Positions 1-64,000 of a DNA stretch of 64,000 bases are shown one piece after another; within the stretch, counting starts at the first letter, position 1; each line of letters opens with the position of its first letter. The notes beneath the pieces were generated by a model, which saw only the letters and a list, made by a program, of their open reading frames with translations, was not told the origin of the DNA and ran no database searches. The DNA comes from Roseovarius gahaiensis (GTDB taxonomy: Bacteria; Pseudomonadota; Alphaproteobacteria; Rhodobacterales; Rhodobacteraceae). The stretch spans positions 1 through 64,000 of the forward strand of contig NZ_JAAORB010000012.1 in NCBI RefSeq assembly GCF_011601345.1. The letters are read 5' to 3'. A program made the translations under genes and the position numbers.

Positions 1-42
1 CTGTGGGCTTTGCCACCTCCGGGGTGGGTCATTTTTGGATGA

Positions 43-261
43 TCACACCGGGTCAGTTTTGAATGCACATTGACAGGTCAGCGTATCGTTTTCCACAAAT
101 ATCCGCTCAACCCGGGCATTGAACGCCCCGGCGTCGGGCAGATTCATGAACAACAGCACTGCCGCCAGCACCAGAATGGCGAGGATGGTGATGATCCCGA
201 TGACAACCACTCGGTTGCCTGATCTCAGAGCGTTGGCAGCGCTGCCTGATTGGTCTTTCAC
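43..261 (-). CDS. Small single-pass membrane protein, hypothetical
   Basis: A 72-residue protein with a polar N-terminus, one strong hydrophobic segment at about residues 18-40 and a short C-terminal tail containing a Cys-x-Cys pair. The first codon is GTG, preceded by GAGGG at a 7-base distance. It lies 12 bases after the stop of the neighbouring secreted protein (274-531), so the two are probably cotranscribed. The family is not recognised. The C-terminal CQC may be a metal or disulfide site, but this is only a guess. Confidence 0.5.
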   Translation of the reverse strand: MKDQSGSAANALRSGNRVVVIGIITILAILVLAAVLLFMNLPDAGAFNARVERIFVENDTLTCQCAFKTDPV

Positions 262-273
262 TGGGTCACCCTC

Positions 274-531
274 TTACTGATCGCGCACTGATACAACCTT
301 CAGGAGTATAAGGCCATTCTGGGCCAATTGCGCCTTCAATTGGGCGCGTGCATTGGATTTGGTGCAGGGGCCGCTGATGGGGGCCACGTCGTAATATAGT
401 TCGAACGGATTGTCGCGCTTGGCCTTGTATTCGGCCACACAGGCGGCCTGCGCCATGCTGGCCGACCCGAGGCCCAGTATAAGGACAGCAGCGCTCAGGG
501 CGGCGGTGAGGGGCGTGTAAGTCCATGTCAT
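274..531 (-). CDS. Small secreted protein, hypothetical
   Basis: An 85-residue protein. Residues 1-29 look like a Sec signal peptide (hydrophobic core, then SMAQAA before the predicted cleavage). The mature part is about 55 residues with two cysteines that could form a disulfide. It is the upstream member of a probable two-gene unit with the small membrane protein at 43-261. No family is recognised, so an export function is inferred from the signal peptide alone. Confidence 0.5.
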   Translation of the reverse strand: MTWTYTPLTAALSAAVLILGLGSASMAQAACVAEYKAKRDNPFELYYDVAPISGPCTKSNARAQLKAQLAQNGLILLKVVSVRDQ

Positions 532-563
532 GTGCCAACCATGCGCTGCCCTGCGCGGCTATT

Positions 564-628
564 CAATAACGCCTGTCGCTGTCTGGCGCATTTTCAGTGC
601 GTTATTCGATAACAGATCGGCGTTATTG
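564..628. promoter_or_regulatory. Cluster of CGTTATT boxes in inverted orientation
   Basis: The divergent gap between the genes at 531 and 722 holds CAATAACGCC (564-573), a central GTTAT-TCG-ATAAC palindrome (601-613) and GGCGTTATTG (619-628). The outer two are a perfect 10-bp inverted repeat. This looks like a multi-box operator for a dimeric regulator of the gene at 722, the gene pair at 43-531, or both. The regulator is unknown. Confidence 0.4.
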
Positions 629-721
629 CCTGTCTTTTCTGGGACCATGCATTTTTGCGGTATCGCGTCTGGCTTGCGTGCGCCGGGCCTGAGCTTTGAA
701 CCCCAAGGAAAGGATACAACC

Positions 722-1162
722 ATGTTACATCGCCAATTCATCGCCACAGTGCTGGCAGCCGCAGTCGCCGTGACGGGCCTGACCGCCGCGCCGGCGCGCG
801 CCGAGAATGATGCCGCCAAAGTGATCGCGGGCGTCGCGGCGCTTGCCATCATCGGCGCAGCCGTGGCCGACGCCAATAAAACCAAACGCCCCAAGGGGGT
901 CTATTCGGCACCGCACGCCTATGGCCAGCACAAGCAACAGGCGCGCCATAAGGGCTATAAAGCGCAAAAGCGCTACAAGGCGCAAAAACGGCATGACCGC
1001 TACAACAGACATGTTGGGACGCATCGCGGCTACCGACCAGGCGGAGTGATCCCGCGTCGCGCACAAAACCGCGTGTCGCTGCCCACTGCCTGCCTGATCA
1101 GCAATACCGGCGGACGGGCGGTGTATAGCGCGCGCTGCCTTGAACGTCGCGGCCTGCGATAA
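722..1162 (+). CDS. Exported very basic protein, hypothetical
   Basis: A 146-residue protein. The ATG at 722 was chosen over an open upstream extension because it begins a clear signal peptide (residues 1-27, ending APARA). A hydrophobic Ala-rich stretch follows (about 33-50), then a Lys/Arg/His/Tyr/Gln-rich segment with repeated KAQKRYKAQKRHDRY-type units (about 75-115), and a C-terminal part with two cysteines. Similar short cationic exported proteins are common in Rhodobacteraceae and have no assigned function. The CGTTATT box cluster lies upstream. Confidence 0.6.
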   Translation: MLHRQFIATVLAAAVAVTGLTAAPARAENDAAKVIAGVAALAIIGAAVADANKTKRPKGVYSAPHAYGQHKQQARHKGYKAQKRYKAQKRHDRYNRHVGTHRGYRPGGVIPRRAQNRVSLPTACLISNTGGRAVYSARCLERRGLR

Positions 1163-1233
1163 GCTGCCGTTCAAGACCCGAGCCGCTGACGGGAAGGGCG
1201 CGGGCCCTTCCCTTTTGCATTTCCCCAAGGACC

Positions 1234-1882
1234 ATGCCAAAGCACGGTATGACCAACACGCCGGATTACGCGCTTGAATTGGCCGCACAGGCCCAAGGAT
1301 ACACCCGCATCGCGGGCGTGGATGAGGTGGGGCGCGGCCCGTTGGCGGGGCCGGTCACTGCCGCTGCTGTTGTGCTGGACGCTGCCCGCATCCCCGACGG
1401 CCTGAACGATTCAAAGCGCCTGACGGCCAAACGCCGAGAGGTGCTGTTCGACGTGATCATGGACATGGCCGAGGTGTCCATCGCTCATGCAAGTGTCGAC
1501 GAGATTGATACATTGAACATCCTGCGCGCCAGCCATCTGGCCATGGAACGCGCGGTGGCGGGCCTGCGAACACCCCCCGACATGGCGCTGATCGACGGTA
1601 ACCTGATCCCGCGCAACCTGTCCTTGCCCGCGCGGGCCGTGATCAAGGGCGATGCCCTGTCACTGTCGATTTCAGCCGCCTCGATCATGGCGAAAATCAC
1701 CCGCGACCGCATCATGTGGGATTTGGCGCAACAGTTCCCGGGCTATGGCTGGGACACTAATGCAGGTTACCCGTCAAAAACCCACAAAGCGGCGCTTCAA
1801 AATCTGGGTGTTACCGCACACCATAGACGATCTTTCAAGCCGGTACACAATATCTTGTATCAAGGTAAATCTGTAAGTAACT

Positions 1883-1884
<2 letters not shown>
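1234..1884 (+). CDS. rnhB: Ribonuclease HII
   Basis: A 216-residue enzyme that cleaves the RNA strand of RNA-DNA hybrids, including single ribonucleotides misincorporated in DNA. The active-site motif GVDEVGRGPLAGPV is at residues 28-41 (catalytic D30, E31). Further acidic residues are in ALIDGN and in the C-terminal GYPSKTH region typical of type 2 RNase H. The length is normal. The ATG at 1234 has AAGG very close upstream, and an in-frame ATG at 1249 is an alternative start. It is followed on the same strand by ccrM, an order common in alphaproteobacteria. Confidence 0.95.
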
Positions 1885-3091
<1,207 letters not shown>

Positions 3092-3153
3092 GGCTTTCGA
3101 ATATCAGAACACCGCCGGTGCCTGCGGCCTGACATCGCAGGCACCACACCTGT

Positions 3154-3180
3154 GCCCCGCCCTTTTGGCGGGGCTTTTTT
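3154..3180 (+). terminator. Rho-independent terminator after ccrM
   Basis: An 8-bp GC stem, GCCCCGCC / GGCGGGGC, with a CTTTT loop followed by six T residues, 62 bases after the ccrM stop. Confidence 0.85.
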
Positions 3181-3225
3181 GTGGGGTGTTTCCAAAAGGA
3201 GTGGCTGCGCCACACAGTTTTTTGG

Positions 3226-3275
3226 GCGAGGGGCCAGCCCCTCGCGCTCCCCGGGATATTTTTGAACAAGAGAAG
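3226..3275 (+). repeat. Dispersed intergenic repeat: hairpin plus GGGATATTTTTGAACAA tail
   Basis: A perfect 9-bp hairpin (GCGAGGGGC, CA loop, GCCCCTCGC, 3226-3245) followed by CCCCGGGATATTTTTGAACAAG. The tail is a variant of sequences at 23911-23939 and 33577-33604. It lies in the convergent gap between ccrM and alkB. Confidence 0.6.
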
Positions 3276-3288
3276 GGCGCGGATCGCT

Positions 3289-4431
3289 CTAGCGTGGCAG
3301 TGGGTTGCGCGCCTTGTTGTAAGGTCTCCAGTCAGTGATTTCGGGGTAATACATCTCGCGCCAGTGTTTGACACGCGGGTTCATCACCTTGCGCCAGATC
3401 GGCGGGATCATCGCTGCCATGGTCATGATCGGGTAGCCATACGGCAATTGCGGGGCTTCATCCGCGTCATAGTTTTGCAGCAGTGGAAAGCGGCGATCGG
3501 GTTTGTAGTGGTGGTCGGAATGGCGTTGCAGGTTGATCAGCAGCCAATTCGAAGCTTTGTGCGCCGCGTTCCAGCTATGGTGTGGTTTGACATGTTCGTA
3601 TTTACCATCGCCCAGATGTTTGCGGGTCAGGGCATAATGTTCAACGTAATTGACCAGTTCCAACTGCCAGATGGCGACACCGGCCTGCCACAGGAACAGC
3701 AAAAGCCCGGCCCAACCGCCGATGATCACCGCCAGCAGCAGCATGAAGGCCTGTAGCGCCCAATACCGCCAAAACGGGTTTTTCGCATCGGTCCACGGTT
3801 TGCCCTTACGCGCCAGCATGGCCTTTTCCGCCTTGAACGCCGACAGGAGTGACCCCTTCAGCACGCGGGGGAAAAAGCGGTGGAAGCCTTCGTTGTAGCG
3901 TGCGGTGACCGGATCGCGTGGGGTGCCGACATACAGGTGGTGCACCCGCAGATGTTCGGACCGGAAATGCGAATAGAGCACCATCGACAACAGCGCGTCG
4001 CCCAAGAACCGCTCACCGCGGTCTTTTTGGTGCATGAGTTCGTGGCTATAGTTTATGCCGACCGTGCCGGTGATCACACCCACGCCGAAAAACAAAACGA
4101 TGGTTTCAAGCGCCGAAAGATGCGCATCGCCCGGCCCGGTCACATACCAGATCATCCAAAACAGCAGGGCAAACTGAATGGGCGCCCAGATCAGCGTGAT
4201 CGCCTTGTACCAGCTGAGCTGATCTTCGTCGGTGTCCAGATCGGCGTTTTCGGTGTTCAGGCCAAGGAATGCATCAAGGATGGAAAAGAAGTACCATGTG
4301 ACGACCGGCAGCAAAATAACCGTCCAGCCGCCATAAAGCGCGCCAATCACGGCGACGGGGACAAGCAGCAAAGACATCCAGAATGGTACGGCGTTGCGAA
4401 ACATCGCAACCTTATGGGCGGGGATCATCAC
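3289..4431 (-). CDS. alkB: Alkane 1-monooxygenase (membrane di-iron hydroxylase)
   Basis: A 380-residue integral membrane hydroxylase of the fatty-acid-desaturase-like superfamily that oxidises the terminal carbon of n-alkanes. All histidine boxes are present: HELMH (130-134), HLRVHH (160-165) and HSDHH (304-308), together with the AlkB signature NYVEHYAL (261-268). Several hydrophobic helices precede the first box. It starts 37 bases after the mutY stop on the same strand and may be read from the mutY promoter. No rubredoxin, rubredoxin reductase or alkane regulator gene is nearby, so the electron donors must be encoded elsewhere. Confidence 0.92.
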   Translation of the reverse strand: MMIPAHKVAMFRNAVPFWMSLLLVPVAVIGALYGGWTVILLPVVTWYFFSILDAFLGLNTENADLDTDEDQLSWYKAITLIWAPIQFALLFWMIWYVTGPGDAHLSALETIVLFFGVGVITGTVGINYSHELMHQKDRGERFLGDALLSMVLYSHFRSEHLRVHHLYVGTPRDPVTARYNEGFHRFFPRVLKGSLLSAFKAEKAMLARKGKPWTDAKNPFWRYWALQAFMLLLAVIIGGWAGLLLFLWQAGVAIWQLELVNYVEHYALTRKHLGDGKYEHVKPHHSWNAAHKASNWLLINLQRHSDHHYKPDRRFPLLQNYDADEAPQLPYGYPIMTMAAMIPPIWRKVMNPRVKHWREMYYPEITDWRPYNKARNPLPR

Positions 4432-4468
4432 TTGGCTCCCTTACAAAAGCAACATGGTGGGGCGCGTT

Positions 4469-5524
4469 TCAGGGGCCATTGTTCAGGGTGTCGCGGGCAA
4501 GGTCAAATACCTTGCGCATCACCGTCGGTAAATCCGACGGGCGAAACGCCCCAGCCGGATGGAACGTGCCACGTTCGGGCTGTGTATTCATGCCAACCTG
4601 TGCGACCTGAATGGTCAGCCGCAGGTGGAAATGGGTGAAGGTGTGGCGGGCCTCTGTGCCCAAGTCTTGCCAATCAGCCTCAAGCGGTGGTGCGGGGCTT
4701 GGGGTGTCGCGCCAGTCGCTGCCGGGCCAGCCCAGCATGCCGCCCAGCAAGCCTTTGTCGGGGCGACGCTCGAGCAGCCATGCACCATCGGCGCGCTGTG
4801 CGACATAGGCGATGCCATGCCGGGTCGGTTTTGGTTTTTTGGGGGTCTTGTGGGGCAAATCGGATTGTGTGCCGGCCTTGCGCGCTGTGCAGCGCGCCAT
4901 CCAAGGGCAGATCCCACACGCCGGGGATTTGGACGTGCAGACAGTCGCGCCCAGATCCATTACCGCCTGCGCGTAATCGCCGGGCCGCCGGTTGGGTGTG
5001 AGTGCCGCGGCGGCCCTTGTCAATTCTGGTTTAGCGGCGGGCAGGGGGGTGTGAATGTCATGCAGCCGCGCCATCACTCGCTCCACGTTGCCATCCACCA
5101 CCACTTCGGGGGCGTCAAAGGCAATCGCGGCAATCGCGGCGCTGGTATAGGGGCCGATGCCGGGAAGTTTGACCAAATCCTCGCGCGTGTCGGGAAATTG
5201 TCCGTTCAGATCATTGGCCACAACCCGTGCGCATTTCAGCAGGTTGCGCGCCCGGGCGTAATATCCCAAACCGGCCCATTCGCCCATCACTTGCGCATCC
5301 GGGGCCGCGGCCAGCGCCTGCACATCCGGCCACAATGTCGTGAAACGCTCGAAATAGGCTTTCACGGCGGCAACGGTTGTTTGTTGCAGCATAACCTCGG
5401 ACAGCCAGACACGATATGGATCAGGGTGCACGCGCGCCGCGCGCGCCGCCGGGGCCACGCGCCACGGCAGATCGCGTGCATGCCGGTCGTACCACGCCAG
5501 CAGGTCTTGTGCCGCGTCACGCAT
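4469..5524 (-). CDS. mutY: A/G-specific adenine glycosylase
   Basis: A 351-residue base-excision repair enzyme that removes adenine mispaired with 8-oxoguanine. An HhH-GPD domain occupies the N-terminal two thirds, with hairpin LPGIGPYTSAAI and catalytic Asp in VVDGNVERV. A [4Fe-4S] cluster loop follows, with spacing C-x6-C-x2-C-x5-C (CTSKSPACGICPWMARC). The C-terminal Nudix-like domain that reads 8-oxoG ends the protein. It is divergent from the DUF721 gene with an 81-base gap, and alkB follows it. Confidence 0.95.
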   Translation of the reverse strand: MRDAAQDLLAWYDRHARDLPWRVAPAARAARVHPDPYRVWLSEVMLQQTTVAAVKAYFERFTTLWPDVQALAAAPDAQVMGEWAGLGYYARARNLLKCARVVANDLNGQFPDTREDLVKLPGIGPYTSAAIAAIAFDAPEVVVDGNVERVMARLHDIHTPLPAAKPELTRAAAALTPNRRPGDYAQAVMDLGATVCTSKSPACGICPWMARCTARKAGTQSDLPHKTPKKPKPTRHGIAYVAQRADGAWLLERRPDKGLLGGMLGWPGSDWRDTPSPAPPLEADWQDLGTEARHTFTHFHLRLTIQVAQVGMNTQPERGTFHPAGAFRPSDLPTVMRKVFDLARDTLNNGP

Positions 5525-5605
5525 TCTTTATCCCTTTCGCGCCGTTTCGCTTTGGCATGGTGTGCCACATGCCCTAAGATAGATGCCAAGTCGAGGATGC
5601 CACCC

Positions 5606-6115
5606 ATGCCGCAACGCAACAGCACCACACGCGGGTTCAAACGCACGGGCCAACTTGTTCAGGGCCGCATTCGCCACGCCTCGGAATCGCGTGGCTTTGC
5701 GCAAACCCGCCTGCTGACCCACTGGCCGGAAATCGTCGGGGCCGATATCGCTGCCATCGCGCGTCCGGTCAACGTGTCCTATGGGCGGCAGGGCTTTGGT
5801 GCCACGCTGACGGTGCTGACCACCGGGGCGCAGGCCCCGATGCTGGAAATGCAAAAAGAACAGCTGCGCGATAAGGTGAACGCGGTTTATGGCTATAATG
5901 CCATCTCGCGCATCCGTGTTACACAAACCGCGCCCACAGGCTTTGCCGAAGGGCAGGCCAGTTTCGATCATCGCCCGCAAAAGCCCGCGCCTGTCGCCCC
6001 TGACCCCACGTTGCAGGCCCGTGCCGCAGATATGACCGCGCCGATCGGCGATACCTCGCTCAGATCCGCGCTTGAAGCCCTTGGGCAGAACGTTCTATCC
6101 AAGACGAAACGCTAG
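5606..6115 (+). CDS. DUF721 (DciA-like) protein
   Basis: A 169-residue protein with the DUF721 pattern: an N-terminal region ending THWPEIVGADIAAIARP, then a beta-rich part with LTVLTTGAQAPMLEMQK. DUF721 covers DciA, the ancestral loader of the replicative helicase DnaB, so a replication role is possible but unproven here. The ATG at 5606 was chosen because GAGG lies 9 bases upstream; another ATG at 5597 has no spaced site. The open frame extends far upstream through mutY antisense sequence, which is not real coding. A DsbA-like gene follows after 19 bases. Confidence 0.8.
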   Translation: MPQRNSTTRGFKRTGQLVQGRIRHASESRGFAQTRLLTHWPEIVGADIAAIARPVNVSYGRQGFGATLTVLTTGAQAPMLEMQKEQLRDKVNAVYGYNAISRIRVTQTAPTGFAEGQASFDHRPQKPAPVAPDPTLQARAADMTAPIGDTSLRSALEALGQNVLSKTKR

Positions 6116-6134
6116 ATCCCGAAAGGTGACCTGA

Positions 6135-6806
6135 ATGACCCGAACGACCGCCATCGCGGCCTTGTGCCTGACCCTCGTTGCCGGAGCGGCCTATTGGCTG
6201 ACCTCGGCCCCTGCAACATCCAACGATCTGCCTTATGGCGCGGTCAACGCGCAGGAAGCCGGTGATGTCGATACCTCGTCGATCGTTGAAATGAGGCTTG
6301 GCAACGCGGATGCACCGGTGACCGTGATTGAATATGCCTCGTTCACTTGCCCGCATTGCGCCACGTTCCACGCCGACCAGTTCAAGCAGCTGAAGGCCGA
6401 CTATATTGACACGGACAAGATCAATTTCATCTACCGGGATGTGTATTTTGATCGTCTGGGCCTGTGGGCGTCGATGGTGGCGCGTTGTGGGGGCGAACAG
6501 AAGTTCTTTGGCCTCAGCTCGCTGATTTATGAACAGCAGAAAGAGTGGATCGGGTCCGGTGATCCGGTTGAATCCGCTAATGCCCTGCGCAAAATCGGCA
6601 AGGTCGCGGGCCTTGGCGAAGATCAGATCGAGGCTTGCCTGACAGATCAGGATAAGGCCAAGGCACTGGTCGCTTGGTATCAGCAAAACGCCGAGGAACA
6701 TGATATCACCTCAACCCCGACGATCGTGATCAATGGCGAAAAGCATTCCAATATGGCCTATGACGAGCTTAAGGTGATCATCGACGAGGCGTTGGGCGAA
6801 GGATGA
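6135..6806 (+). CDS. DsbA-family periplasmic thiol-disulfide oxidoreductase
   Basis: A 223-residue exported thioredoxin-fold protein. The signal segment or membrane anchor is at residues 5-22. The active site CPHC is at 72-75 in the context SFTCPHCATFH. The cis-proline loop is TSTPTIVING near the C-terminus. CPHC is the canonical DsbA redox motif, so it probably introduces disulfides in periplasmic proteins. It is translationally coupled to the next gene through an ATGA overlap. Confidence 0.85.
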   Translation: MTRTTAIAALCLTLVAGAAYWLTSAPATSNDLPYGAVNAQEAGDVDTSSIVEMRLGNADAPVTVIEYASFTCPHCATFHADQFKQLKADYIDTDKINFIYRDVYFDRLGLWASMVARCGGEQKFFGLSSLIYEQQKEWIGSGDPVESANALRKIGKVAGLGEDQIEACLTDQDKAKALVAWYQQNAEEHDITSTPTIVINGEKHSNMAYDELKVIIDEALGEG

Positions 6807-7915
6807 CATCGCCGCTATCCGGCCTCAAGGTCGTTGAACTTGCCCGCATTCTGGCCGGCCCTTGGGCCGGTCAGACACTCGCCGATCTGGGGGCCGAGGT
6901 GATCAAGGTCGAAAGCCCCGCCGGTGATGACACGCGCCAATGGGGCCCGCCCTTTATCGAGTGCGACGGCGACCGCTCGGCCGCTTACTTCCATTCCTGC
7001 AACCGGGGCAAATCTTCGGTCACAGTGGATTTCCGCACCGCTGAGGGGCAGGAACAAGTCCGCGACATGATCCGCGACGCCGATATCGTGATCGAGAATT
7101 TTAAAGTGGGAGGGCTGGCCAAGTACGGCTTGGATTACGACAGTCTGCGCGCGATCAATCCCGGCCTGATCTATTGCTCGATCACAGGGTTCGGGCAGGA
7201 TGGGCCCTATGCGCATCGCGCCGGGTATGACTACATCATTCAGGGGATGTCAGGGCTGATGTCGATCACCGGACACCCTGACGGACAGCCGACCAAGGTG
7301 GGCGTCGCCGTGACGGATGTGTTCACCGGTGTCTACGCCACCACCGCCATTCTGGCGGCTGTGCATCGCCGCCACGCCACCGGGCAGGGGCAGCATATCG
7401 ACATGGCGCTTTTGGATGTTGCCGTGTCTGTCACCGCAAATCAGGCGATGAACTATCTATCCACCGGCACACCGCCGGGGCGGCTTGGCAATTTTCATCC
7501 CAACTTGTCCCCCTATCAGGTCTTCGATTGCTCGGATGGCTACATCATCATCGCCGTAGGAAATGACGGGCAGTTCCGCCGCTTGTGCGACTTGCTGGGC
7601 TGTCCCGATCTGGCAGACGATCCGGAGTACGCGACAAATCCTGCGCGGGTGGCCCACCGCGAAAACCTTGATGAATTGCTAACGGCCCGCACGCGGACCT
7701 TTTCCAAGGCCGATCTGTTGGCCACCTGCGAAATGCATGGCGTGCCCGCTGGCCCGATCAACAATTTGGCCGAGGTGTTTGATGACCCGCAGGTGCAGGC
7801 CCGTGGCATGCGCGTTGACCCCCAAGGCGTGCCCGGTGTCCGCTCACCCTTTCGGTTTTCCGAATCCGAGCTGTCGCTTGACCGCCCGTCGCCCAAGCTG
7901 GGGCAGGACGGCTAG
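6803..7915 (+). CDS. Family III CoA-transferase (CaiB/BaiF)
   Basis: A 370-residue enzyme of the class that moves CoA between carboxylic acids through an aspartyl-CoA anhydride. The N-terminus ([20 protein letters not shown]) and the central [20 protein letters not shown] segment, which holds the expected catalytic Asp, are typical. So is the later [10 protein letters not shown] stretch. The substrate cannot be told from sequence. The ATG overlaps the dsbA-like stop by 4 bases, and its 3' end overlaps the convergent lpxK stop by 4 bases. Confidence 0.85.
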
Positions 7916-8913
7916 CGCACCATCAGGCCCACATCAGCCAACGCCTGATCCAGCGGTGTCCAGTCGTTGATTTCCAGCCGCACAGGCAGGGTCAGAACCT
8001 TCTGCCGAAACTCGGGTGGCAGGCGGACCGCATCCTTTTCCGTGGTAACAAGTTGCGCGCGCAACAGTTTGGCCTCGTTCTCTAGCCGGGCCATCAGCGC
8101 CGGGGTCAGCGGTTGGTGATCCTCCAACGCTTCGGCCCGCACCAGATCAGCGCCCAGCCCTTGCAAAGTCGCAAAAAACTTGGCCGGATGCCCAATGCCC
8201 GCAAACGCCAAAAACCGGGTGTCGGTCCAATCCATTCCGGTTTGCAGCGGGGCCAGATGGCCCATCAGACGCGGTCGGCCAATGTGGTCGCCCCATGTCT
8301 TGCCGAAACTGTCTTGTGCTGCGCCCGGACCAATCGACAAAACCAGATCGGCCCGTTGCAAGCCTGTGGTCACCGGTTCGCGCAGCGGACCGGCGGGAAT
8401 GCAGCGGCCATTGCCAAACCCCTGCGCGGCATCCACCACGATCAGGGAAAGATCTTTTTTTATCGACGGATTTTGATGGCCGTCATCCATCACGATGATA
8501 TCTGGCCCGGCCTTTTCTGCCGCCTTCGCCGCCGCCGCCCGATCCTTGGCGACCCACACGCGGGTAAAGGCCGAGATCAGCAATGGCTCATCTCCAACGT
8601 CCTGGGCTGTATGGATTCTTTCATTGACCTCGACAGGGCCATCCAATGATCCGCCATGCCCGCGCGAGATGACATGCACGGTTTTCCCCATGTTTTGCAA
8701 ATGCTGAACCAATGCGATGGTAGTTGGCGTCTTGCCGGTGCCGCCCGCATTGATGTTTCCCACACAAATAACGGGAATATCAGGGGCATATGCGGGGGGC
8801 TGTGCCACCCGCCGGGCGGTGGCCACGGCATACAGCGCGCCCAACGGCGCCAGCACCCGCGCCATGACGGTTGGCTGATCGGGTGGGGTGAACCAGAAAA
8901 GCGGTGCGCGCAT
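7912..8913 (-). CDS. lpxK: Tetraacyldisaccharide 4'-kinase
   Basis: A 333-residue inner-membrane-associated kinase that phosphorylates the 4' position of the lipid A precursor disaccharide. The P-loop is in [14 protein letters not shown] at about residues 51-64. A DDGHQN motif (about 140) and the TEKDAVRLP segment near the C-terminus are both typical of LpxK. The start codon overlaps the waaA stop by one base (TAATG), so the two are coupled: Kdo transfer and lipid A phosphorylation are adjacent steps of LPS core/lipid A assembly. Confidence 0.95.
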
Positions 8914-10136
8914 TACTTTGCCCCCATCACGTCAAGCGTGTCCTGCACAAGATCCAAAATTTTGTCCGTGACCCCAGCACTTTGCGAGGCCACGTCCCAC
9001 GCTGCATGCGCCATGGTTGCCGATTGGTCGGGCGGGATCAGCCGCTGCACGGCTGTGGCCAATGTCTCGCGATCCCGGACGATGCGCGCGGCCCCGGCTT
9101 CGGCGAACCTAGAATAGCTGGACATATAGCGCCGCACGTTCGGGCCGTACAAGATAGCCGAACCATGTGCGGCAGGCTCGTTCGGATCGCGCCCCCAATG
9201 CCCGGCCAACAAAGAGCTGCCCATGAAGGTGATCGGGGCAATGCGATACCACAGCCCCATCTCGCCGCGTGTATCGGCCAATATGACCTGAGTTGTCTCT
9301 TCGGGCAGTTCGCCCTCTGACCATGTGATGCTGCGCCATCCTTCAGCATCCAGCCGGGCCTTGAAATCCGGGCCGGTTGCTGGATCGTCGGGGACCAGAA
9401 CCAATAGCGCCCTGTGCGCAAGACGGTTGGTATCGCGGTGCGCCTGCAGAACTGTGTCCAACTCTTGCGGTTGCGCCATGGCGGCAAGCCACACCGGACG
9501 GCCGCGCAAAAGATTGCTCAATTCCGCGTGGTCGCTTTCGTTGTAAGGCAGGGTCAAAGCCCCTTCTTGGAACGGGCCGGTAATTTCAATCTCCGCATCA
9601 TTGACCCGCAGCCGCCTAAGAAACCGCGCCGTGTTTGCGTTGCGCGCGAAGATCATTGCAAACCGGTCCAATAAAGCGCGAGGAAGGTCCGGAAGCCATC
9701 GCCAGATCGTTTTGTCCAACAGGCGTTCTTCGGCGTCAATCAGATAAAGCGGCACATCGTGTTCGCTTGCGCATGTGATGAAGGCGGGTTGCAAGTCTCC
9801 GCCCGCCCAAAGGCAAATGTCTGGGGTCCAGTGACGCAAGAACGCCTCGGCATTCGGGACTGAATCTTCCGGCAAATGTGCCCTGAGAATACATTTTCCC
9901 TTGGTCTGTTCTGAGACTTCATCGCGATGCGTTGTTATGAGCATATGCAGCCCGGGGCGCTGTGCGGCAAGGCGTTCGGCCATTTGACACAGGGCGTCGG
10001 CATGGGCGGGTTCGACGGCATGTGCCCAAATCAATTCACCTGTCGGGCGCGCCCTTTCCGGGGCTGCCGCCGGGGTGGTCTTAGCGCCATGGCGTGACAT
10101 GGCCAGATAGGCCGCAAGGCTGACCGAACGGCGCAT
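8913..10136 (-). CDS. waaA: 3-deoxy-D-manno-octulosonic acid (Kdo) transferase, divergent
   Basis: A 407-residue glycosyltransferase that adds Kdo to the lipid A precursor. The N-terminal [14 protein letters not shown] corresponds to the usual WxHAxSxGE region but is altered. The C-terminal half carries the family pattern [20 protein letters not shown] followed by [18 protein letters not shown], the most diagnostic part. The usual N-terminal membrane anchor is weak. Context supports the call: the stop overlaps the lpxK start. Because the N-terminal motif is divergent, it could be a specialised paralogue. Confidence 0.85.
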
Positions 10137-10339
10137 AGTATCCTAGGCCAATACCGTGGCGATAGTGGGACCAAGACCAAAACACCGCCAGTGTGTCATC
10201 TGATTTCCCCAAGCGCGATTGCAATCTGGACGCAGCCTAGTGGATCGGGGCGTCGGGTCAAGCGGACGCTGGCATTTGGCGTGGTCTTGACGGATTGCAC
10301 GAAACAGGCCACCAGACGTTTGACCAAATCCGGACACCG

Positions 10340-11089
10340 ATGATGACCAAACCCTTTCTGATCCTGCAACTGCGCCCCGAGACTGAGGCCGCAGATGATG
10401 AATATGCTGCGATTTTGCGGAAGGGCGGATTGGCCCCGGCCCAAACACTCCGTATCCGTCTGGATCAACAGAACCAGCCCGATGATCTGTCGCTGGATGA
10501 TCTGTCGGGGGTGATCGTCGGGGGTGGGCCCGGATGTGTCAGCGATGCCCCGGCTGACAAATCCGAGGTCGAGGCGCGGATCGAAGCACAGGTGTTGTCG
10601 CTGATGCCCGCGATCACTCAGCGCGATTTCCCGTTTCTTGGGTGTTGCTATGGCATCGGTATATTGGGGAAACACTTGAACGGCGATGTCAGCAAAGATC
10701 GCTATTCCGAACCGGTTGGAACTGCCGATTGCGCCCTTACGGAGGCAGGCCACGCTGACCCGCTGCTAGACGGTGTGCCGAACAGTTTCGCGGCGTTCGT
10801 TGGCCACAAAGAGGCGTTGCAAGACCTTCCCGTTGGCTGCACACATTTGGTCAGCGCGCCAAGCTGCCCGTTCCAGATGGTGCGCTTTGGGCAGAATGTG
10901 TATGCCACCCAGTTCCACCCCGAGGCCGACGCCACAGGGTTTGAAACCCGGATCAAGATTTACCGGCATCGTGGATATTTTCCACCTGAAACGGCGGATG
11001 ATCTGATTGCAATGTGTCGCGCGGCGGATGTGAATGCGCCCGAAAAGGTTTTGGCGAATTTCGTAACGCGTTACCGCGTCGAGATTTGA
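10340..11089 (+). CDS. Class I glutamine amidotransferase-like protein
   Basis: A 249-residue stand-alone GATase1 domain related to the glutaminase part of GMP synthase. The nucleophile elbow is FLGCCYGIG (Cys about residue 104) and the His-Glu pair of the triad is in QFHPEAD near residue 195. Such free-standing proteins include gamma-glutamyl hydrolases and polyamine- or amine-processing amidases; the substrate is not clear. ATGs at 10340 and 10343 are both possible and neither has a strong ribosome-binding site. The 3' end overlaps the convergent oxidase gene by 19 bases. Confidence 0.8.
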   Translation: MMTKPFLILQLRPETEAADDEYAAILRKGGLAPAQTLRIRLDQQNQPDDLSLDDLSGVIVGGGPGCVSDAPADKSEVEARIEAQVLSLMPAITQRDFPFLGCCYGIGILGKHLNGDVSKDRYSEPVGTADCALTEAGHADPLLDGVPNSFAAFVGHKEALQDLPVGCTHLVSAPSCPFQMVRFGQNVYATQFHPEADATGFETRIKIYRHRGYFPPETADDLIAMCRAADVNAPEKVLANFVTRYRVEI

Positions 11090-12327
11090 AACCGATTTGC
11101 GTCATATGGTGCCAGATCAAGGTTGAGACGCTGACCATCTACCAACCCGGCGACAATACGCCCGGTTTTCGGCCCGGCGGTTAGCCCGATGTGCTGATGC
11201 CCGAAGGCCGCGAACACGCCGGTTTTGCCAAGCTCTCCGACCAAGGGCAGGCTGTCGGGCGTTGACGGGCGGAACCCCATCCATTCCTCTACGCTGTCAT
11301 AGGTCAGAGATGGGAAAACCAGCTTGGTGTGGCGTTTGATCAACTCCAAAGGCCGTTGTGACGGGCCTTTGGTGATCCCGCCAAGTTCCACGGTGCCAGC
11401 ACAGCGCAAGCCGCTGGCCATCGGGTTAACGGCAAATTTTCCCTTGGACACCATCATTGGATTGCGTGGGGTTTGCGACGGGTTTTTGAAGTGCAGGTGA
11501 TAGCCGCGCTCGGCCTCAAGATGGACCTTGACCCCCAGCTTGCGCATCAGCGCTTTTGACCAAATCCCGGCGGCCAGAACCGCGTGATCACAGGGCAGGC
11601 TGCCTTGCAGTGTTTGAACCTGCGATATGCGCCCGTCGCTTAGGGTGATATCCACGGCTTCGGTTTGCAGGTAGGTGCCGCCTTCATCCTGCAAAACTTG
11701 CGCAAGATCTTGCATATATCGCCCCGGATCGGTGATGTGCCCATGGCCTTTCAGGCGGGCAAGGCATTGGGTGGCCGGGCCAAGGATCGGCTCGGCGTCT
11801 TGCACGGCAGGGCCTTCCAGAATCTCGGGGGTCATCCCGGCCTCTTGCTTGATTGCCCATGAATAGGCGTCGGCTTCGAACGCAGCACGGGTTTCGTAGG
11901 CATAGCCCAAATCGCTGGTCGTAATCCATTTTTCCGCCAAGGTGCCGCGCGTCAAAGCGCGGTGCTGATCAACGCTATCGGTGATTAACGGAATCAGGGC
12001 CTCGACCGTGCGGCGGCAGGTGTCTTCGTTTGCGTTGCTGACAAACCGGGCCAGCCATGGCGCAAGGCGGGGCAGATAAGACCACTGTAAAAACAAGGGT
12101 GACTTGGGGCTCAGCATGTATTTCAGGGCGGTGGACAGCAGATCGGGTGTGTTGACAGGCACCATTGCCCATTGCGCCAACAGTCCCGCATTGCCAAAGG
12201 ATGCGCCCGCGCCGGGGCCTTCGCGATCAATCAGCGTCACATCATGCCCGGCCCGGCGCAGCCAAATGGCGCTGCTGAGGCCGCAAATCCCTGCGCCGAT
12301 AACGATGATCTTTTTCGATGTGCTCAT
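11071..12327 (-). CDS. FAD-dependent amino-acid oxidase/dehydrogenase (DadA-like)
   Basis: A 418-residue flavoenzyme. The N-terminal dinucleotide-binding motif IIVIGAGICGLSSAIWLRRA begins near residue 6. The C-terminal FAD contact region reads MGFRPSTPDSLPLVGELGKT and then FGHQHIGLTAGPKTGRIVA, as in D-amino-acid dehydrogenases of the DadA group. D-amino-acid or imino-acid oxidation is likely but the substrate is not known. The ATG at 12327 directly precedes the FAD motif; longer frames upstream add an unlikely Cys/Pro-rich tail. Confidence 0.82.
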   Translation of the reverse strand: MSTSKKIIVIGAGICGLSSAIWLRRAGHDVTLIDREGPGAGASFGNAGLLAQWAMVPVNTPDLLSTALKYMLSPKSPLFLQWSYLPRLAPWLARFVSNANEDTCRRTVEALIPLITDSVDQHRALTRGTLAEKWITTSDLGYAYETRAAFEADAYSWAIKQEAGMTPEILEGPAVQDAEPILGPATQCLARLKGHGHITDPGRYMQDLAQVLQDEGGTYLQTEAVDITLSDGRISQVQTLQGSLPCDHAVLAAGIWSKALMRKLGVKVHLEAERGYHLHFKNPSQTPRNPMMVSKGKFAVNPMASGLRCAGTVELGGITKGPSQRPLELIKRHTKLVFPSLTYDSVEEWMGFRPSTPDSLPLVGELGKTGVFAAFGHQHIGLTAGPKTGRIVAGLVDGQRLNLDLAPYDANRFQISTR

Positions 12328-12424
12328 GAAATTGCGCCCCGGCCAGTGCTGTGTCGCGCAGCTAAGCCGAGGATTATTGCAAGGGCAAGGGGCAGCGGGC
12401 CCGTTTTTCATGGCAAACCGCAAA

Positions 12425-12451
12425 GAAAAACCCCGCCGGATGGCGGGGTTT
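12425..12451 (-). terminator. Terminator after rpmJ
   Basis: Read on the minus strand: a 7-bp CCCCGCC/GGCGGGG stem extended by A-T pairs, a 4-base loop, and a T tract. It begins 27 bases after the rpmJ stop. Confidence 0.85.
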
Positions 12452-12477
12452 GTTCGCGTCGTGCAGGGGGCTGAGTT

Positions 12478-12603
12478 TCAGCCCTGACGTGCCTTGAAGC
12501 GGCGTTGTGTTTTATTGATCACGTAAACGCGGCCTTTGCGGCGCACGACGCGGCAATCACGGTGCCGGTTCTTCAGCGAGCGGAGCGAGTTGCGAACCTT
12601 CAT
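12478..12603 (-). CDS. rpmJ: 50S ribosomal protein L36
   Basis: A 41-residue very basic protein, [20 protein letters not shown] at the N-terminus and [12 protein letters not shown] at the C-terminus, matching the alphaproteobacterial L36 form. It has one cysteine only (residue 17), so it is the type lacking the four-ligand zinc site. It ends in its own terminator and starts 81 bases downstream of tRNA-Val on the same strand. It stands alone, outside the spc operon, as usual for this form of L36. Confidence 0.96.
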
Positions 12604-12684
12604 GGTCGATCTCCTGTCTGTCGCGGCGCGGGCCAGCGCCTAGGGTTGCGGGCGTTCCACGACCAGCGCGAAACAGTGAATTCA

Positions 12685-12759
12685 TGGTGGGCGATACAAG
12701 GTTCGAACTTGTGACCCCTTCGATGTCAACGAAGTGCTCTACCGCTGAGCTAATCGCCC
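12685..12759 (-). tRNA. tRNA-Val (anticodon GAC)
   Basis: A full cloverleaf can be drawn on the minus strand: acceptor GGGCGAT/ATCGCCC, D-arm GCTC...GAGC, anticodon stem CTTCG/CGAAG around loop TTGACAT (anticodon GAC), T-arm ACAAG-TTCGAAC-CTTGT, and an encoded 3' CCA. Length is 75 bases. It lies just upstream of rpmJ on the same strand. Confidence 0.97.
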
Positions 12760-12905
12760 ATGAATACCAACACGTCCTTTGCCCCAAATAATAGGGGCGC
12801 GGAAAGCCGCGCCGGTGAGAGCGGTCTATAAAAGGAGTCGGGCAGGGGATCAAGGGCTTTTAGAACGACAAATTCAGTCTATTATGTTTCTAGAACGGAG
12901 AGACC

Positions 12906-13769
12906 ATGCCGAAAGCCGCTTATCATCTCACGCATCCGCAGCGCCGGACAACATCTGTTGTGTTTTCCTCGCCTCACAGCGGCTGCGATTACCCGTGGTC
13001 TTTTTTGCGTCGAACAACCTTGAACACCCATACCGTGCGCAGTTCCGAGGATGCGTTCGTTGACAGATTGTTTCAGGATGCCCCGCGTCATGGAGCGCCT
13101 TTTATCAAGGCCGGGGCGCCGCGCGCGTTTGTCGATTTGAATCGTGCCGAAGACGAGTTGGACCCGGCGTTGATCGACGGGCTGCGCAAATCGGGGCATA
13201 ACCCGCGTGTTGCCTCGGGGCTTGGGGTGATCCCGCGTGTGGTGGCCAATGGCCAAGCGATCTATTCGGGCAAGATCACAATGGCCGAGGCGACACGCCG
13301 GATTGAAACCTATTGGCGCCCCTACCACGAGGCGCTGAGTGCGCAGTTTGATCAGGCGCACCTGATGTTCGGTCAGGCGATATTGGTGGATTGCCATTCG
13401 ATGCCGCATGAAGCGGTGGATTCGGTTGTGCGTATGGGCGTGCGGCGGCCTGACATTGTGCTGGGTGATCGCTTTGGCGCGGCAGCGGCCGCCGATGTGG
13501 TTGACCGGATTGAAGAGGCCTTTGTCAACGCGGGCCTTGTTGTCACCCGCAATACGCCCTTTGCCGGTGCTTATGTCACACAACGCTACGGTCGGCCGTC
13601 GCGCAACCGTCATGCCGTGCAAATCGAAATCGACCGGGCGCTTTACATGAACGAGCAGTTGATCCGCCCCAATGGCCATTTCGAAGCGTTTCGGACGTTG
13701 CTGAATGGTGTGATCGCCGACATCGCCGCGATTGGCTGCCCAACCGGACAGGCCCTCGCGGCCGAATAG
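12906..13769 (+). CDS. N-formylglutamate amidohydrolase family protein
   Basis: A 287-residue zinc hydrolase of the family that splits N-formylglutamate into formate and glutamate (last step of one histidine breakdown route). Visible motifs are SSPHSGCDYP (about 21-30), VDLNRAEDELDP (about 77-88) and DCHSMP (about 163-168). No other hut genes are near, and members of this family also occur without histidine catabolism, so the true substrate may differ. GGAG precedes the ATG. The gene ends two bases from the convergent dinB stop. Confidence 0.82.
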   Translation: MPKAAYHLTHPQRRTTSVVFSSPHSGCDYPWSFLRRTTLNTHTVRSSEDAFVDRLFQDAPRHGAPFIKAGAPRAFVDLNRAEDELDPALIDGLRKSGHNPRVASGLGVIPRVVANGQAIYSGKITMAEATRRIETYWRPYHEALSAQFDQAHLMFGQAILVDCHSMPHEAVDSVVRMGVRRPDIVLGDRFGAAAAADVVDRIEEAFVNAGLVVTRNTPFAGAYVTQRYGRPSRNRHAVQIEIDRALYMNEQLIRPNGHFEAFRTLLNGVIADIAAIGCPTGQALAAE

Positions 13770-13771
13770 AC

Positions 13772-15025
13772 CTATCGCAGCGAGCGCCCCTTTAGGATGG
13801 CGTTTGGTCCAAATCGCGCGCGAATGCTATCGGTTGCGCGCTCGGCCTCGCCACGGCGGGCGGCGTTTTGGTCTAACAGGTCGCCCGACCGATCAGCCCC
13901 GTCTTGCGGCACCAGATCGGACAGCCCGACGCCGATCAGACGATATGACATTTGCCCCTCGACCTGATCCAAAAGCGCCCTTGCCGTGCGATAGATCGTA
14001 TCGGCCATCTGCGTGGCATCGCGCAGGGCAACGCGGCGGGTCAGCTGGCTATGATCGCGGCGCTTCAGTTTCAACGTCACAACGCGGCCTGCGATCCCCT
14101 TGGCTTTGGCGCGGTCAGACACTTTTTCGGCCAAGCGCCACAGATGCCCATCCAGAATGTCGGTATCGGCAATATCTTCTGGAAAAGTGGTTTCATTTGA
14201 TACGGATTTGACGGGGGCGTTTGCGGACACGCGGCGCGCATCCTGCCCGCGCGCCAGATGCCACAACCTGTTCCCCATAGACCCAAAGCGCGCGATCAGG
14301 TCTTGCTGCTCCCATCTTAGTAGATCGGAAATGGTGCGGATGCCCGCCGCGTCCAAGGCGCTACGTGTGGCCCCGCCGACACCCCAGATCAGGCTGACGG
14401 GCTTGTTGTGCAGGAACGCGGCGGTTTCGCTTTGCCCGATCACAGAAAACCCGTGCGGTTTGTCGAGGTCAGACGCGATCTTGGCCAGAAATTTGTTATG
14501 TGACAGCCCGACCGAGCCAGTTAGCCCTAATTGATCGCGCATCCGTTTGATCAGCTGTGCCAGCATGACTGCAGGCGGTGCACCATGCAGGCGGGTGGTG
14601 CCGGTCAGGTCCATGAACGCCTCGTCCAGCGACAGCGGTTCGACCGATGGCGTCAGGTCATGCATCATGGCGCGGATCTGACGCGACACGTCTGCATAGA
14701 CCTCCATTCTGGGCTTCAAGACCACCGCGTCGGGGCATAGCGCAAGTGCCTTGAACATCGGCATCGCCGACCGCACGCCGCGAATGCGCGCGATATAGCA
14801 CGCGGTCGAAACCACACCGCGCCGCCCGCCGCCAATGATCAGCGGTTTGTCGGCCAATTCAGGATTGTCGCGTTTTTCAACGCTGGCATAAAACGCATCG
14901 CAATCCATATGTGCGATAGACAGCTGAAACAGCTCGTCATGCGCCAAGACACGCGGACTGCGGCACGCGGGGCAGCGCGGGCCGTTATCAAACTGTGTCA
15001 GGCAATCGCGGCAAAGGGCGGGCAT
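13772..15025 (-). CDS. dinB: DNA polymerase IV with N-terminal zinc ribbon
   Basis: A 417-residue Y-family translesion polymerase. Catalytic acidic motifs are HMDCDAFYASVE (about 38-49) and SLDEAFMDLTG (about 129-139); the SVGLSHNKFLAKIASD region and little-finger domain follow. Before the polymerase core lies an extra segment of about 30 residues with cysteines at 5, 8, 18 and 21 (CRDC and CPAC), a likely zinc ribbon absent from E. coli DinB. No lexA-type box was identified upstream. Confidence 0.93.
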   Translation of the reverse strand: MPALCRDCLTQFDNGPRCPACRSPRVLAHDELFQLSIAHMDCDAFYASVEKRDNPELADKPLIIGGGRRGVVSTACYIARIRGVRSAMPMFKALALCPDAVVLKPRMEVYADVSRQIRAMMHDLTPSVEPLSLDEAFMDLTGTTRLHGAPPAVMLAQLIKRMRDQLGLTGSVGLSHNKFLAKIASDLDKPHGFSVIGQSETAAFLHNKPVSLIWGVGGATRSALDAAGIRTISDLLRWEQQDLIARFGSMGNRLWHLARGQDARRVSANAPVKSVSNETTFPEDIADTDILDGHLWRLAEKVSDRAKAKGIAGRVVTLKLKRRDHSQLTRRVALRDATQMADTIYRTARALLDQVEGQMSYRLIGVGLSDLVPQDGADRSGDLLDQNAARRGEAERATDSIRARFGPNAILKGRSLR

Positions 15026-15107
15026 TGCAGATCTGCTTGTTGCGCAAGGTGCGGGCGTTTGTAACGTGGTTGGTGCCAGACTACACTAGCCCAAGTGGGG
15101 AGTCTTT

Positions 15108-15539
15108 ATGCAAAGCAATGATGCGGGCGTCATGGGCAGCTCCGACCGGTTTGACGGCACCAAGCTTTTCCTCTTTCTGGGCGAGGAGCTTCTGACGATC
15201 CGGCGTGATCAGCGCCCGGATATACCATGGCCAGGGCGGTTGGATGTGCCGGGTGGCGGCCGCGAACATGGCGAAACCCCAATGCAGTGCGTCTTGCGCG
15301 AAACCCAAGAAGAAACCGGGCTTGCACTAAGTCCGGGTGATTTGGTCTGGAAGCGATTCTATGACGAGCCGATCCGGGCATGGTTTTTTGCGGCTCATTT
15401 GCCAAAACAGCGTGCGCAACAGGTTGTGCTTGGCAATGAGGGCACGGAATGGCTTTTGATGGCGCCGGCGGTTTACATGCATCACCCCGAGGCCGTGCCG
15501 CATTTCCGTGAGCGCCTGACGGCTTATCTTAACGACTAA
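15108..15539 (+). CDS. Nudix hydrolase
   Basis: A 143-residue pyrophosphohydrolase. The full Nudix box GX5EX7REUXEEXGU is present: GGREHGE, then seven residues, then RETQEETGL (about 47-70). The substrate (nucleoside diphosphate derivative) is not predictable. It ends 8 bases before the convergent engB stop. Confidence 0.9.
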   Translation: MQSNDAGVMGSSDRFDGTKLFLFLGEELLTIRRDQRPDIPWPGRLDVPGGGREHGETPMQCVLRETQEETGLALSPGDLVWKRFYDEPIRAWFFAAHLPKQRAQQVVLGNEGTEWLLMAPAVYMHHPEAVPHFRERLTAYLND

Positions 15540-15547
15540 AGCACCGT

Positions 15548-16198
15548 TTATTCCAACGTGGCGATCACGGCGCGCAGCGTGGCAATGCCTTCGCCCTTTT
15601 CGCTGGAGGTCACGATCAGTTCCGGAAAGGCGGCGGGATGTTTGGCCAGCTTTCCGCGCACCTGATCCAATACCTTGTCGCGCTCGCCCGCTTTCAGCTT
15701 GTCAACTTTGGTCAGCACGCATTGAAACGTCACGGCAGAGCTGTCCAGAAGGCTCATGATCTCTTCGTCCACGTCCTTGATTCCGTGACGTGCATCTATC
15801 AACACGAAGGCACGGCGCAGGTTGGGACGACCTGACAAATACTGTTTCAGAAGCCTTTGCCATGCTTCGACCTTGGCCAGCGGCGCGTTGGCGTAGCCAT
15901 AGCCGGGCAGGTCCACCAGATAATGGCTTTCGCCCAAGGTGAAAAAGTTGATTTCTTGCGTGCGGCCCGGTGTGTTTGAGGCGCGTGCGATGGCCTTGCG
16001 CCCGGTGATCGCATTGATCAGGCTGGATTTCCCGACGTTCGAGCGTCCGGCGAAACATACCTCAAGACGGTCGGCGTCAGGCAGACCTGACATGGCAACG
16101 ACGCCTTTCAGGAATTCGACCGGACCGGCGAACATTTTGCGCCCAAGTTCCGAGGTCTGCTCGTCCGGGGGATCGGACAAAGGGAACAGCATGGTCAT
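15548..16198 (-). CDS. engB: Ribosome-biogenesis GTPase EngB/YsxC
   Basis: A 216-residue TRAFAC GTPase needed for late 50S subunit assembly. G1 is GRSNVGKSSLI (about 50-60), a T-rich G2 is NTPGRTQE, G3 is DLPGYGYA, G4 is TKVDK and the C-terminal TSSEKGEG is the G5-like element. Its start overlaps the MOSC gene stop by 4 bases, making it the last gene of a yidC-MOSC-engB unit. Confidence 0.96.
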   Translation of the reverse strand: MTMLFPLSDPPDEQTSELGRKMFAGPVEFLKGVVAMSGLPDADRLEVCFAGRSNVGKSSLINAITGRKAIARASNTPGRTQEINFFTLGESHYLVDLPGYGYANAPLAKVEAWQRLLKQYLSGRPNLRRAFVLIDARHGIKDVDEEIMSLLDSSAVTFQCVLTKVDKLKAGERDKVLDQVRGKLAKHPAAFPELIVTSSEKGEGIATLRAVIATLE

Positions 16199-16944
16199 GT
16201 CAGCACCTCGATTGTGTCACCAATAGACAGGTCGCCGGATTTCGTAACCTCGGCGTAAATCCCGAAATTCTGATGATCGAAAAGACGGTTCAAGGTGCCA
16301 AGCGTGTCGGCATCCCGGTGCCCTGTGTCCGGATTTGCAGTGGTGGCTGTGCAACGGACAATGGGTTCGCGCACCTGCAATTCCGCATCGCCGATGCGAA
16401 GTATTTTCCCGACCCAATCTGTTTCAGCCCAGGCGGCTAGGCCACTTATGTGAATGTTCCCGCGCCAGCGCAGCGGCGATATGTCCTGCCCGACCGCCTC
16501 GGTCATGGCGTCGTTCGACGCCAGATTCAAAAGGCTGATCGACGGGTAATCGGTATCGGTCATACCGCGCCCCTCGACCCGCACAAGGCGCGCCGATTGC
16601 GCGCGGGGGCTGGGCATCAACGGGCGCAACCAATCCAGAAAGGCTTGCGCCTCGCGGTCGGGGTCAAACGACAGATCGGGCCGGTCGGGGTGGCGCAAGG
16701 TCACCGTGCCGGCCACGGTGTCGCACTCGGCGCTGATCGCCATAAGGCTTGGCACTTTGGCGCCGCGCGAAAAGGCAGTGCAGGGCGACCATGCGCTGTC
16801 GTCGGCGTCGGACACCTCATGTGCCACGGCCCAACGCCTGTCCCAAGGCATGGTCTGCCCGGCGCTCAGCGTGACCTGCGCCAAGCTTTCGCGCCCATGT
16901 CCCTTGATCGGGTGGCGCCACAGGGCGGCGACCCGCGCGGTCAT
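16195..16944 (-). CDS. MOSC-domain protein
   Basis: A 249-residue protein with an N-terminal beta-barrel MOSC_N-like part (WRHPIKGHGRESL) and a C-terminal MOSC domain with the conserved cysteine in PIVRCTATTANP (about residue 205). MOSC domains handle sulfur or molybdenum cofactor in enzymes such as YcbX and mARC, so a molybdoenzyme or sulfur-carrier role is possible. It overlaps yidC by 4 bases upstream and engB by 4 bases downstream, so translation of the three is probably coupled. Confidence 0.88.
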   Translation of the reverse strand: MTARVAALWRHPIKGHGRESLAQVTLSAGQTMPWDRRWAVAHEVSDADDSAWSPCTAFSRGAKVPSLMAISAECDTVAGTVTLRHPDRPDLSFDPDREAQAFLDWLRPLMPSPRAQSARLVRVEGRGMTDTDYPSISLLNLASNDAMTEAVGQDISPLRWRGNIHISGLAAWAETDWVGKILRIGDAELQVREPIVRCTATTANPDTGHRDADTLGTLNRLFDHQNFGIYAEVTKSGDLSIGDTIEVLT

Positions 16945-18761
16945 TTCTCGTCCGGTTTCGGCTTGCGCTTGAAGCTGGATTTGATGTTGCCCAGAAGGTC
17001 GGGTTTATACCCTTGGCTGCGCATGATCATGTACTGCTGCGAGAACGTGATCGTGTTGTTCGCGATCCAGTAGATGACCAGACCACTGGCAAAACTGCCC
17101 AGCATGAACATGAAAACCCAAGGCATCCACGCAAAAATCATTTGTTGTGTCGGGTCCGTGGGAGCCGGGTTGAGCTTTTGCTGAAGCCACATCGAGATCC
17201 CCAGCAACAGCGGCAGAATGCCGATAAAGATCAATGCAAGGATCGACCCGGGCTCGGGCGCATCCCAAGGGAACACACCCCACAGGTTATAAAGCGACGA
17301 AGGGTCAGGCGCGGAAAGATCCTTGATCCACCCGATCCAAGGGGCGTGGCGCAGCTCAAGTGTGACGAAAATCACCTTATACAGCGAGAAGAAAATGGGG
17401 ATTTGCAGAAGGATCGGCAAACAGCCCGACGCCGGGTTGACCTTTTCCTTCTTGTACAGCTCCATCATCTGCTTTTGCAGGGCCTGACGATCGTCGCCGG
17501 CGGCCTCTTTGATTTTCTCCATCTGCGGCTGAAGTTCTTTCATCTTCGCCATCGAGACGTAGGATTTGTAGGCAAGTGGCAGCAGCAGCGCCTTGATCAA
17601 AAGGGTCAGCCCGATGATGGCCCACCCCATGGACCCCGCCAGCCCCATGCCCGCCAGCGTGACGTTCAGCCAGTGCAGCACGGCAAAGATCGGCTTGGTC
17701 AGGAAAAAGAACCAGCCCCAGTCAATCGAGTCGAGAAACCGGTCGATCCCGGCGTCGTTTTGATAGGAGCGGATGGTATCCCACTCTTTCGCCCCGGCAA
17801 AAAGCCGTGTCGACACACTGACACTATCGCCGGGTTCCAGCGTTTCAGTGCGCTGTTTCGAGGTCGTCTGATAGATGTTGCGCCGGGTATCCTGAAACGT
17901 GGTGAACTGCGCGCCCTTTGTGTCGGGAATAAGGGTGGTCATCCAGTAGTGATCGGTGAACCCGATCCAGCCGTTTTCCGCGACTGCGGTTTCCGAATAA
18001 TTTGTTGCGGGCTCAAAATCGTCGTAGTCGGTTTCCGTCAACTCGCCATCAACCATGCTGATCGCGCCTTCGTGCAGAATGAAGAAATTCTTCATATCCG
18101 CAGGCTCGCCATGGCGGGCCAAAATGCCATAGGGGGCAAGGGATGCCGTCGCCGAGCCGGTGTTTTCCACGGATTGCGTGACGTTGAACATAAAGTCCTG
18201 ATCAACGCTGATTTCCCGGCGGAAGGTCAGACCCGCGCCATTGTCCCAGACAAGGGTCAGGGGGGTGTCAGGCGTCAGGGTTTCACCGCTTTCGATTTGC
18301 CAAAGCGTGTTCGCACCGGGCACCGTGTCGGCGTTCAGGCCTTGGCCGGGGGCCCAGCCGAACAGGGCGTAATAGGCTTGATTGCTGCCGACGGGCGCCA
18401 GTAGCGTGACGGTGTCTGCCCCGGGCTCAAGTGTTTCGCGGTATTTGCGCAGCGCCAGTTGATCAATGCGTCCGCCCAACAGTGAAACCGCGCCTTGCAG
18501 GCTGGGCGTGTCGATTTCAATCTGCGGTGTTTCCTGCGCGGGTTCGGTGCCTGCTGCGGTTTCGCCGGTGGGCACGTCCTGCGTGGTTGCGGCTGTTTCA
18601 GGTGCTGCAGCAGGTGCATCCCCGGTGGCCTCGGTCTGGGCCGGAGTTGTCGCGATGTCGTCCTGCGTAGGTTCGGGGGGCGGGAACATTACGAACCACA
18701 CCAAGATTACGATGAAGCTAAGCGCCGTCGCCAGAATTAGGTTCTTGTTCTGATCATCCAT
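16941..18761 (-). CDS. yidC: Membrane protein insertase YidC
   Basis: A 606-residue insertase that places proteins in the inner membrane with or without SecYEG. The start at MDDQNKNLILATALS gives the usual first transmembrane helix. A large periplasmic domain follows an acidic Thr/Ala/Pro-rich linker (about 35-85), then the five-helix core with KELQPQMEKIKE and NPASGCLPILLQIPIFFSLY. A conserved Arg-free C-terminal tail ends KRKPKPDEK. Upstream on the same strand there is no rnpA or rpmH, which often precede yidC in other bacteria. Confidence 0.97.
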   Translation of the reverse strand: MDDQNKNLILATALSFIVILVWFVMFPPPEPTQDDIATTPAQTEATGDAPAAAPETAATTQDVPTGETAAGTEPAQETPQIEIDTPSLQGAVSLLGGRIDQLALRKYRETLEPGADTVTLLAPVGSNQAYYALFGWAPGQGLNADTVPGANTLWQIESGETLTPDTPLTLVWDNGAGLTFRREISVDQDFMFNVTQSVENTGSATASLAPYGILARHGEPADMKNFFILHEGAISMVDGELTETDYDDFEPATNYSETAVAENGWIGFTDHYWMTTLIPDTKGAQFTTFQDTRRNIYQTTSKQRTETLEPGDSVSVSTRLFAGAKEWDTIRSYQNDAGIDRFLDSIDWGWFFFLTKPIFAVLHWLNVTLAGMGLAGSMGWAIIGLTLLIKALLLPLAYKSYVSMAKMKELQPQMEKIKEAAGDDRQALQKQMMELYKKEKVNPASGCLPILLQIPIFFSLYKVIFVTLELRHAPWIGWIKDLSAPDPSSLYNLWGVFPWDAPEPGSILALIFIGILPLLLGISMWLQQKLNPAPTDPTQQMIFAWMPWVFMFMLGSFASGLVIYWIANNTITFSQQYMIMRSQGYKPDLLGNIKSSFKRKPKPDEK

Positions 18762-18872
18762 TGCAGATGGCCACCCGTCTGTGTTTTCAATCACCGCGGT
18801 TCAACAGAGTGCGAGGCCAAAGGTCAAGGGGATTCCGGGAAATGGCAGTATTGAGCACCATTGAACCATTTC

Positions 18873-20402
18873 CTACCCGGTTCCATGTACGATGCCCGGA
18901 ATCTGTGCCAACCGGGTGTTATGCCGCTTGATCCACAGCGGAATTTGATCGGACGGCATCGGACGACCGATTCCAAACCCCTGAACATATCCACAGCCAA
19001 GTTGCGCCAGCATCGCATGCTCTCCGGCTGTTTCGACACCTTCGGCAAGGGTTTCGAGCGCCAGTGTTTCGGACATCGACAGAATGGCCGATACCATGCG
19101 TTGCTGATCGCGGTTTGCGTCGATCCCGGTCACGAATGACCGGTCAATCTTGAGTCGCCCAACCGCAAGCCCCCGCAACGAGGACAATGAGGCATGCCCG
19201 GTGCCGAAATCGTCAAGGTCAATCATGCACCCGAGTTTGGCCAAGGTATTGATATTGTGCACTACGGTATCGTCAGCCGATTGCGCGACCACGTTTTCCA
19301 GCACTTCAATTGCCAATCTGTCAGGCGATACGCCGTGACGGTCAAGCTCCCATGCGATGTGATCCGCTATGATTGGCTGCCGCAATTCCGAAGGCGTCAG
19401 GTTCAGGCCGATGCGGGGCACCGACAGGCCATTTTTATCCCAGGTCTTCAGGGCCTCAAGGCTTTGTCGCAACATTTCGTGGCCAAGGGTTTCCAGCCGC
19501 CCGGTTTGTTCCATCAGCGGCAGGAATTCTGCTGGTGCAAGTATGCCCCGCTCTGGATGGTGCCACCGGGCCAAAGCCTCGACGCCGCTTAGCGCGCCGG
19601 TGTCGGTGGAGATTTGTGGCTGGAACCACGCCTGAAATTCCCCGCGATCCAGCGCGCGTGTCAGGTCATCGCCCGCAATCGGTGGGCAGGCGCTAAGGCG
19701 TTTCATGTCCGGGGCGTACCCGCGGCAAGACGCTGGGCCATGTCTGCGCGCCTCCTCCAATGCAAGATCGGCTGCATTGATCAAAGCGTGCCCCGTGGAT
19801 TGCAGGGACTGCGAATCAAGGCAATGCCCGATACAGACGGTCAGACACATGGTTGCCGATCCCATTGAAAAAGGTTCCTCCATCGCGGTGCGTAGCCGGT
19901 CACACAGCCGCATGGCGGCCCCTTGGGTCAGGCGTTTGGAGGGTCGCAAGACAAGACAAAACCGCCCTGCGTCCAGTTCGAAAACCTGGTCGCCACGCCT
20001 TAGACTGTTTTTCAGGCGTGATACGGTGTGGCGGGTCATGTCATCCGGTGCGGATGGACCAAACTGGTCGCACAAGACGTTGAAGCTATCAATTTGCAGG
20101 ATGATGCACGCCGTGTTGGCCGAGCGGCGCCGGGCGGTTCGAATCGCGGAATCGAGTGCGGCCAGCACCGGTTCACGGTTATGAGGTGCCACGTTCAGCG
20201 GCTGCGCACGCATTTTCAGAACGCGAACGATCAAAAAGCTGGTTGGCAGGCCAAAAACGAGCCCCAACAGAACCGTCTGTGCACCAAAGGTGATGCTGGC
20301 AAATGCCAGCCCTGTCAGTAATGAAATGGCGATCATGCCTTCGCGGGCTATCGCTTGGCGTGCGGCCCGCGTGAGACGCCATTTATGTTTACCCAGTGGC
20401 AT
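18873..20402 (-). CDS. EAL-domain c-di-GMP phosphodiesterase with degenerate GGDEF domain
   Basis: A 509-residue membrane protein. Hydrophobic helices at about 22-60 anchor it. A GGDEF-like domain (about 75-230) has LDAGRF where the GGDEF signature should be, so diguanylate cyclase activity is unlikely. The EAL domain (about 245-500) keeps the key residues: GVEALARW (EAL at 275-277), NLTP, EVLE, DLDDFGTG, KIDRSF and AEGVET. It should hydrolyse c-di-GMP, perhaps with the GGDEF remnant as a GTP sensor. GGAG lies 8 bases before the ATG. Confidence 0.9.
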   Translation of the reverse strand: MPLGKHKWRLTRAARQAIAREGMIAISLLTGLAFASITFGAQTVLLGLVFGLPTSFLIVRVLKMRAQPLNVAPHNREPVLAALDSAIRTARRRSANTACIILQIDSFNVLCDQFGPSAPDDMTRHTVSRLKNSLRRGDQVFELDAGRFCLVLRPSKRLTQGAAMRLCDRLRTAMEEPFSMGSATMCLTVCIGHCLDSQSLQSTGHALINAADLALEEARRHGPASCRGYAPDMKRLSACPPIAGDDLTRALDRGEFQAWFQPQISTDTGALSGVEALARWHHPERGILAPAEFLPLMEQTGRLETLGHEMLRQSLEALKTWDKNGLSVPRIGLNLTPSELRQPIIADHIAWELDRHGVSPDRLAIEVLENVVAQSADDTVVHNINTLAKLGCMIDLDDFGTGHASLSSLRGLAVGRLKIDRSFVTGIDANRDQQRMVSAILSMSETLALETLAEGVETAGEHAMLAQLGCGYVQGFGIGRPMPSDQIPLWIKRHNTRLAQIPGIVHGTG

Positions 20403-20458
20403 GTTTCATGCTCCGACAAATGTGTCGTGAGCCTAGCGCCGGGCCGGTCAACAGTGGC

Positions 20459-21337
20459 TTAACGCAGCTTGGGCAGTGCCTCGGGATTTCCGTCAATTTT
20501 TAGCGATCCGCGCTCAAGCCCCTGAAAGTCAAAAAGTTTCGGATCAAGCAAATGCGAGGGGCGAGCGTTCATCAGGGCGCGGAACATGACCTGCCGCCGA
20601 CCCGGAGAGTTGGCCTCCCACCCATCCAGAATCTGTTTGACCTGCTGGCGCTGCAACCCGTCTTGCGACCCGCACAGATCACAGGGAATGATCGGGTAAT
20701 TCATAGATTTCGCGAATTTTTCGCAGTCGGCCTCGGCCACGAAGGCCAGCGGGCGGCAAACGTGAAGATCGCCCTCTTCATTCAACAGCTTGGGCGGCAT
20801 GGTGGCCAGACGTCCACCGTGAAAAAGGTTCATGAAAAACGTTTCAAGAATGTCATCGCGGTGGTGCCCCAGAATCACTGCCGAGCAGCCTTCTTCGCGG
20901 GCAACACGGTACAGATTGCCGCGTCGCAGCCGGGAACACAGCGCGCAAAACGTGCGCCCCTGCGGCACCTTGTCAACAACGACCGAATAGGTGTCTTGAT
21001 ATTCGATCCGGTGTGGAACGCCCATTTTCTCAAGGAACTCCGGCAGAACAGTCGCCGGGAAGCCCGGCTGCCCCTGATCCAGATTGCAGGCCAGAATCTC
21101 AACAGGCAAAAGCCCGCGCCATTTCAACTCATGGAGAACGGCCAGCAGGGTGTAGCTATCCTTGCCACCGGACAGGCAAACCAGCCACTTGGGCGGCGTA
21201 TCGCCTTTTTCGACCATGCCGAAATGCTCAATCGCCTCGCGCGTCTGGCGCACGATGCGTTTGCGCAGCTTCTTGAACTCGGTGGTCGAAGGGGCACCGG
21301 CAAAAAGCGGATGGATATCTTGGGCGTCGTCCAACAT
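20459..21337 (-). CDS. ttcA: tRNA 2-thiocytidine(32) synthetase TtcA
   Basis: A 292-residue PP-loop ATPase that thiolates C32 of certain tRNAs using a [4Fe-4S] cluster. The PP-loop [12 protein letters not shown] is at about 53-64. Cysteine pairs [10 protein letters not shown] (about 130-139) and [13 protein letters not shown] (about 219-231) are the TtcA signature. Length is typical. It lies 56 bases upstream of the EAL gene's start codon in gene order on the same strand. Confidence 0.95.
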
Positions 21338-21441
21338 AGGGCGGCTTTAGTCGGTTTGCCCAAATCGGGCAAGGGCCCGCGTGTTCTATGAAGCGCGGCA
21401 CCTGATGTGATTATCCGCGCAACAAAGGCACAAGGCGGGCA

Positions 21442-22008
21442 TTAGCCCCCAGCCTGTCCGTCGATCAGCGCGGTCAGAATCGCCTTGGCGCTGTCTGAGT
21501 TCCAATGCGCATCGCCGCGCATGCGGGCGATTTCCTGACCTTCGGGGTCAAGGATCACCGTGATCGGCAGGCCGAACACGCCCATTTCGCGGGCGATCTG
21601 ACTTTTAGGGTCGCGATGCAATGGCAGGTTATCAACGCCAATCTCGTCAAAGAATTTTTTCATCGCGGGCGGTGGGTTTCGGCCCGTGGCAAGGGTGACA
21701 ACCTCGAACGTGTCGCTGCCAAGCTCGGTCTGAAGCTCGGACAGCATAGGCATTTCCTTGCGGCAGGGCGCGCACCATGTGGCCCAGAAATTCAACACCA
21801 CATGCTTGCCTTTGAAATCGGCCAGCGTGCCGGTCGAGCCGTCGACCCGTTCAAAGGGCGTGGCAGACACGGCCTGTGGCGTGTCGTGGAAGTTCAGTTT
21901 TTTCATGTCGCCTTCGCGCAGCGCTTCAAGTGCTGCGGTATCGGCCAAGGCGGCGTTTGCACCAACAGCAAGCGCCATATAAAGGAGACCATAGCGAATG
22001 AATTTCAT
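21442..22008 (-). CDS. TlpA/ResA-family thiol-disulfide oxidoreductase
   Basis: A 188-residue exported thioredoxin-like protein. A signal peptide spans residues 1-22 (ending ALA). The active site is [13 protein letters not shown] at about 75-87, with the cis-Pro region GLPITVIL later. TlpA-type reductases keep heme-binding or copper-site cysteines reduced in the periplasm. GGAGGG precedes the ATG. The divergent argH starts only 26 bases away. Confidence 0.9.
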
Positions 22009-22034
22009 TTTCCCTCCGAAGGGCTGAGACAGAT

Positions 22035-23426
22035 ATGACTGACACGACCTCGAACCAAATGTGGGGCGGCCGCTTTGCCGCTGGGCCGGACGCGATCATG
22101 GAGGCAATTAATGCCTCGATCGGGTTCGACAAGCGGATGGCGGCACAGGATATCGCCGGGTCGCGTGCCCATGCCGCCATGTTGGCGGCGACAGGTATCG
22201 TAAGTGATAGTGATGCCGAGGCGATGAGGGAAGGGCTGCTCACGGTCTTGTCAGAGATTGAGGGCGGAAGTTTTGAATTTTCCACCGCGCTGGAAGATAT
22301 CCACATGAACGTGGAGGCGCGTCTGAAAGCAATCATCGGTGAGGCCGCGGGCCGTCTGCACACCGGTCGCAGCCGCAACGATCAGGTGGCCACCGATTTC
22401 AAACTGTGGGTGCGTGACCAGTTGGATGCCACCGCAAAAGGCCTGCTGGCTTTGATCGACGCGCTGTTGACGCAGGCCGAGGCCGGGGCCGATTGGGTGA
22501 TGCCCGGCTTTACCCATCTGCAAACCGCGCAGCCCGTCACATGGGGGCATCACATGATGGCCTATGTGGAAATGTTCGGCCGTGACCTAAGCCGGGTGCG
22601 CGATGCACGGGCCCGGATGAACGAATGCCCATTGGGGGCGGCGGCGCTGGCGGGCACGTCGTTTCCGATTGATCGCGAGATGACGGCAAAGGCGCTGGGC
22701 TTTGACCGGCCCGCCGCCAATTCGCTGGATGCGGTAAGTGATCGGGATTTCGCGCTGGAATTCCTGAGCACGGCCAGCCTTTGCGCCATGCACCTGAGCC
22801 GCATGGCCGAGGAATTGGTTATCTGGTCGTCGGCGCAGTTTCGGTTCGTGGCGCTGTCGGACCGGTTTTCGACCGGCTCCAGCATCATGCCGCAGAAAAA
22901 GAACCCCGATGCGGCTGAATTGATCCGCGCCAAGATTGGCCGGATATTCGGGGCGAACGTGGCGCTGATGACGGTGATGAAGGGCCTGCCGTTGGCCTAT
23001 TCCAAGGACATGCAGGAAGACAAGGAGCAGGTCTTTGATGCGGCGGACAACCTGATGCTGGCACTGGCCGCGATGGAGGGCATGGTGCGCGACATGAGCG
23101 CGCACCGCGAGAACCTTGAGGCGGCGGCCGGCTCGGGCTTTTCCACGGCGACCGATCTGGCCGATTGGCTGGTGCGTGTTCTGGGGATGCCGTTCCGCGA
23201 GGCGCATCACGTGACCGGATCGCTGGTGGCACTGGCCGAGGGCAAAGGCTGTGATCTGCCAGAATTGAACCTTGAGGACATGCAAGCTGTGCATGGCGAT
23301 ATCGACGCATCGGTCTATGATGTGTTGGGGGTGCATAATTCGGTCGCCTCGCGCACCAGCTATGGCGGCACGGCGCCGGAACAGGTGCGCGCGCAGATCG
23401 CCCGCTGGAAGGAGGCTTTGAAATGA
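22035..23426 (+). CDS. argH: Argininosuccinate lyase
   Basis: A 463-residue enzyme of the fumarase/aspartase superfamily that splits argininosuccinate into arginine and fumarate, the last step of arginine synthesis. The start MWGGRFA and the superfamily signature [12 protein letters not shown] (about 284-295) are present, as is [13 protein letters not shown]. The stop overlaps the start of a small lipoprotein gene (ATGA). Confidence 0.97.
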
Positions 23427-23602
23427 AACGGCTTTTCGCGGTTGTGATGTTGGCCGGGCTTGCCGGGTGCGGGGCCGATGGCGAGCCTATCCGCCCCAAG
23501 GCGCAGGCCAATGTTGGTGTCGGGTCAAACGGCGTGACGGGATCGGTTGGAACGACCCTGACGCGTGGCAATGTCAGCTTTGGCTTGGGCATCGGCCTAT
23601 GA
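23423..23602 (+). CDS. Small lipoprotein downstream of argH
   Basis: A 59-residue protein. Residues 1-15 form a lipoprotein signal with lipobox LAGC (Cys16). The mature part is Gly/Val-rich ([18 protein letters not shown]), suggesting a short beta-type or flexible surface peptide. It overlaps argH by 4 bases and the following DUF2834 gene by 4 bases, so its translation is coupled to both. Function unknown; similar argH-linked lipoproteins occur in related genomes as far as I recall. Confidence 0.75.
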
Positions 23603-23919
23603 GGATCGTTTGGCTGGCGCTGGCGATCTGGGGGGCGGTCCACCCGATGAGCTGGTTCATCGCGTGGTTCCGCGAGCATGGGTTTGACCTGATGGGCATG
23701 GTGGATGCGTGGCACACGAATGCCGCGACCAGTGGTTTGGTGTGGGACCTGACCATTGCCGCCGTCGCGCTGACCGTATGGATCGTGTGGGAGTGCGCCA
23801 CGCGGCGGGCGTGGCTGGGCCTGATCGCTATTCCGGCCACGTTCTGCATCGGGGTCAGTTGTGGCTTGCCGCTCTATCTGTTCCTGCGGTCAGGGCGTGT
23901 GGCACGGGACGGGATGTGA
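23599..23919 (+). CDS. DUF2834 membrane protein
   Basis: A 106-residue protein with three hydrophobic segments (about 1-18, 45-65 and 72-96) and the pattern WHTNAATSGLVWDLTIAAVA typical of DUF2834. Function unknown. The ATG overlaps the stop of the argH-linked lipoprotein. The stop codon lies inside a copy of a dispersed repeat (23911-23939). Confidence 0.78.
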   Translation: MRIVWLALAIWGAVHPMSWFIAWFREHGFDLMGMVDAWHTNAATSGLVWDLTIAAVALTVWIVWECATRRAWLGLIAIPATFCIGVSCGLPLYLFLRSGRVARDGM

Positions 23920-23939
23920 GTATTTTTGGAACAATGAAG
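23911..23939 (+). repeat. Dispersed repeat tail (GTATTTTTGGAACAATGAAG type)
   Basis: GGGATGTGAGTATTTTTGG followed by AACAATGAAGC. It matches 33577-33604 over about 20 bases and more loosely 3249-3275. Here it overlaps the DUF2834 stop codon, and no hairpin precedes it. Confidence 0.6.
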
Positions 23940-24014
23940 CGGGGCCGTGACGCCTGTGATTGCAACCGCCGTGCGCGGTGGTAAGAGGCGGGCTGAACAG
24001 GAAGGGCGCGGGCC

Positions 24015-25280
24015 ATGGACCATTTTCTTTATCGCGACGGGCAACTTTATGCCGAGGATGTGCCGGTGGCCGAGATTGCCGCACAGGTGGGCACACCGTT
24101 TTATTGTTATTCCAGCGCCACGCTGACGCGCCATTTCCGCCTGTTTGACGAGGCGCTGGAGGGCACCGAGCATCTGGTGTGCTACGCGATGAAGGCCGCC
24201 AGCAATCAGGCGATCCTCAAAACGCTGGCCGGTCTGGGCGCGGGGATGGATGTGGTCTCGGGGGGGGAATATGCGCGTGCCAAGGCGGCTGGCGTACCCG
24301 GAGAGCGCATCGTGTTTTCCGGCGTCGGCAAGACCCGTGATGAAATGCGCGTGGCGCTGGAAGGCGGGATTCGGCAATTCAACGTCGAAAGCGAGCCGGA
24401 AATGGCCGCGTTGAATGCGGTGGCGCTGGAATTGGGCGTGAAGGCCCCGATCGCCGTGCGCGTGAACCCCGATGTCGACGCCAAGACCCATGCCAAGATT
24501 GCCACTGGCAAGAGCGAAAACAAGTTCGGCATTCCGATCACGCGGGCCAAAGAGGTATATGCCGAAGCTGCGGCCATGCCGGGGCTGGATGTGGTTGGTA
24601 TAGATGTGCATATCGGCAGCCAGTTGACCGAGTTGGAGCCGTTCCGGCTGGCCTATGAAAAGGTGGCTGAGTTGACCGAAGCGCTGCGCGCCGAAGGCCA
24701 CGACATCCGGCGGCTGGATCTGGGTGGCGGTTTGGGCATTCCCTACACCCGCTCGAACGAGGCACCGCCGCTGCCGACGGATTACGGTCAGTTGATCAAG
24801 GACACACTGGGCCATCTTGGCTGCGAGATCGAGATCGAGCCGGGGCGTCTGGTGGTCGGCAATGCCGGTATTCTGGTCAGCCGTGTCGTTTACGTGAAGT
24901 CCGGTGAAGGACGTGATTTTCTGATCCTTGATGCGGCGATGAATGACTTGATCCGACCGGCGATGTATGATGCGCATCACGATATTGTCCCGCTGACCCA
25001 ACCCGCACCGGCGGCCGAGCAGGCGCCTTATGATATTGTCGGCCCGGTCTGCGAATCGGGCGATACCTTTGCCAAGGGCCGGATGATGCCCGAGCTGGCC
25101 GAAGGCGATCTGGTGGCGTTTCGCAGTGCCGGGGCCTATGGCGCGGTGATGTCGAGCGAGTATAATACGCGCCCGCTGATCCCCGAAGTTTTGGTGCATG
25201 GGCATCAATTCGCCGTTATTCGGCAGCGTCCTACCTTTGACGAGATCATAAATCGCGATACCATTCCCGAGTGGCTGTGA
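24015..25280 (+). CDS. lysA: Diaminopimelate decarboxylase
   Basis: A 421-residue PLP enzyme (fold III) that makes L-lysine from meso-diaminopimelate. The PLP-lysine is in CYAMKAASNQ (about 56-65). The phosphate-binding GGGLGIPY (about 236-243) and the catalytic-cysteine motif GPVCESGDTF (about 342-351) are present. It sits between the argH group and a DUF4175 gene. Confidence 0.96.
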   Translation: MDHFLYRDGQLYAEDVPVAEIAAQVGTPFYCYSSATLTRHFRLFDEALEGTEHLVCYAMKAASNQAILKTLAGLGAGMDVVSGGEYARAKAAGVPGERIVFSGVGKTRDEMRVALEGGIRQFNVESEPEMAALNAVALELGVKAPIAVRVNPDVDAKTHAKIATGKSENKFGIPITRAKEVYAEAAAMPGLDVVGIDVHIGSQLTELEPFRLAYEKVAELTEALRAEGHDIRRLDLGGGLGIPYTRSNEAPPLPTDYGQLIKDTLGHLGCEIEIEPGRLVVGNAGILVSRVVYVKSGEGRDFLILDAAMNDLIRPAMYDAHHDIVPLTQPAPAAEQAPYDIVGPVCESGDTFAKGRMMPELAEGDLVAFRSAGAYGAVMSSEYNTRPLIPEVLVHGHQFAVIRQRPTFDEIINRDTIPEWL

Positions 25281-25318
25281 CGCAAATGGTGTGTCCGGCC
25301 ATGTGAATGGAGCGGACC

Positions 25319-27952
25319 ATGCCACGGCAAACAACCCCTCTGACACCGGTTCTGGCCCGGCTTAGACGCCCCCTGACCCTGACTTGGGCAGGGCTGATTG
25401 CCGAGCGTGTGGTGCGCGCGTTCTGGCCTCTGTGGTCTTTGATCGCGCTGTGTGCTGCGGCCCTTATTCTTGGCCTGCACGATCTTTTGCGGCTTGAGGT
25501 GGTCTGGACGCTGACCGTTGCGGCGTTTCTGGGGGGCGTTGTTTTTGGCTATCTTGGCGCGCGCGCCTTTCGGTGGCCCCGACGCGAGGTTGCGGTTGCG
25601 CGGCTGGATAGCAGCCTGCCGGGGCATCCGCTGACGGCATTGCGCGACGCGCAGGCGATTGGTGGGGGCGATCCCGCGTCAGAGGCCCTGTGGCGGGCGC
25701 ATCAGGCCCGGATGGCCGAGCGCGCCGCGCAGGCGCAGGCCGTGCAGCCGGATTTGAAGCTGGCGCGCCGTGATCCGTTTGGCCTGCGCTACATCGCGCT
25801 TTTGGGGCTGATCGTGGCGCTGCTTTTCGGGTCGGTCTGGCGGGTTGGATCCGTTGGTGACCTGCGCCCCGGTGGCAGTGCAGCGCTGGCCGGTGGCCCG
25901 ACATGGGAAGGCTGGGTCGAACCGCCCGCATATACCGGATTGCCCAGCCTCTATCTGAACGATCAGTCTGATCAGATTGACGTGCCCGAAGGCAGCAGCG
26001 TGACCCTACGTCTGTACGGCGAGGTTGGGGCGCTAAGCGTGGCGGAAACGATATCGGGTCGCACGGAAGATGTCGGCGCGGTGACGGACCCTGAGCAAAG
26101 TTTTGATGTGGCGCAGTCTGGTGTTTTACAGATCAACGGCCCCGGCGGACAAAGCTGGGACATCACGGCACAGGATGATCTGCCGCCAAGCGTTGAGCTT
26201 TTGGAAGACGGGCGCGAAACCACCTTTGACGGTCAGATGAGCCAGCCTTTCCGCGCCACCGACGATTATGGTGTGACGGCTGGCACGGCCACGTTCCGAC
26301 TGGATATGGACGCCGTTGACCGCCGTTACGGATTGGCGACCGCGCCCGAGCCGCACAGCCCGATCGAGTTGGATCTTCCGATGCCCATCACCGGCGACCG
26401 GGCCGATTTCACCGAGGCCCTGATTGAAAACCTGTCACAGCATCCATGGGCGCATTTGCCGGTGACGTTGCAGGTGGAGGTCGAAGATGCCGCTGGCAAC
26501 ACGGGCCAAACTGCCCCGCGCGCTATGGCCTTGCCGGCCCGGCGGTTTTTCGATCCGCTGGCGGCGGCGGTGATCGAGCAGCGGCGCGATTTGCTATGGT
26601 CCAAGGACAATGCCACGCGGGTCACACAAGTGCTGCGCGCGGTGTCTTACAAGCCGGAGGACGGATTGTTTCGGCGTGAAGCGGACTACCTGAAACTGCG
26701 AGTCATCCTGCGGCGGCTGGAAACCTTGGTGCAGACGGACAGTTTCGATGATCCGGCGCGGGATCAGATCGCCCAGGCCTTGTGGGATCTGGCGCTGACG
26801 CTGGAAGAAGGCGATATCGGTGACGCGCTGGAGCGGATGCGCGCGGCCCAAGAACGGCTGAGTGAAGCCATGAAAAATGGTGCCAGTCAGGAGGAAATCG
26901 ACCGCCTGATGCAAGAGTTGCGTCAGGCGACGGATGATTACATGCGCCAGAAAATGCAACAGGCGCAGCGCGAGCAGCAAGAGGGCGGCGATCCTCAGCA
27001 AGGTGAGATGGATCAGGACATGATGCGCATGACCCAGCAGGATTTGCAGGACATGATGGATCGCATCCAAGAGTTGATGGAACAGGGGCGCATGGCCGAG
27101 GCCGAGCAAGCCTTGGAAGAGTTCCAGCAGATGATGGAAAACATGCGCGTCACCGAAGGCCAAGGCGGTCAGCAGGGCCAGAACCCTGGCCAGCAAGCGA
27201 TGGAAGGTCTGGCCGAGACCCTGCGAGATCAGCAGGGCCTGTCGGATGAGGCATTCCGCGATCTGCAAGAACAGTTCAACCCCGACGCCCAAACCGGTGA
27301 GCGGCAGGGCAACGAAGGCCGCAACGGCGGGCAGGGTCGTGGCCAAGGCCATGAGCAACAAGGCCAGCAGGGCCAAGGACAGGGCGGACAACCCGGCCAG
27401 CCGGGCGAACAAGGCGGCCAACCCGGACAAGAGCAAGCCGAGCGCGGGAATGGTGCGGGCGGTGATCTGGCCGACCGTCAAGAGGCCTTGCGCCGCGAGT
27501 TGGAGCGCCAGCGCGGCGGTCTGCCCGGTGGTGGCACCGAAGCAGGCGATGCCGCGCGCGAGGCGCTGGAACAGGCCGAACGGGCGATGGAAGGGGCGGA
27601 AGAGGCACTGCGCGGCGATGACCTGCCGGAAGCCTTGGATCGCCAGTCAGAGGCGATGGAAGCGCTGCGCGACGGGATGCGCAATCTGGGCGAGGCCATG
27701 GCCGAATCCAACCGCGAACAACAAGGCGGACAGGGGCAGGCGCGCGGCCAGCCGGGTCAGCAGCAATCCGACCCGTTGGGTCGCCGTTCGGGCGATGGCA
27801 ATCAGGTGGGCACCCAGGATTCGCTGTTGCAAGGCGAAGATATCTATCGCCGCGCACGCGAACTGCTTGATGAAATCCGCCGCCGGTCAGGGGATGGCGA
27901 GCGGCCTGACATCGAACTGGATTATCTCAAAAGACTTCTGGATCGGTTCTGA
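25319..27952 (+). CDS. DUF4175 (TIGR02302-type) membrane protein with Gln/Gly-rich region
   Basis: An 877-residue protein of a family found in alphaproteobacteria with unknown function. Transmembrane helices are near residues 36-75 and 155-175. A beta-rich periplasmic part follows (about 190-410), then a long helical, Gln/Met/Glu-rich segment and a low-complexity stretch of GQQGQGQGGQPGQPGEQGG type (about 640-720). The C-terminus is helical. The ATG at 25319 was chosen because GGAG lies 6 bases upstream, not the ATG at 25307. An envelope role is inferred from topology only. Confidence 0.85.
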   Translation: MPRQTTPLTPVLARLRRPLTLTWAGLIAERVVRAFWPLWSLIALCAAALILGLHDLLRLEVVWTLTVAAFLGGVVFGYLGARAFRWPRREVAVARLDSSLPGHPLTALRDAQAIGGGDPASEALWRAHQARMAERAAQAQAVQPDLKLARRDPFGLRYIALLGLIVALLFGSVWRVGSVGDLRPGGSAALAGGPTWEGWVEPPAYTGLPSLYLNDQSDQIDVPEGSSVTLRLYGEVGALSVAETISGRTEDVGAVTDPEQSFDVAQSGVLQINGPGGQSWDITAQDDLPPSVELLEDGRETTFDGQMSQPFRATDDYGVTAGTATFRLDMDAVDRRYGLATAPEPHSPIELDLPMPITGDRADFTEALIENLSQHPWAHLPVTLQVEVEDAAGNTGQTAPRAMALPARRFFDPLAAAVIEQRRDLLWSKDNATRVTQVLRAVSYKPEDGLFRREADYLKLRVILRRLETLVQTDSFDDPARDQIAQALWDLALTLEEGDIGDALERMRAAQERLSEAMKNGASQEEIDRLMQELRQATDDYMRQKMQQAQREQQEGGDPQQGEMDQDMMRMTQQDLQDMMDRIQELMEQGRMAEAEQALEEFQQMMENMRVTEGQGGQQGQNPGQQAMEGLAETLRDQQGLSDEAFRDLQEQFNPDAQTGERQGNEGRNGGQGRGQGHEQQGQQGQGQGGQPGQPGEQGGQPGQEQAERGNGAGGDLADRQEALRRELERQRGGLPGGGTEAGDAAREALEQAERAMEGAEEALRGDDLPEALDRQSEAMEALRDGMRNLGEAMAESNREQQGGQGQARGQPGQQQSDPLGRRSGDGNQVGTQDSLLQGEDIYRRARELLDEIRRRSGDGERPDIELDYLKRLLDRF

Positions 27953-27994
27953 GCCTGAAAACCGCCTTGCGCGGCCCTATTGGGTTTTTCCGTT

Positions 27995-28960
27995 TTACTC
28001 CATGAAAGACGCGACCGCGTCATTCAGCAGGCTGCGCAGGCTGTCTATGGTGGTCACATAGCTTACCATCGGAGCTTCAAGCGTGGGGTGCAGTCCTGCA
28101 ATCTGTGGGGCAAACACGTAAATCAGCGTCAAAGCCGCGAACAAAAGGACCGTCAGAACAAAACCACGTCGAAACCCGCCGGATTTTCTTGGTGCGGTTT
28201 GTAAGACAGCATCGCGTGCGACGGCGGCTTCCGGCCGAGGGGTTGGATCAGAGTCGAGCGAGGAATTGATTTCGTCGATATCCGGCAACAAGTTGCGACG
28301 CGACTCTGGGTCTATATCAGCGCGGCTGTCGTCTTCTTGGGCTGGATCTTGGGGGCCTGTATCCGACGGCTGCGGATCGCTTGGAGGCGTTTCCTCGGCG
28401 TCTAGGCCGCGCAGTCGCGCCATGCGTTCGCGGGCTTCGCGGGTGCGTTGATCTTCGCCGCTATCTTCAAGGCCCATTTCGGTCTGGGTCTCTAGACTGC
28501 CGCTATCCGCCGCGCGGGCCTTTTGTTCGCGTTCTGCCTCTTCGCGCAAAAGATCACGAATGGCTGGGTCAAGCTCGCGGCGCTGTGTGCCTTCGGTGGG
28601 TGTGGTTTCGTTTTGGTCGTCTTCGTCCCCGTGGTCGTCCGAGATGTCTGGCCCATCCTCGGACGATGTATGGCTGTCGTCGGTTTCCGCCGGGTGACCG
28701 TTTTGATCGTCTTGGCCTTCGGGGATGACATCATAATCTGCGTCTGCGTCTGCGTCATAGTCCTGACCACTTGCGCTGGTGTCACCTTTGGGGTGTTCGG
28801 CGGTGTCCGGCGATGGTTCGTCCTTGGACGCTAGATGATCGGGATGATGCTGAAACCACGTGTCACCGCAATTGGAGCACTGCACATCACGCCCGGTTTC
28901 CGGGATCACTTCGTCGGGCACTTCGTATTGCGCCCCGCAATTTGGGCAAGTCAGCCTCAT
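27995..28960 (-). CDS. Zinc-ribbon membrane protein
   Basis: A 321-residue protein. An N-terminal MJ0042-type zinc ribbon, MRLTCPNCGAQYEVPDEVI then CSNCGDTWF, is followed by about 200 residues of Asp/Glu/Ser/Thr/Pro-rich disordered sequence and one transmembrane helix (about 260-280) with a short C-terminal domain. Comparable zinc-ribbon proteins are common near cell-division genes in alphaproteobacteria. It is divergent from ftsE (166-base gap). The start at 28960 begins the ribbon; upstream codons are an unlikely extension. Confidence 0.8.
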   Translation of the reverse strand: MRLTCPNCGAQYEVPDEVIPETGRDVQCSNCGDTWFQHHPDHLASKDEPSPDTAEHPKGDTSASGQDYDADADADYDVIPEGQDDQNGHPAETDDSHTSSEDGPDISDDHGDEDDQNETTPTEGTQRRELDPAIRDLLREEAEREQKARAADSGSLETQTEMGLEDSGEDQRTREARERMARLRGLDAEETPPSDPQPSDTGPQDPAQEDDSRADIDPESRRNLLPDIDEINSSLDSDPTPRPEAAVARDAVLQTAPRKSGGFRRGFVLTVLLFAALTLIYVFAPQIAGLHPTLEAPMVSYVTTIDSLRSLLNDAVASFME

Positions 28961-29126
28961 GTTGCCACCTGTCGCCTGCCAGCGGTATCCGCCTGTTTCC
29001 TCGTGTTGGTACAATAGGCGGTAACGTTCTGTTGCGAAAGGGCAAAGCAAATCGGGCCTGTAATCATTGCACAACTGTGTTCCGTAAGGCATTTAAGGCC
29101 AGCATCATGTGCATGAGGGAACGGGT

Positions 29127-29804
29127 TTGATCGAGCTGGATAACGTAGCCTACAGTTACGGTGGGGGTGAGCTGCTGAGCGATGTGTCGCTGCAGCTTCA
29201 GCCCGGATCGTTCCATTTTCTGACCGGCCCGTCGGGTGCGGGCAAGACCACTCTGCTCAAGCTGTTCTATGGGGCTTTGTTGCCGACAGCGGGGGATGTG
29301 CGGCTGTTCGGGACGGATGTGCGCGGGATGGACCGCGACGACATCGCGATGACCCGGCGCCGCATCGGCGTTGTGCATCAAGATTGCCAGTTTCTGGATC
29401 ACCTAAGCGTGTCCGACAATATTGCCCTGCCTTTGATGGTTTCGGGCCGCGATTTGCTAACTGAAGGCGCGAATTTGAAGGAACTGACGACTTGGGTGGG
29501 GCTCAAGTCCCGCGCCGGGGCCCGCCCGCCGGAATTGTCTGGGGGCGAACGTCAGCGTGCGGCGCTGGCCCGCGCGATCATCATGTCGCCCGATGTCGTC
29601 TTGGCCGATGAGCCTACGGGCAATGTGGATTGGGACATGTCGCAACGCCTCCTGCGCCTTCTGGTCGAGTTGAACCGCATGGGAAAAACCATCATGATCG
29701 CCACCCATGACCTTGCCCTGATCCGCGCCGCCAAGGCGCATGTTCAGGCCCGTGTGCTGCGGATTTCCAACCGGCGGCTCCATTTCGCGGGGGCCGATCT
29801 GTGA
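29127..29804 (+). CDS. ftsE: Cell-division ATP-binding protein FtsE
   Basis: A 225-residue ABC ATPase that works with FtsX to activate cell-wall hydrolases at the septum. Walker A is GPSGAGKTTLLK, the signature is LSGGERQRAA and Walker B is VVLADEPTGN. The TTG start at 29127 gives the usual MIEL N-terminus and has AGGGA 6 bases upstream; a GTG at 29109 lacks such a site. The stop overlaps the GTG start of ftsX. Confidence 0.93.
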   Translation: MIELDNVAYSYGGGELLSDVSLQLQPGSFHFLTGPSGAGKTTLLKLFYGALLPTAGDVRLFGTDVRGMDRDDIAMTRRRIGVVHQDCQFLDHLSVSDNIALPLMVSGRDLLTEGANLKELTTWVGLKSRAGARPPELSGGERQRAALARAIIMSPDVVLADEPTGNVDWDMSQRLLRLLVELNRMGKTIMIATHDLALIRAAKAHVQARVLRISNRRLHFAGADL

Positions 29805-30706
29805 CGCCTAATCTGGCCAGACTAGGGGAGTTGGTGGTCGGCGATGCGCAGGCCGATCGGGTTGTGCCGCCCACTGGGTTCACCGCGCAACTGACCTTGT
29901 TCAGCGCGGCCGCAATGGCGTTTCTGGCAGTGTTCGCACTGGCGCTGTCGCTGGCCACCGGGCGATTGGCCGACCGTTGGGGGGACGAATTGGCGCGCAG
30001 TTCGACCGTGCGCATTTCAGCGCCCGAGGGACAGTTGGCGGCACAGACCGATGCCGCCTTGAAACTGCTGAACAGCACACGCGGTGTCGCCGAGGCACGC
30101 GCGCTGAACACGGACGAACAGCGCGCCCTGCTTGAGCCGTGGTTCGGCCCCGATCTGCCAGTTGAGACCTTGCCCATTCCGCAGTTGATCGAGGTGATCG
30201 AAGATGCCGAAGGGTTTGATCCACAGGGCTTGCGGCTGCGCCTGTCTGCCGAGGTGCCGGGCGCTGTGCTGGACGATCACACACGCTGGCGCCGCCCGCT
30301 GACCGATGCGGCCGGACGGTTGCGGCTGTTGGGATGGGTGTCACTGTCGCTGATCGGTGCTGCGACGGCGGCGATGATCACGCTGGCGGCCAATGCCGCA
30401 CTGGCAGCGAATGCGCAGGTGATCAGCGTTCTGCGGCTGGTGGGAGCGCGCGACGCCTATATTGCGCGGGCCTTTGTGCGCCGCTTTACCTTGCGGGCGC
30501 TGACCGGTGCTGCCGTTGGTATGGTGCTGGGCTGTGCGGCGATCCTGCTGTTGCCATCTGCACAGGCCGAAGGTGGATTTCTGACCGGGCTTGGTTTTCA
30601 GGGCTGGCATTGGGTCTGGCCGCTGCTGATCCCGCCCCTTGCGGCGACAGTGGCCTTTGCCGCAACCCGCGCGGCGGCCATCAAGACCTTGAAGGACATG
30701 CCATGA
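29801..30706 (+). CDS. ftsX: Cell-division permease FtsX
   Basis: A 301-residue membrane protein with four predicted helices: one near residues 28-50, then a periplasmic loop of about 110 residues, then three C-terminal helices. The VISVLRLVGARDAYIARAFVRR motif is typical of the FtsX/MacB permease core. GTG start overlapping the ftsE stop (GTGA), and its own stop overlaps the plsC ATG, so the three are coupled. Confidence 0.92.
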   Translation: MTPNLARLGELVVGDAQADRVVPPTGFTAQLTLFSAAAMAFLAVFALALSLATGRLADRWGDELARSSTVRISAPEGQLAAQTDAALKLLNSTRGVAEARALNTDEQRALLEPWFGPDLPVETLPIPQLIEVIEDAEGFDPQGLRLRLSAEVPGAVLDDHTRWRRPLTDAAGRLRLLGWVSLSLIGAATAAMITLAANAALAANAQVISVLRLVGARDAYIARAFVRRFTLRALTGAAVGMVLGCAAILLLPSAQAEGGFLTGLGFQGWHWVWPLLIPPLAATVAFAATRAAAIKTLKDMP

Positions 30707-31437
30707 GCCACGCCGTGCAGTGGGTGCGTTCGCTGATCTTTGTGATCAACATCTATGCGATGATGGGGATCATAGGGATCTTGTTTTTCCCTTGGGCAGT
30801 GGTCAGTCGCCGGGGCGCGCAGGCGGCCTGCCATTCATGGTGCCGTTGGGTGCGCTGGACCGCGGGCTGGATGGTTGGATTGCACACCGAAGTGCGCGGC
30901 ACGCCGCCCACCGACGAGGTTTTGATCGCGGCCAAGCATCAATCGTTTCTGGATATCGTGCTGATTTTCGGCGCGGTGCCTGCGGGCAAGTTCATCATGA
31001 AGCGTGAATTGATGTGGGCGCCGGTGATCGGGCAATACGCGCTGAAAATTGGCTGTGTCCCGGTGGACCGGGGCAAGCGCAGTCTGGCGATCAAAAAGAT
31101 GGTTTCGGACGTGGGTAAGGGCCGACAGGAGCCGGGACAGTTGATCATCTACCCGCAGGGCACCCGCATCGCACCCGGCGTCAAGGCGCCCTACAAGGTG
31201 GGCACGGGTGTGCTGTATGACGAACTGGGCCAAGATTGCGTGCCAGTCGCGGCCAATGTGGGCTTGTTTTGGCCGCGCAAAGGCATCATGCGTAAACCCG
31301 GCACGGCGATTGTCGAGTTTTTGCCGCGCATCCCGGCGGGGCAGGACCGACGGCAGTTCATGCGCGAGTTGGAAGCTAAGGTGGAAACCGCCTCGACCGC
31401 ACTGATGCAGGAGGCGGGATTTGACCCCGAAAGTTGA
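30703..31437 (+). CDS. plsC: 1-acyl-sn-glycerol-3-phosphate acyltransferase
   Basis: A 244-residue membrane-bound acyltransferase that makes phosphatidic acid. An N-terminal helix (about 8-35) precedes the catalytic HX4D motif KHQSFLD (about 77-83). The substrate-binding motif YPQGTR (about 149-154) has Gln where many family members have Glu. ATG overlaps the ftsX stop. The next gene starts inside its 3' end. Confidence 0.92.
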   Translation: MSHAVQWVRSLIFVINIYAMMGIIGILFFPWAVVSRRGAQAACHSWCRWVRWTAGWMVGLHTEVRGTPPTDEVLIAAKHQSFLDIVLIFGAVPAGKFIMKRELMWAPVIGQYALKIGCVPVDRGKRSLAIKKMVSDVGKGRQEPGQLIIYPQGTRIAPGVKAPYKVGTGVLYDELGQDCVPVAANVGLFWPRKGIMRKPGTAIVEFLPRIPAGQDRRQFMRELEAKVETASTALMQEAGFDPES

Positions 31438-32035
31438 CTATATCCGCGAGATTGCCGATCTTGAAGCGCTTTATCCGGCCCCGAGCGTGGCGAGTGTGCG
31501 CAAAGTCGCGACGCGCCTGACCCCGCTTTATCGCAAGTGGATCGCCAAATCGCGGTATTGCATCCTGTCCACTGTCGGCCCCGCTGGCACCGATGGCAGC
31601 CCGCGCGGCGAGGATGGGCCGGTGGTGACCGAACTGGACCCGCAAACGCTGGCCCTGCCCGATTGGCGTGGCAATAACCGGCTGGATACGCTGCGCAACA
31701 TCGTCAGTGATGGGCGGATTTCGCTGCTGTTCATGGTGTCAGGATCGGACACAGTTGTCCGGATCAACGGGCAAGCGCGGGTAACGGCGGATGAGCAAGT
31801 GCGCGCCATGTTCAATCGCCAAGGCAAACGACCGACCACTGTGATCGTGATCAAGATCGGCGAGGTTTACGCCCAATGCGCCCGCGCCACGATGCGATCG
31901 GGCCTGTGGGAGCGCGACGACAGCAAGGGCCTGCCGACGATGGGCGAGATATTGGCCGAACAGACGCGCGGCGAGGAAGGCGGCAGCGATTACGATACGG
32001 CGTGGATGGACCGGGCGATCAAGACGCTGTGGTAA
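31421..32035 (+). CDS. Pyridoxamine-5'-phosphate-oxidase-like FMN-binding protein
   Basis: A 204-residue protein of the split-barrel PPOX family (MSMEG_1061-like). The FMN-binding region is RYCILSTVGPAGTDGSPRGE (about 44-63) followed by LALPDWRGNNRLDTLRNI. Such proteins are flavin oxidoreductases of unknown substrate. The TTG start has GGAGG 6 bases upstream and lies 17 bases before the plsC stop, so translation is likely coupled. Confidence 0.82.
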   Translation: MTPKVDYIREIADLEALYPAPSVASVRKVATRLTPLYRKWIAKSRYCILSTVGPAGTDGSPRGEDGPVVTELDPQTLALPDWRGNNRLDTLRNIVSDGRISLLFMVSGSDTVVRINGQARVTADEQVRAMFNRQGKRPTTVIVIKIGEVYAQCARATMRSGLWERDDSKGLPTMGEILAEQTRGEEGGSDYDTAWMDRAIKTLW

Positions 32036-32040
32036 GTTGA

Positions 32041-32066
32041 AAAGGCGGCCCGATTGGCCCGCCTTT
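32041..32066. terminator. Bidirectional hairpin terminator
   Basis: AAAGGCGG / CCGCCTTT, an 8-bp stem continued inside by two more G-C pairs after one mismatch. It lies between the convergent PPOX and lpdA genes. The T-rich flank is better on the minus strand. Confidence 0.7.
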
Positions 32067-32125
32067 CCGGTTTGATTGCGGTGCTCGTCGCGCTCTGGCG
32101 TACGCGCCTCGCGGTGCTACGCTGA

Positions 32126-33514
32126 TCAGGCGTGGATTGCGCCGTCACCGCAGGCCAAGGCCGCCTCGCGCACCGCTTCGGAATAGGTTGGGTGGGCGTG
32201 ACAGGTGAGGGCCAGATCCTCGGCTGACGCGCCAAACTCCATCGCCACACAGATTTCATGGATCAGGTCACCGGCCATCGGGCCAATGATATGCGCACCA
32301 AGGATCCTGTCGGTGTCCTTGTCGGCAAGGATTTTGACAAACCCATCTGCGGCAAAGTTGGCCTTGGCCCGACCATTGCCCATGAAGGAAAACTTGCCGA
32401 CTTTGTAGGCGCGGTCGGCGTCTTTGAGCTCTTCCTCGGTCTGGCCGACGCTGGCGACCTCGGGGTGGGTGTAGATCACGCCGGGAATGACGCCATAGTT
32501 CACATGACCATGTTTGCCGGCAATCACTTCGGCGGCGGCCATGCCTTCATCCTCGGCCTTGTGGGCCAGCATCGGGCCGGCGATGGCATCGCCGATGGCA
32601 TAGAGGCCTTCGACATTGGTGCGCCATTGATCATCGGTTTCGATCTGGCCACGTTCGGACATCTTGACGCCAAGCGCGTCGAGGCCAAGGCCATCGGTGA
32701 AGGGTTTGCGGCCCGTGGCGACCAGCACGGTATCGGCGTCAAGCGTGTGTTCACTGTCGTCTTTGCGCAGTTTGTAATGCACTTTGGCCTTGGTTTTCAT
32801 CGTCTCGACAGATTGCACGGCCGCGCCCATCACAAATTCAAGCCCCTGCTTTTTCAGCAGTTTCTGGAATTGCTTTTGCACCTCACCATCCATGCCGGGG
32901 GTGATGTGATCGAGGAATTCAACGACCGTGACCTCGGTTCCGAGACGGGAATAGACCGAGCCGAGTTCGAGTCCGATCACGCCTGCGCCGATCACTACCA
33001 TTTTTTTGGGGATTTTGGACAGTTCCAGCGCCCCGGTGGAGGTGACAACGGTTTTCTCATCCACCTCGACGCCGGGCAGAGACGAGGAGTCAGAGCCGGT
33101 GGCGATGATGATGTTCTTGGCTTCGTGAACATCGTCACCGACCTTGACCCTGCCCTTTTCGGGGATCGTGCCCCAGCCTTTGAGCCAGTCGATCTTGTTC
33201 TTTTTGAACAGGAATTCAATGCCCTTGGTGTTCTGGCCGATGACATCATCCTTGTAGGCCAGCATCTGTTTCCAGTCGACGGACGGTGATTTTCCCTTGA
33301 GGCCCATCTTGGCGAAATTATGCTCGGCCTCGTGCAACTGGTGGCTGGCATGCAGCAGAGCCTTGGATGGGATACAGCCGACGTTGAGGCAGGTGCCACC
33401 CAATGTGTCGCGGCCTTCGACGCAGGCGGTTTTCAGGCCAAGCTGCGCGCAGCGGATGGCGGCGACATAGCCTCCGGGACCGGAGCCGATGACGATGACG
33501 TCATAATTTGCCAT
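32126..33514 (-). CDS. lpdA: Dihydrolipoyl dehydrogenase
   Basis: A 462-residue FAD flavoprotein, E3 of 2-oxoacid dehydrogenase complexes. FAD motif [12 protein letters not shown] (about 7-18), redox disulfide [13 protein letters not shown] (about 38-50), NAD-binding [12 protein letters not shown] and the catalytic HAHPTYSE near the C-terminus are all present. It is the last gene of the suc region, and MAPEG and small genes separate it from sucB. Confidence 0.96.
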
Positions 33515-33542
33515 AAGGGTATCCTTTCGGTTGAGCGGGTTT

Positions 33543-33604
33543 GGGGGCACTGCCCCCGTCGCCCGATGGGCGACTCCCCCGGAGTATTTTTGGAACAATG
33601 AAGA
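33543..33604 (+). repeat. Dispersed intergenic repeat: two hairpins plus GGAGTATTTTTGG tail
   Basis: Hairpin GGGGGCACTGCCCCC (33543-33557), hairpin GTCGCCC-GAT-GGGCGAC (33558-33574), then CGGAGTATTTTTGG followed by AACAATGAAG. The tail matches 23911-23939. It fills the gap between the MAPEG gene and lpdA and could also act as a processing site or attenuator. Confidence 0.65.
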
Positions 33605-34000
33605 TCATAGCAGGGCCACCAGAAGCATAAGCGTGGTGGCCAGAAAGCCCACAGCCCAGATCAACGAGCGGCCTGGACGCCAGCCGAAGGCGTAGGCGGG
33701 GATGTAGAGGACGCGCGCGCCGAGATAGGTGAAGGCGAGCGCGGCGGTGAGGGGGCTAGATTTTTCGGCAAGCGTGAGGACCACGCAGGCGATGCTGAAG
33801 AGGATCAGCCCCTCGAAGTGATTGTTGAGCGCACGGCCAAGGCGGGCTGTGCGTTCGGACATTTGCTTTGAAGGCTCGCGATCACGCGCGGACATGGTGT
33901 AGCCCGGCCCAAGTTCGAGGTTCGCGGGCACGGCGTAGAGGACGTATTGAACGACCTGTAGCAGGGCGGCGAGGGTGAGGGCGGTGAGTTCGGGGGTCAT
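33605..34000 (-). CDS. MAPEG-family membrane protein
   Basis: A 131-residue protein with four hydrophobic segments. The family pattern RLGRALNNHFEGLILFSIACV (starting near residue 53) and ARVLYIPAYAFGW is present. MAPEG proteins include microsomal glutathione S-transferases; bacterial members mostly have no known substrate. It lies between a small membrane protein and lpdA on the minus strand, within the suc region. Confidence 0.85.
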   Translation of the reverse strand: MTPELTALTLAALLQVVQYVLYAVPANLELGPGYTMSARDREPSKQMSERTARLGRALNNHFEGLILFSIACVVLTLAEKSSPLTAALAFTYLGARVLYIPAYAFGWRPGRSLIWAVGFLATTLMLLVALL

Positions 34001-34018
34001 TTGACGATGCTCATTTCT

Positions 34019-34234
34019 TCATAGTGCGACGAATAAAGCGGCTATCGCTAGAAGTGTACCAACAATCCATTCCCATTCTTCTTTCCAGAATTGCCAAACC
34101 CTGCGTGCTGCCCGCGCGGCCCAATGTCTCTCGAAACCAATGAAGAATAGTCCCTCATACTTCTCACCTATAAACTCGCCCTGCCACCAATTACGTAGCC
34201 GTTGACCGATTTTCCTGATCGGCCCGAAACTCAT
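34019..34234 (-). CDS. Small Trp-rich membrane protein, hypothetical
   Basis: A 71-residue protein with eight tryptophans, a basic N-terminal half and one C-terminal hydrophobic helix (about 48-71). The ATG at 34234 is used; a GTG at 34246 is an alternative. Neither has a strong ribosome-binding site. The DNA is clearly more AT-rich than the surrounding suc genes, suggesting a later insertion. Family not recognised. Confidence 0.45.
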   Translation of the reverse strand: MSFGPIRKIGQRLRNWWQGEFIGEKYEGLFFIGFERHWAARAARRVWQFWKEEWEWIVGTLLAIAALFVAL

Positions 34235-34303
34235 GACCAAGGCCACTGTAGTCTCGTCACTGGTGCGGGAGCCGCTTGAAAGGCAACACCAGATGTCATG
34301 GAC

Positions 34304-34639
34304 TTAGCCTCTGCAAGAGCCCTCGTACAATAGACTGTTTGATACGTCTGACTTGTTATCAATCTTCCAGCCCGTGGGGCAAATATTTCTTTCAGCGACG
34401 AATTGCCCAATAAAATTTAGCCGTGTCTCTTCTTGAAGATCAGGTTCGACCAACCCATTCAGGTGGTTCTCAGCAAAAACATAGCGAAAAGTCACTTGGC
34501 CGTTTTGATCTCTTTGCACCGCTCCACTTCCGGCAGCCAAGTCCAGTGCTGCATTGGGTTGTCCGCTTACAAGTGCGGCTGTCGTTGGATTGCAAGCAGA
34601 CAGGACAAGGAGCGCCAAGCCAATTATCGTTGTGCGCAT
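34304..34639 (-). CDS. Small lipoprotein in the suc region, hypothetical
   Basis: A 111-residue protein with signal and lipobox LSAC (Cys16). Two further cysteines at the C-terminal half (ICPTGW and EGSCRG) could form a disulfide. It lies 61 bases downstream of sucB on the same strand and is AT-richer than its neighbours. No family is recognised. Confidence 0.55.
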   Translation of the reverse strand: MRTTIIGLALLVLSACNPTTAALVSGQPNAALDLAAGSGAVQRDQNGQVTFRYVFAENHLNGLVEPDLQEETRLNFIGQFVAERNICPTGWKIDNKSDVSNSLLYEGSCRG

Positions 34640-34675
34640 ATCTTTAAACTCCTTTGAAAACGGTCCCCACAGGTG

Positions 34676-34692
34676 GTGGGTTTGAAACCCAC
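34676..34692. other. Hairpin between sucB and the lipoprotein gene
   Basis: GTGGGTTTGAAACCCAC forms a perfect 8-bp inverted repeat. No T tract follows, so it may be an attenuator or an RNA-stability element, not a full terminator. Confidence 0.4.
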
Positions 34693-34700
34693 TATTCCCG

Positions 34701-36251
34701 TTACAAATCCATCAACAACCGCCGCGGATCTTCCAGCGCCTCTTTCACCCGGACGAGGAAGGTGACCGCGCCTTTGCCGTCGACGATGCGGTGATCGTAG
34801 GAAAGGGCCAAATACATCATCGGGCGGGCCTTGATCTCGCCGTTCACCACCATCGGGCGTTGCTGGATCTTGTGCATCCCCAGAATCCCCGATTGCGGCG
34901 GGTTGAGGATGGGCGAGGACATCAGCGAGCCGTAGACGCCACCGTTGGAGATGGTGAACGTGCCGCCCTGCATTTCGGCCATCGACAGTTTCCCGTCACG
35001 CGCCCGCGCGCCTTTTTCGGCAATGGCTTTTTCGATCGCGGCGAATGACATCGCGTCGGTGTCGCGGATCACCGGCACCACGAGGCCGGTGGGGGTGCCA
35101 GCGGCGATGCCCATATGCACGAAGTTCTTGTAGACGATATCGGTGCCGTCGATTTCGGCGTTGACCTCGGGGACTTCTTTCAAGGCGTGGCAGCAGGCCT
35201 TGGTGAAGAAGGACATGAAGCCCAGCTTGACGCCGTGTTTCTTGAGAAACTCGTCTTTGTATTCATTGCGGAGCGCCATCACCTCGGTCATGTCCACCTC
35301 GTTATAGGTGGTGAGCATGGCGGCGGTGTTTTGGCTGTCTTTGAGGCGCTTGGCGATGGTCTGGCGTAGGCGGGTCATCTTGACCCGTTCCTCGCGCGCG
35401 GCGTCATCTGCGCTGACCGGGGCACGGGGGGCTTGTGCCGGTTGGGCCGATGCGGCGGGGGCGGATGTAGCGGCCGAGGCAGCCTTGGCCACGTCTTCTT
35501 TCATGATCCGGCCATCGCGACCCGAGCCTTGGACCTGATCGGCAGAGAGGCCTTTTTCAGCCATTGCCTTTTTGGCCGATGGGGCGTGTTCGATGTCGCC
35601 ACCCTGTGCGCTTTGAGTTTCCTTGCCGCCTTCGGGGGCGCTGTCGTCATCGGCGGGCTCGGGGCGTTTGTCGGGCGTGATCGTGCCATCCGCCGAGCCC
35701 GAGAGCACGGCGATCTTGCCACCTGCCTGCACGGTATCGCCTTCCTGAGCAAGGATATCGCAGATCGTGCCAGCGGCGGGCGAGGGGACTTCGACCGAGA
35801 CTTTGTCGGTTTCCAGCTCACACAGCATTTCGTCCTGAGAGACGCTGTCGCCAACCTTTTTGAACCAAGTAGAGACCGTGGCCTCGGAGACGCTTTCGCC
35901 AAGCGTGGGCACCATCACATCGACATTGCCTTTGTCGCCGTTGCTTTCCGACGCGGCGGGTTGGGTCTTGTCTTGTTCGGCGCTGTCATCGGCATCGTCC
36001 GATTTGGCACCTGCGCCTTCGGAAATCGTCGCCAACAGGGCGTCGACGCCTACGGTTTCGCCTTCACCGGCGACGATTTCGCCAAGGGTGCCTGCGGCGG
36101 GTGAGGGCACTTCGACGGTGACTTTGTCGGTTTCCAGCTCACACAGCATTTCGTCGGCGGCGACGGGATCGCCGGGTTTCTTGAACCAAGTGGCGACGGT
36201 GGCCTCGGTCACGGATTCGCCGAGCGTGGGGACGCGAACTTCGGTAGACAT
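34701..36251 (-). CDS. sucB: 2-oxoglutarate dehydrogenase E2, with two lipoyl domains
   Basis: A 516-residue dihydrolipoyl succinyltransferase. Two lipoyl domains lie in tandem: residues 1-78 (lipoyl-Lys in [10 protein letters not shown]43) and about 110-187 ([10 protein letters not shown]150), joined by an acidic Ala/Ser linker. A subunit-binding domain (about 217-250) and the catalytic domain with [13 protein letters not shown] follow. Most E2o proteins have one lipoyl domain and about 400 residues. It starts 3 bases after the sucA stop. Confidence 0.96.
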
Positions 36252-36254
36252 GCG

Positions 36255-39215
36255 TTATTTCCCTTCGATGGTCAGCGCGGCTTCGACCAGCGCCTCTTGT
36301 TGTGCTTTGTGTTGAGACGCGAGGCCCGTGGCGGGCGACGCGGCGGCCGCGCGGCCAGCATAGGTGGGGCGGGTGTGCTTGGCGTTGATGCGTTGCAGAA
36401 CCCATTCGATATTCGGCTCAATAAAGAACCACGCGCCCTGATTTTTCGGCTCTTCCTGACACCAGACCATTTCGGCCTGTTTGAAGCGTTCCAGTTCCTT
36501 GACCATGGACATGGCCGGGAACGGATAAAACTGTTCGACGCGCAACAGGTAGACATCGTCGATGCCGCGCTTGTCGCGCTCTTCCAGAAGGTCGTAATAC
36601 ACCTTGCCAGAACACAGCACCACGCGCTTGATCTGATCGTCAGGTTTCAGTTGCGTGTCCGAGTTGCCGTATTGCGCATCGTCCCACAGCACCCGGTGAA
36701 AGCTTGAGCCGGTGGTGAACTCTTCGGTTTTCGAAACGGCCATCTTGTGACGCAGCAAAGATTTGGGCGTCATCATGATCAGCGGTTTGCGATAGGTGCG
36801 GTGCAGCTGGCGGCGCAGGATGTGGAAATAGTTGGCCGGTGTGGTGCAGTTGGCCACGATCCAATTGTCGCCGCCACACATCGTGAGGAAGCGTTCCAGA
36901 CGCGCCGAAGAGTGTTCGGGGCCCTGTCCTTCGTATCCATGCGGCAGCAGGCACACGAGGCCTGACATGCGCAGCCATTTGGATTCGCCCGAACTGATGA
37001 ACTGGTCGAACATGATTTGCGCGCCGTTGGCAAAGTCGCCGAACTGGGCCTCCCACAGGGTCAAGGCGTTGGGTTCGGCAAGGCTGTAGCCATATTCGAA
37101 CCCAAGAACCGCGTATTCGCTGAGCATCGAATCGATGACTTCGTAGCGGGCTTGACCCTCGCGGATGTGGTTAAGCGGAAAGTAACGCTCTTCGGTGTCT
37201 TGGTTGATAAAGGCCGAATGGCGTTGGCTGAAGGTGCCGCGGCTGCTGTCCTGACCGGAAAGGCGCACGGGGTATCCTTCCAGCTGGAGTGAGCCGAAGG
37301 CCAGCGCCTCGGCGGTGGCCCAATCAAAGCCTTCGCCGGTTTCGAACATTTTCTTCTTAGCGTCCAGCAGGCGACCAACGGTCTTGTGCAGAGGAAACCC
37401 TTCCGGGGCGGTGGTCAGGGCGCGGCCGATGTCTTCCATCGTTTCGGGCGGGATGGAGGTTTCGCCGCGCTGATAATCCTCGTCCTTGCGGTCAAGGTGC
37501 GACCACTTGCCATCCAGCCAGTCGGCCTTGTTGGGGCGGTATTCCTTGCCCGCTTCGAACTCGTCGGCCAGATACGATTGGAAGGCGGCCTTCATATCGT
37601 CAATCTCGCCTTCGGGAATCAGACCGTCTTTGACAAGCCGTTCGGTATAAAGGCTGAGTGTGGTCTTTTGCTTCTTGATCTTGTTGTACATCACCGGGTT
37701 CGTGAACATGGGCTCGTCGCCCTCGTTATGGCCGAACCGGCGGTAACAGATGATGTCGATTACCACGTCTTTTTGGAACTTCTGGCGGAATTCCGTGGCC
37801 ACCTTGGCGGCGTGAACAACCGCTTCGGGGTCGTCGCCGTTGACGTGGAAAATGGGTGCCTCGACCATCAGCGCGATGTCCGTGGGGTAGGGCGAGGAGC
37901 GCGAGAAATGCGGCGCGGTGGTAAAGCCGATCTGGTTGTTAACCACGATATGCATGGTGCCGCCGGTTTTATGGCCTTTCAGCCCCGACAGGCCAAAGCA
38001 TTCCGCCACGACGCCCTGACCGGCAAAGGCCGCATCGCCGTGCAGCAACACCGGAAGAACGCTGGTGCGTTCGTCGTCGTTAAACTGGTCCTGCTTGGCG
38101 CGGACCTTGCCCAGAACCACCGGGTTCACCGCCTCAAGGTGCGAGGGGTTCGCGGTCAGCGACAGGTGCACCTTGTTGCCGTCGAATTCCCGGTCGCTTG
38201 ACGCCCCGAGGTGGTATTTCACATCGCCCGAGCCGTCCACGTCTTCGGGTTTGAAGCTACCCCCCTGAAATTCGTTAAAGATCGCGCGGTAGGGTTTGCC
38301 CATCACGTTGGCCAGCACCGACAGGCGGCCGCGGTGCGGCATGCCGATGACGATCTCTTTGACGCCAAGGCCGCCACCACGCTTGATGATCTGCTCCATC
38401 GCGGGGATCAGGCTTTCGCCGCCATCAAGGCCAAAGCGTTTGGTGCCCATATATTTGACGTGCAGGTATTTCTCGAAGCCTTCAGCCTCGACCAGCTTGT
38501 TCAAAATGGCCTTGCGGCCTTCGCGGGTAAAGGTGATTTCCTTATCATAGCCTTCGATCCGTTCCTTCAGCCAACCGGCCTGTTCGGGATCGGAAATGTG
38601 CATGTATTGCAGGGCAAAGGTGCCGCAATAGGTGCGTTTGACGATATCAAGGATTTCCCGGATCGACGCGACCTGAAGGCCCAGAACGTTGTCGATGAAA
38701 ATCGGGCGGTCCATATCCGACTCGGTGAAGCCGTAGGATTTCGGATCAAGCTCGGGGCGGGCGCCATGATCCCGCAGGCCAAGCGGGTCCAGCTCGGCGA
38801 TCAGATGGCCACGGATGCGGTAGGCGCGGATCAGCATCAAGGCGCGCACGGAATCCAGAACGGCGCGTTTTACCGCCTCGTCGGAGACTTCGATGCCCTT
38901 TTCGGAAGCTTTCTGCTTGATCTTGTCGCCGGCCTTCTGTGTTTCCAGTTCGGCAGGCCATTCGCCGGTCAGGGCGCTGGTCAGATCGTCATTGGGCATC
39001 GGCGGCCAATCGGCGCGCGCCCAGCTTGGCCCCGCGGCCTCTTTCTTGACATCCGTTTCGCCATCCCCAAGCTCGCGGAAAAACGCCTGCCACGCCTCGT
39101 CGACCGCGTTCGGGTCGTTTGCGTAGCGCGCGTAAAGCTGTTCAAGATATTCCGCATTGTGCCCCTGCATGAAGCTGGAGGCGTGGAACTGGTCGTTGGG
39201 GGATTGGTCGGTCAT
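36255..39215 (-). CDS. sucA: 2-oxoglutarate dehydrogenase E1
   Basis: A 986-residue thiamine-diphosphate enzyme that decarboxylates 2-oxoglutarate. The N-terminal SSFMQGHNAEYLEQLYARY, the MPHRGRLSVLANVM segment, and the ThDP motif around GDAAFAGQGVVAEC and INNQIGFTT-like VNNQIGFTTAP are all typical. Length matches the family. The ATG overlaps the stop of the preceding hypothetical gene by 4 bases. Confidence 0.97.
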   Translation of the reverse strand: MTDQSPNDQFHASSFMQGHNAEYLEQLYARYANDPNAVDEAWQAFFRELGDGETDVKKEAAGPSWARADWPPMPNDDLTSALTGEWPAELETQKAGDKIKQKASEKGIEVSDEAVKRAVLDSVRALMLIRAYRIRGHLIAELDPLGLRDHGARPELDPKSYGFTESDMDRPIFIDNVLGLQVASIREILDIVKRTYCGTFALQYMHISDPEQAGWLKERIEGYDKEITFTREGRKAILNKLVEAEGFEKYLHVKYMGTKRFGLDGGESLIPAMEQIIKRGGGLGVKEIVIGMPHRGRLSVLANVMGKPYRAIFNEFQGGSFKPEDVDGSGDVKYHLGASSDREFDGNKVHLSLTANPSHLEAVNPVVLGKVRAKQDQFNDDERTSVLPVLLHGDAAFAGQGVVAECFGLSGLKGHKTGGTMHIVVNNQIGFTTAPHFSRSSPYPTDIALMVEAPIFHVNGDDPEAVVHAAKVATEFRQKFQKDVVIDIICYRRFGHNEGDEPMFTNPVMYNKIKKQKTTLSLYTERLVKDGLIPEGEIDDMKAAFQSYLADEFEAGKEYRPNKADWLDGKWSHLDRKDEDYQRGETSIPPETMEDIGRALTTAPEGFPLHKTVGRLLDAKKKMFETGEGFDWATAEALAFGSLQLEGYPVRLSGQDSSRGTFSQRHSAFINQDTEERYFPLNHIREGQARYEVIDSMLSEYAVLGFEYGYSLAEPNALTLWEAQFGDFANGAQIMFDQFISSGESKWLRMSGLVCLLPHGYEGQGPEHSSARLERFLTMCGGDNWIVANCTTPANYFHILRRQLHRTYRKPLIMMTPKSLLRHKMAVSKTEEFTTGSSFHRVLWDDAQYGNSDTQLKPDDQIKRVVLCSGKVYYDLLEERDKRGIDDVYLLRVEQFYPFPAMSMVKELERFKQAEMVWCQEEPKNQGAWFFIEPNIEWVLQRINAKHTRPTYAGRAAAASPATGLASQHKAQQEALVEAALTIEGK

Positions 39216-39973
39216 TGTGATGCCTCGCTCGGCACAGGATGAAGCCCCGTGCTCATGAGAGATGTAAGCGTGTTGTCAACTCCACGCTCGTTGAAGAATG
39301 TATGGAGTTCGGTGGCCTCCGTGAAGTCGTAGAATTCAATTGATGCATCGATTTCGGGCGACTCAGCTTCGAGCCGGAGATTGTGCCGTGTGGCCCCGAA
39401 CGAGGTTTGCTCGGTTTCATCTCGCACAACGGCCATCGCCTGCGAGGCAAGAAGCGCGCGCGCATCGCCGCTATCCAGATTTCCCGTAGCAGCCAGGCTG
39501 CATTTCATGACCAAGCTGCCATCCGGGAATGTCACGACCTCAACGTCAAGCGAGGCCGGTGGAGAAGAATGCTGAAGGGCAAAGCGAGCGGATCGGCTTT
39601 CGAGTGCTGCGCTCAATTCGGTCTGTGTCACCCGCTGGCCTGCGGCAAAGCGGAGCTTTAGCGGAGTTTTGCGTTGAGCGTCGAAGAAATCCGCGAGCGT
39701 GCCCTCGGCGGGCCTGAACTCAGTGCCGCCATACGACGCCACGGTTTCCATTGCCGAAAGGGCGCGAGCACTTTTGTCATCGGTCAAATGGACCCAACCT
39801 GACTCGTCAAGCTGCATGAACCGGGTTTCCACGGACGTGCCAGCTTCCGTGCAGGCCCGGATGGCTGTCTCGATACTTTCCGAAGTCACTGCCTTACAAG
39901 CGCCTGCAAGCAGGAAGAACGCACTTGCAGAGAGCCACCGCACGGTGGTTGCGAGGCAATGCTCTTGGCGCAT
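39212..39973 (-). CDS. Exported hypothetical protein between sucD and sucA
   Basis: A 253-residue protein. The N-terminus (residues 1-26, with SASAFFLLAGAC) is a signal peptide with an imperfect lipobox. The rest is soluble, without recognised motifs. ATG at 39973 is preferred because it starts the signal; a TTG at 40021 would lie 6 bases after the sucD stop. The stop overlaps the sucA start (ATGA), so it is in the suc operon. It has lower GC than its neighbours. Function unknown. Confidence 0.6.
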   Translation of the reverse strand: MRQEHCLATTVRWLSASAFFLLAGACKAVTSESIETAIRACTEAGTSVETRFMQLDESGWVHLTDDKSARALSAMETVASYGGTEFRPAEGTLADFFDAQRKTPLKLRFAAGQRVTQTELSAALESRSARFALQHSSPPASLDVEVVTFPDGSLVMKCSLAATGNLDSGDARALLASQAMAVVRDETEQTSFGATRHNLRLEAESPEIDASIEFYDFTEATELHTFFNERGVDNTLTSLMSTGLHPVPSEASQ

Positions 39974-40026
39974 CACCGTGCGGGGCGAATTCCTCGAAGG
40001 TATCAAGTGTCCGTATGACAACGAGC

Positions 40027-40908
40027 TTACCCAATCGCCTTGAGCACGGCTTCGCCCAAGGTGGCGGGGCTGTCGGCGACAACGATCCCGGCGGATTTCA
40101 TCGCCTCGATCTTGTCGTCGGCGCCGCCCTTGCCACCGGCGACGATGGCACCGGCGTGGCCCATGCGACGGCCCGGAGGCGCGGTGCGGCCCGCGATAAA
40201 GCCAGCGGTGGGTTTCCAGCGGCCTTTCTTGCGCTCATCGGCAAGGAATTGCGCGGCCTCTTCTTCGGCCGAACCGCCGATTTCACCAATCATGATGATC
40301 GACTCGGTCTCGTCATCGGCAAGGAACCATTCCAGAACGTCGATATGTTCGGTGCCTTTGATCGGGTCGCCGCCGATGCCGACGCAGGTGGACTGGCCAA
40401 GACCCACATCGGTGGTCTGCTTGACCGCCTCGTAGGTCAGCGTGCCCGAGCGTGAGACAACGCCGCACGACCCGCGCTTGTGAATGTGACCGGGCATGAT
40501 GCCGATCTTGCAGGCGTCGGGCGTGATGACACCGGGGCAGTTCGGCCCGATCAGCGTGGAGTTTGAGGTTTCCAGCGCGCGCTTGACGCGCATCATGTCC
40601 AGAACCGGGATACCTTCGGTGATGCAGACGATCACCTCCATCTCGGCGTCGATTGCTTCGAGGATACTGTCGGCGGCAAACGGCGGTGGCACGTAGATCA
40701 CCGAGGCGTTCGCCTGCGTTTCGTGCTTGGCCTCGTGGACCGAGTTGAACACCGGCAGATCAAGATGCGTCTGACCGCCTTTGCCGGGTGTGACCCCGCC
40801 GACCATCTTGGTGCCGTAGGCGATGGCCTGTTCGGTGTGGAATGTGCCCTGCGAGCCGGTAAGGCCCTGACAGATCACTTTGGTGTTTTCGTCGATGAGG
40901 ACTGCCAT
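40027..40908 (-). CDS. sucD: Succinyl-CoA ligase, alpha subunit
   Basis: A 293-residue subunit that binds CoA and carries the phosphohistidine. N-terminal [15 protein letters not shown] (CoA site) and the phosphohistidine motif [12 protein letters not shown] (about 246-257) are visible. GGAG lies upstream of the ATG. It pairs with sucC, 58 bases before it in the operon. Confidence 0.97.
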
Positions 40909-40966
40909 CTTGGCGTTCTCCTTTGGAAATTCCGGGGAAGGTGCGCAGTGAATGCGCACCCTACGG

Positions 40967-42160
40967 TCAGCCTTTGACGGCCTTTACGATCTTCTCGGCG
41001 CCGTCTTTCAGGTCGTCGGCGGCGATCACGTCGAGGCCGGAATTCGAGATGATTTCCTTGCCTTTTTCGACGTTGGTGCCTTCCAGACGCACAACCAGCG
41101 GCACCTTCAGGCCCACCTCTTTGACCGCGGCAATGACGCCTTCGGCGATCACGTCGCAGCGCATGATGCCGCCAAAGATGTTGACCAGAATGCCTTTGAC
41201 CTGCGGGTCCGAGGTGATGATCTTGAACGCCTCGGTTACTTTTTCCTTGGTGGCGCCACCGCCCACGTCAAGAAAGTTGGCCGGTTCCGCGCCATACAGC
41301 TTGATGATGTCCATGGTCGCCATCGCAAGGCCCGCGCCGTTCACCATGCAGCCGATTTCACCGTCCAGAGCGATGTAGTTGAGGTCGTATTTCGACGCTT
41401 CCAGCTCTTTGGGGTCTTCTTCGGTGGTGTCGCGCAGTTCGGCGACATCGGAGTGGCGGTAGACCGCGTTGCCGTCAAAACCCATCTTGGCGTCAAGGCA
41501 TTTCAGATCGCCCTTGTCGGAAATGATCAGCGGATTAATCTCAAGCATTTCCATGTCTTTTTCAAGGAACAGCTTATAGAGAATGCCCATCAGCTTGACG
41601 CATTGTTTTACCTGCGCGCCTTCAAGGCCCAGCATGAACGCGATGCGGCGGCCATGGAACGGCTGATAGCCGGTGGCCGGATCAACCGAGAAGCTGAGGA
41701 TCTTTTCCGGGGTGCTTTCGGCGACTTCTTCGATATCCATGCCGCCTTCGGTCGAGGCAACGAACGACACGCGCGATGTCTGACGGTCGACCAGCAGGGC
41801 GAGGTAGAATTCTTTTTCGATGTCCGAGCCGTCTTCGATATAGATGCGGTTGACCTGTTTACCGGCGGGGCCGGTTTGTTTGGTCACCAGCGTTGAGCCC
41901 AGCATCCGCTTGGCTTCTTCGGCGGCTTCTTCGACTGATTTGGCCAGACGCACGCCACCGGCTTCTCCGGCGCGGGCCTCTTTAAAGCTGCCCTTGCCGC
42001 GGCCACCCGCGTGGATCTGCGCCTTGACCACCCAAAGGGGGCCGTCCATTTCGCCAGCGGCGGTTTTGGCTTCTTCGGCGCGCAGCACGACACGGCCATC
42101 CGAGACCGGGGCGCCGTAGGAGCGAAGCAGAGCTTTCGCCTGATACTCATGGATATTCAT
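40967..42160 (-). CDS. sucC: Succinyl-CoA ligase, beta subunit
   Basis: A 397-residue ATP-grasp subunit. N-terminal [36 protein letters not shown], and the C-terminal [16 protein letters not shown] plus [11 protein letters not shown] are family signatures. It is the first suc gene of the operon and is separated from mdh by 262 bases that hold the mdh terminator and paired TGTGATCACA operators. Confidence 0.97.
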
Positions 42161-42263
42161 GAAACTGTCCCGTTTTGCTACGATTGCAACCTGTGTGTCA
42201 TATTATTTGGACATGCGGGAAGAAGTTTTTACGTATTGCAGAGGATTTTGGGGATTTTCGAAC

Positions 42264-42300
42264 ATTTGTGATCACAGCTTCAAATCGTGTGATCACAAAT
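42264..42300. promoter_or_regulatory. Paired TGTGATCACA operators upstream of sucC
   Basis: Two exact TGTGATCACA palindromes (42267-42276 and 42288-42297), 21 bp centre to centre, nested in a larger perfect 13-bp inverted repeat ATTTGTGATCACA / TGTGATCACAAAT. The pair is about 104 bases upstream of the sucC start. The same arrangement lies upstream of sdhC (51491-51528). Confidence 0.7.
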
Positions 42301-42364
42301 TTAAAATATAATAAAAAGTGCATATTTTCCAGAATCATCACGGGCAGCGTCATCCCGCGACCCA

Positions 42365-42399
42365 CAAAAAAACGGCGCCACGCAAGTGACGCCGTTTTA
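42365..42399 (-). terminator. Terminator after mdh
   Basis: On the minus strand: a 13-bp stem AAAACGGCGTCAC / GTGGCGCCGTTTT (one G-T pair), TTGC loop, then a run of T. It lies 24 bases after the mdh stop, so mdh and suc are separate units. Confidence 0.9.
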
Positions 42400-42422
42400 C
42401 TAGATATCCTTGTGATGCCGGG

Positions 42423-43478
<1,056 letters not shown>

Positions 43479-43545
43479 TCATGCTGGCGCTGGATCATGA
43501 CGCGCGCTAACACTGCGTGGAAACAGGGAGTTAGGGCCAATTGCC

Positions 43546-44300
43546 ATGATTTTGCCAGACCCGGCAGTTTTTGCTGTTGCACTGCCCGCAGTGGTCTTTG
43601 CGGGGATATCAAAGGGCGGCTTCGGGTCGGGCGCGGCCTTTGCCAGCGCGTCGATTCTGGCACTGGTGATCGAGCCGGGGCAGGCCCTTGGTATCATGTT
43701 GCCGCTGCTGATGTTGATCGACGTGTCGACCCTGCGGCCTTATTGGCGGCGCTGGAACTGGCGTGACGCGCGGCGGCTTTTGCTGGGGTGTGTGCCGGGG
43801 GTTACGATGGGAGCCCTTTTATACAGCATGGCGGAACCGGATGTGTTGCGCCTGCTGATCGGCGGGATTTGTCTGGCCTTCATCGGCTGGCGGGGGCGCT
43901 GCGGGCCGGGTTGGTGCGTCCATCGGCGCAGCCGTTGCCCGGATGGGCGGGGGTTCTGGCCGGGACGGTGGCAGGCTTTACCAGCTTTGTCAGCCATGCG
44001 GGCGGGCCACCGGCCGCTGTTTATCTGCTGTCGCAGCGATTGGACAAAACCACCTTTCAGGCGACCACCGTCATCGTATTCTGGGCGCTGAACATGATGA
44101 AATTTGTGCCTTACGCCTTCTTGGGTATCTTCACCATGGAAACCTTGGTGCTGGACGTGATGTTGGCCCCCTTTGCGGTGATGGGCGCGTGGCTGGGCAT
44201 ATGGGCGCATCGCGTGGTCCCCCAAACGCTATTTTTCGCCATTACATATGTTTTGTTGGCTGTAACCGGCACCAAGTTGATCTGGGACGCTCTGACGTAA
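43546..44300 (+). pseudogene. TSUP (TauE/SafE) family exporter, interrupted by a frameshift
   Basis: The frame from 43546 reads as a TSUP transporter (GISKGGFGSGAAFASASILAL, then MLPLLMLIDVS) up to FIGWR near 43891. After the G5 run at 43892-43896 the homologous reading continues in another frame (ALRAGLVRPSAQPLPGWAGV, then SHAGGPPAAVYLLSQRLDK) to a stop at 44300. One extra G would restore a single protein of about 250 residues. TSUP proteins move sulfite, sulfonates or other anions. It may be a real pseudogene, a phase-variable tract or a sequencing error. It is divergent from mdh. Confidence 0.8.
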
Positions 44301-44417
44301 TCCGGGGCGCGTGCAGGGCATTTTCTGCGCCGCGGCGACAAAACACTTGAACTTTTTGGGCAAAAAGTGGCATTCCGGCGCAAGTTTGTTCCAGCATGAT
44401 CAGGGAGGCGCTGCCAG

Positions 44418-45281
44418 ATGGATACCGCAACACGGCCTTTTCGTTCGGTCCTTTATATACCCGGCTCCAAGGATCGGGCGTTGGACAAGGCGCGTACATT
44501 GCCCTGCGATGCCATCATTTTCGACCTTGAGGATGCAGTTTCGCCCGAGGCCAAGCCGCAGGCGCGTGAAACGCTGGCGAACGCTCTGAAACAGGGTGGC
44601 TATGGCAAACGCTCGAAAATCGTGCGGATCAACGCTTTGACCACGGAATGGGGCCTTGAGGATGCGCGGGCGCTGCGCGATGCGGGTGCGGATGCAATCT
44701 TGCTACCCAAGGTCAACACGCCATCGGATGTGGACAATCTGGCCGATATGCTGGGCCCCGACATGCCGATCTGGGTGATGATGGAAACCCCTGTCAGCGT
44801 GTTTAACGCCCGCGAAATCGCGGCCCATGCGCAGGTGGCGGGGCTGGTTGCCGGCACCAATGATTTGACCAAGGATCTGGGCTGTCGCACCCGTGCCGAT
44901 CGTCTGCCGTTGATGACCTCGTTGCAGATGATCGTCATGGCGGCCCGTGCGGCGCGTGGTGTGGTTGCAATTGACGGGGTGTATAACCGATTCCGCGATG
45001 GTGAGGGGCTGAAGGCCGAATGTGAACAGGGCCGTGACCTGGGCTTTGACGGCAAGACACTGATTCACCCGGCGCAGATTGACGTGACAAACACCGCCTT
45101 TGCGCCCACACAGTCGGAAATCGATCTGGCGCAACGTCAGATCGCAGCGTTCGAGGAAAGCCACGCGGCAGGGCAAGGCGTGGCCGTGGTCGATGGACAG
45201 ATTGTGGAAAACCTGCACATTGTTGCGGCGCAGCGCATTCTGGCCAAGGCCGAGGCAATCAAGGACATGGCAGCGGAGTAA
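44418..45281 (+). CDS. HpcH/HpaI-family CoA-ester lyase, probably (3S)-malyl-CoA thioesterase (Mcl2-like)
   Basis: A 287-residue enzyme with the CitE/malyl-CoA-lyase pattern RSVLYIPGSKDRALDKA, FDLEDAV (metal-binding Glu/Asp), WVMMETP and GTNDLTKDLG. In Rhodobacter sphaeroides the Mcl2 paralogue, about this long, hydrolyses malyl-CoA to malate and sits next to mch with NnrU-like and DUF1737 genes between; the same order is seen here. Lyase activity on malyl- or methylmalyl-CoA is the alternative. AGGGAGG precedes the ATG. Confidence 0.82.
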   Translation: MDTATRPFRSVLYIPGSKDRALDKARTLPCDAIIFDLEDAVSPEAKPQARETLANALKQGGYGKRSKIVRINALTTEWGLEDARALRDAGADAILLPKVNTPSDVDNLADMLGPDMPIWVMMETPVSVFNAREIAAHAQVAGLVAGTNDLTKDLGCRTRADRLPLMTSLQMIVMAARAARGVVAIDGVYNRFRDGEGLKAECEQGRDLGFDGKTLIHPAQIDVTNTAFAPTQSEIDLAQRQIAAFEESHAAGQGVAVVDGQIVENLHIVAAQRILAKAEAIKDMAAE

Positions 45282-45287
45282 ACGACA

Positions 45288-45833
45288 ATGGCATATCTTA
45301 TTCTGGGCCTGATCCTGTGGAGTGCAGGCCACTTCTTTAAACGTGCTGCCCCCGACATGCGTGCCGGCATGGGCAATGCGGGCAAGGGCGTTGCAGCTCT
45401 GATCATCGTGGTTGGCTTGGTGCTGATGGTGATCGGCTACCGCGGTGCTGAATTCGTCAACCTTTGGTATCCGCCAGTATGGACCGTGCATCTGAACAAC
45501 CTGCTGATGTTGGTCGCGGTCTTCGTCTACGGTATGAGCGCGACCAAGGGCCGCTTGCGCGGAAAGATGCGCCACCCGCAACTGACCGCGGTCAAGATCT
45601 GGGCCGTGGCGCACCTGATTGTGAACGGCGATTTGGCCTCGGTGGTGCTGTTCGGCGGGCTGCTGGCCTGGGCCGTGCTGGAGGTGGTTGTCATCAACCG
45701 CACGCAGGAGTGGGAGCGCCCCGCGCCTGGACCGGCCAGAAAGGACATCCTGCTGGTGGTCATCACGCTGGTCATGTTCGGCGTGATTTCTTGGATTCAC
45801 AACTGGCTGGGCGTCTGGCCGTTTCCGGGGTGA
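45288..45833 (+). CDS. NnrU-family membrane protein
   Basis: A 181-residue protein with five to six hydrophobic helices and the NnrU pattern ILGLILWSAGHFFKRAAP at the N-terminus and IVNGDLASVVLFGGLLAWA in the middle. NnrU proteins were named from denitrification clusters but no denitrification genes are near. It follows the CoA-lyase gene by 6 bases and probably belongs to that operon. Role here unknown. Confidence 0.85.
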   Translation: MAYLILGLILWSAGHFFKRAAPDMRAGMGNAGKGVAALIIVVGLVLMVIGYRGAEFVNLWYPPVWTVHLNNLLMLVAVFVYGMSATKGRLRGKMRHPQLTAVKIWAVAHLIVNGDLASVVLFGGLLAWAVLEVVVINRTQEWERPAPGPARKDILLVVITLVMFGVISWIHNWLGVWPFPG

Positions 45834-45839
45834 TCCGAA

Positions 45840-46043
45840 ATGCAACTGTATCGCTTCCTGTCTGCCGATGACACATCAGAGTTCTGTCACAAGGTGACTG
45901 ATGCGCTGAACAAAGGGTGGGCGCTGCATGGCAGCCCAACCTATGCCTTTGATCACGCCAATGGCGTCATGCGCTGCGGTCAGGCCGTGGTGAAAGAGGT
46001 GGACGGCACCTATACCCCCGATCTCAAGCTGGGAGAGCAGTAA
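45840..46043 (+). CDS. DUF1737 protein
   Basis: A 67-residue soluble protein with the DUF1737 pattern YRFLSADDTSEFCHKVTDAL followed by GWALHGSPTYAFD. Short (6-base and 2-base) gaps place it in the CoA-lyase/mch operon. Function unknown. Confidence 0.8.
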   Translation: MQLYRFLSADDTSEFCHKVTDALNKGWALHGSPTYAFDHANGVMRCGQAVVKEVDGTYTPDLKLGEQ

Positions 46044-46045
46044 TC

Positions 46046-47077
46046 ATGGCCAAGACAAATCCGGGCCGGTTTTTCGAGGATTATTCGATTGGGGACGTGA
46101 TTGCGCACGCGGTGCCGCGCACCGTGTCAGGCGGAGAGCGGGCGCTATATCATGCGCTCTATCCCGCGCGCCATGCGCTGTATTCGTCGGACGAGTTTGC
46201 ACGCGGCTGCGGCCTGCCGTCCAGCCCGCTGGATGATCTGGCGGCGTTTCACGTGGTGTTTGGCAAAACCGTGCCCGATGTATCGCTGAACGCGCTGGCC
46301 AATTTGGGCTATGCCGAGGGCCGCTGGCTCAAGCCGGTCTATCCGGGCGATACGCTGCGCTCCACCAGCAAGGTGATCGGGCTCAAGCAGAATTCAAACG
46401 GCAAATCCGGTGTCGTTTGGGTGCGCACCAAGGGCGAAAACCAGCGCGGCGAGACCGTGCTGGATTATGTGCGTTGGGTCATGGTGCGCAAACGCGATCT
46501 GGACGCTGCGGCACCCGAGACCACCATTCCTGATCTCAAGCCCGCACTGGACGCCAGCGATCTGGTGATCCCCGAGGGGCTTGATTTCACCGATTACGAT
46601 TTCACCTTGGCCGGGGAACCGCACCGTTGGGCCGATTACGAGGTGGGCGAGGTGATCGACCATGTCGATGGCGTAACCATCGAAGAGGCCGAGCATATGA
46701 TGGCGACCCGCCTTTGGCAGAACACGGCCAAGGTGCATTTCGACGCCACCCTGCGCGAAGACGGCAACCGCCTGATCTATGGGGGGCATGTGATTTCGAT
46801 GGCCCGCACCCTGAGCTTCAACGGGCTGGCCAATGCGCAGATGATCGCCGGGCTGAACGCAGGTGCACATGCGAATCCGTGCTATAGCGGTGATACGATC
46901 AAGGCTTGGTCGGAAGTTCTGGACAAGGCCGAAACGCCTGCGCCCGGTGTGGGGGCGCTACGCTTGCGGTTGGTCGCCACAAAGGGTGGCACGCCGTTCA
47001 CTCTGAAGGGCGATGACGGGAAATATCTGCCGCATGTATTGCTGGACTTGGATTACTGGGCATTGATTCCGCTTTGA
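46046..47077 (+). CDS. mch: Mesaconyl-CoA hydratase (MaoC family)
   Basis: A 343-residue double-hotdog protein. The first hotdog starts GRFFEDYSIGDVIAHAVPRT; a second, MaoC-like half (from about 195) starts HRWADYEVGEVIDHVDG. Its length and its context beside an Mcl2-like gene match Rhodobacter Mch, which interconverts mesaconyl-CoA and beta-methylmalyl-CoA in the ethylmalonyl-CoA pathway for acetate assimilation. Generic MaoC dehydratase is the fallback call. Confidence 0.85.
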   Translation: MAKTNPGRFFEDYSIGDVIAHAVPRTVSGGERALYHALYPARHALYSSDEFARGCGLPSSPLDDLAAFHVVFGKTVPDVSLNALANLGYAEGRWLKPVYPGDTLRSTSKVIGLKQNSNGKSGVVWVRTKGENQRGETVLDYVRWVMVRKRDLDAAAPETTIPDLKPALDASDLVIPEGLDFTDYDFTLAGEPHRWADYEVGEVIDHVDGVTIEEAEHMMATRLWQNTAKVHFDATLREDGNRLIYGGHVISMARTLSFNGLANAQMIAGLNAGAHANPCYSGDTIKAWSEVLDKAETPAPGVGALRLRLVATKGGTPFTLKGDDGKYLPHVLLDLDYWALIPL

Positions 47078-47092
47078 CGATAAGGACAGGCG

Positions 47093-47149
47093 TGGTTGAC
47101 TGGGGTCAACCAACCTGTCATTCACATATTTCTTTTTGAATGTGAATGA
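47093..47149. promoter_or_regulatory. Two inverted repeats upstream of the RND efflux genes
   Basis: TGGTTGAC-tggg-GTCAACCA (47093-47112), and TCATTCACAT (47118-47127) with its exact 10-bp complement ATGTGAATGA (47140-47149), 12 bases apart. They lie 39-95 bases before the adaptor start. The second has half-sites of the kind bound by TetR-type repressors. No regulator gene is adjacent. Confidence 0.55.
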
Positions 47150-47187
47150 TTGGGTTTCGCCGCTGTCTTTGCCGTTGGAGCAAGAGA

Positions 47188-48177
47188 ATGTTTGAATTTC
47201 GCCCCATGATCCGGGCCTTTTCCGTTGCTGCTGCCCTATGTGCCGCTTGGTCGGTGTCTGCGGCTGAATTCACGGTAGAGCCTGTCACGATTACAGACTG
47301 GAAGGCGGTTTATGGCCGCGTGGAAACCCGCGATAGGGTGCCGGCCCGCGCCCGCTTGGGCGGAACCCTGAGTATGCTGGACGTCGCCGCGGGTGACCGG
47401 GTGCAAAGTGGCGCCAATCTGGCCCGTGTGGTGGATCAAAAGCTGGATTATGAGCTTGGCGCGGTCGATGCCCGCCTCCAAGCTGCCGAATCGCGGCTGC
47501 AAAATGCGGAAACCGAATTGCGCCGCGCCGAAGAATTGCAGGAACGCGGTGTCGCCACGGTGCAACGGCTGGATGCGCTGCGCACCGAAGTGAACGTGAT
47601 CACCTATGAAATCGCCGCCGCCCGCGCCGAGCGACGGGTGATCGAACAGCAAGTGACCGAAGGTGATGTTCTGGCCCCGTTGGACGGCGTTGTTTTGGAT
47701 GTCCCGGTGACAGCCGGCGCAGTGGTCACGCCGGGGCAGACCATCGCCTCGATCGGCGGTGGCGGGGTGTTCCTGCGGTTGGCAGTGCCGGAACGCCATG
47801 CCGGGACGCTTGTCGAAGGCGATGAAATTCAGATCGAAGGGCCGAACGGTCCACGCACCGGCACGTTGGCCAAGGTCTATCCGCTGATCGAAAATGGCCG
47901 CGTGATTGCGGATGTCGAGGTGGACGGCCTCAGCGAACGCTATGTCGATGCCCGTGTTCTGGTGCGCCTTCCGGTCGGAGAGCATCAGGCGCTTTTGGTC
48001 CCGAAATCGGCCCTGATGACCCGCGCCGGATTGGATTTTCTGCATGTGGCAAAGGGCGACGACACCCTGATGCGCAGCGTTGTCGTCGGCTCGGAACATG
48101 ATCGTGATGGTGTGGCGATGGTGCGTATCCTGACCGGCCTGAACGCTGGTGACGTGGTGGTGAGCGGCGATGAGTGA
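47188..48177 (+). CDS. RND efflux periplasmic adaptor (membrane fusion protein)
   Basis: A 329-residue protein with signal peptide (about 7-26, ending VSAAE), a split lipoyl/barrel-sandwich domain, and a coiled-coil hairpin (about 85-155, rich in Glu/Arg/Ala). It links the inner-membrane pump to an outer-membrane channel, which is not encoded here. GGAG is 7 bases before the ATG at 47188; an ATG at 47146 adds an unlikely Cys/Arg-rich tail. It overlaps the permease gene by 8 bases. Confidence 0.88.
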   Translation: MFEFRPMIRAFSVAAALCAAWSVSAAEFTVEPVTITDWKAVYGRVETRDRVPARARLGGTLSMLDVAAGDRVQSGANLARVVDQKLDYELGAVDARLQAAESRLQNAETELRRAEELQERGVATVQRLDALRTEVNVITYEIAAARAERRVIEQQVTEGDVLAPLDGVVLDVPVTAGAVVTPGQTIASIGGGGVFLRLAVPERHAGTLVEGDEIQIEGPNGPRTGTLAKVYPLIENGRVIADVEVDGLSERYVDARVLVRLPVGEHQALLVPKSALMTRAGLDFLHVAKGDDTLMRSVVVGSEHDRDGVAMVRILTGLNAGDVVVSGDE

Positions 48178-51100
48178 GCAAGGCGACACAGTTCGCCCGC
48201 TTGGGCTTGCCGGGTGGCTGACGCGGGGCTTTATCACCTCACCCCTGACGCCGTTGATCATTCTGGCGGCGCTGGCCGTGGGGCTGATTGCCTTGATCAG
48301 CCTGCCCCGCGAGGAAGAGCCACAAATCTCGGTGCCGCTGGTCGATATCCATATCCAAGCCTCGGGCCTGACGGCAGAGGATGCCGTGCAACTGGTGACC
48401 GAGCCGATGGAAAACATCGTGCAGGCCATTGACGATGTCGAGCATGTCTATTCCCAAACCCGTGATGACACGGCGATGGTCACCGCCCGGTTTGAGGTGG
48501 GCACATCGGCCGATGCGGCGATCTTGCGGGTGCATGAGAAGGTCCGCGCCAATCTGGACAGGATTCCCGTCGGCATTCCCGAACCGCTGATCGTGGGCCG
48601 GGGAATCAACGACGTGGCGATTGTCACGCTGACCTTGGCGGGCAAGCCCGGGCATGAGGTCTCATCTTATGATCTCACCCGCATGGCGCGGGCGCTGCGC
48701 GGTGAGTTGACCAAGATCGACAATGTCGGCTTGACCTATCTGACCGGTGACGCGCAAGAGGCCATTCGCGTGGCCCCCGACCCTGAAAAGCTGGCGCTGT
48801 ATGGCGTGACGCTGCAACAATTGGCGGGCAAGGTGCAAAGCGCAAACCGCGCCTTCAGCACGGGCACACTGCGCGACGGTGGCCAGCAGATCGACCTGAT
48901 CGCCGGTGAAACCCTGACCAACCCCGCCGAGATTGCCAGCCTTCTGCTGACCGCTCGCGACGGGCGGCCTGTCTACGTCGGAGACGTGGCGCAGATCGAG
49001 TTTGTGCCCGATATGTCAGAGCAATACGCAGCCAACGTCACCCGCACCGAGGATGGCGGATTGCACCGCGCGCCAGCGGTGACGCTGGCCTTGGCCAAAC
49101 GCGCAGGCGCCAATGCCGTGATCGTGGCCGAGGAGATTTTGCACAAGGTTCACGCGCTTGAAGGCGATCTGATCCCCGAAAGCGTGGCGCTGTCGGTGAC
49201 CCGCGATTACGGCGAAACGGCGAATGAAAAGGCCAATGAGCTTTTGTTCCATCTGGGCCTTGCCACCGTGTCGATCATTGGGCTGGTCTGGCTATCGATC
49301 GGGTGGCGCGAAAGCATCGTGGTGGCTGTGGTCATTCCGATGACGATCCTGCTGACGCTGTTTGCGGCGTGGATCATGGGTTATACGCTGAACCGTGTGT
49401 CTTTGTTCGCGCTGATTTTTTCCATCGGTATCTTGGTGGATGACGCCATCGTGGTGATCGAAAATATCGCCCGGCACTGGCAACTGGATCGCGGCAAAAG
49501 CAAGATCAAGGCGGCGATTGATGCCGTGGCCGAAGTGGGTAATCCAACCATTGTTGCCACGCTGACCGTTGTTGCGGCCTTGTTGCCGATGTTGTTCGTG
49601 TCGGGGTTGATGGGCCCTTACATGAGCCCGATCCCGGCCAATGCCTCGGCTGCGATGATATTCTCGTTCTTCGTGGCGGTGATGGTGACGCCTTGGCTGA
49701 TGGTCAAGGTTTCGGGCAAAGACGGGGCCGACGCCGAGGCGCACGAAGAGGGCGAGGGCGTATTGGGCCGCGTTTATCGCAGGGTCGCAACGCCCATTCT
49801 GGCCACCAAGGCGCGCAGCGGGTTGTTTCTTTTTCTGACTGTGGTGATCTCTTTCGGCTCGCTTGGGTTGCTTTACACCAAGGACGTGACCGTCAAGCTG
49901 TTGCCGTTCGATAACAAATCGGAACTGTCGGTGGTGGTTGACCTGCCCGAGGGGGCGTCGGTTGAGGCGACGGATGCCGTGGTGCAGAAGGTCGCGCGCG
50001 CTGCGATGGACCTGCCCGAGGTGGTGGCTGCGCAGACCCATGCAGGCACCGCCGCGCCGTTCAATTTCAACGGTCTGGTGCGACATTACTATCTGCGTGC
50101 CCTCCCCGAACAGGGGGATGTGCAGGTCAACCTGCTGCCCAAGGGCGAACGCGAGCGCACCAGCCACGAGATTGCGCTTGACCTGCGTGAGCGGCTGAAC
50201 GGCCTTGATCTGCCCGAGGGCACGGCGGTTAAAACTGTTGAACCGCCGCCCGGTCCGCCAGTGCTGGCGACCCTTTTGGCCGAGGTTTATGGCCCCGACG
50301 CCGAGACCCGCCGCGAGGTTGCGCGCAAACTGCGCACAGCGTTCGAGGAGGTGCCGTATATCGTCGATGTGGATGATAGCTTTGGGGTGCAGCCCCGACG
50401 TCTGCGGGCGACCATTTCCAGCGATGATCTAGAGTTTTTCGGCGTGCAGGAGGCCGATGTTTTTGACACGCTGGCCATCCTGAACGGTCAGACGCCGGTG
50501 GGCTATTCGCATCGCGGCGAGGGGCGCGACCCGATCCCGATTACCGTGGCGCGTGCGAAATCGGATCGTGTGATGGACCAGCGCATGCTGTCGACGCCGA
50601 TCCCGGCCAATGTTCTGCCCGGCGCGCGTGGCGTTGTGGAATTGGGCGACGTAGTGCAAGTGCGGGACGAGCAGGCCTCGTTCCCGATTTTCCGGCGCAA
50701 CGGACGGGACATCGAGATGGTCACCGCCGAGCTGGCCGGGGATTTCGAGGCGCCGCTTTACGGAATGTTGGCCGTGGCCGACAAGATCGACGCGATGGAG
50801 TGGCCCGAGGGGCAAAAACCGCAAATTGCCCTGAACGGCCAGCCCGCTGACGAAAGCGGGGTGACGCTGCTATGGGATGGCGAGTGGGAAGTCACCTGGG
50901 TCACCTTCCGCGATATGGGGGCGGCCTTTGGTGTGGCTTTGCTGGCGATTTACATACTGGTGGTGGCGCAGTTCGGATCGTTCCGTGTTCCGCTGGTGAT
51001 CCTGACGCCGGTGCCTTTGACCTTTATCGGGATCATGCTGGGCCATTGGCTGTGGGGGGCGCCGTTTTCGGCCCCGTCGATGATCGGGTTCATTGCCCTT

Positions 51101-51376
51101 GCGGGGATTATCGTGCGCAATTCGATCTTGCTGGTGGATTTTATCAGGCATACCGACCCGGCCGGAAAAAGCGACTTGGATATCCTGATCGACGCTGGTG
51201 CGATCCGGTTCAGGCCGATTCTGCTCACAGCTTTGGCGGCTATGATTGGGGCGGCGGTGATTTTGGCCGATCCGATTTTTCAGGGTCTTGCACTGTCGCT
51301 TTTCTTTGGTCTGATCTCGTCAACATTGCTGACAGTTTTGGTGATTCCGGCGATTTATCGTGTGTTCAAGACCTGA
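48170..51376 (+). CDS. RND efflux permease (AcrB/HAE1-like)
   Basis: A 1068-residue proton-driven pump with the usual two repeats of one helix, large periplasmic loop and five helices. PREEEPQISVP near the N-terminus is typical. The proton-relay Asp pair is in SIGILVDDAIVVIENIARHW in the fourth helix region. Substrate not predictable; drug or metabolite export is likely. It is the last gene of the unit, since the sdhC region begins after it. Confidence 0.93.
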   Translation: MSEQGDTVRPLGLAGWLTRGFITSPLTPLIILAALAVGLIALISLPREEEPQISVPLVDIHIQASGLTAEDAVQLVTEPMENIVQAIDDVEHVYSQTRDDTAMVTARFEVGTSADAAILRVHEKVRANLDRIPVGIPEPLIVGRGINDVAIVTLTLAGKPGHEVSSYDLTRMARALRGELTKIDNVGLTYLTGDAQEAIRVAPDPEKLALYGVTLQQLAGKVQSANRAFSTGTLRDGGQQIDLIAGETLTNPAEIASLLLTARDGRPVYVGDVAQIEFVPDMSEQYAANVTRTEDGGLHRAPAVTLALAKRAGANAVIVAEEILHKVHALEGDLIPESVALSVTRDYGETANEKANELLFHLGLATVSIIGLVWLSIGWRESIVVAVVIPMTILLTLFAAWIMGYTLNRVSLFALIFSIGILVDDAIVVIENIARHWQLDRGKSKIKAAIDAVAEVGNPTIVATLTVVAALLPMLFVSGLMGPYMSPIPANASAAMIFSFFVAVMVTPWLMVKVSGKDGADAEAHEEGEGVLGRVYRRVATPILATKARSGLFLFLTVVISFGSLGLLYTKDVTVKLLPFDNKSELSVVVDLPEGASVEATDAVVQKVARAAMDLPEVVAAQTHAGTAAPFNFNGLVRHYYLRALPEQGDVQVNLLPKGERERTSHEIALDLRERLNGLDLPEGTAVKTVEPPPGPPVLATLLAEVYGPDAETRREVARKLRTAFEEVPYIVDVDDSFGVQPRRLRATISSDDLEFFGVQEADVFDTLAILNGQTPVGYSHRGEGRDPIPITVARAKSDRVMDQRMLSTPIPANVLPGARGVVELGDVVQVRDEQASFPIFRRNGRDIEMVTAELAGDFEAPLYGMLAVADKIDAMEWPEGQKPQIALNGQPADESGVTLLWDGEWEVTWVTFRDMGAAFGVALLAIYILVVAQFGSFRVPLVILTPVPLTFIGIMLGHWLWGAPFSAPSMIGFIALAGIIVRNSILLVDFIRHTDPAGKSDLDILIDAGAIRFRPILLTALAAMIGAAVILADPIFQGLALSLFFGLISSTLLTVLVIPAIYRVFKT

Positions 51377-51384
51377 TTTGGTTT

Positions 51385-51394
51385 TGTGATCACA
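51385..51394. promoter_or_regulatory. Distal single TGTGATCACA site upstream of sdhC
   Basis: An exact copy of the 10-bp palindrome, preceded by TTT, 9 bases after the RND permease stop and about 270 bases upstream of sdhC. It may be an auxiliary operator for looping to the proximal pair. Confidence 0.55.
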
Positions 51395-51490
51395 TCAGCC
51401 GCTTCGTGGCATAAGTCGACCGATTACCCTTAACCGTCAGATTTCCAAGCCTTAGGGGACTGATAGCCTCTTGACCTACAATCAGGGTTA

Positions 51491-51528
51491 ATTTTGTGAT
51501 CACACGATAATTTACGTGATCACAAAAT
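51491..51528. promoter_or_regulatory. Paired TGTGATCACA-type operators upstream of sdhC
   Basis: TGTGATCACA (51495-51504) and CGTGATCACA (51515-51524), 20 bp centre to centre, together forming a perfect 13-bp inverted repeat ATTTTGTGATCAC / GTGATCACAAAAT. The pair lies about 137 bases before the sdhC start. The architecture is the same as upstream of sucC. Confidence 0.7.
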
Positions 51529-51664
51529 GCCGATCTGCGACGAATTGACGGTAGAATTCACCAAATGGGGCTGTGCAAAGCGCAATCACGCGCTAAAAGA
51601 CTCATGACAAGGGCAGTCCACTCACCGTGGGCGCGCCCCAAGGACGAAAACGAAGGGACCGACC

Positions 51665-52048
51665 ATGGCCGACGTGAACCGGGGCGACCGCCCACTGTCT
51701 CCACATCTGCAAGTCTATCGCCCACAGCTGACTTCGATTACCTCGATTCTGACGCGCCTGACCGGCAATGCCTTGATCGTTGCCGCGCTGCTGGTTGTCT
51801 GGTGGTTGTTGGCCGCCGCGACGGGGCCGGAGTATTTTGCAATGGCAAACGCGGTGGTGACATCGTGGTTCGGGGATTTGGTTTTCACGCTGTCGCTTTG
51901 GGCGATCTGGTATCACTACTTTGCCGGGCTGCGGCATTTGATCTACGATTCTGGCAAGGGCCTTGAAATAGAAACGGCTGAAAAGCTGGGCATCGCCTGT
52001 ATCGCCGGGTCGGTAATCATGACCATCATCACGCTGATAATCATTTAA
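51665..52048 (+). CDS. sdhC: Succinate dehydrogenase cytochrome b556 subunit
   Basis: A 127-residue membrane anchor with three helices. RPLSPHLQVYRPQLTSITSI at the N-terminus and the heme-ligand histidine segment WYHYFAGLRHLIYD (about 79-92) are typical of SdhC. It binds heme b and ubiquinone with SdhD. It opens the sdhCDAB operon; AGGGACC is upstream of the ATG. Confidence 0.95.
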   Translation: MADVNRGDRPLSPHLQVYRPQLTSITSILTRLTGNALIVAALLVVWWLLAAATGPEYFAMANAVVTSWFGDLVFTLSLWAIWYHYFAGLRHLIYDSGKGLEIETAEKLGIACIAGSVIMTIITLIII

Positions 52049-52061
52049 AAGGGGGCCAGCC

Positions 52062-52433
52062 ATGCGTTTTCTAACAGCACGCAAGCGCGCCGAAGGTTTG
52101 GGCGCTGCTCATTCCGGCACCGAACATCATTGGTATATGATCGTCAGCTCGGTGGGCTTGGCGTTGATCGTGCCGATCTTTCTTTTCGTCTTTGGCCGTG
52201 CGCTTGGGGGCACTCATGATGAGGTTATCGATACCTTTTCAAACCCCGCCGTGGCGATTCTGACAATACTGGTCCTGTATGTGGGGCTGCAACATTTCCG
52301 CAAGGGCGCACAAACCATGATCGAAGATTACGCGGGCGGCATGACCCGGAAGATCCTGATCATCTCGGTCACGGTGCTAAGCTATGGCATGATCGCCACT
52401 GGCTTGTTCGCCGTTCTCAAGATCGCCCTTTAA
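52062..52433 (+). CDS. sdhD: Succinate dehydrogenase membrane anchor subunit
   Basis: A 123-residue protein with three helices. The N-terminal RAEGLGAAHSGTEHHWYM and the central LYVGLQHFRKGAQTMIEDY (quinone/heme site region with conserved His and Asp-Tyr) are typical of SdhD. It starts 13 bases after sdhC. Confidence 0.94.
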   Translation: MRFLTARKRAEGLGAAHSGTEHHWYMIVSSVGLALIVPIFLFVFGRALGGTHDEVIDTFSNPAVAILTILVLYVGLQHFRKGAQTMIEDYAGGMTRKILIISVTVLSYGMIATGLFAVLKIAL

Positions 52434-52451
52434 TCCCGGAGTTTTCAAGCA

Positions 52452-54257
52452 ATGGCTGCTTACGAATACGAAACGCACGATTATGATGTTGTTGTCGTGG
52501 GGGCGGGCGGCGCAGGGCTGCGCGCCACGCTTGGCATGGCCGAACAGGGCCTGCGCACGGCCTGCGTGACCAAAGTGTTCCCGACACGCTCGCACACGGT
52601 TGCGGCACAGGGTGGCATCGCCGCGTCGCTGTCGAACATGGGGCCGGATCACTGGCAGTGGCACATGTATGACACGGTCAAGGGCAGTGATTGGCTGGGC
52701 GATACAGACGCCATGGAATATCTGGCGCGCGAGGCCCCCAAAGCCGTGTATGAGCTGGAACATTACGGTGTTCCGTTCAGCCGCACCGAAGAGGGCAAGA
52801 TTTATCAGCGCCCCTTTGGTGGCCATACCACGGAATTCGGGGAAGGCCCGCCGGTGCAGCGCACGTGTGCCGCCGCCGACCGGACTGGCCACGCCATTCT
52901 GCACACGCTTTATGGCCAGAGCCTGAAAAACAACGCCGAATTCTACATCGAATATTTCGCCATCGACCTGATCATGAGCGATGATGGTGCCTGCACCGGT
53001 GTTGTCTGCTGGAAGCTGGACGATGGAACGATGCATGTGTTCAACGCCAAGATGGTGGTGTTGGCAACAGGCGGCTATGGCCGCGCCTATTTCAGCGCCA
53101 CAAGCGCGCATACCTGCACCGGCGACGGTGGCGGCATGGTGGCCCGTGCGGGGCTGCCGCTGCAGGACATGGAATTTGTGCAGTTTCACCCAACGGGCAT
53201 CTATGGCTCGGGTTGTCTGATCACCGAAGGTGCGCGCGGTGAGGGTGGTTACCTGACCAACAGCGAAGGCGAGCGGTTCATGGAGCGCTATGCGCCCAAC
53301 TACAAAGACCTTGCGCCGCGCGATTATGTCAGCCGTTCGATGACGATGGAAATCCGCGAGGGCCGGGGCGTGGGTCCGAATGGTGATCATATTCACCTGA
53401 ACCTGTCGCACCTGCCCGCCGAGGCGCTAAACCTGCGCCTGCCCGGCATTTCGGAATCCGCCAAGATTTTCGCCGGTGTGGACGTCACGAAAGAGCCGAT
53501 CCCGGTGCTGCCCACCGTGCATTACAACATGGGCGGTATTCCGACGAACTATTGGGGCGAGGTTTTGAACCCCCAAAAGGATGATCCGCACGCCGTTGTG
53601 CCGGGGCTGATGGCCGTGGGCGAGGCCGGGTGCGCCAGTGTTCACGGGGCGAACCGCCTTGGGTCCAACTCGTTGATCGACTTGGTGGTGTTTGGCCGTG
53701 CGGCCGCTATCCGGGCCGGTAAGGTGGTTGATCCCGAAACAGCCGTGCCCGACACCAATACGGCACAGGTCGATAAAGCGTTTGACCGGTTCGATACCCT
53801 GCGCCATGCCGATGGTGACACGCCGACGGCTGATCTGCGTCTGGAAATGCAGAAAACCATGCAAGAAGACGCCGCCGTGTTCCGGACCTCAAAAACCTTG
53901 GCTGACGGCGTCAATAAAATGCAGGCCATTGCCGCCAAGGTTGGCGATTTGAAGGTGACGGACCGCTCGCTTATCTGGAACTCGGACCTGATGGAGACGT
54001 TGGAGCTGACCAACTTGATGCCCAACGCCTTGGCCACCATCGCCGGGGCAGAGGCACGCAAGGAAAGCCGCGGCGCACATGCGCATGAGGATTTCACCAC
54101 GCGTGACGATGAAAACTGGCGGGTGCACACGATCGCACGGGTGGCTGATGCGACGATCGATCTTAGCTATCGCCCGATCATCGAAGATCCGCTCACGTCC
54201 GAGACCGACGGTGGCATAAGCATCAAGAAAATCGCCCCCAAGGAACGGACGTTCTGA
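52452..54257 (+). CDS. sdhA: Succinate dehydrogenase flavoprotein subunit
   Basis: A 601-residue catalytic subunit with covalent FAD. Motifs: [18 protein letters not shown], the FAD-linked His in [13 protein letters not shown] (about 49), active-site region [20 protein letters not shown], and [19 protein letters not shown]. Length is standard. Its stop overlaps the start of a small lipoprotein gene by one base. Confidence 0.98.
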
Positions 54258-54580
54258 TGAAGGGGTTTGCCATAGCTTTGACAATGGCGACCGTTCTGAC
54301 GGGGTGCAACGCGATGAACGACGCGGCGGACAACTTGGCGCGTGACCGTGCCAAGACCGTGGTGAATGGGGTTGTCGACCGGCAGTTTCCCGGCGTGAAC
54401 GCGGCGCCAGTGACCGATTGCATCATTGATGCGGCCTCGGCGAATGAAATTCTGACAATTGCCGGGGCGTCGGTCTCGGGTGTAACTCAATCAACGGTGG
54501 ATCAGGTGCTTGAGATCGCTCGGCGCCCCGAAGCCGTGCAATGCATTGCCGAAAACAGCATGACGCTGTTTGGCGGCTAA
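54257..54580 (+). CDS. Small lipoprotein between sdhA and sdhB
   Basis: A 107-residue protein with a signal ending in lipobox LTGC (Cys17) and a helical mature part with two more cysteines (TDCIID and VQCIAE). ATG overlaps the sdhA stop (TGATG) and sdhB follows 15 bases later, so it is within the sdh operon. An envelope lipoprotein is unexpected there. Function unknown; it may just share expression with respiration genes. Confidence 0.75.
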   Translation: MKGFAIALTMATVLTGCNAMNDAADNLARDRAKTVVNGVVDRQFPGVNAAPVTDCIIDAASANEILTIAGASVSGVTQSTVDQVLEIARRPEAVQCIAENSMTLFGG

Positions 54581-54595
54581 GCGGAGGAGACAAAA

Positions 54596-55375
54596 ATGGT
54601 TCAACTGAGACTCCCCAAGAATTCCCGGATGACAGCGGGCAAGACATGGCCCAAGCCCGAGGGCGCAAAAAACGTCCGCAAGTTCCAAGTTTATCGTTGG
54701 AATCCTGACAACGGCGACACTCCTAGCGTCGATACCTATTTCGTCGATCTGGACGATTGTGGGCCGATGGTTCTGGATGCGCTGATTTACATCAAAACCA
54801 AGATCGACCCGACGCTGACGTTCCGCCGGTCTTGCCGCGAGGGGATCTGCGGATCCTGTGCGATGAATATCGACGGGATCAACACGTTGGCCTGTATTTA
54901 TGGCATGGACGAAATCAGAGGCGATGTGAAAATCTATCCGTTGCCGCATATGCCCGTGGTCAAGGATTTGATTCCCGACCTCACGCATTTTTACGCGCAG
55001 CACGAAAGCATCATGCCGTGGTTGGAGACCAAAACGAATGCTCCGGCGAAAGAATGGAAGCAATCGATAGAAGACCGTGAAAAGCTTGATGGTCTTTATG
55101 AATGCGTGATGTGTGCCTGTTGCTCGACCTCCTGCCCGTCTTATTGGTGGAACGGTGACAAGTATCTTGGGCCGGCAGCCCTGTTGCATGCCTATCGCTG
55201 GATCATCGACAGCCGCGACGAGGCTACGGGCGAGCGTCTGGATGATCTGGAAGATCCCTTCAAGCTGTATCGTTGCCATACGATCATGAACTGCACCAAG
55301 ACCTGCCCCAAAGGTCTGAACCCGGCCAAAGCGATTTCAAACATCAAGAAAATGATGGTTGAGCGGGCAGTCTGA
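54596..55375 (+). CDS. sdhB: Succinate dehydrogenase iron-sulfur subunit
   Basis: A 259-residue subunit that passes electrons from FAD to quinone. [2Fe-2S] ligands are in [15 protein letters not shown] and the later LAC. [4Fe-4S] and [3Fe-4S] ligands are in [13 protein letters not shown] and [24 protein letters not shown] precedes the ATG. A terminator follows. Confidence 0.98.
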
Positions 55376-55400
55376 GAAAAAATAACGCATAAAATCAACG

Positions 55401-55429
55401 AGCCCCGGCATTTTGCCGGGGCTTTTTTG
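55401..55429 (+). terminator. Terminator after sdhB
   Basis: GCCCCGGCA-TTT-TGCCGGGGC stem-loop with a run of six T, 26 bases after the sdhB stop. Confidence 0.9.
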
Positions 55430-55529
55430 TGCATTTTGCGTTCAGCGCATAACGCACTTGCAGGAGTGTCGGTGAATGCTGCGCTGCAGAATGTTACATT
55501 TACAAGTGCAATCATGATGGAGAGACCCC

Positions 55530-55700
55530 ATGGCACTTGCAGCGAAAACAAATGATACCCAAGCCACCACCCCGGCGGATACAGCCGCCAACATGGCAGA
55601 TTGGTTCGAGATCTATTATCAGGATGAACCGGCAAACACACCGGCCTCGCCTGCCAGCCCCGAGTTGTCGGCGCTGGACCAAATGTACGCCTATTTCTAA
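55530..55700 (+). CDS. Small acidic protein, hypothetical (56 residues)
   Basis: The frame encodes an N-terminal Ala/Thr-rich half, MALAAKTNDTQATTPADTAA, and a second half with the aromatic segment MADWFEIYYQDE and C-terminal LDQMYAYF. It has no signal or helix for the membrane. AGAG sequences lie 5-10 bases before the ATG (GGAGAGACCCC). It stands alone after the sdh terminator. Good ribosome-binding site and codon use support it, but no family is recognised. Confidence 0.55.
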   Translation: MALAAKTNDTQATTPADTAANMADWFEIYYQDEPANTPASPASPELSALDQMYAYF

Positions 55701-55821
55701 ACCAAACAGCGTAACGCGACCCGATGACGACAGGTGCGATCGGGTCGCGCGTTATTTCAACGGTTCAGACTGCGCGGCAAACGAGCTATAAGCCCTTGGT
55801 AATCTTCGCGGAGGCGCAGCT

Positions 55822-56016
55822 TTGATCATCGTTGTCGGCCTGATCGTGGCTTTTGTCCTGATCGTGATTTTTTCCAATCGCCGAACCCGCTTTTGCCGGT
55901 GGCGCGAGGATCGGCGCGCGGATGCGGACGGGCTGCGCAAATATCGTTGTATGGCGTGCGGCGCCGAGGCCTTTACATCGACGGGAAAACCGCCTTTGGA
56001 TTGCAAAGCCAAGTAA
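55822..56016 (+). CDS. Small membrane-anchored protein with Cys pairs, hypothetical
   Basis: A 64-residue protein with one N-terminal helix (about 1-17), a basic stretch, and a C-terminal CMACGAEAF followed by LDC, resembling half of a zinc ribbon. TTG start with GGAGG 7 bases upstream. It precedes the DUF1989 gene by 24 bases and may be cotranscribed. Function unknown. Confidence 0.5.
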   Translation: MIIVVGLIVAFVLIVIFSNRRTRFCRWREDRRADADGLRKYRCMACGAEAFTSTGKPPLDCKAK

Positions 56017-56040
56017 CTGCAATCCCGACACGAGGCCCCG

Positions 56041-56883
56041 ATGCAAGAACCTGCCGATGCTGCCGCCCGCCGTGCTGTTGAACCTGTGATTTGTTATCCC
56101 AACGACACCCTGCCTGTGCCGGACATGGCGCTTTATACCGCTGCGCGGCACACTGCGCAGAAGGTTGACGAGGTGTTGGTCGCCCCGCGGGATGCGGCCT
56201 GTTTCAAGGTCGCTGCCGGGCAGTTCTTTCGCATTTCCTCGGTCGAGGGTCCACAAGTGGGCGATTTGAACCTTTGGAATGCCAATGACCTGTCCGAACG
56301 GTTCTATTCCGGCAAAACCCGCGCCCTGCATGGGACGCATTTAACCAAGGGGCAGCGCATGTGGTCATCGTTTCCGCATCTGCGCCCGATGGCGACAATC
56401 ACGGCTGATACGTTGGACTGGTATGGGATCGACGCATTTGGCGGGTCGGTGCATGACGTGATTGGAACGCGGTGTGATCCTTACACCGGCAACCTGTTGG
56501 CCGGATCACATTATCATCATTGCTGTCATTCAAATCTGACACGCGCCGTTGCGGATGAACTGGGCGTGTCGTTGAAGCAGGCCGAGCCGCATGTGCATGA
56601 CGTGCTGAACGTGTTCATGTGCACGGGCTTTACCCGCGATACAGGCCAGTATTTCATGAAGGCCAGCCCCGTGCGGCCCGGTGACCACCTTGAATTCTTT
56701 GCCGAGATCGACCTTTTGGGGGCCTTGTCGGCCTGTCCGGGTGGGGACTGCTCGTCCGAGCATTCCAGCGACAGCGCAGCGTGCTATCCTTTGCTGGTCG
56801 AAGTGTTCCAGCCGGAACCGAATGCTCTGGGCGGCTGGGTTAGCCCGCCCGCCAACGGGTATAACCGCAGCCACGGGCGCTGA
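56041..56883 (+). CDS. DUF1989 (urea carboxylase-associated type) protein
   Basis: A 280-residue protein with the DUF1989 pattern VEGPQVGDLNLWNANDLSERFY and the Cys/His-rich HYHHCCHSNLTRA, plus a C-terminal CPGGDCSSEHSSD. These Cys/His groups suggest metal binding. DUF1989 proteins often accompany urea carboxylase or guanidine carboxylase and aminomethyl transferases, but none of those is next to it here. It ends 7 bases from the convergent chrR stop. Confidence 0.8.
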   Translation: MQEPADAAARRAVEPVICYPNDTLPVPDMALYTAARHTAQKVDEVLVAPRDAACFKVAAGQFFRISSVEGPQVGDLNLWNANDLSERFYSGKTRALHGTHLTKGQRMWSSFPHLRPMATITADTLDWYGIDAFGGSVHDVIGTRCDPYTGNLLAGSHYHHCCHSNLTRAVADELGVSLKQAEPHVHDVLNVFMCTGFTRDTGQYFMKASPVRPGDHLEFFAEIDLLGALSACPGGDCSSEHSSDSAACYPLLVEVFQPEPNALGGWVSPPANGYNRSHGR

Positions 56884-56889
56884 ACCGCG

Positions 56890-57558
56890 TCAAATGCGCA
56901 GGAAAGGCTGCGCAATGCGCGGCAAGAAACCTCTGAATCTAAGGGGGGCATCGGTGGCCGCAAGGCAGATGCAATCGGCCCCGATGTCCGCCACCGGTGT
57001 GTGATCAAGGTCTTCGTTGGCCACTTCGATATCGCCGGGGCCGAAATGATCCACCTCGTCGCGGAAGGCGCCTTGCAAAACCAGCGTCAGTTCGGTGCCC
57101 TTGTGCCCATGATCCGGCACGGCGGCCCCGGCAGGGATATACAACAGCCGCGCCGACGCATCACGCGCGGTTGGCATAATAGCCTGCTTGACGCCCATCC
57201 CGACCGATCGCCATTTCACCGCGTCCAGATCGCCGCGGATGTAATCTTGTATCGGCTTGGGCAAGACACCACCTGTGCGCACGGCAGGCCGCTGCCGCGA
57301 TGTTTGGTCCCCGGCAGATTTGATCCGTTCCATCGTCGCCTCAAGGCTGCCAACCGCCATCGGGGCGGCCTCGGCCTGATCAATCAAAGCGCCCCCAACT
57401 GTATCAAAGGCGCCAAGCCGCGCGCGGCATTCGTCACACATCGAAATATGCGCAGCCACCGTCAGGCTGAACGCCTCAGGTAGGTTACCAGCGGAATACG
57501 CCATCAAGAGTGCATCGGACAGGTGGTGTTTGATATGGTCTTGCATGTTTGTGTTCAC
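56890..57558 (-). CDS. chrR: ChrR-type zinc anti-sigma factor
   Basis: A 222-residue anti-sigma factor that holds RpoE inactive until singlet oxygen or related stress. The N-terminal zinc anti-sigma domain has likely ligands His12, His37, Cys41 and Cys44 (HISMCDEC), with the same spacing as I recall for Rhodobacter ChrR. The C-terminal cupin-like domain has HGHKGTEL and LDHTP, likely a second zinc site. Its ATG overlaps the rpoE stop by 4 bases, coupling dose of inhibitor to sigma factor. Confidence 0.93.
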   Translation of the reverse strand: MNTNMQDHIKHHLSDALLMAYSAGNLPEAFSLTVAAHISMCDECRARLGAFDTVGGALIDQAEAAPMAVGSLEATMERIKSAGDQTSRQRPAVRTGGVLPKPIQDYIRGDLDAVKWRSVGMGVKQAIMPTARDASARLLYIPAGAAVPDHGHKGTELTLVLQGAFRDEVDHFGPGDIEVANEDLDHTPVADIGADCICLAATDAPLRFRGFLPRIAQPFLRI

Positions 57559-58106
57559 TTCATTGCGTGGCGCAGACGGTCTAGCGCCAAACGTATTCTG
57601 GATTTGATCGTTCCAAGGGGCAGGCCGGTTTGTTCGGCGATTTCATTGTGCGTCAAATCACCAAAGTAGGCCTTTTCGATCAGAGTTCTCTGTTTTTCGG
57701 GCAATTCCGAAATGGCTTGCCCCAATTGTTCGCTTTCCTGTTGCAAGACCAACACATCAGCCTGATCAGGTTCGATGTCCGGGCCCCAAGGTAAATCCTC
57801 GGGTTCGGGACGTTTCATTTTGCGGATCGCGTCGATCCGCCGATTTCGCGCAATCGTAAAGATCCACGTCGCCGCACTGGCGCGGGAAGGGTCAAACAAA
57901 TGCGACTTTTGCCAAAGCGTGGCCATCACGTCTTGTGCGCACTCTTCGGCCAAGGTCGCGTCAGCCCCTGATTTCATCAAAAACGCTTTGACGCGTGGAG
58001 CGAAGTGATTGAACAGCTCCGCGAACGCGGCCTGATCTTGGACATCTCTGACCCGGACGATGCATCCGGCCCAGTGGTCGTTTTGTTTCTCTTTCGTGTC
58101 TGCCAC
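57555..58106 (-). CDS. rpoE: ECF sigma factor RpoE (ECF11 type)
   Basis: With a GTG start at 58106 the protein has 183 residues and begins MADTKEKQNDHWAGCIVRVR. Sigma region 2 includes ATWIFTIARNRRIDAIRK; region 4 includes LPLGTIKSRIRLALDRLRHA. The longest frame runs to an ATG at 58211, but an RpoE-like -10 element lies only 5 bases from it, so the shorter start is preferred. In Rhodobacter the homologue drives the singlet-oxygen response. It is coupled to chrR and likely autoregulated. Confidence 0.9.
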   Translation of the reverse strand: MADTKEKQNDHWAGCIVRVRDVQDQAAFAELFNHFAPRVKAFLMKSGADATLAEECAQDVMATLWQKSHLFDPSRASAATWIFTIARNRRIDAIRKMKRPEPEDLPWGPDIEPDQADVLVLQQESEQLGQAISELPEKQRTLIEKAYFGDLTHNEIAEQTGLPLGTIKSRIRLALDRLRHAMK

Positions 58107-58215
58107 TTGGGCTGATTCCGATATGCTTGTTGCCTCACGAGCGTACTTATCACGACGCCTTGCGGCGAACGAGGGCTTTGGACGATCTAGTGTGTCGGCG
58201 AACTGCAACATAGAC

Positions 58216-58245
58216 TATCTACGCTGCAAATAATCGGTCGGATCA
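58216..58245 (-). promoter_or_regulatory. RpoE-like promoter for rpoE-chrR
   Basis: On the minus strand: TGATCC (58245-58240), exactly 18 bases, then TAGATA (58221-58216). It fits the ECF11 consensus as I recall it (TGATCC, 18 bases, TAAGA). Transcription would start near 58209, consistent with the rpoE start at 58106. Confidence 0.7.
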
Positions 58246-58274
58246 CTTGGCGCGGATATTTTCTGCTTTCATTC

Positions 58275-58304
58275 TAATCCGCTGCCGCGCGATACGCGTA
58301 AAAG
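58275..58304 (+). promoter_or_regulatory. RpoE-like promoter for the flavoprotein operon
   Basis: On the plus strand: TAATCC (58275-58280), exactly 18 bases, then TAAAAG (58299-58304). One mismatch to TGATCC. The start of transcription would be near 58311, 26 bases before the flavoprotein ATG. It faces away from the rpoE promoter 30 bases to its left. Confidence 0.7.
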
Positions 58305-58336
58305 CCTTAGTATTAAACAAATACCGGAACAAACGG

Positions 58337-59641
58337 ATGCCATTTGAAACAGGCCTGCCTGTGCGCAGGAAGATTGCCGTGATCGGCGGCGGAATATCAG
58401 GAATGGGGGCTGCATATGAATTGGGCGAAACCCATGACGTGACGCTTATCGAGGCAGAGCCGCGCTTGGGCGGTCATGCGCGCACGATTATGGCTGGAAA
58501 ACATGGGAATCAACCTGTGGATACCGGCTTTATCGTGTTCAACTACGCCAACTACCCAAACCTCGCCCGGATTTTCGATCAGTTGGATGTGCCAGTGGTC
58601 AAAAGCGATATGAGCTTTGGGGCCTCGGTGCGTGGCGGTGGGTTGGAATATGGTCTGGCCAGTTTTGCAGCCGTCTTCGCACAACGGCGCAATTTGCTGA
58701 GCCCAAGATTTATCGGGATGTTGCGCGACATTGTCCGGTTCAACGCGCAAGCCCCGGCAAAGGCGGTATCGCACAAAGATCACAGCATCGGTGACTTTTT
58801 AGATGAGCTAGGCACCGGCGACTGGTTCCGAGACTATTATTTGATGCCATTGTCCGGCGCGATCTGGTCGACGCCGAAAGAGCGGATCATGGATTTTCCG
58901 GCACAGGCGTTGATCCAGTTTTTCGAAAACCACGCCCTGATGAATTACTCCGGCCAGCACCAGTGGTACACGGTGCAGGGTGGTTCGATTTCTTATGTTG
59001 ACCGGCTGGAACAGGCGATGCGTGCCCAAGGTGTGCAAATGCGCCTTGGCTGCCCGGTGGACGCCGTGCGCCGCACGGCCAGTGGGCCTGAGGTCAAACT
59101 GATTGGCGGGGATTGGGAAGTTTTCGACGAGGTGATTTTTGCCACGCATTCCGATGATACCCTCCGCCTGCTGAGCGATCCGACCGAGGCCGAAAGCACC
59201 GCGCTTGGCGCCATCGGTTATCAACCGAATGACGTGGTTCTTCACGCGGATTCCGATGTCATGCCGCGCAAGCGGGCGGTTTGGTCGTCGTGGAATTATT
59301 CGGAAACGCCGGCCAAACGGGACGGGCAGATTGACATCACCTACTGGATGAACAAGTTGCAGCCCATCCCGCAGACAGACCCACATTTCGTGACGCTGAA
59401 TTCTACCCGACCGATCCGGGAAGAGTTGATCTACGATCAGGTGACGCTGCGCCATCCGGTGTACGATCTGGCCGCGCTGCGCGCGCAAGGGCAGGTCCGG
59501 GCGATGAACGGGGCCAGCAATACGTGGTTCTGTGGCGCATGGATGCGCAACGGGTTTCACGAAGACGGGCTGTCAAGCGGTATAGACGTGGCCGAAGCCA
59601 TCAGCGCGCGGACGCTGTCGGCCCAAGTTGCTGCAGAATGA
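58337..59641 (+). CDS. FAD-dependent amine-oxidase-like flavoprotein, RpoE-linked operon
   Basis: A 434-residue flavoprotein. FAD motif IAVIGGGISGMGAAYELGE near residue 12 and RLGGHARTI follow the amine oxidase/desaturase pattern. The ATG at 58337 was chosen because a promoter-like element lies between it and the upstream ATG at 58247. In Rhodobacter sphaeroides the first gene of the matching RpoE-dependent operon (RSP_1091, from memory) takes part in furan fatty acid formation. Stop overlaps the next ATG. Confidence 0.87.
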   Translation: MPFETGLPVRRKIAVIGGGISGMGAAYELGETHDVTLIEAEPRLGGHARTIMAGKHGNQPVDTGFIVFNYANYPNLARIFDQLDVPVVKSDMSFGASVRGGGLEYGLASFAAVFAQRRNLLSPRFIGMLRDIVRFNAQAPAKAVSHKDHSIGDFLDELGTGDWFRDYYLMPLSGAIWSTPKERIMDFPAQALIQFFENHALMNYSGQHQWYTVQGGSISYVDRLEQAMRAQGVQMRLGCPVDAVRRTASGPEVKLIGGDWEVFDEVIFATHSDDTLRLLSDPTEAESTALGAIGYQPNDVVLHADSDVMPRKRAVWSSWNYSETPAKRDGQIDITYWMNKLQPIPQTDPHFVTLNSTRPIREELIYDQVTLRHPVYDLAALRAQGQVRAMNGASNTWFCGAWMRNGFHEDGLSSGIDVAEAISARTLSAQVAAE

Positions 59642-60393
59642 GTGCTGTCGATCATATCGCGGGCCATACATGGCACGGCCGCAAGGGCGCGATCGAAAAC
59701 GCCTTTCGCTATGGCGTGGACTATGTGCTGCTGGATGCAGAAAGCCCTGTCAAAGGACCGCGCTTTTTTGGGCGAAACCGCGGCGCGCTGGCCTCGGTGC
59801 ATGATAGCGATCATGGCGGCGCGCCCAAGCAGGGCCGTGGGGCGGCATGGGTGCGTGACGTCCTGACCGAACACGCGCTGCCGCAACCGGCCAAGATCGA
59901 ACTGCTGACCCAACCGCGCATTCTGGGTCATGTGTTCAACCCGGTCTCGTTCTGGATCTGCCGCGATCAAGACGGTCAGGTGCCGGTGATCATCGCCGAG
60001 GTCAGTAACACGTATGGCGACAGGCATTCTTATCTGTGCCACCGCGATGATCATGCGCCGATCACGTCAGAAGATCGGTTGCGGGCCACCAAGATCTTTT
60101 ATGTTTCGCCGTTCCAACGGGTCGATGGCAGCTATGAATTCCGCTTTGACCTGCGGCCTGACAGGATTGGCATCTGGATCGACTTTACCGGCGGCAACGG
60201 CGGCATCATTGCAACCTTGGTGGGCGCGCGCAAGCCGCTGACGGCCATAGGATTGCTGAGCGCGTGCCTGCGTCGCCCGTTTGGATCACGCCGGGTGTTG
60301 GCGCTGATCCATTGGCAGGCGGTCAAGCTGTGGTGGAAGGGGGCAACCTTTCGCAAGCGTCCCGAACCGCCCACCCAAGAGATCAGCCGCTGA
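59638..60393 (+). CDS. DUF1365 protein
   Basis: A 251-residue protein with DUF1365 features: ending the first third, LLTQPRILGHVFNPVSFWIC; then EVSNTYGDRHSYL, and KIFYVSPFQRVDGSYEFRF. DUF1365 genes usually accompany the amine-oxidase-like flavoprotein and cyclopropane-type methyltransferases, suggesting a role in membrane fatty acid modification. ATG overlaps the upstream stop (ATGA). Confidence 0.88.
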   Translation: MSAVDHIAGHTWHGRKGAIENAFRYGVDYVLLDAESPVKGPRFFGRNRGALASVHDSDHGGAPKQGRGAAWVRDVLTEHALPQPAKIELLTQPRILGHVFNPVSFWICRDQDGQVPVIIAEVSNTYGDRHSYLCHRDDHAPITSEDRLRATKIFYVSPFQRVDGSYEFRFDLRPDRIGIWIDFTGGNGGIIATLVGARKPLTAIGLLSACLRRPFGSRRVLALIHWQAVKLWWKGATFRKRPEPPTQEISR

Positions 60394-61643
60394 TGGCCCC
60401 ACGCCTACCCTCATACGCGCTTTTCGCGGCCTTGTTGGCGTCTGCCGGACTGCCGATTTATATCCACGCGCCCAAGTTCTACGTGGATGAATACGGTGTG
60501 TCGCTGGCCGCGCTGGGCACGGTGTTGTTCGGCTTGCGCCTGCTGGATGTCGTGCAAGACCCGCTTTTGGGGCGTTTGGCTGAACGGCTGCGGGCCATGC
60601 GTGGCCTTTCGGTGATGGCTGCGGGCCTTGCCATGGCTGCGGCGATGCTTGGCCTGTTTGCGATCCAGCCGCCGGTTGCGCCGCTTGTTTGGTTTGCGGT
60701 GATGCTGACGGTGGTTTTTTCCTGCTTCAGTTATTTGACGATCTGTTTTTACGCTCAAGGCGTTTCAGCTGCGGGCCACATGGCGGGCGACCAAGGGCAT
60801 CTGCGGCTGGCCCGTTGGCGCGAAACCGGTGCTTTGCTGGGGATTTGCGCCGCCTCGGTGGCGCCGCTTGCTTTGGATGGCTATGCAGGGTTTGCCTTGG
60901 CGTTTGCGCTGTTGGCCGTCGCCGCGCTGTGGTCGATGTTGGGCCAGTGGCGCGCCGTAGTGGTGGACAGCACCGGGTTTGGCCCTGTCCTGCGGGATCG
61001 CGTGACGCGCAAATTACTGGCGGTGGCCTTGGTCAATGCCGCGCCAGTGGCGGTCAGCTCTACCCTGTTTTTGTTCTTTGTCGAAAGTCGTTTGCAGGCT
61101 CCGGGGTGGGAAGGGCCGTTTTTGTTGCTGTTTTTCCTGTCCGCCGCCGTAGCAGCCCCGGCTTGGGGGTGGTTGGCTGAAAGGTGGGGGGCAAAGCGGG
61201 TGCTTTTGGGGGGCATGGTGTTGTCAATTGCCGCTTTTGGCATGGCCGTGACACTGGGCGCTGGCGATGTCTGGGCCTTTGCAGTGATCTGCGTGGCCTC
61301 GGGCGCGGCATTGGGCGCGGATATGACCTTGTTGCCCGCCTTGTTCGCCCGCCGGATGGAGCGCGTTTCGCCCGGCGCGACCGAAGGCTTCAGCCTTTGG
61401 TCGTTCGTCTCGAAATTCACGCTGGCCTTGGCCGCGGTGGCGCTGTTGCCACTGCTGGACGTGGGCGGCTTTCAGGCCGGGCAAGATAACCCGGACGATG
61501 CCTTGCTGCTGCTCAGCTTGCTATATGGTGCCTTGCCTTGCGCGCTCAAACTCGTGGCGATTGTACTGCTGTCCACCACCAAGATCGACGACAGCGTTCG
61601 CCCGTCTTCTCTTGTCATTCCGAAAAGGAGCCCAACCCAATGA
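60393..61643 (+). CDS. MFS transporter, GPH (sugar/cation symporter)-like
   Basis: A 416-residue protein with about twelve hydrophobic helices. The N-terminal PSYALFAALLASAGLPIYIH and GLRLLDVVQDPLLGRLAERL are typical of the glycoside-pentoside-hexuronide family. It overlaps the DUF1365 stop by one base and the DUF3833 start by 4 bases. Substrate unknown; context suggests lipid or stress-related solute. Confidence 0.85.
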   Translation: MAPRLPSYALFAALLASAGLPIYIHAPKFYVDEYGVSLAALGTVLFGLRLLDVVQDPLLGRLAERLRAMRGLSVMAAGLAMAAAMLGLFAIQPPVAPLVWFAVMLTVVFSCFSYLTICFYAQGVSAAGHMAGDQGHLRLARWRETGALLGICAASVAPLALDGYAGFALAFALLAVAALWSMLGQWRAVVVDSTGFGPVLRDRVTRKLLAVALVNAAPVAVSSTLFLFFVESRLQAPGWEGPFLLLFFLSAAVAAPAWGWLAERWGAKRVLLGGMVLSIAAFGMAVTLGAGDVWAFAVICVASGAALGADMTLLPALFARRMERVSPGATEGFSLWSFVSKFTLALAAVALLPLLDVGGFQAGQDNPDDALLLLSLLYGALPCALKLVAIVLLSTTKIDDSVRPSSLVIPKRSPTQ

Positions 61644-62203
61644 CCGCATTGACGTATTTTGCGCTTGGCGTTCTGGCGATGCTGTTACTGATGCTGGTCC
61701 GCAACCGTTTTACCGGGTTCATGGCGCAAAAGCCCACTGATTACACCCAATCTGAGCCGCGCATGGATCTACGCGAGCACCTGAACGGCCAGATCAAGTG
61801 TGAAGGTGTAATATACGGCCCGTTGGGGCGCGTCGCATCACGGTTTTCTGGTGATTTCGCCGCAAAGTGGGATGGCAACCGCGGCGTGATGCACGAACAT
61901 TTCGAATATGACAGCGGCAACACCCAAGATCGGGAATGGCGCTTGGAACTGGGGAATGATGGTGCAATCCGAGCCGAGGCCGACGATCTGGTGGGCACGG
62001 GGACCGGACAGCAATCCGGCGCGACCACGTGCCTGTCCTATCGCATCCGCCTGCCGGACGAGGCTGGCGGGCATGTTTTGAGTGTGACAGATTGGATGTA
62101 TCTGGCCCCCAATGGCGTGGTGGTGAACCGCAGCCAGTTCCGAAAGTTTGGGATCAAGGTGGCCGAATTGGTGGCGACCATGCGCAAGGTGGATCAGGCA
62201 TGA
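61640..62203 (+). CDS. DUF3833 protein
   Basis: A 187-residue protein with an N-terminal hydrophobic helix (about 5-22), then the DUF3833 pattern DLREHLNGQIKCEGVIYGPLG and a lipocalin-like beta-rich body ending VVNRSQFRKFGIKVAELV. Probably membrane-anchored. Coupled by overlap to the MFS gene and to the following SDR gene. Confidence 0.85.
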   Translation: MTALTYFALGVLAMLLLMLVRNRFTGFMAQKPTDYTQSEPRMDLREHLNGQIKCEGVIYGPLGRVASRFSGDFAAKWDGNRGVMHEHFEYDSGNTQDREWRLELGNDGAIRAEADDLVGTGTGQQSGATTCLSYRIRLPDEAGGHVLSVTDWMYLAPNGVVVNRSQFRKFGIKVAELVATMRKVDQA

Positions 62204-62934
62204 ATGATTGGCAGGGAAAACGCTATTGGCTGGTGGGTGCCAGCGAAGGTTTGGGATTGGCGTTGGCGCGCAAGCTGAATGCCGCCGGGGCCGAGGTGAT
62301 CTTGTCGGCGCGCAATGCGGACAGGTTGCAGCAAGCGGTGCAAGACATGCCGGGCCGCGCGCAGGCCGTGCCGATGGACGTGGCCGATGATGCAAGTGTT
62401 GCGCAAGCGGCAGAGCAGGTGGGCAAGGTCGACGGGCTGGTCTTTTTGGCCGGGGTCTATTGGCCGATGGCCGCCACGGAATGGAACGCCGAACAGGTCA
62501 CTGCGATGGCTGATGTGAATTTCACCGGTGCTGTTCGTGTTCTTGGCCATGTGGTGCCGGCAATGGTTACGCGCGATGCGGGCCATATCGTGCTGACAGG
62601 GTCTTTGGCGGGCTTTCGGGGCTTGCCGGGCGCGGTTGGCTATGGGGCATCGAAGGCTGGTATAATGTCACTGGCGGAATCGTTGCATGCCGATTTGTGG
62701 CGCACGGGGGTGCGGGTGCAATTGGCCAATCCCGGTTTCATCAAGACGCGCCTGACCGACAAGAACCAGTTTAACATGCCATTCCTGATGACGCCCGAAC
62801 AAGCCGCGCAGGAAACGTTCGAGTTGATGTGCGACAACGGCGCTTTTGATCGCAGCTTTCCGCGGCTCTTTAGCCTTGTATTCCGGCTGTCACGGTTTTT
62901 GCCAAACTGGGCTTACTATCGCCTTTTTGCTTAA
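62200..62934 (+). CDS. Short-chain dehydrogenase/reductase
   Basis: A 244-residue Rossmann oxidoreductase. Cofactor motif VGASEGLGLALARKL (about 11-25); catalytic Ser in LTGSLAGFRG and the YxxxK motif YGASK (about 147-151). Substrate unknown. It overlaps the DUF3833 stop by 4 bases and is the last of five coupled genes in the RpoE-type operon. Confidence 0.9.
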   Translation: MNDWQGKRYWLVGASEGLGLALARKLNAAGAEVILSARNADRLQQAVQDMPGRAQAVPMDVADDASVAQAAEQVGKVDGLVFLAGVYWPMAATEWNAEQVTAMADVNFTGAVRVLGHVVPAMVTRDAGHIVLTGSLAGFRGLPGAVGYGASKAGIMSLAESLHADLWRTGVRVQLANPGFIKTRLTDKNQFNMPFLMTPEQAAQETFELMCDNGAFDRSFPRLFSLVFRLSRFLPNWAYYRLFA

Positions 62935-62944
62935 GATCAAAGAC

Positions 62945-62963
62945 GGGGGGCGCGCCGCCCCCC
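62945..62963. terminator. GC-rich hairpin after the five-gene operon
   Basis: GGGGGGCG-CGC-CGCCCCCC, a perfect 8-bp stem 11 bases after the SDR stop. There is no T tract, so terminator function is uncertain. Confidence 0.45.
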
Positions 62964-62999
62964 ATTCCTGTGGTAATATTTGCGAACAGGAGAACAAAG

Positions 63000-63326
63000 A
63001 TGCTGGACATAAGCACATACAAGATTGCCCAAGTGGTGTTGATGGCGCGCGAATTGGAGCGGGCCGAGCCTGAACTGCGCGCCTTTATCGACCGTTTGAC
63101 CGAAGACGAACAGGCCAGCCTTGTGGCCTTGATGTGGATCGGGCGCGACAGCTTTACCGCGGACGATTTGGAAGAGGCCAAACGCACGGCCATGGCCGAG
63201 GCCACCACGCCGACCGCCGATTACCTTCTGGGAACGCCACATTTATCGGATCACTTGGAAAACGGTTTGGACGAACTGGGCATTTCCATTGTCGATGCCG
63301 AGGATGATCTGGTGCGTGGTGGCTGA
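63000..63326 (+). CDS. DUF3775 protein
   Basis: A 108-residue soluble protein with the DUF3775 pattern LDISTYKIAQVVLMAREL and FIDRLTEDEQASLVALMWIG, then EEAKRTAMAEATTPTADYLLG and SDHLENGLDELG. AGGAG precedes the ATG at 63000. Function unknown. It follows the RpoE-type operon after a hairpin and is probably a separate unit. Confidence 0.82.
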   Translation: MLDISTYKIAQVVLMARELERAEPELRAFIDRLTEDEQASLVALMWIGRDSFTADDLEEAKRTAMAEATTPTADYLLGTPHLSDHLENGLDELGISIVDAEDDLVRGG

Positions 63327-63448
63327 TCGGGGCGTGCTTGGTCTGGCCTTCAAGCCAATGTGATTGGCACGGTTGTATCGACTCGGGCCTGATATATGTC
63401 ACAATCAGCGGGTGATACGTCTCCGGACTTGTTAAAGGAGGACGCGAT

Positions 63449-64000
63449 ATGACCGATACCAACAGGCCGCACCCCAACGTGCCGGGCGTCGATCAGTCAG
63501 ACAGGCTTGTGCCGCACAATCTGCGCCAAAGCGGGCCAACACCTGTTCAGATGCTGATCTCGACCCGAGTGCGAAAGTCACCGTTTTGGCACTTGTCGAT
63601 GGAAGCGGGTTGTTGGCGCGCAACCGTATATAACCGGATGTATCACCCGCGCGGTTACATCAAACCTGAAGATGGCGGCGCGATGGCCGAATACGACGCG
63701 CTGGTCAATCGCGTCACCCTTTGGAATGTCGCCGTCGAGCGGCAGATTTGCGTCAAAGGCCCCGATGCCGAGGCTTTTGTGAACCGGGTGATCACCCGAG
63801 ACGCGACAGCTATTGAACCGATGCGCGGCAAATACACCATTTTGTGCAATGAACAGGGCGGCATTCTGAACGATCCGGTGCTACTGCGATTGGCCCAAGA
63901 TGAATTCTGGTTTTCTACGTCGGACAGTGATTTGTTGTTGTGGCTGCAAGGCGTGAATGTCGGGCTGCGCTATGATGTGGATATCGCGGAACTGGACGTG
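63449..64000 (+). CDS. GcvT-family protein resembling DMSP demethylase, 3' end cut by the window
   Basis: The first 184 residues are visible. After an N-terminal extension of about 35 residues come RKSPFWHLSMEAGCWRATVY, LWNVAVERQICVKGPDAEAF, and GGILNDPVLLRLAQDEFWFS, which follow the DmdA/aminomethyltransferase pattern (compare VWDVACERQ and GGMLNDPVAVKLA of DmdA as I recall them). Such proteins use tetrahydrofolate to take methyl groups. DMSP demethylation is possible but a different C1 substrate cannot be excluded. AAAGGAGG lies before the ATG. Confidence 0.7.
   Translation, partial: MTDTNRPHPNVPGVDQSDRLVPHNLRQSGPTPVQMLISTRVRKSPFWHLSMEAGCWRATVYNRMYHPRGYIKPEDGGAMAEYDALVNRVTLWNVAVERQICVKGPDAEAFVNRVITRDATAIEPMRGKYTILCNEQGGILNDPVLLRLAQDEFWFSTSDSDLLLWLQGVNVGLRYDVDIAELDV

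Follow-up and report, generated by a model that had tools for sequence, protein, structure and literature searches.

Candidate AkgR operators at the sdh and suc operons of Roseovarius gahaiensis, with a conserved third site at sdh

Among the described systems, the one closest to the locus analyzed here is the AkgR regulon of Rhodobacter sphaeroides; AkgR is reportedly the same protein as RSP_0981, as the abstract of a 2015 article by Imam et al. is said to state. For RSP_0981, a GntR-type regulator, control of sucCD, sdh, and 2-oxoglutarate dehydrogenase has been predicted (PMC4344238), and AkgR, which has been termed a transcriptional activator, has been linked to a GTGATCAC palindrome, a motif that was also reported for a Pseudomonas regulator with 32% identity to AkgR (PMC6365646). 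As far as these sources describe it, the AkgR regulon has in common with the system presented below a GntR-family regulator, the GTGATCAC palindrome, and the targets sucCD, sucAB-lpd, and sdh (PMC4344238, PMC6365646), whereas the location of the regulator gene away from the TCA-cycle cluster (on contig C34), the 20-bp spacing of the paired sites at sdh, and a third operator 110 bp further upstream are traits read from the present genome. In view of the published links of RSP_0981 with these operons and of AkgR with GTGATCAC, the core of the system is therefore most likely known biology in a new species, with the distal third copy of the palindrome as the new detail. No description of such a third (distal) operator was found in the literature searched, the scope of which excluded the primary AkgR paper, and a literature search on the 10-mer palindrome returned no title concerning this regulator.

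A further system with clear parallels is that of Atu1419 from Agrobacterium fabrum, a member of the VanR group with several structures in the PDB (6Z74 and others); its PDB entries are among nine PDB sequence matches to the regulator of the present genome, 6z74 with an E value of 6.4e-5. The likeness includes the GntR/FCD domain architecture, 10-bp palindromes, a site within the -35/-10 spacer of the regulator's own promoter, and the occurrence of multiple sites within a promoter region (PMC7797058). In contrast, Atu1419 represses hydroxycinnamate genes, recognizes the palindrome ATGTATACAT, and has a folate as its proposed effector (PMC7797058). At one of its promoters, 10-bp palindromes are located 190 bp apart and DNA loops were seen by electron microscopy; at another, a palindrome and a second, degenerate palindrome are 109 bp apart (PMC7797058). 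Of the two systems, Atu1419 is the one for which the tetramer and the loop have been demonstrated (PMC7797058).

Palindromes upstream of sdh and suc

The window (i.e., the whole 64,000-nt stretch of R. gahaiensis DNA that was analyzed) carries the sdh operon on the forward strand, starting with sdhC (positions 51665 to 52048; TIGR02970, 120.1 bits at a cut-off of 52.3) and continuing with a candidate sdhD (52062 to 52433; assigned by position only, with no NCBIfam match at 1e-20), sdhA (52452 to 54257; TIGR01816, 926.4 bits), and sdhB (54596 to 55375; NF004616, 383.5 bits). The suc operon is located on the reverse strand, with sucC (40967 to 42160) as its first gene, followed by sucD (40027 to 40959), sucA (36255 to 39215), sucB (34701 to 36251), and lpd (32126 to 33598). 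Between mdh and sdh, there are a CitE/malyl-CoA-lyase-like ORF (44418 to 45281) and a hydratase-like ORF (46046 to 47077), both under the NCBIfam cut-offs; they are possibly enzymes of the ethylmalonyl-CoA pathway.

Pairs of predicted operators precede both sucC-sucD-sucA-sucB-lpd and sdhC-sdhA-sdhB. The proximal pair at sdh (51491 to 51528; like the other palindromic sites, it is assigned to neither strand) consists of an exact TGTGATCACA at 51495 to 51504, as read from the sequence, and of CGTGATCACA at 51515 to 51524, which differs from TGTGATCACA by one mismatch; the two members are spaced 20 bp apart, start to start, and sit inside an inverted repeat whose 13-bp arms are ATTTTGTGATCAC (51491 to 51503) and GTGATCACAAAAT (51516 to 51528). 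The distal putative AkgR operator, an exact TGTGATCACA at 51385 to 51394, is found 8 bp past the stop codon of an RND transporter ORF that ends, according to the ORF list, at 51376. The putative operator pair before sucC (42264 to 42300) occupies the mdh-sucC gap; its members (42267 to 42276 and 42288 to 42297) are both exact, are spaced 21 bp apart, and are likewise part of 13-bp arms (42264 to 42276 and 42288 to 42300). The sequence-only reading had described the same palindrome three times in front of sdh, in a repetition of the sucC arrangement. The presence of the motif before both operons is confirmed by the exact copies at 51385 and 51495 and the similar pair upstream of sucC, and 13-bp arms are indeed found at both loci; however, the third copy at sdh matches in only 9 of 10 positions, and the spacing is 20 bp at sdh versus 21 bp at sucC. 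Just 3' of the proximal operator, positions 51531 to 51548 form a TTTTTGCG-N-C-N-AATTG-like stretch that is kept in many rows of the genus alignment and may represent the site of a second factor or an UP-like element.

The doublet pattern GTGATCACN{11,13}GTGATCAC matches the window at two places, those at sdh and suc, and none of 100 shuffled sequences. Copies of the 10-mer with up to two mismatches number 32 in the window against 24.3 expected, a count reached by 5 of 100 shuffles; since this is barely above chance, the case is built on the exact copies, their pairing, and their conservation. Across the 3.38-Mb genome, exact TGTGATCACA occurs 10 times and the same 10-mer written backwards, which served as a control, not a single time. 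Five of these 10 copies are found inside ORFs; the other half are in promoter regions, two at suc, two at sdh, and one at a further promoter, that of a gntR gene. The relaxed pattern YGTGATCACR has 28 matches in the genome, six of them in promoter regions of sdh, suc, and gntR; the remaining ones are mostly in ORFs, with four loci (L295, L306, L309, and L312) ambiguous when judged by the four longest frames per locus.

Several known types of binding sites were compared with the palindrome. CRP and FNR half-sites are separated by a spacer of 4 to 6 nt, whereas TGTGA and TCACA of the palindrome directly adjoin each other, so that the earlier remark on its dissimilarity to the spaced CRP/FNR motifs stands and these regulators can be set aside. 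CceR, a LacI-family regulator that we take to be RSP_1663, was rejected as well: its motif, [AGT]GTT N6-8 AAC[ACT], is absent from positions 51377 to 51665, 42161 to 42423, and 43381 to 43600. For R. sphaeroides, control of mdh and sdh has also been predicted for RSP_1663 (PMC4344238). The FadR-subfamily consensus is made up of TKGT/ACMA boxes with 2 to 3 nt between GT and AC (PMC4494728); here, the boxes TTGT/ACAA match, but the GATC centre comprises 4 nt.

The regulator and its co-occurrence with the operators

The exact copy at the gntR promoter (C34:92074-92083) is located outside the window and ends 8 bp upstream of the start of a gene (C34:92092-92736) that encodes a 215-residue GntR/FCD regulator, with both domains scoring above the cut-off (PF00392, GntR, 51.6 bits; PF07729, FCD, 63.3 bits). 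Its best PDB sequence match is McbR (PDB 4P9F; residues 17 to 212, E value of 4.9e-19), which we take to be an Escherichia coli protein with a different function. The homologue set analyzed here consists of the best 80 of 516 homologues (L034-L113), which are 81 to 97% identical to the regulator and come from Roseovarius, Ruegeria, Sulfitobacter, and other genera; the closest of these 80, at 97%, is from Roseovarius pacificus. Within the 200 bp before the start codon, TGTGATCACA is present as an exact copy in 72 of the 80 and with at most one mismatch in 77, so that 8 loci have no exact copy and 3 of these not even a one-mismatch site; the rest of the 80 loci, 499,315 bases in total, contains two exact copies. 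Among the 78 promoters that have a core site, 72 show it exactly 17 nt downstream of the beginning of a TTGAC box. It thus fills the spacer that follows a -35-like box, an arrangement typical of autorepressors, and for this reason the regulator would most likely repress its own gene. In the FCD domain, residues N136, H140, H183, and D205 are invariant among the 80 homologues; the last of these is presumably an aspartate in a position where a metal-binding histidine is common. By analogy with other FCD proteins, the four residues are candidates for the lining of the ligand pocket.

Conservation of the sites before sdhC was assessed at one locus from each of 30 genera; these 30 loci were the best among the sdhC matches, which were found in 59 of 61 family (Rhodobacteraceae) genomes. 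A pair with no more than 3 mismatches of 20 is present in 28 of these 450-bp upstream regions (the lowest value in 900 shuffles was 5), with a spacing of 21 bp in 25 of them and 20 bp in 3; the exceptions are L181, where the pair is spaced at 19 bp, and L182, with no pair in 355 bp. The exact doublet is found in 51 of the 61 family genomes (two copies in 40, one in 10, and three in 1), and the control in none of the 61. Of the 93 doublets, 30 loci were examined, of which 29 are directly before sucC or sdhC and one is before fumC. This last one is the third doublet of G426 (L293, positions 2294 to 2322), the only genome of the 61 that has three, and stands before the gene for the next TCA-cycle step, a class II fumarase (TIGR00979, 736.8 bits). 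Among 385 genomes sampled across the class, all 5 family members have the doublet, as do 2 of the 380 others.

The sequence-only reading had tied the motif to TCA-cycle genes and had expected it before suc and sdh in relatives; both the footprint at sdhC (28 of 30 genera) and the doublet loci (29 of the 30 examined before sucC or sdhC, and all 30 before TCA-cycle genes) bear this out. The location of 5 of the 10 exact copies within ORFs is what a general repeat without relation to the TCA cycle might look like, but such a repeat would not be expected to precede TCA-cycle genes at 30 of 30 examined doublet loci (of 93), nor to form the doublet in just 2 of the 380 non-family genomes of the sample, and we consider this explanation extremely improbable.

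Homologues of the C34 regulator (E value of 1.8e-57 or lower, identity of at least 48%) are encoded in 51 of the 61 family genomes; the GntR matches in the other 10 are at 3.5e-46 or weaker, and the E-value threshold for presence of the regulator was set after this gap was seen. The doublet and the regulator are both present in 50 genomes and both absent from 9, with one genome in each discordant class (Fisher p of 5.7e-9, uncorrected for shared ancestry). The first discordant genome, G403, a draft that is 91% complete, has the doublet and no regulator was found in it; in the second, G424, the regulator is present and the pair, spaced at 21 bp, has degraded to CGTGATCACG and CGCGATCACG. The 450-bp sdhC upstream regions of the regulator-lacking genomes contain no site with one or no mismatch in any of the 8 readable cases. 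By hand count, the regulator gene is found less than 25 kb from sdhC in 19 of the 51 genomes that encode it, near the sucC doublet in two more, and near neither in 30; in the present genome, it is on a contig separate from that of sdh and suc. In G387 (L294), the gene order, with names assigned by eye, is mdh, an ORF, the doublet, sucC, two ORFs, sucD, sucA, sucB, an ORF, lpd, an ORF, and gntR, which is convergent and has a site beside its start. The order sucC, sucD, sucA, sucB, lpd is the same in the window.

Because the sites in the regulator's own promoter, the footprint of the pair at sdhC, the targets of the doublet, and the co-occurrence of doublet and regulator all agree, the regulator can be named. 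It is highly likely that the palindromes serve as operators of the AkgR-type GntR/FCD regulator encoded at C34:92092-92736, and this protein very probably corresponds to AkgR of R. sphaeroides. The earlier proposal that suc and sdh share one TCA-cycle regulator, then left without a name, is thus supported by the comparative evidence. Another GntR/FCD paralogue, rather than the AkgR ortholog, is very unlikely to be the protein that binds these sites: the genome does have 13 GntR-domain matches (12 above the cut-off), outside the family, TGTGATCACA also occurs close to further GntR matches (in G147, G203, G263, and G355), and GTGATCAC has been reported for the Pseudomonas regulator that is 32% identical to AkgR (PMC6365646), but the C34 site is the sole one of the 10 exact genomic sites that is close to a GntR gene, and the doublets track the C34-type gene even though the 10 genomes without it all have weaker GntR matches.

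The palindromes of those four genomes outside the family (G147, C189:992-1020; G203, C1:2860559; G263, C3:529857; G355, C6:46316) are less than ~300 bp from the GntR matches, and G147 is also one of the two outside-family genomes with a doublet, which stands before another GntR match; these sites suggest that GntR operators built around a GATC centre form a wider class. Five additional genomes of the class (G105, G211, G301, and G379, all with the family code f105, and G112) contain 6 to 15 exact copies of TGTGATCACA each, no doublet, and GntR matches at 33 to 40% identity. These copies may mark a more extensive regulon under a related regulator.

Promoter geometry and the direction of regulation

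If the AkgR assignment is correct, dimers of the regulator would occupy neighboring sites, separated by two turns of the helix, ahead of the promoters of sdh and suc, and the bound regulator would switch both operons together. In 47 of the 58 pair-bearing upstream regions (family and genus taken together), a GTGAC[AT] sequence is found 3' of the pair, and 11 have none; it starts 56 to 59 nt after the proximal site in 44 of the 47 and elsewhere in 3, and is presumably a -35-like promoter element. In the window itself, the sequence that separates the pair from sdhC lacks GTGAC.

Repression is the prevailing mode among GntR-family proteins, which counts in favor of the pair repressing, rather than activating, sdh and suc, as does the probable self-repression through the site in the regulator's own promoter spacer. 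However, the pair of the relatives lies ~57 nt upstream of GTGAC[AT] and not over it, and AkgR has been called a transcriptional activator (PMC6365646). Because of this placement well upstream of the promoter-like element in relatives and the description of AkgR as an activator, activation of sdh and suc is the more likely mode, and repression appears unlikely.

The distal site in the genus and the looping question

The genus sample comprised the window and 29 other genomes (the best 30 of 40 searched). The distal core is present in 26 of the 30 congeners, 98 to 114 bp upstream of the pair, and is exact in 23 of these 26; an exact first member of the pair is found in 16 of 30 and an exact second member in 10 of 30. 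Among congeners, the distal 10-mer is 97.8% identical in pairwise comparisons, against 28.5% for the 80 bp that follow when these are compared without gaps; when gaps are allowed, this 80-bp spacer scores barely above shuffled sequence (0.591 versus 0.578). As judged by eye from the alignment, the sequence 5' of the distal site also varies between congeners, which ties the site to sdh rather than to the preceding gene. Judging from these comparisons, the distal sdh site (51385) is a genus-level addition under selection. It would most likely act as a high-affinity anchor that raises the occupancy of the weaker pair, through a loop or otherwise.

The layout of the genus, which is possibly a derived one, combines a pair spaced at 20 rather than 21 bp with a presumably stronger distal operator ~110 bp upstream; within the window, this three-operator arrangement was observed at sdh and not at suc. 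A distal core 80 to 130 bp away accompanies 28 of the 31 upstream regions with 20-bp pairs, 1 of the 26 with 21-bp pairs, and the single one with a 19-bp pair not at all; L163 and L176, from two other genera, have both the 20-bp spacing and the distal site. The tree built from SdhC and part of SdhA (59 rows) is resolved too poorly to support repeated joint gains of the two traits, splits the genus, and offers one usable independent pair for this association of spacing with the distal site.

The separation of the sites, 110 bp in the window and 97 to 114 bp in relatives, agrees with multiple operators located ~100 to 190 bp apart in one promoter region. Atu1419 forms a tetramer and loops DNA, and a DNA loop at sdh, which had been suggested on the basis of the 110-bp distance, is therefore physically plausible. 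Whether an AkgR tetramer on the proximal pair would also grip the distal site ~110 bp upstream, in the manner of a looping switch, is more doubtful. The retention of the distal core in 26 of 30 congeners amid a random spacer, its association with 20-bp pairs (28 of 31, against 1 of 26 with 21-bp pairs), and the precedent of DNA looping by a GntR/FCD tetramer (PMC7797058) speak for it; however, the distances between the pair and the distal site spread over 97 to 114 bp, 25 of the 29 pair-bearing family loci have no distal core 80 to 130 bp upstream, and the association with spacing carries uncorrected ancestry, with a tree that provides a single usable independent pair. A short, stiff loop would be expected to hold the helical phase between the sites constant; at 10.5 bp, R is 0.40 (nominal Rayleigh p of 0.01) when 29 related loci are counted and 0.10 (p of 0.9) when 11 distinct distances are used. 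In its broader form, the proposal that a derived three-operator sdh architecture of the genus would convert an activator element with two sites into a switch that acts cooperatively or through a loop is a tentative one.

A likely regulator has been named that couples two consecutive TCA-cycle operons throughout a large bacterial family, which also makes for a clean example of a regulator and its operators being present or absent jointly. The three-operator layout would be a genus variant of the known AkgR operators, and its conserved extra operator provides a small, directly testable case of a two-site promoter gaining a third site.
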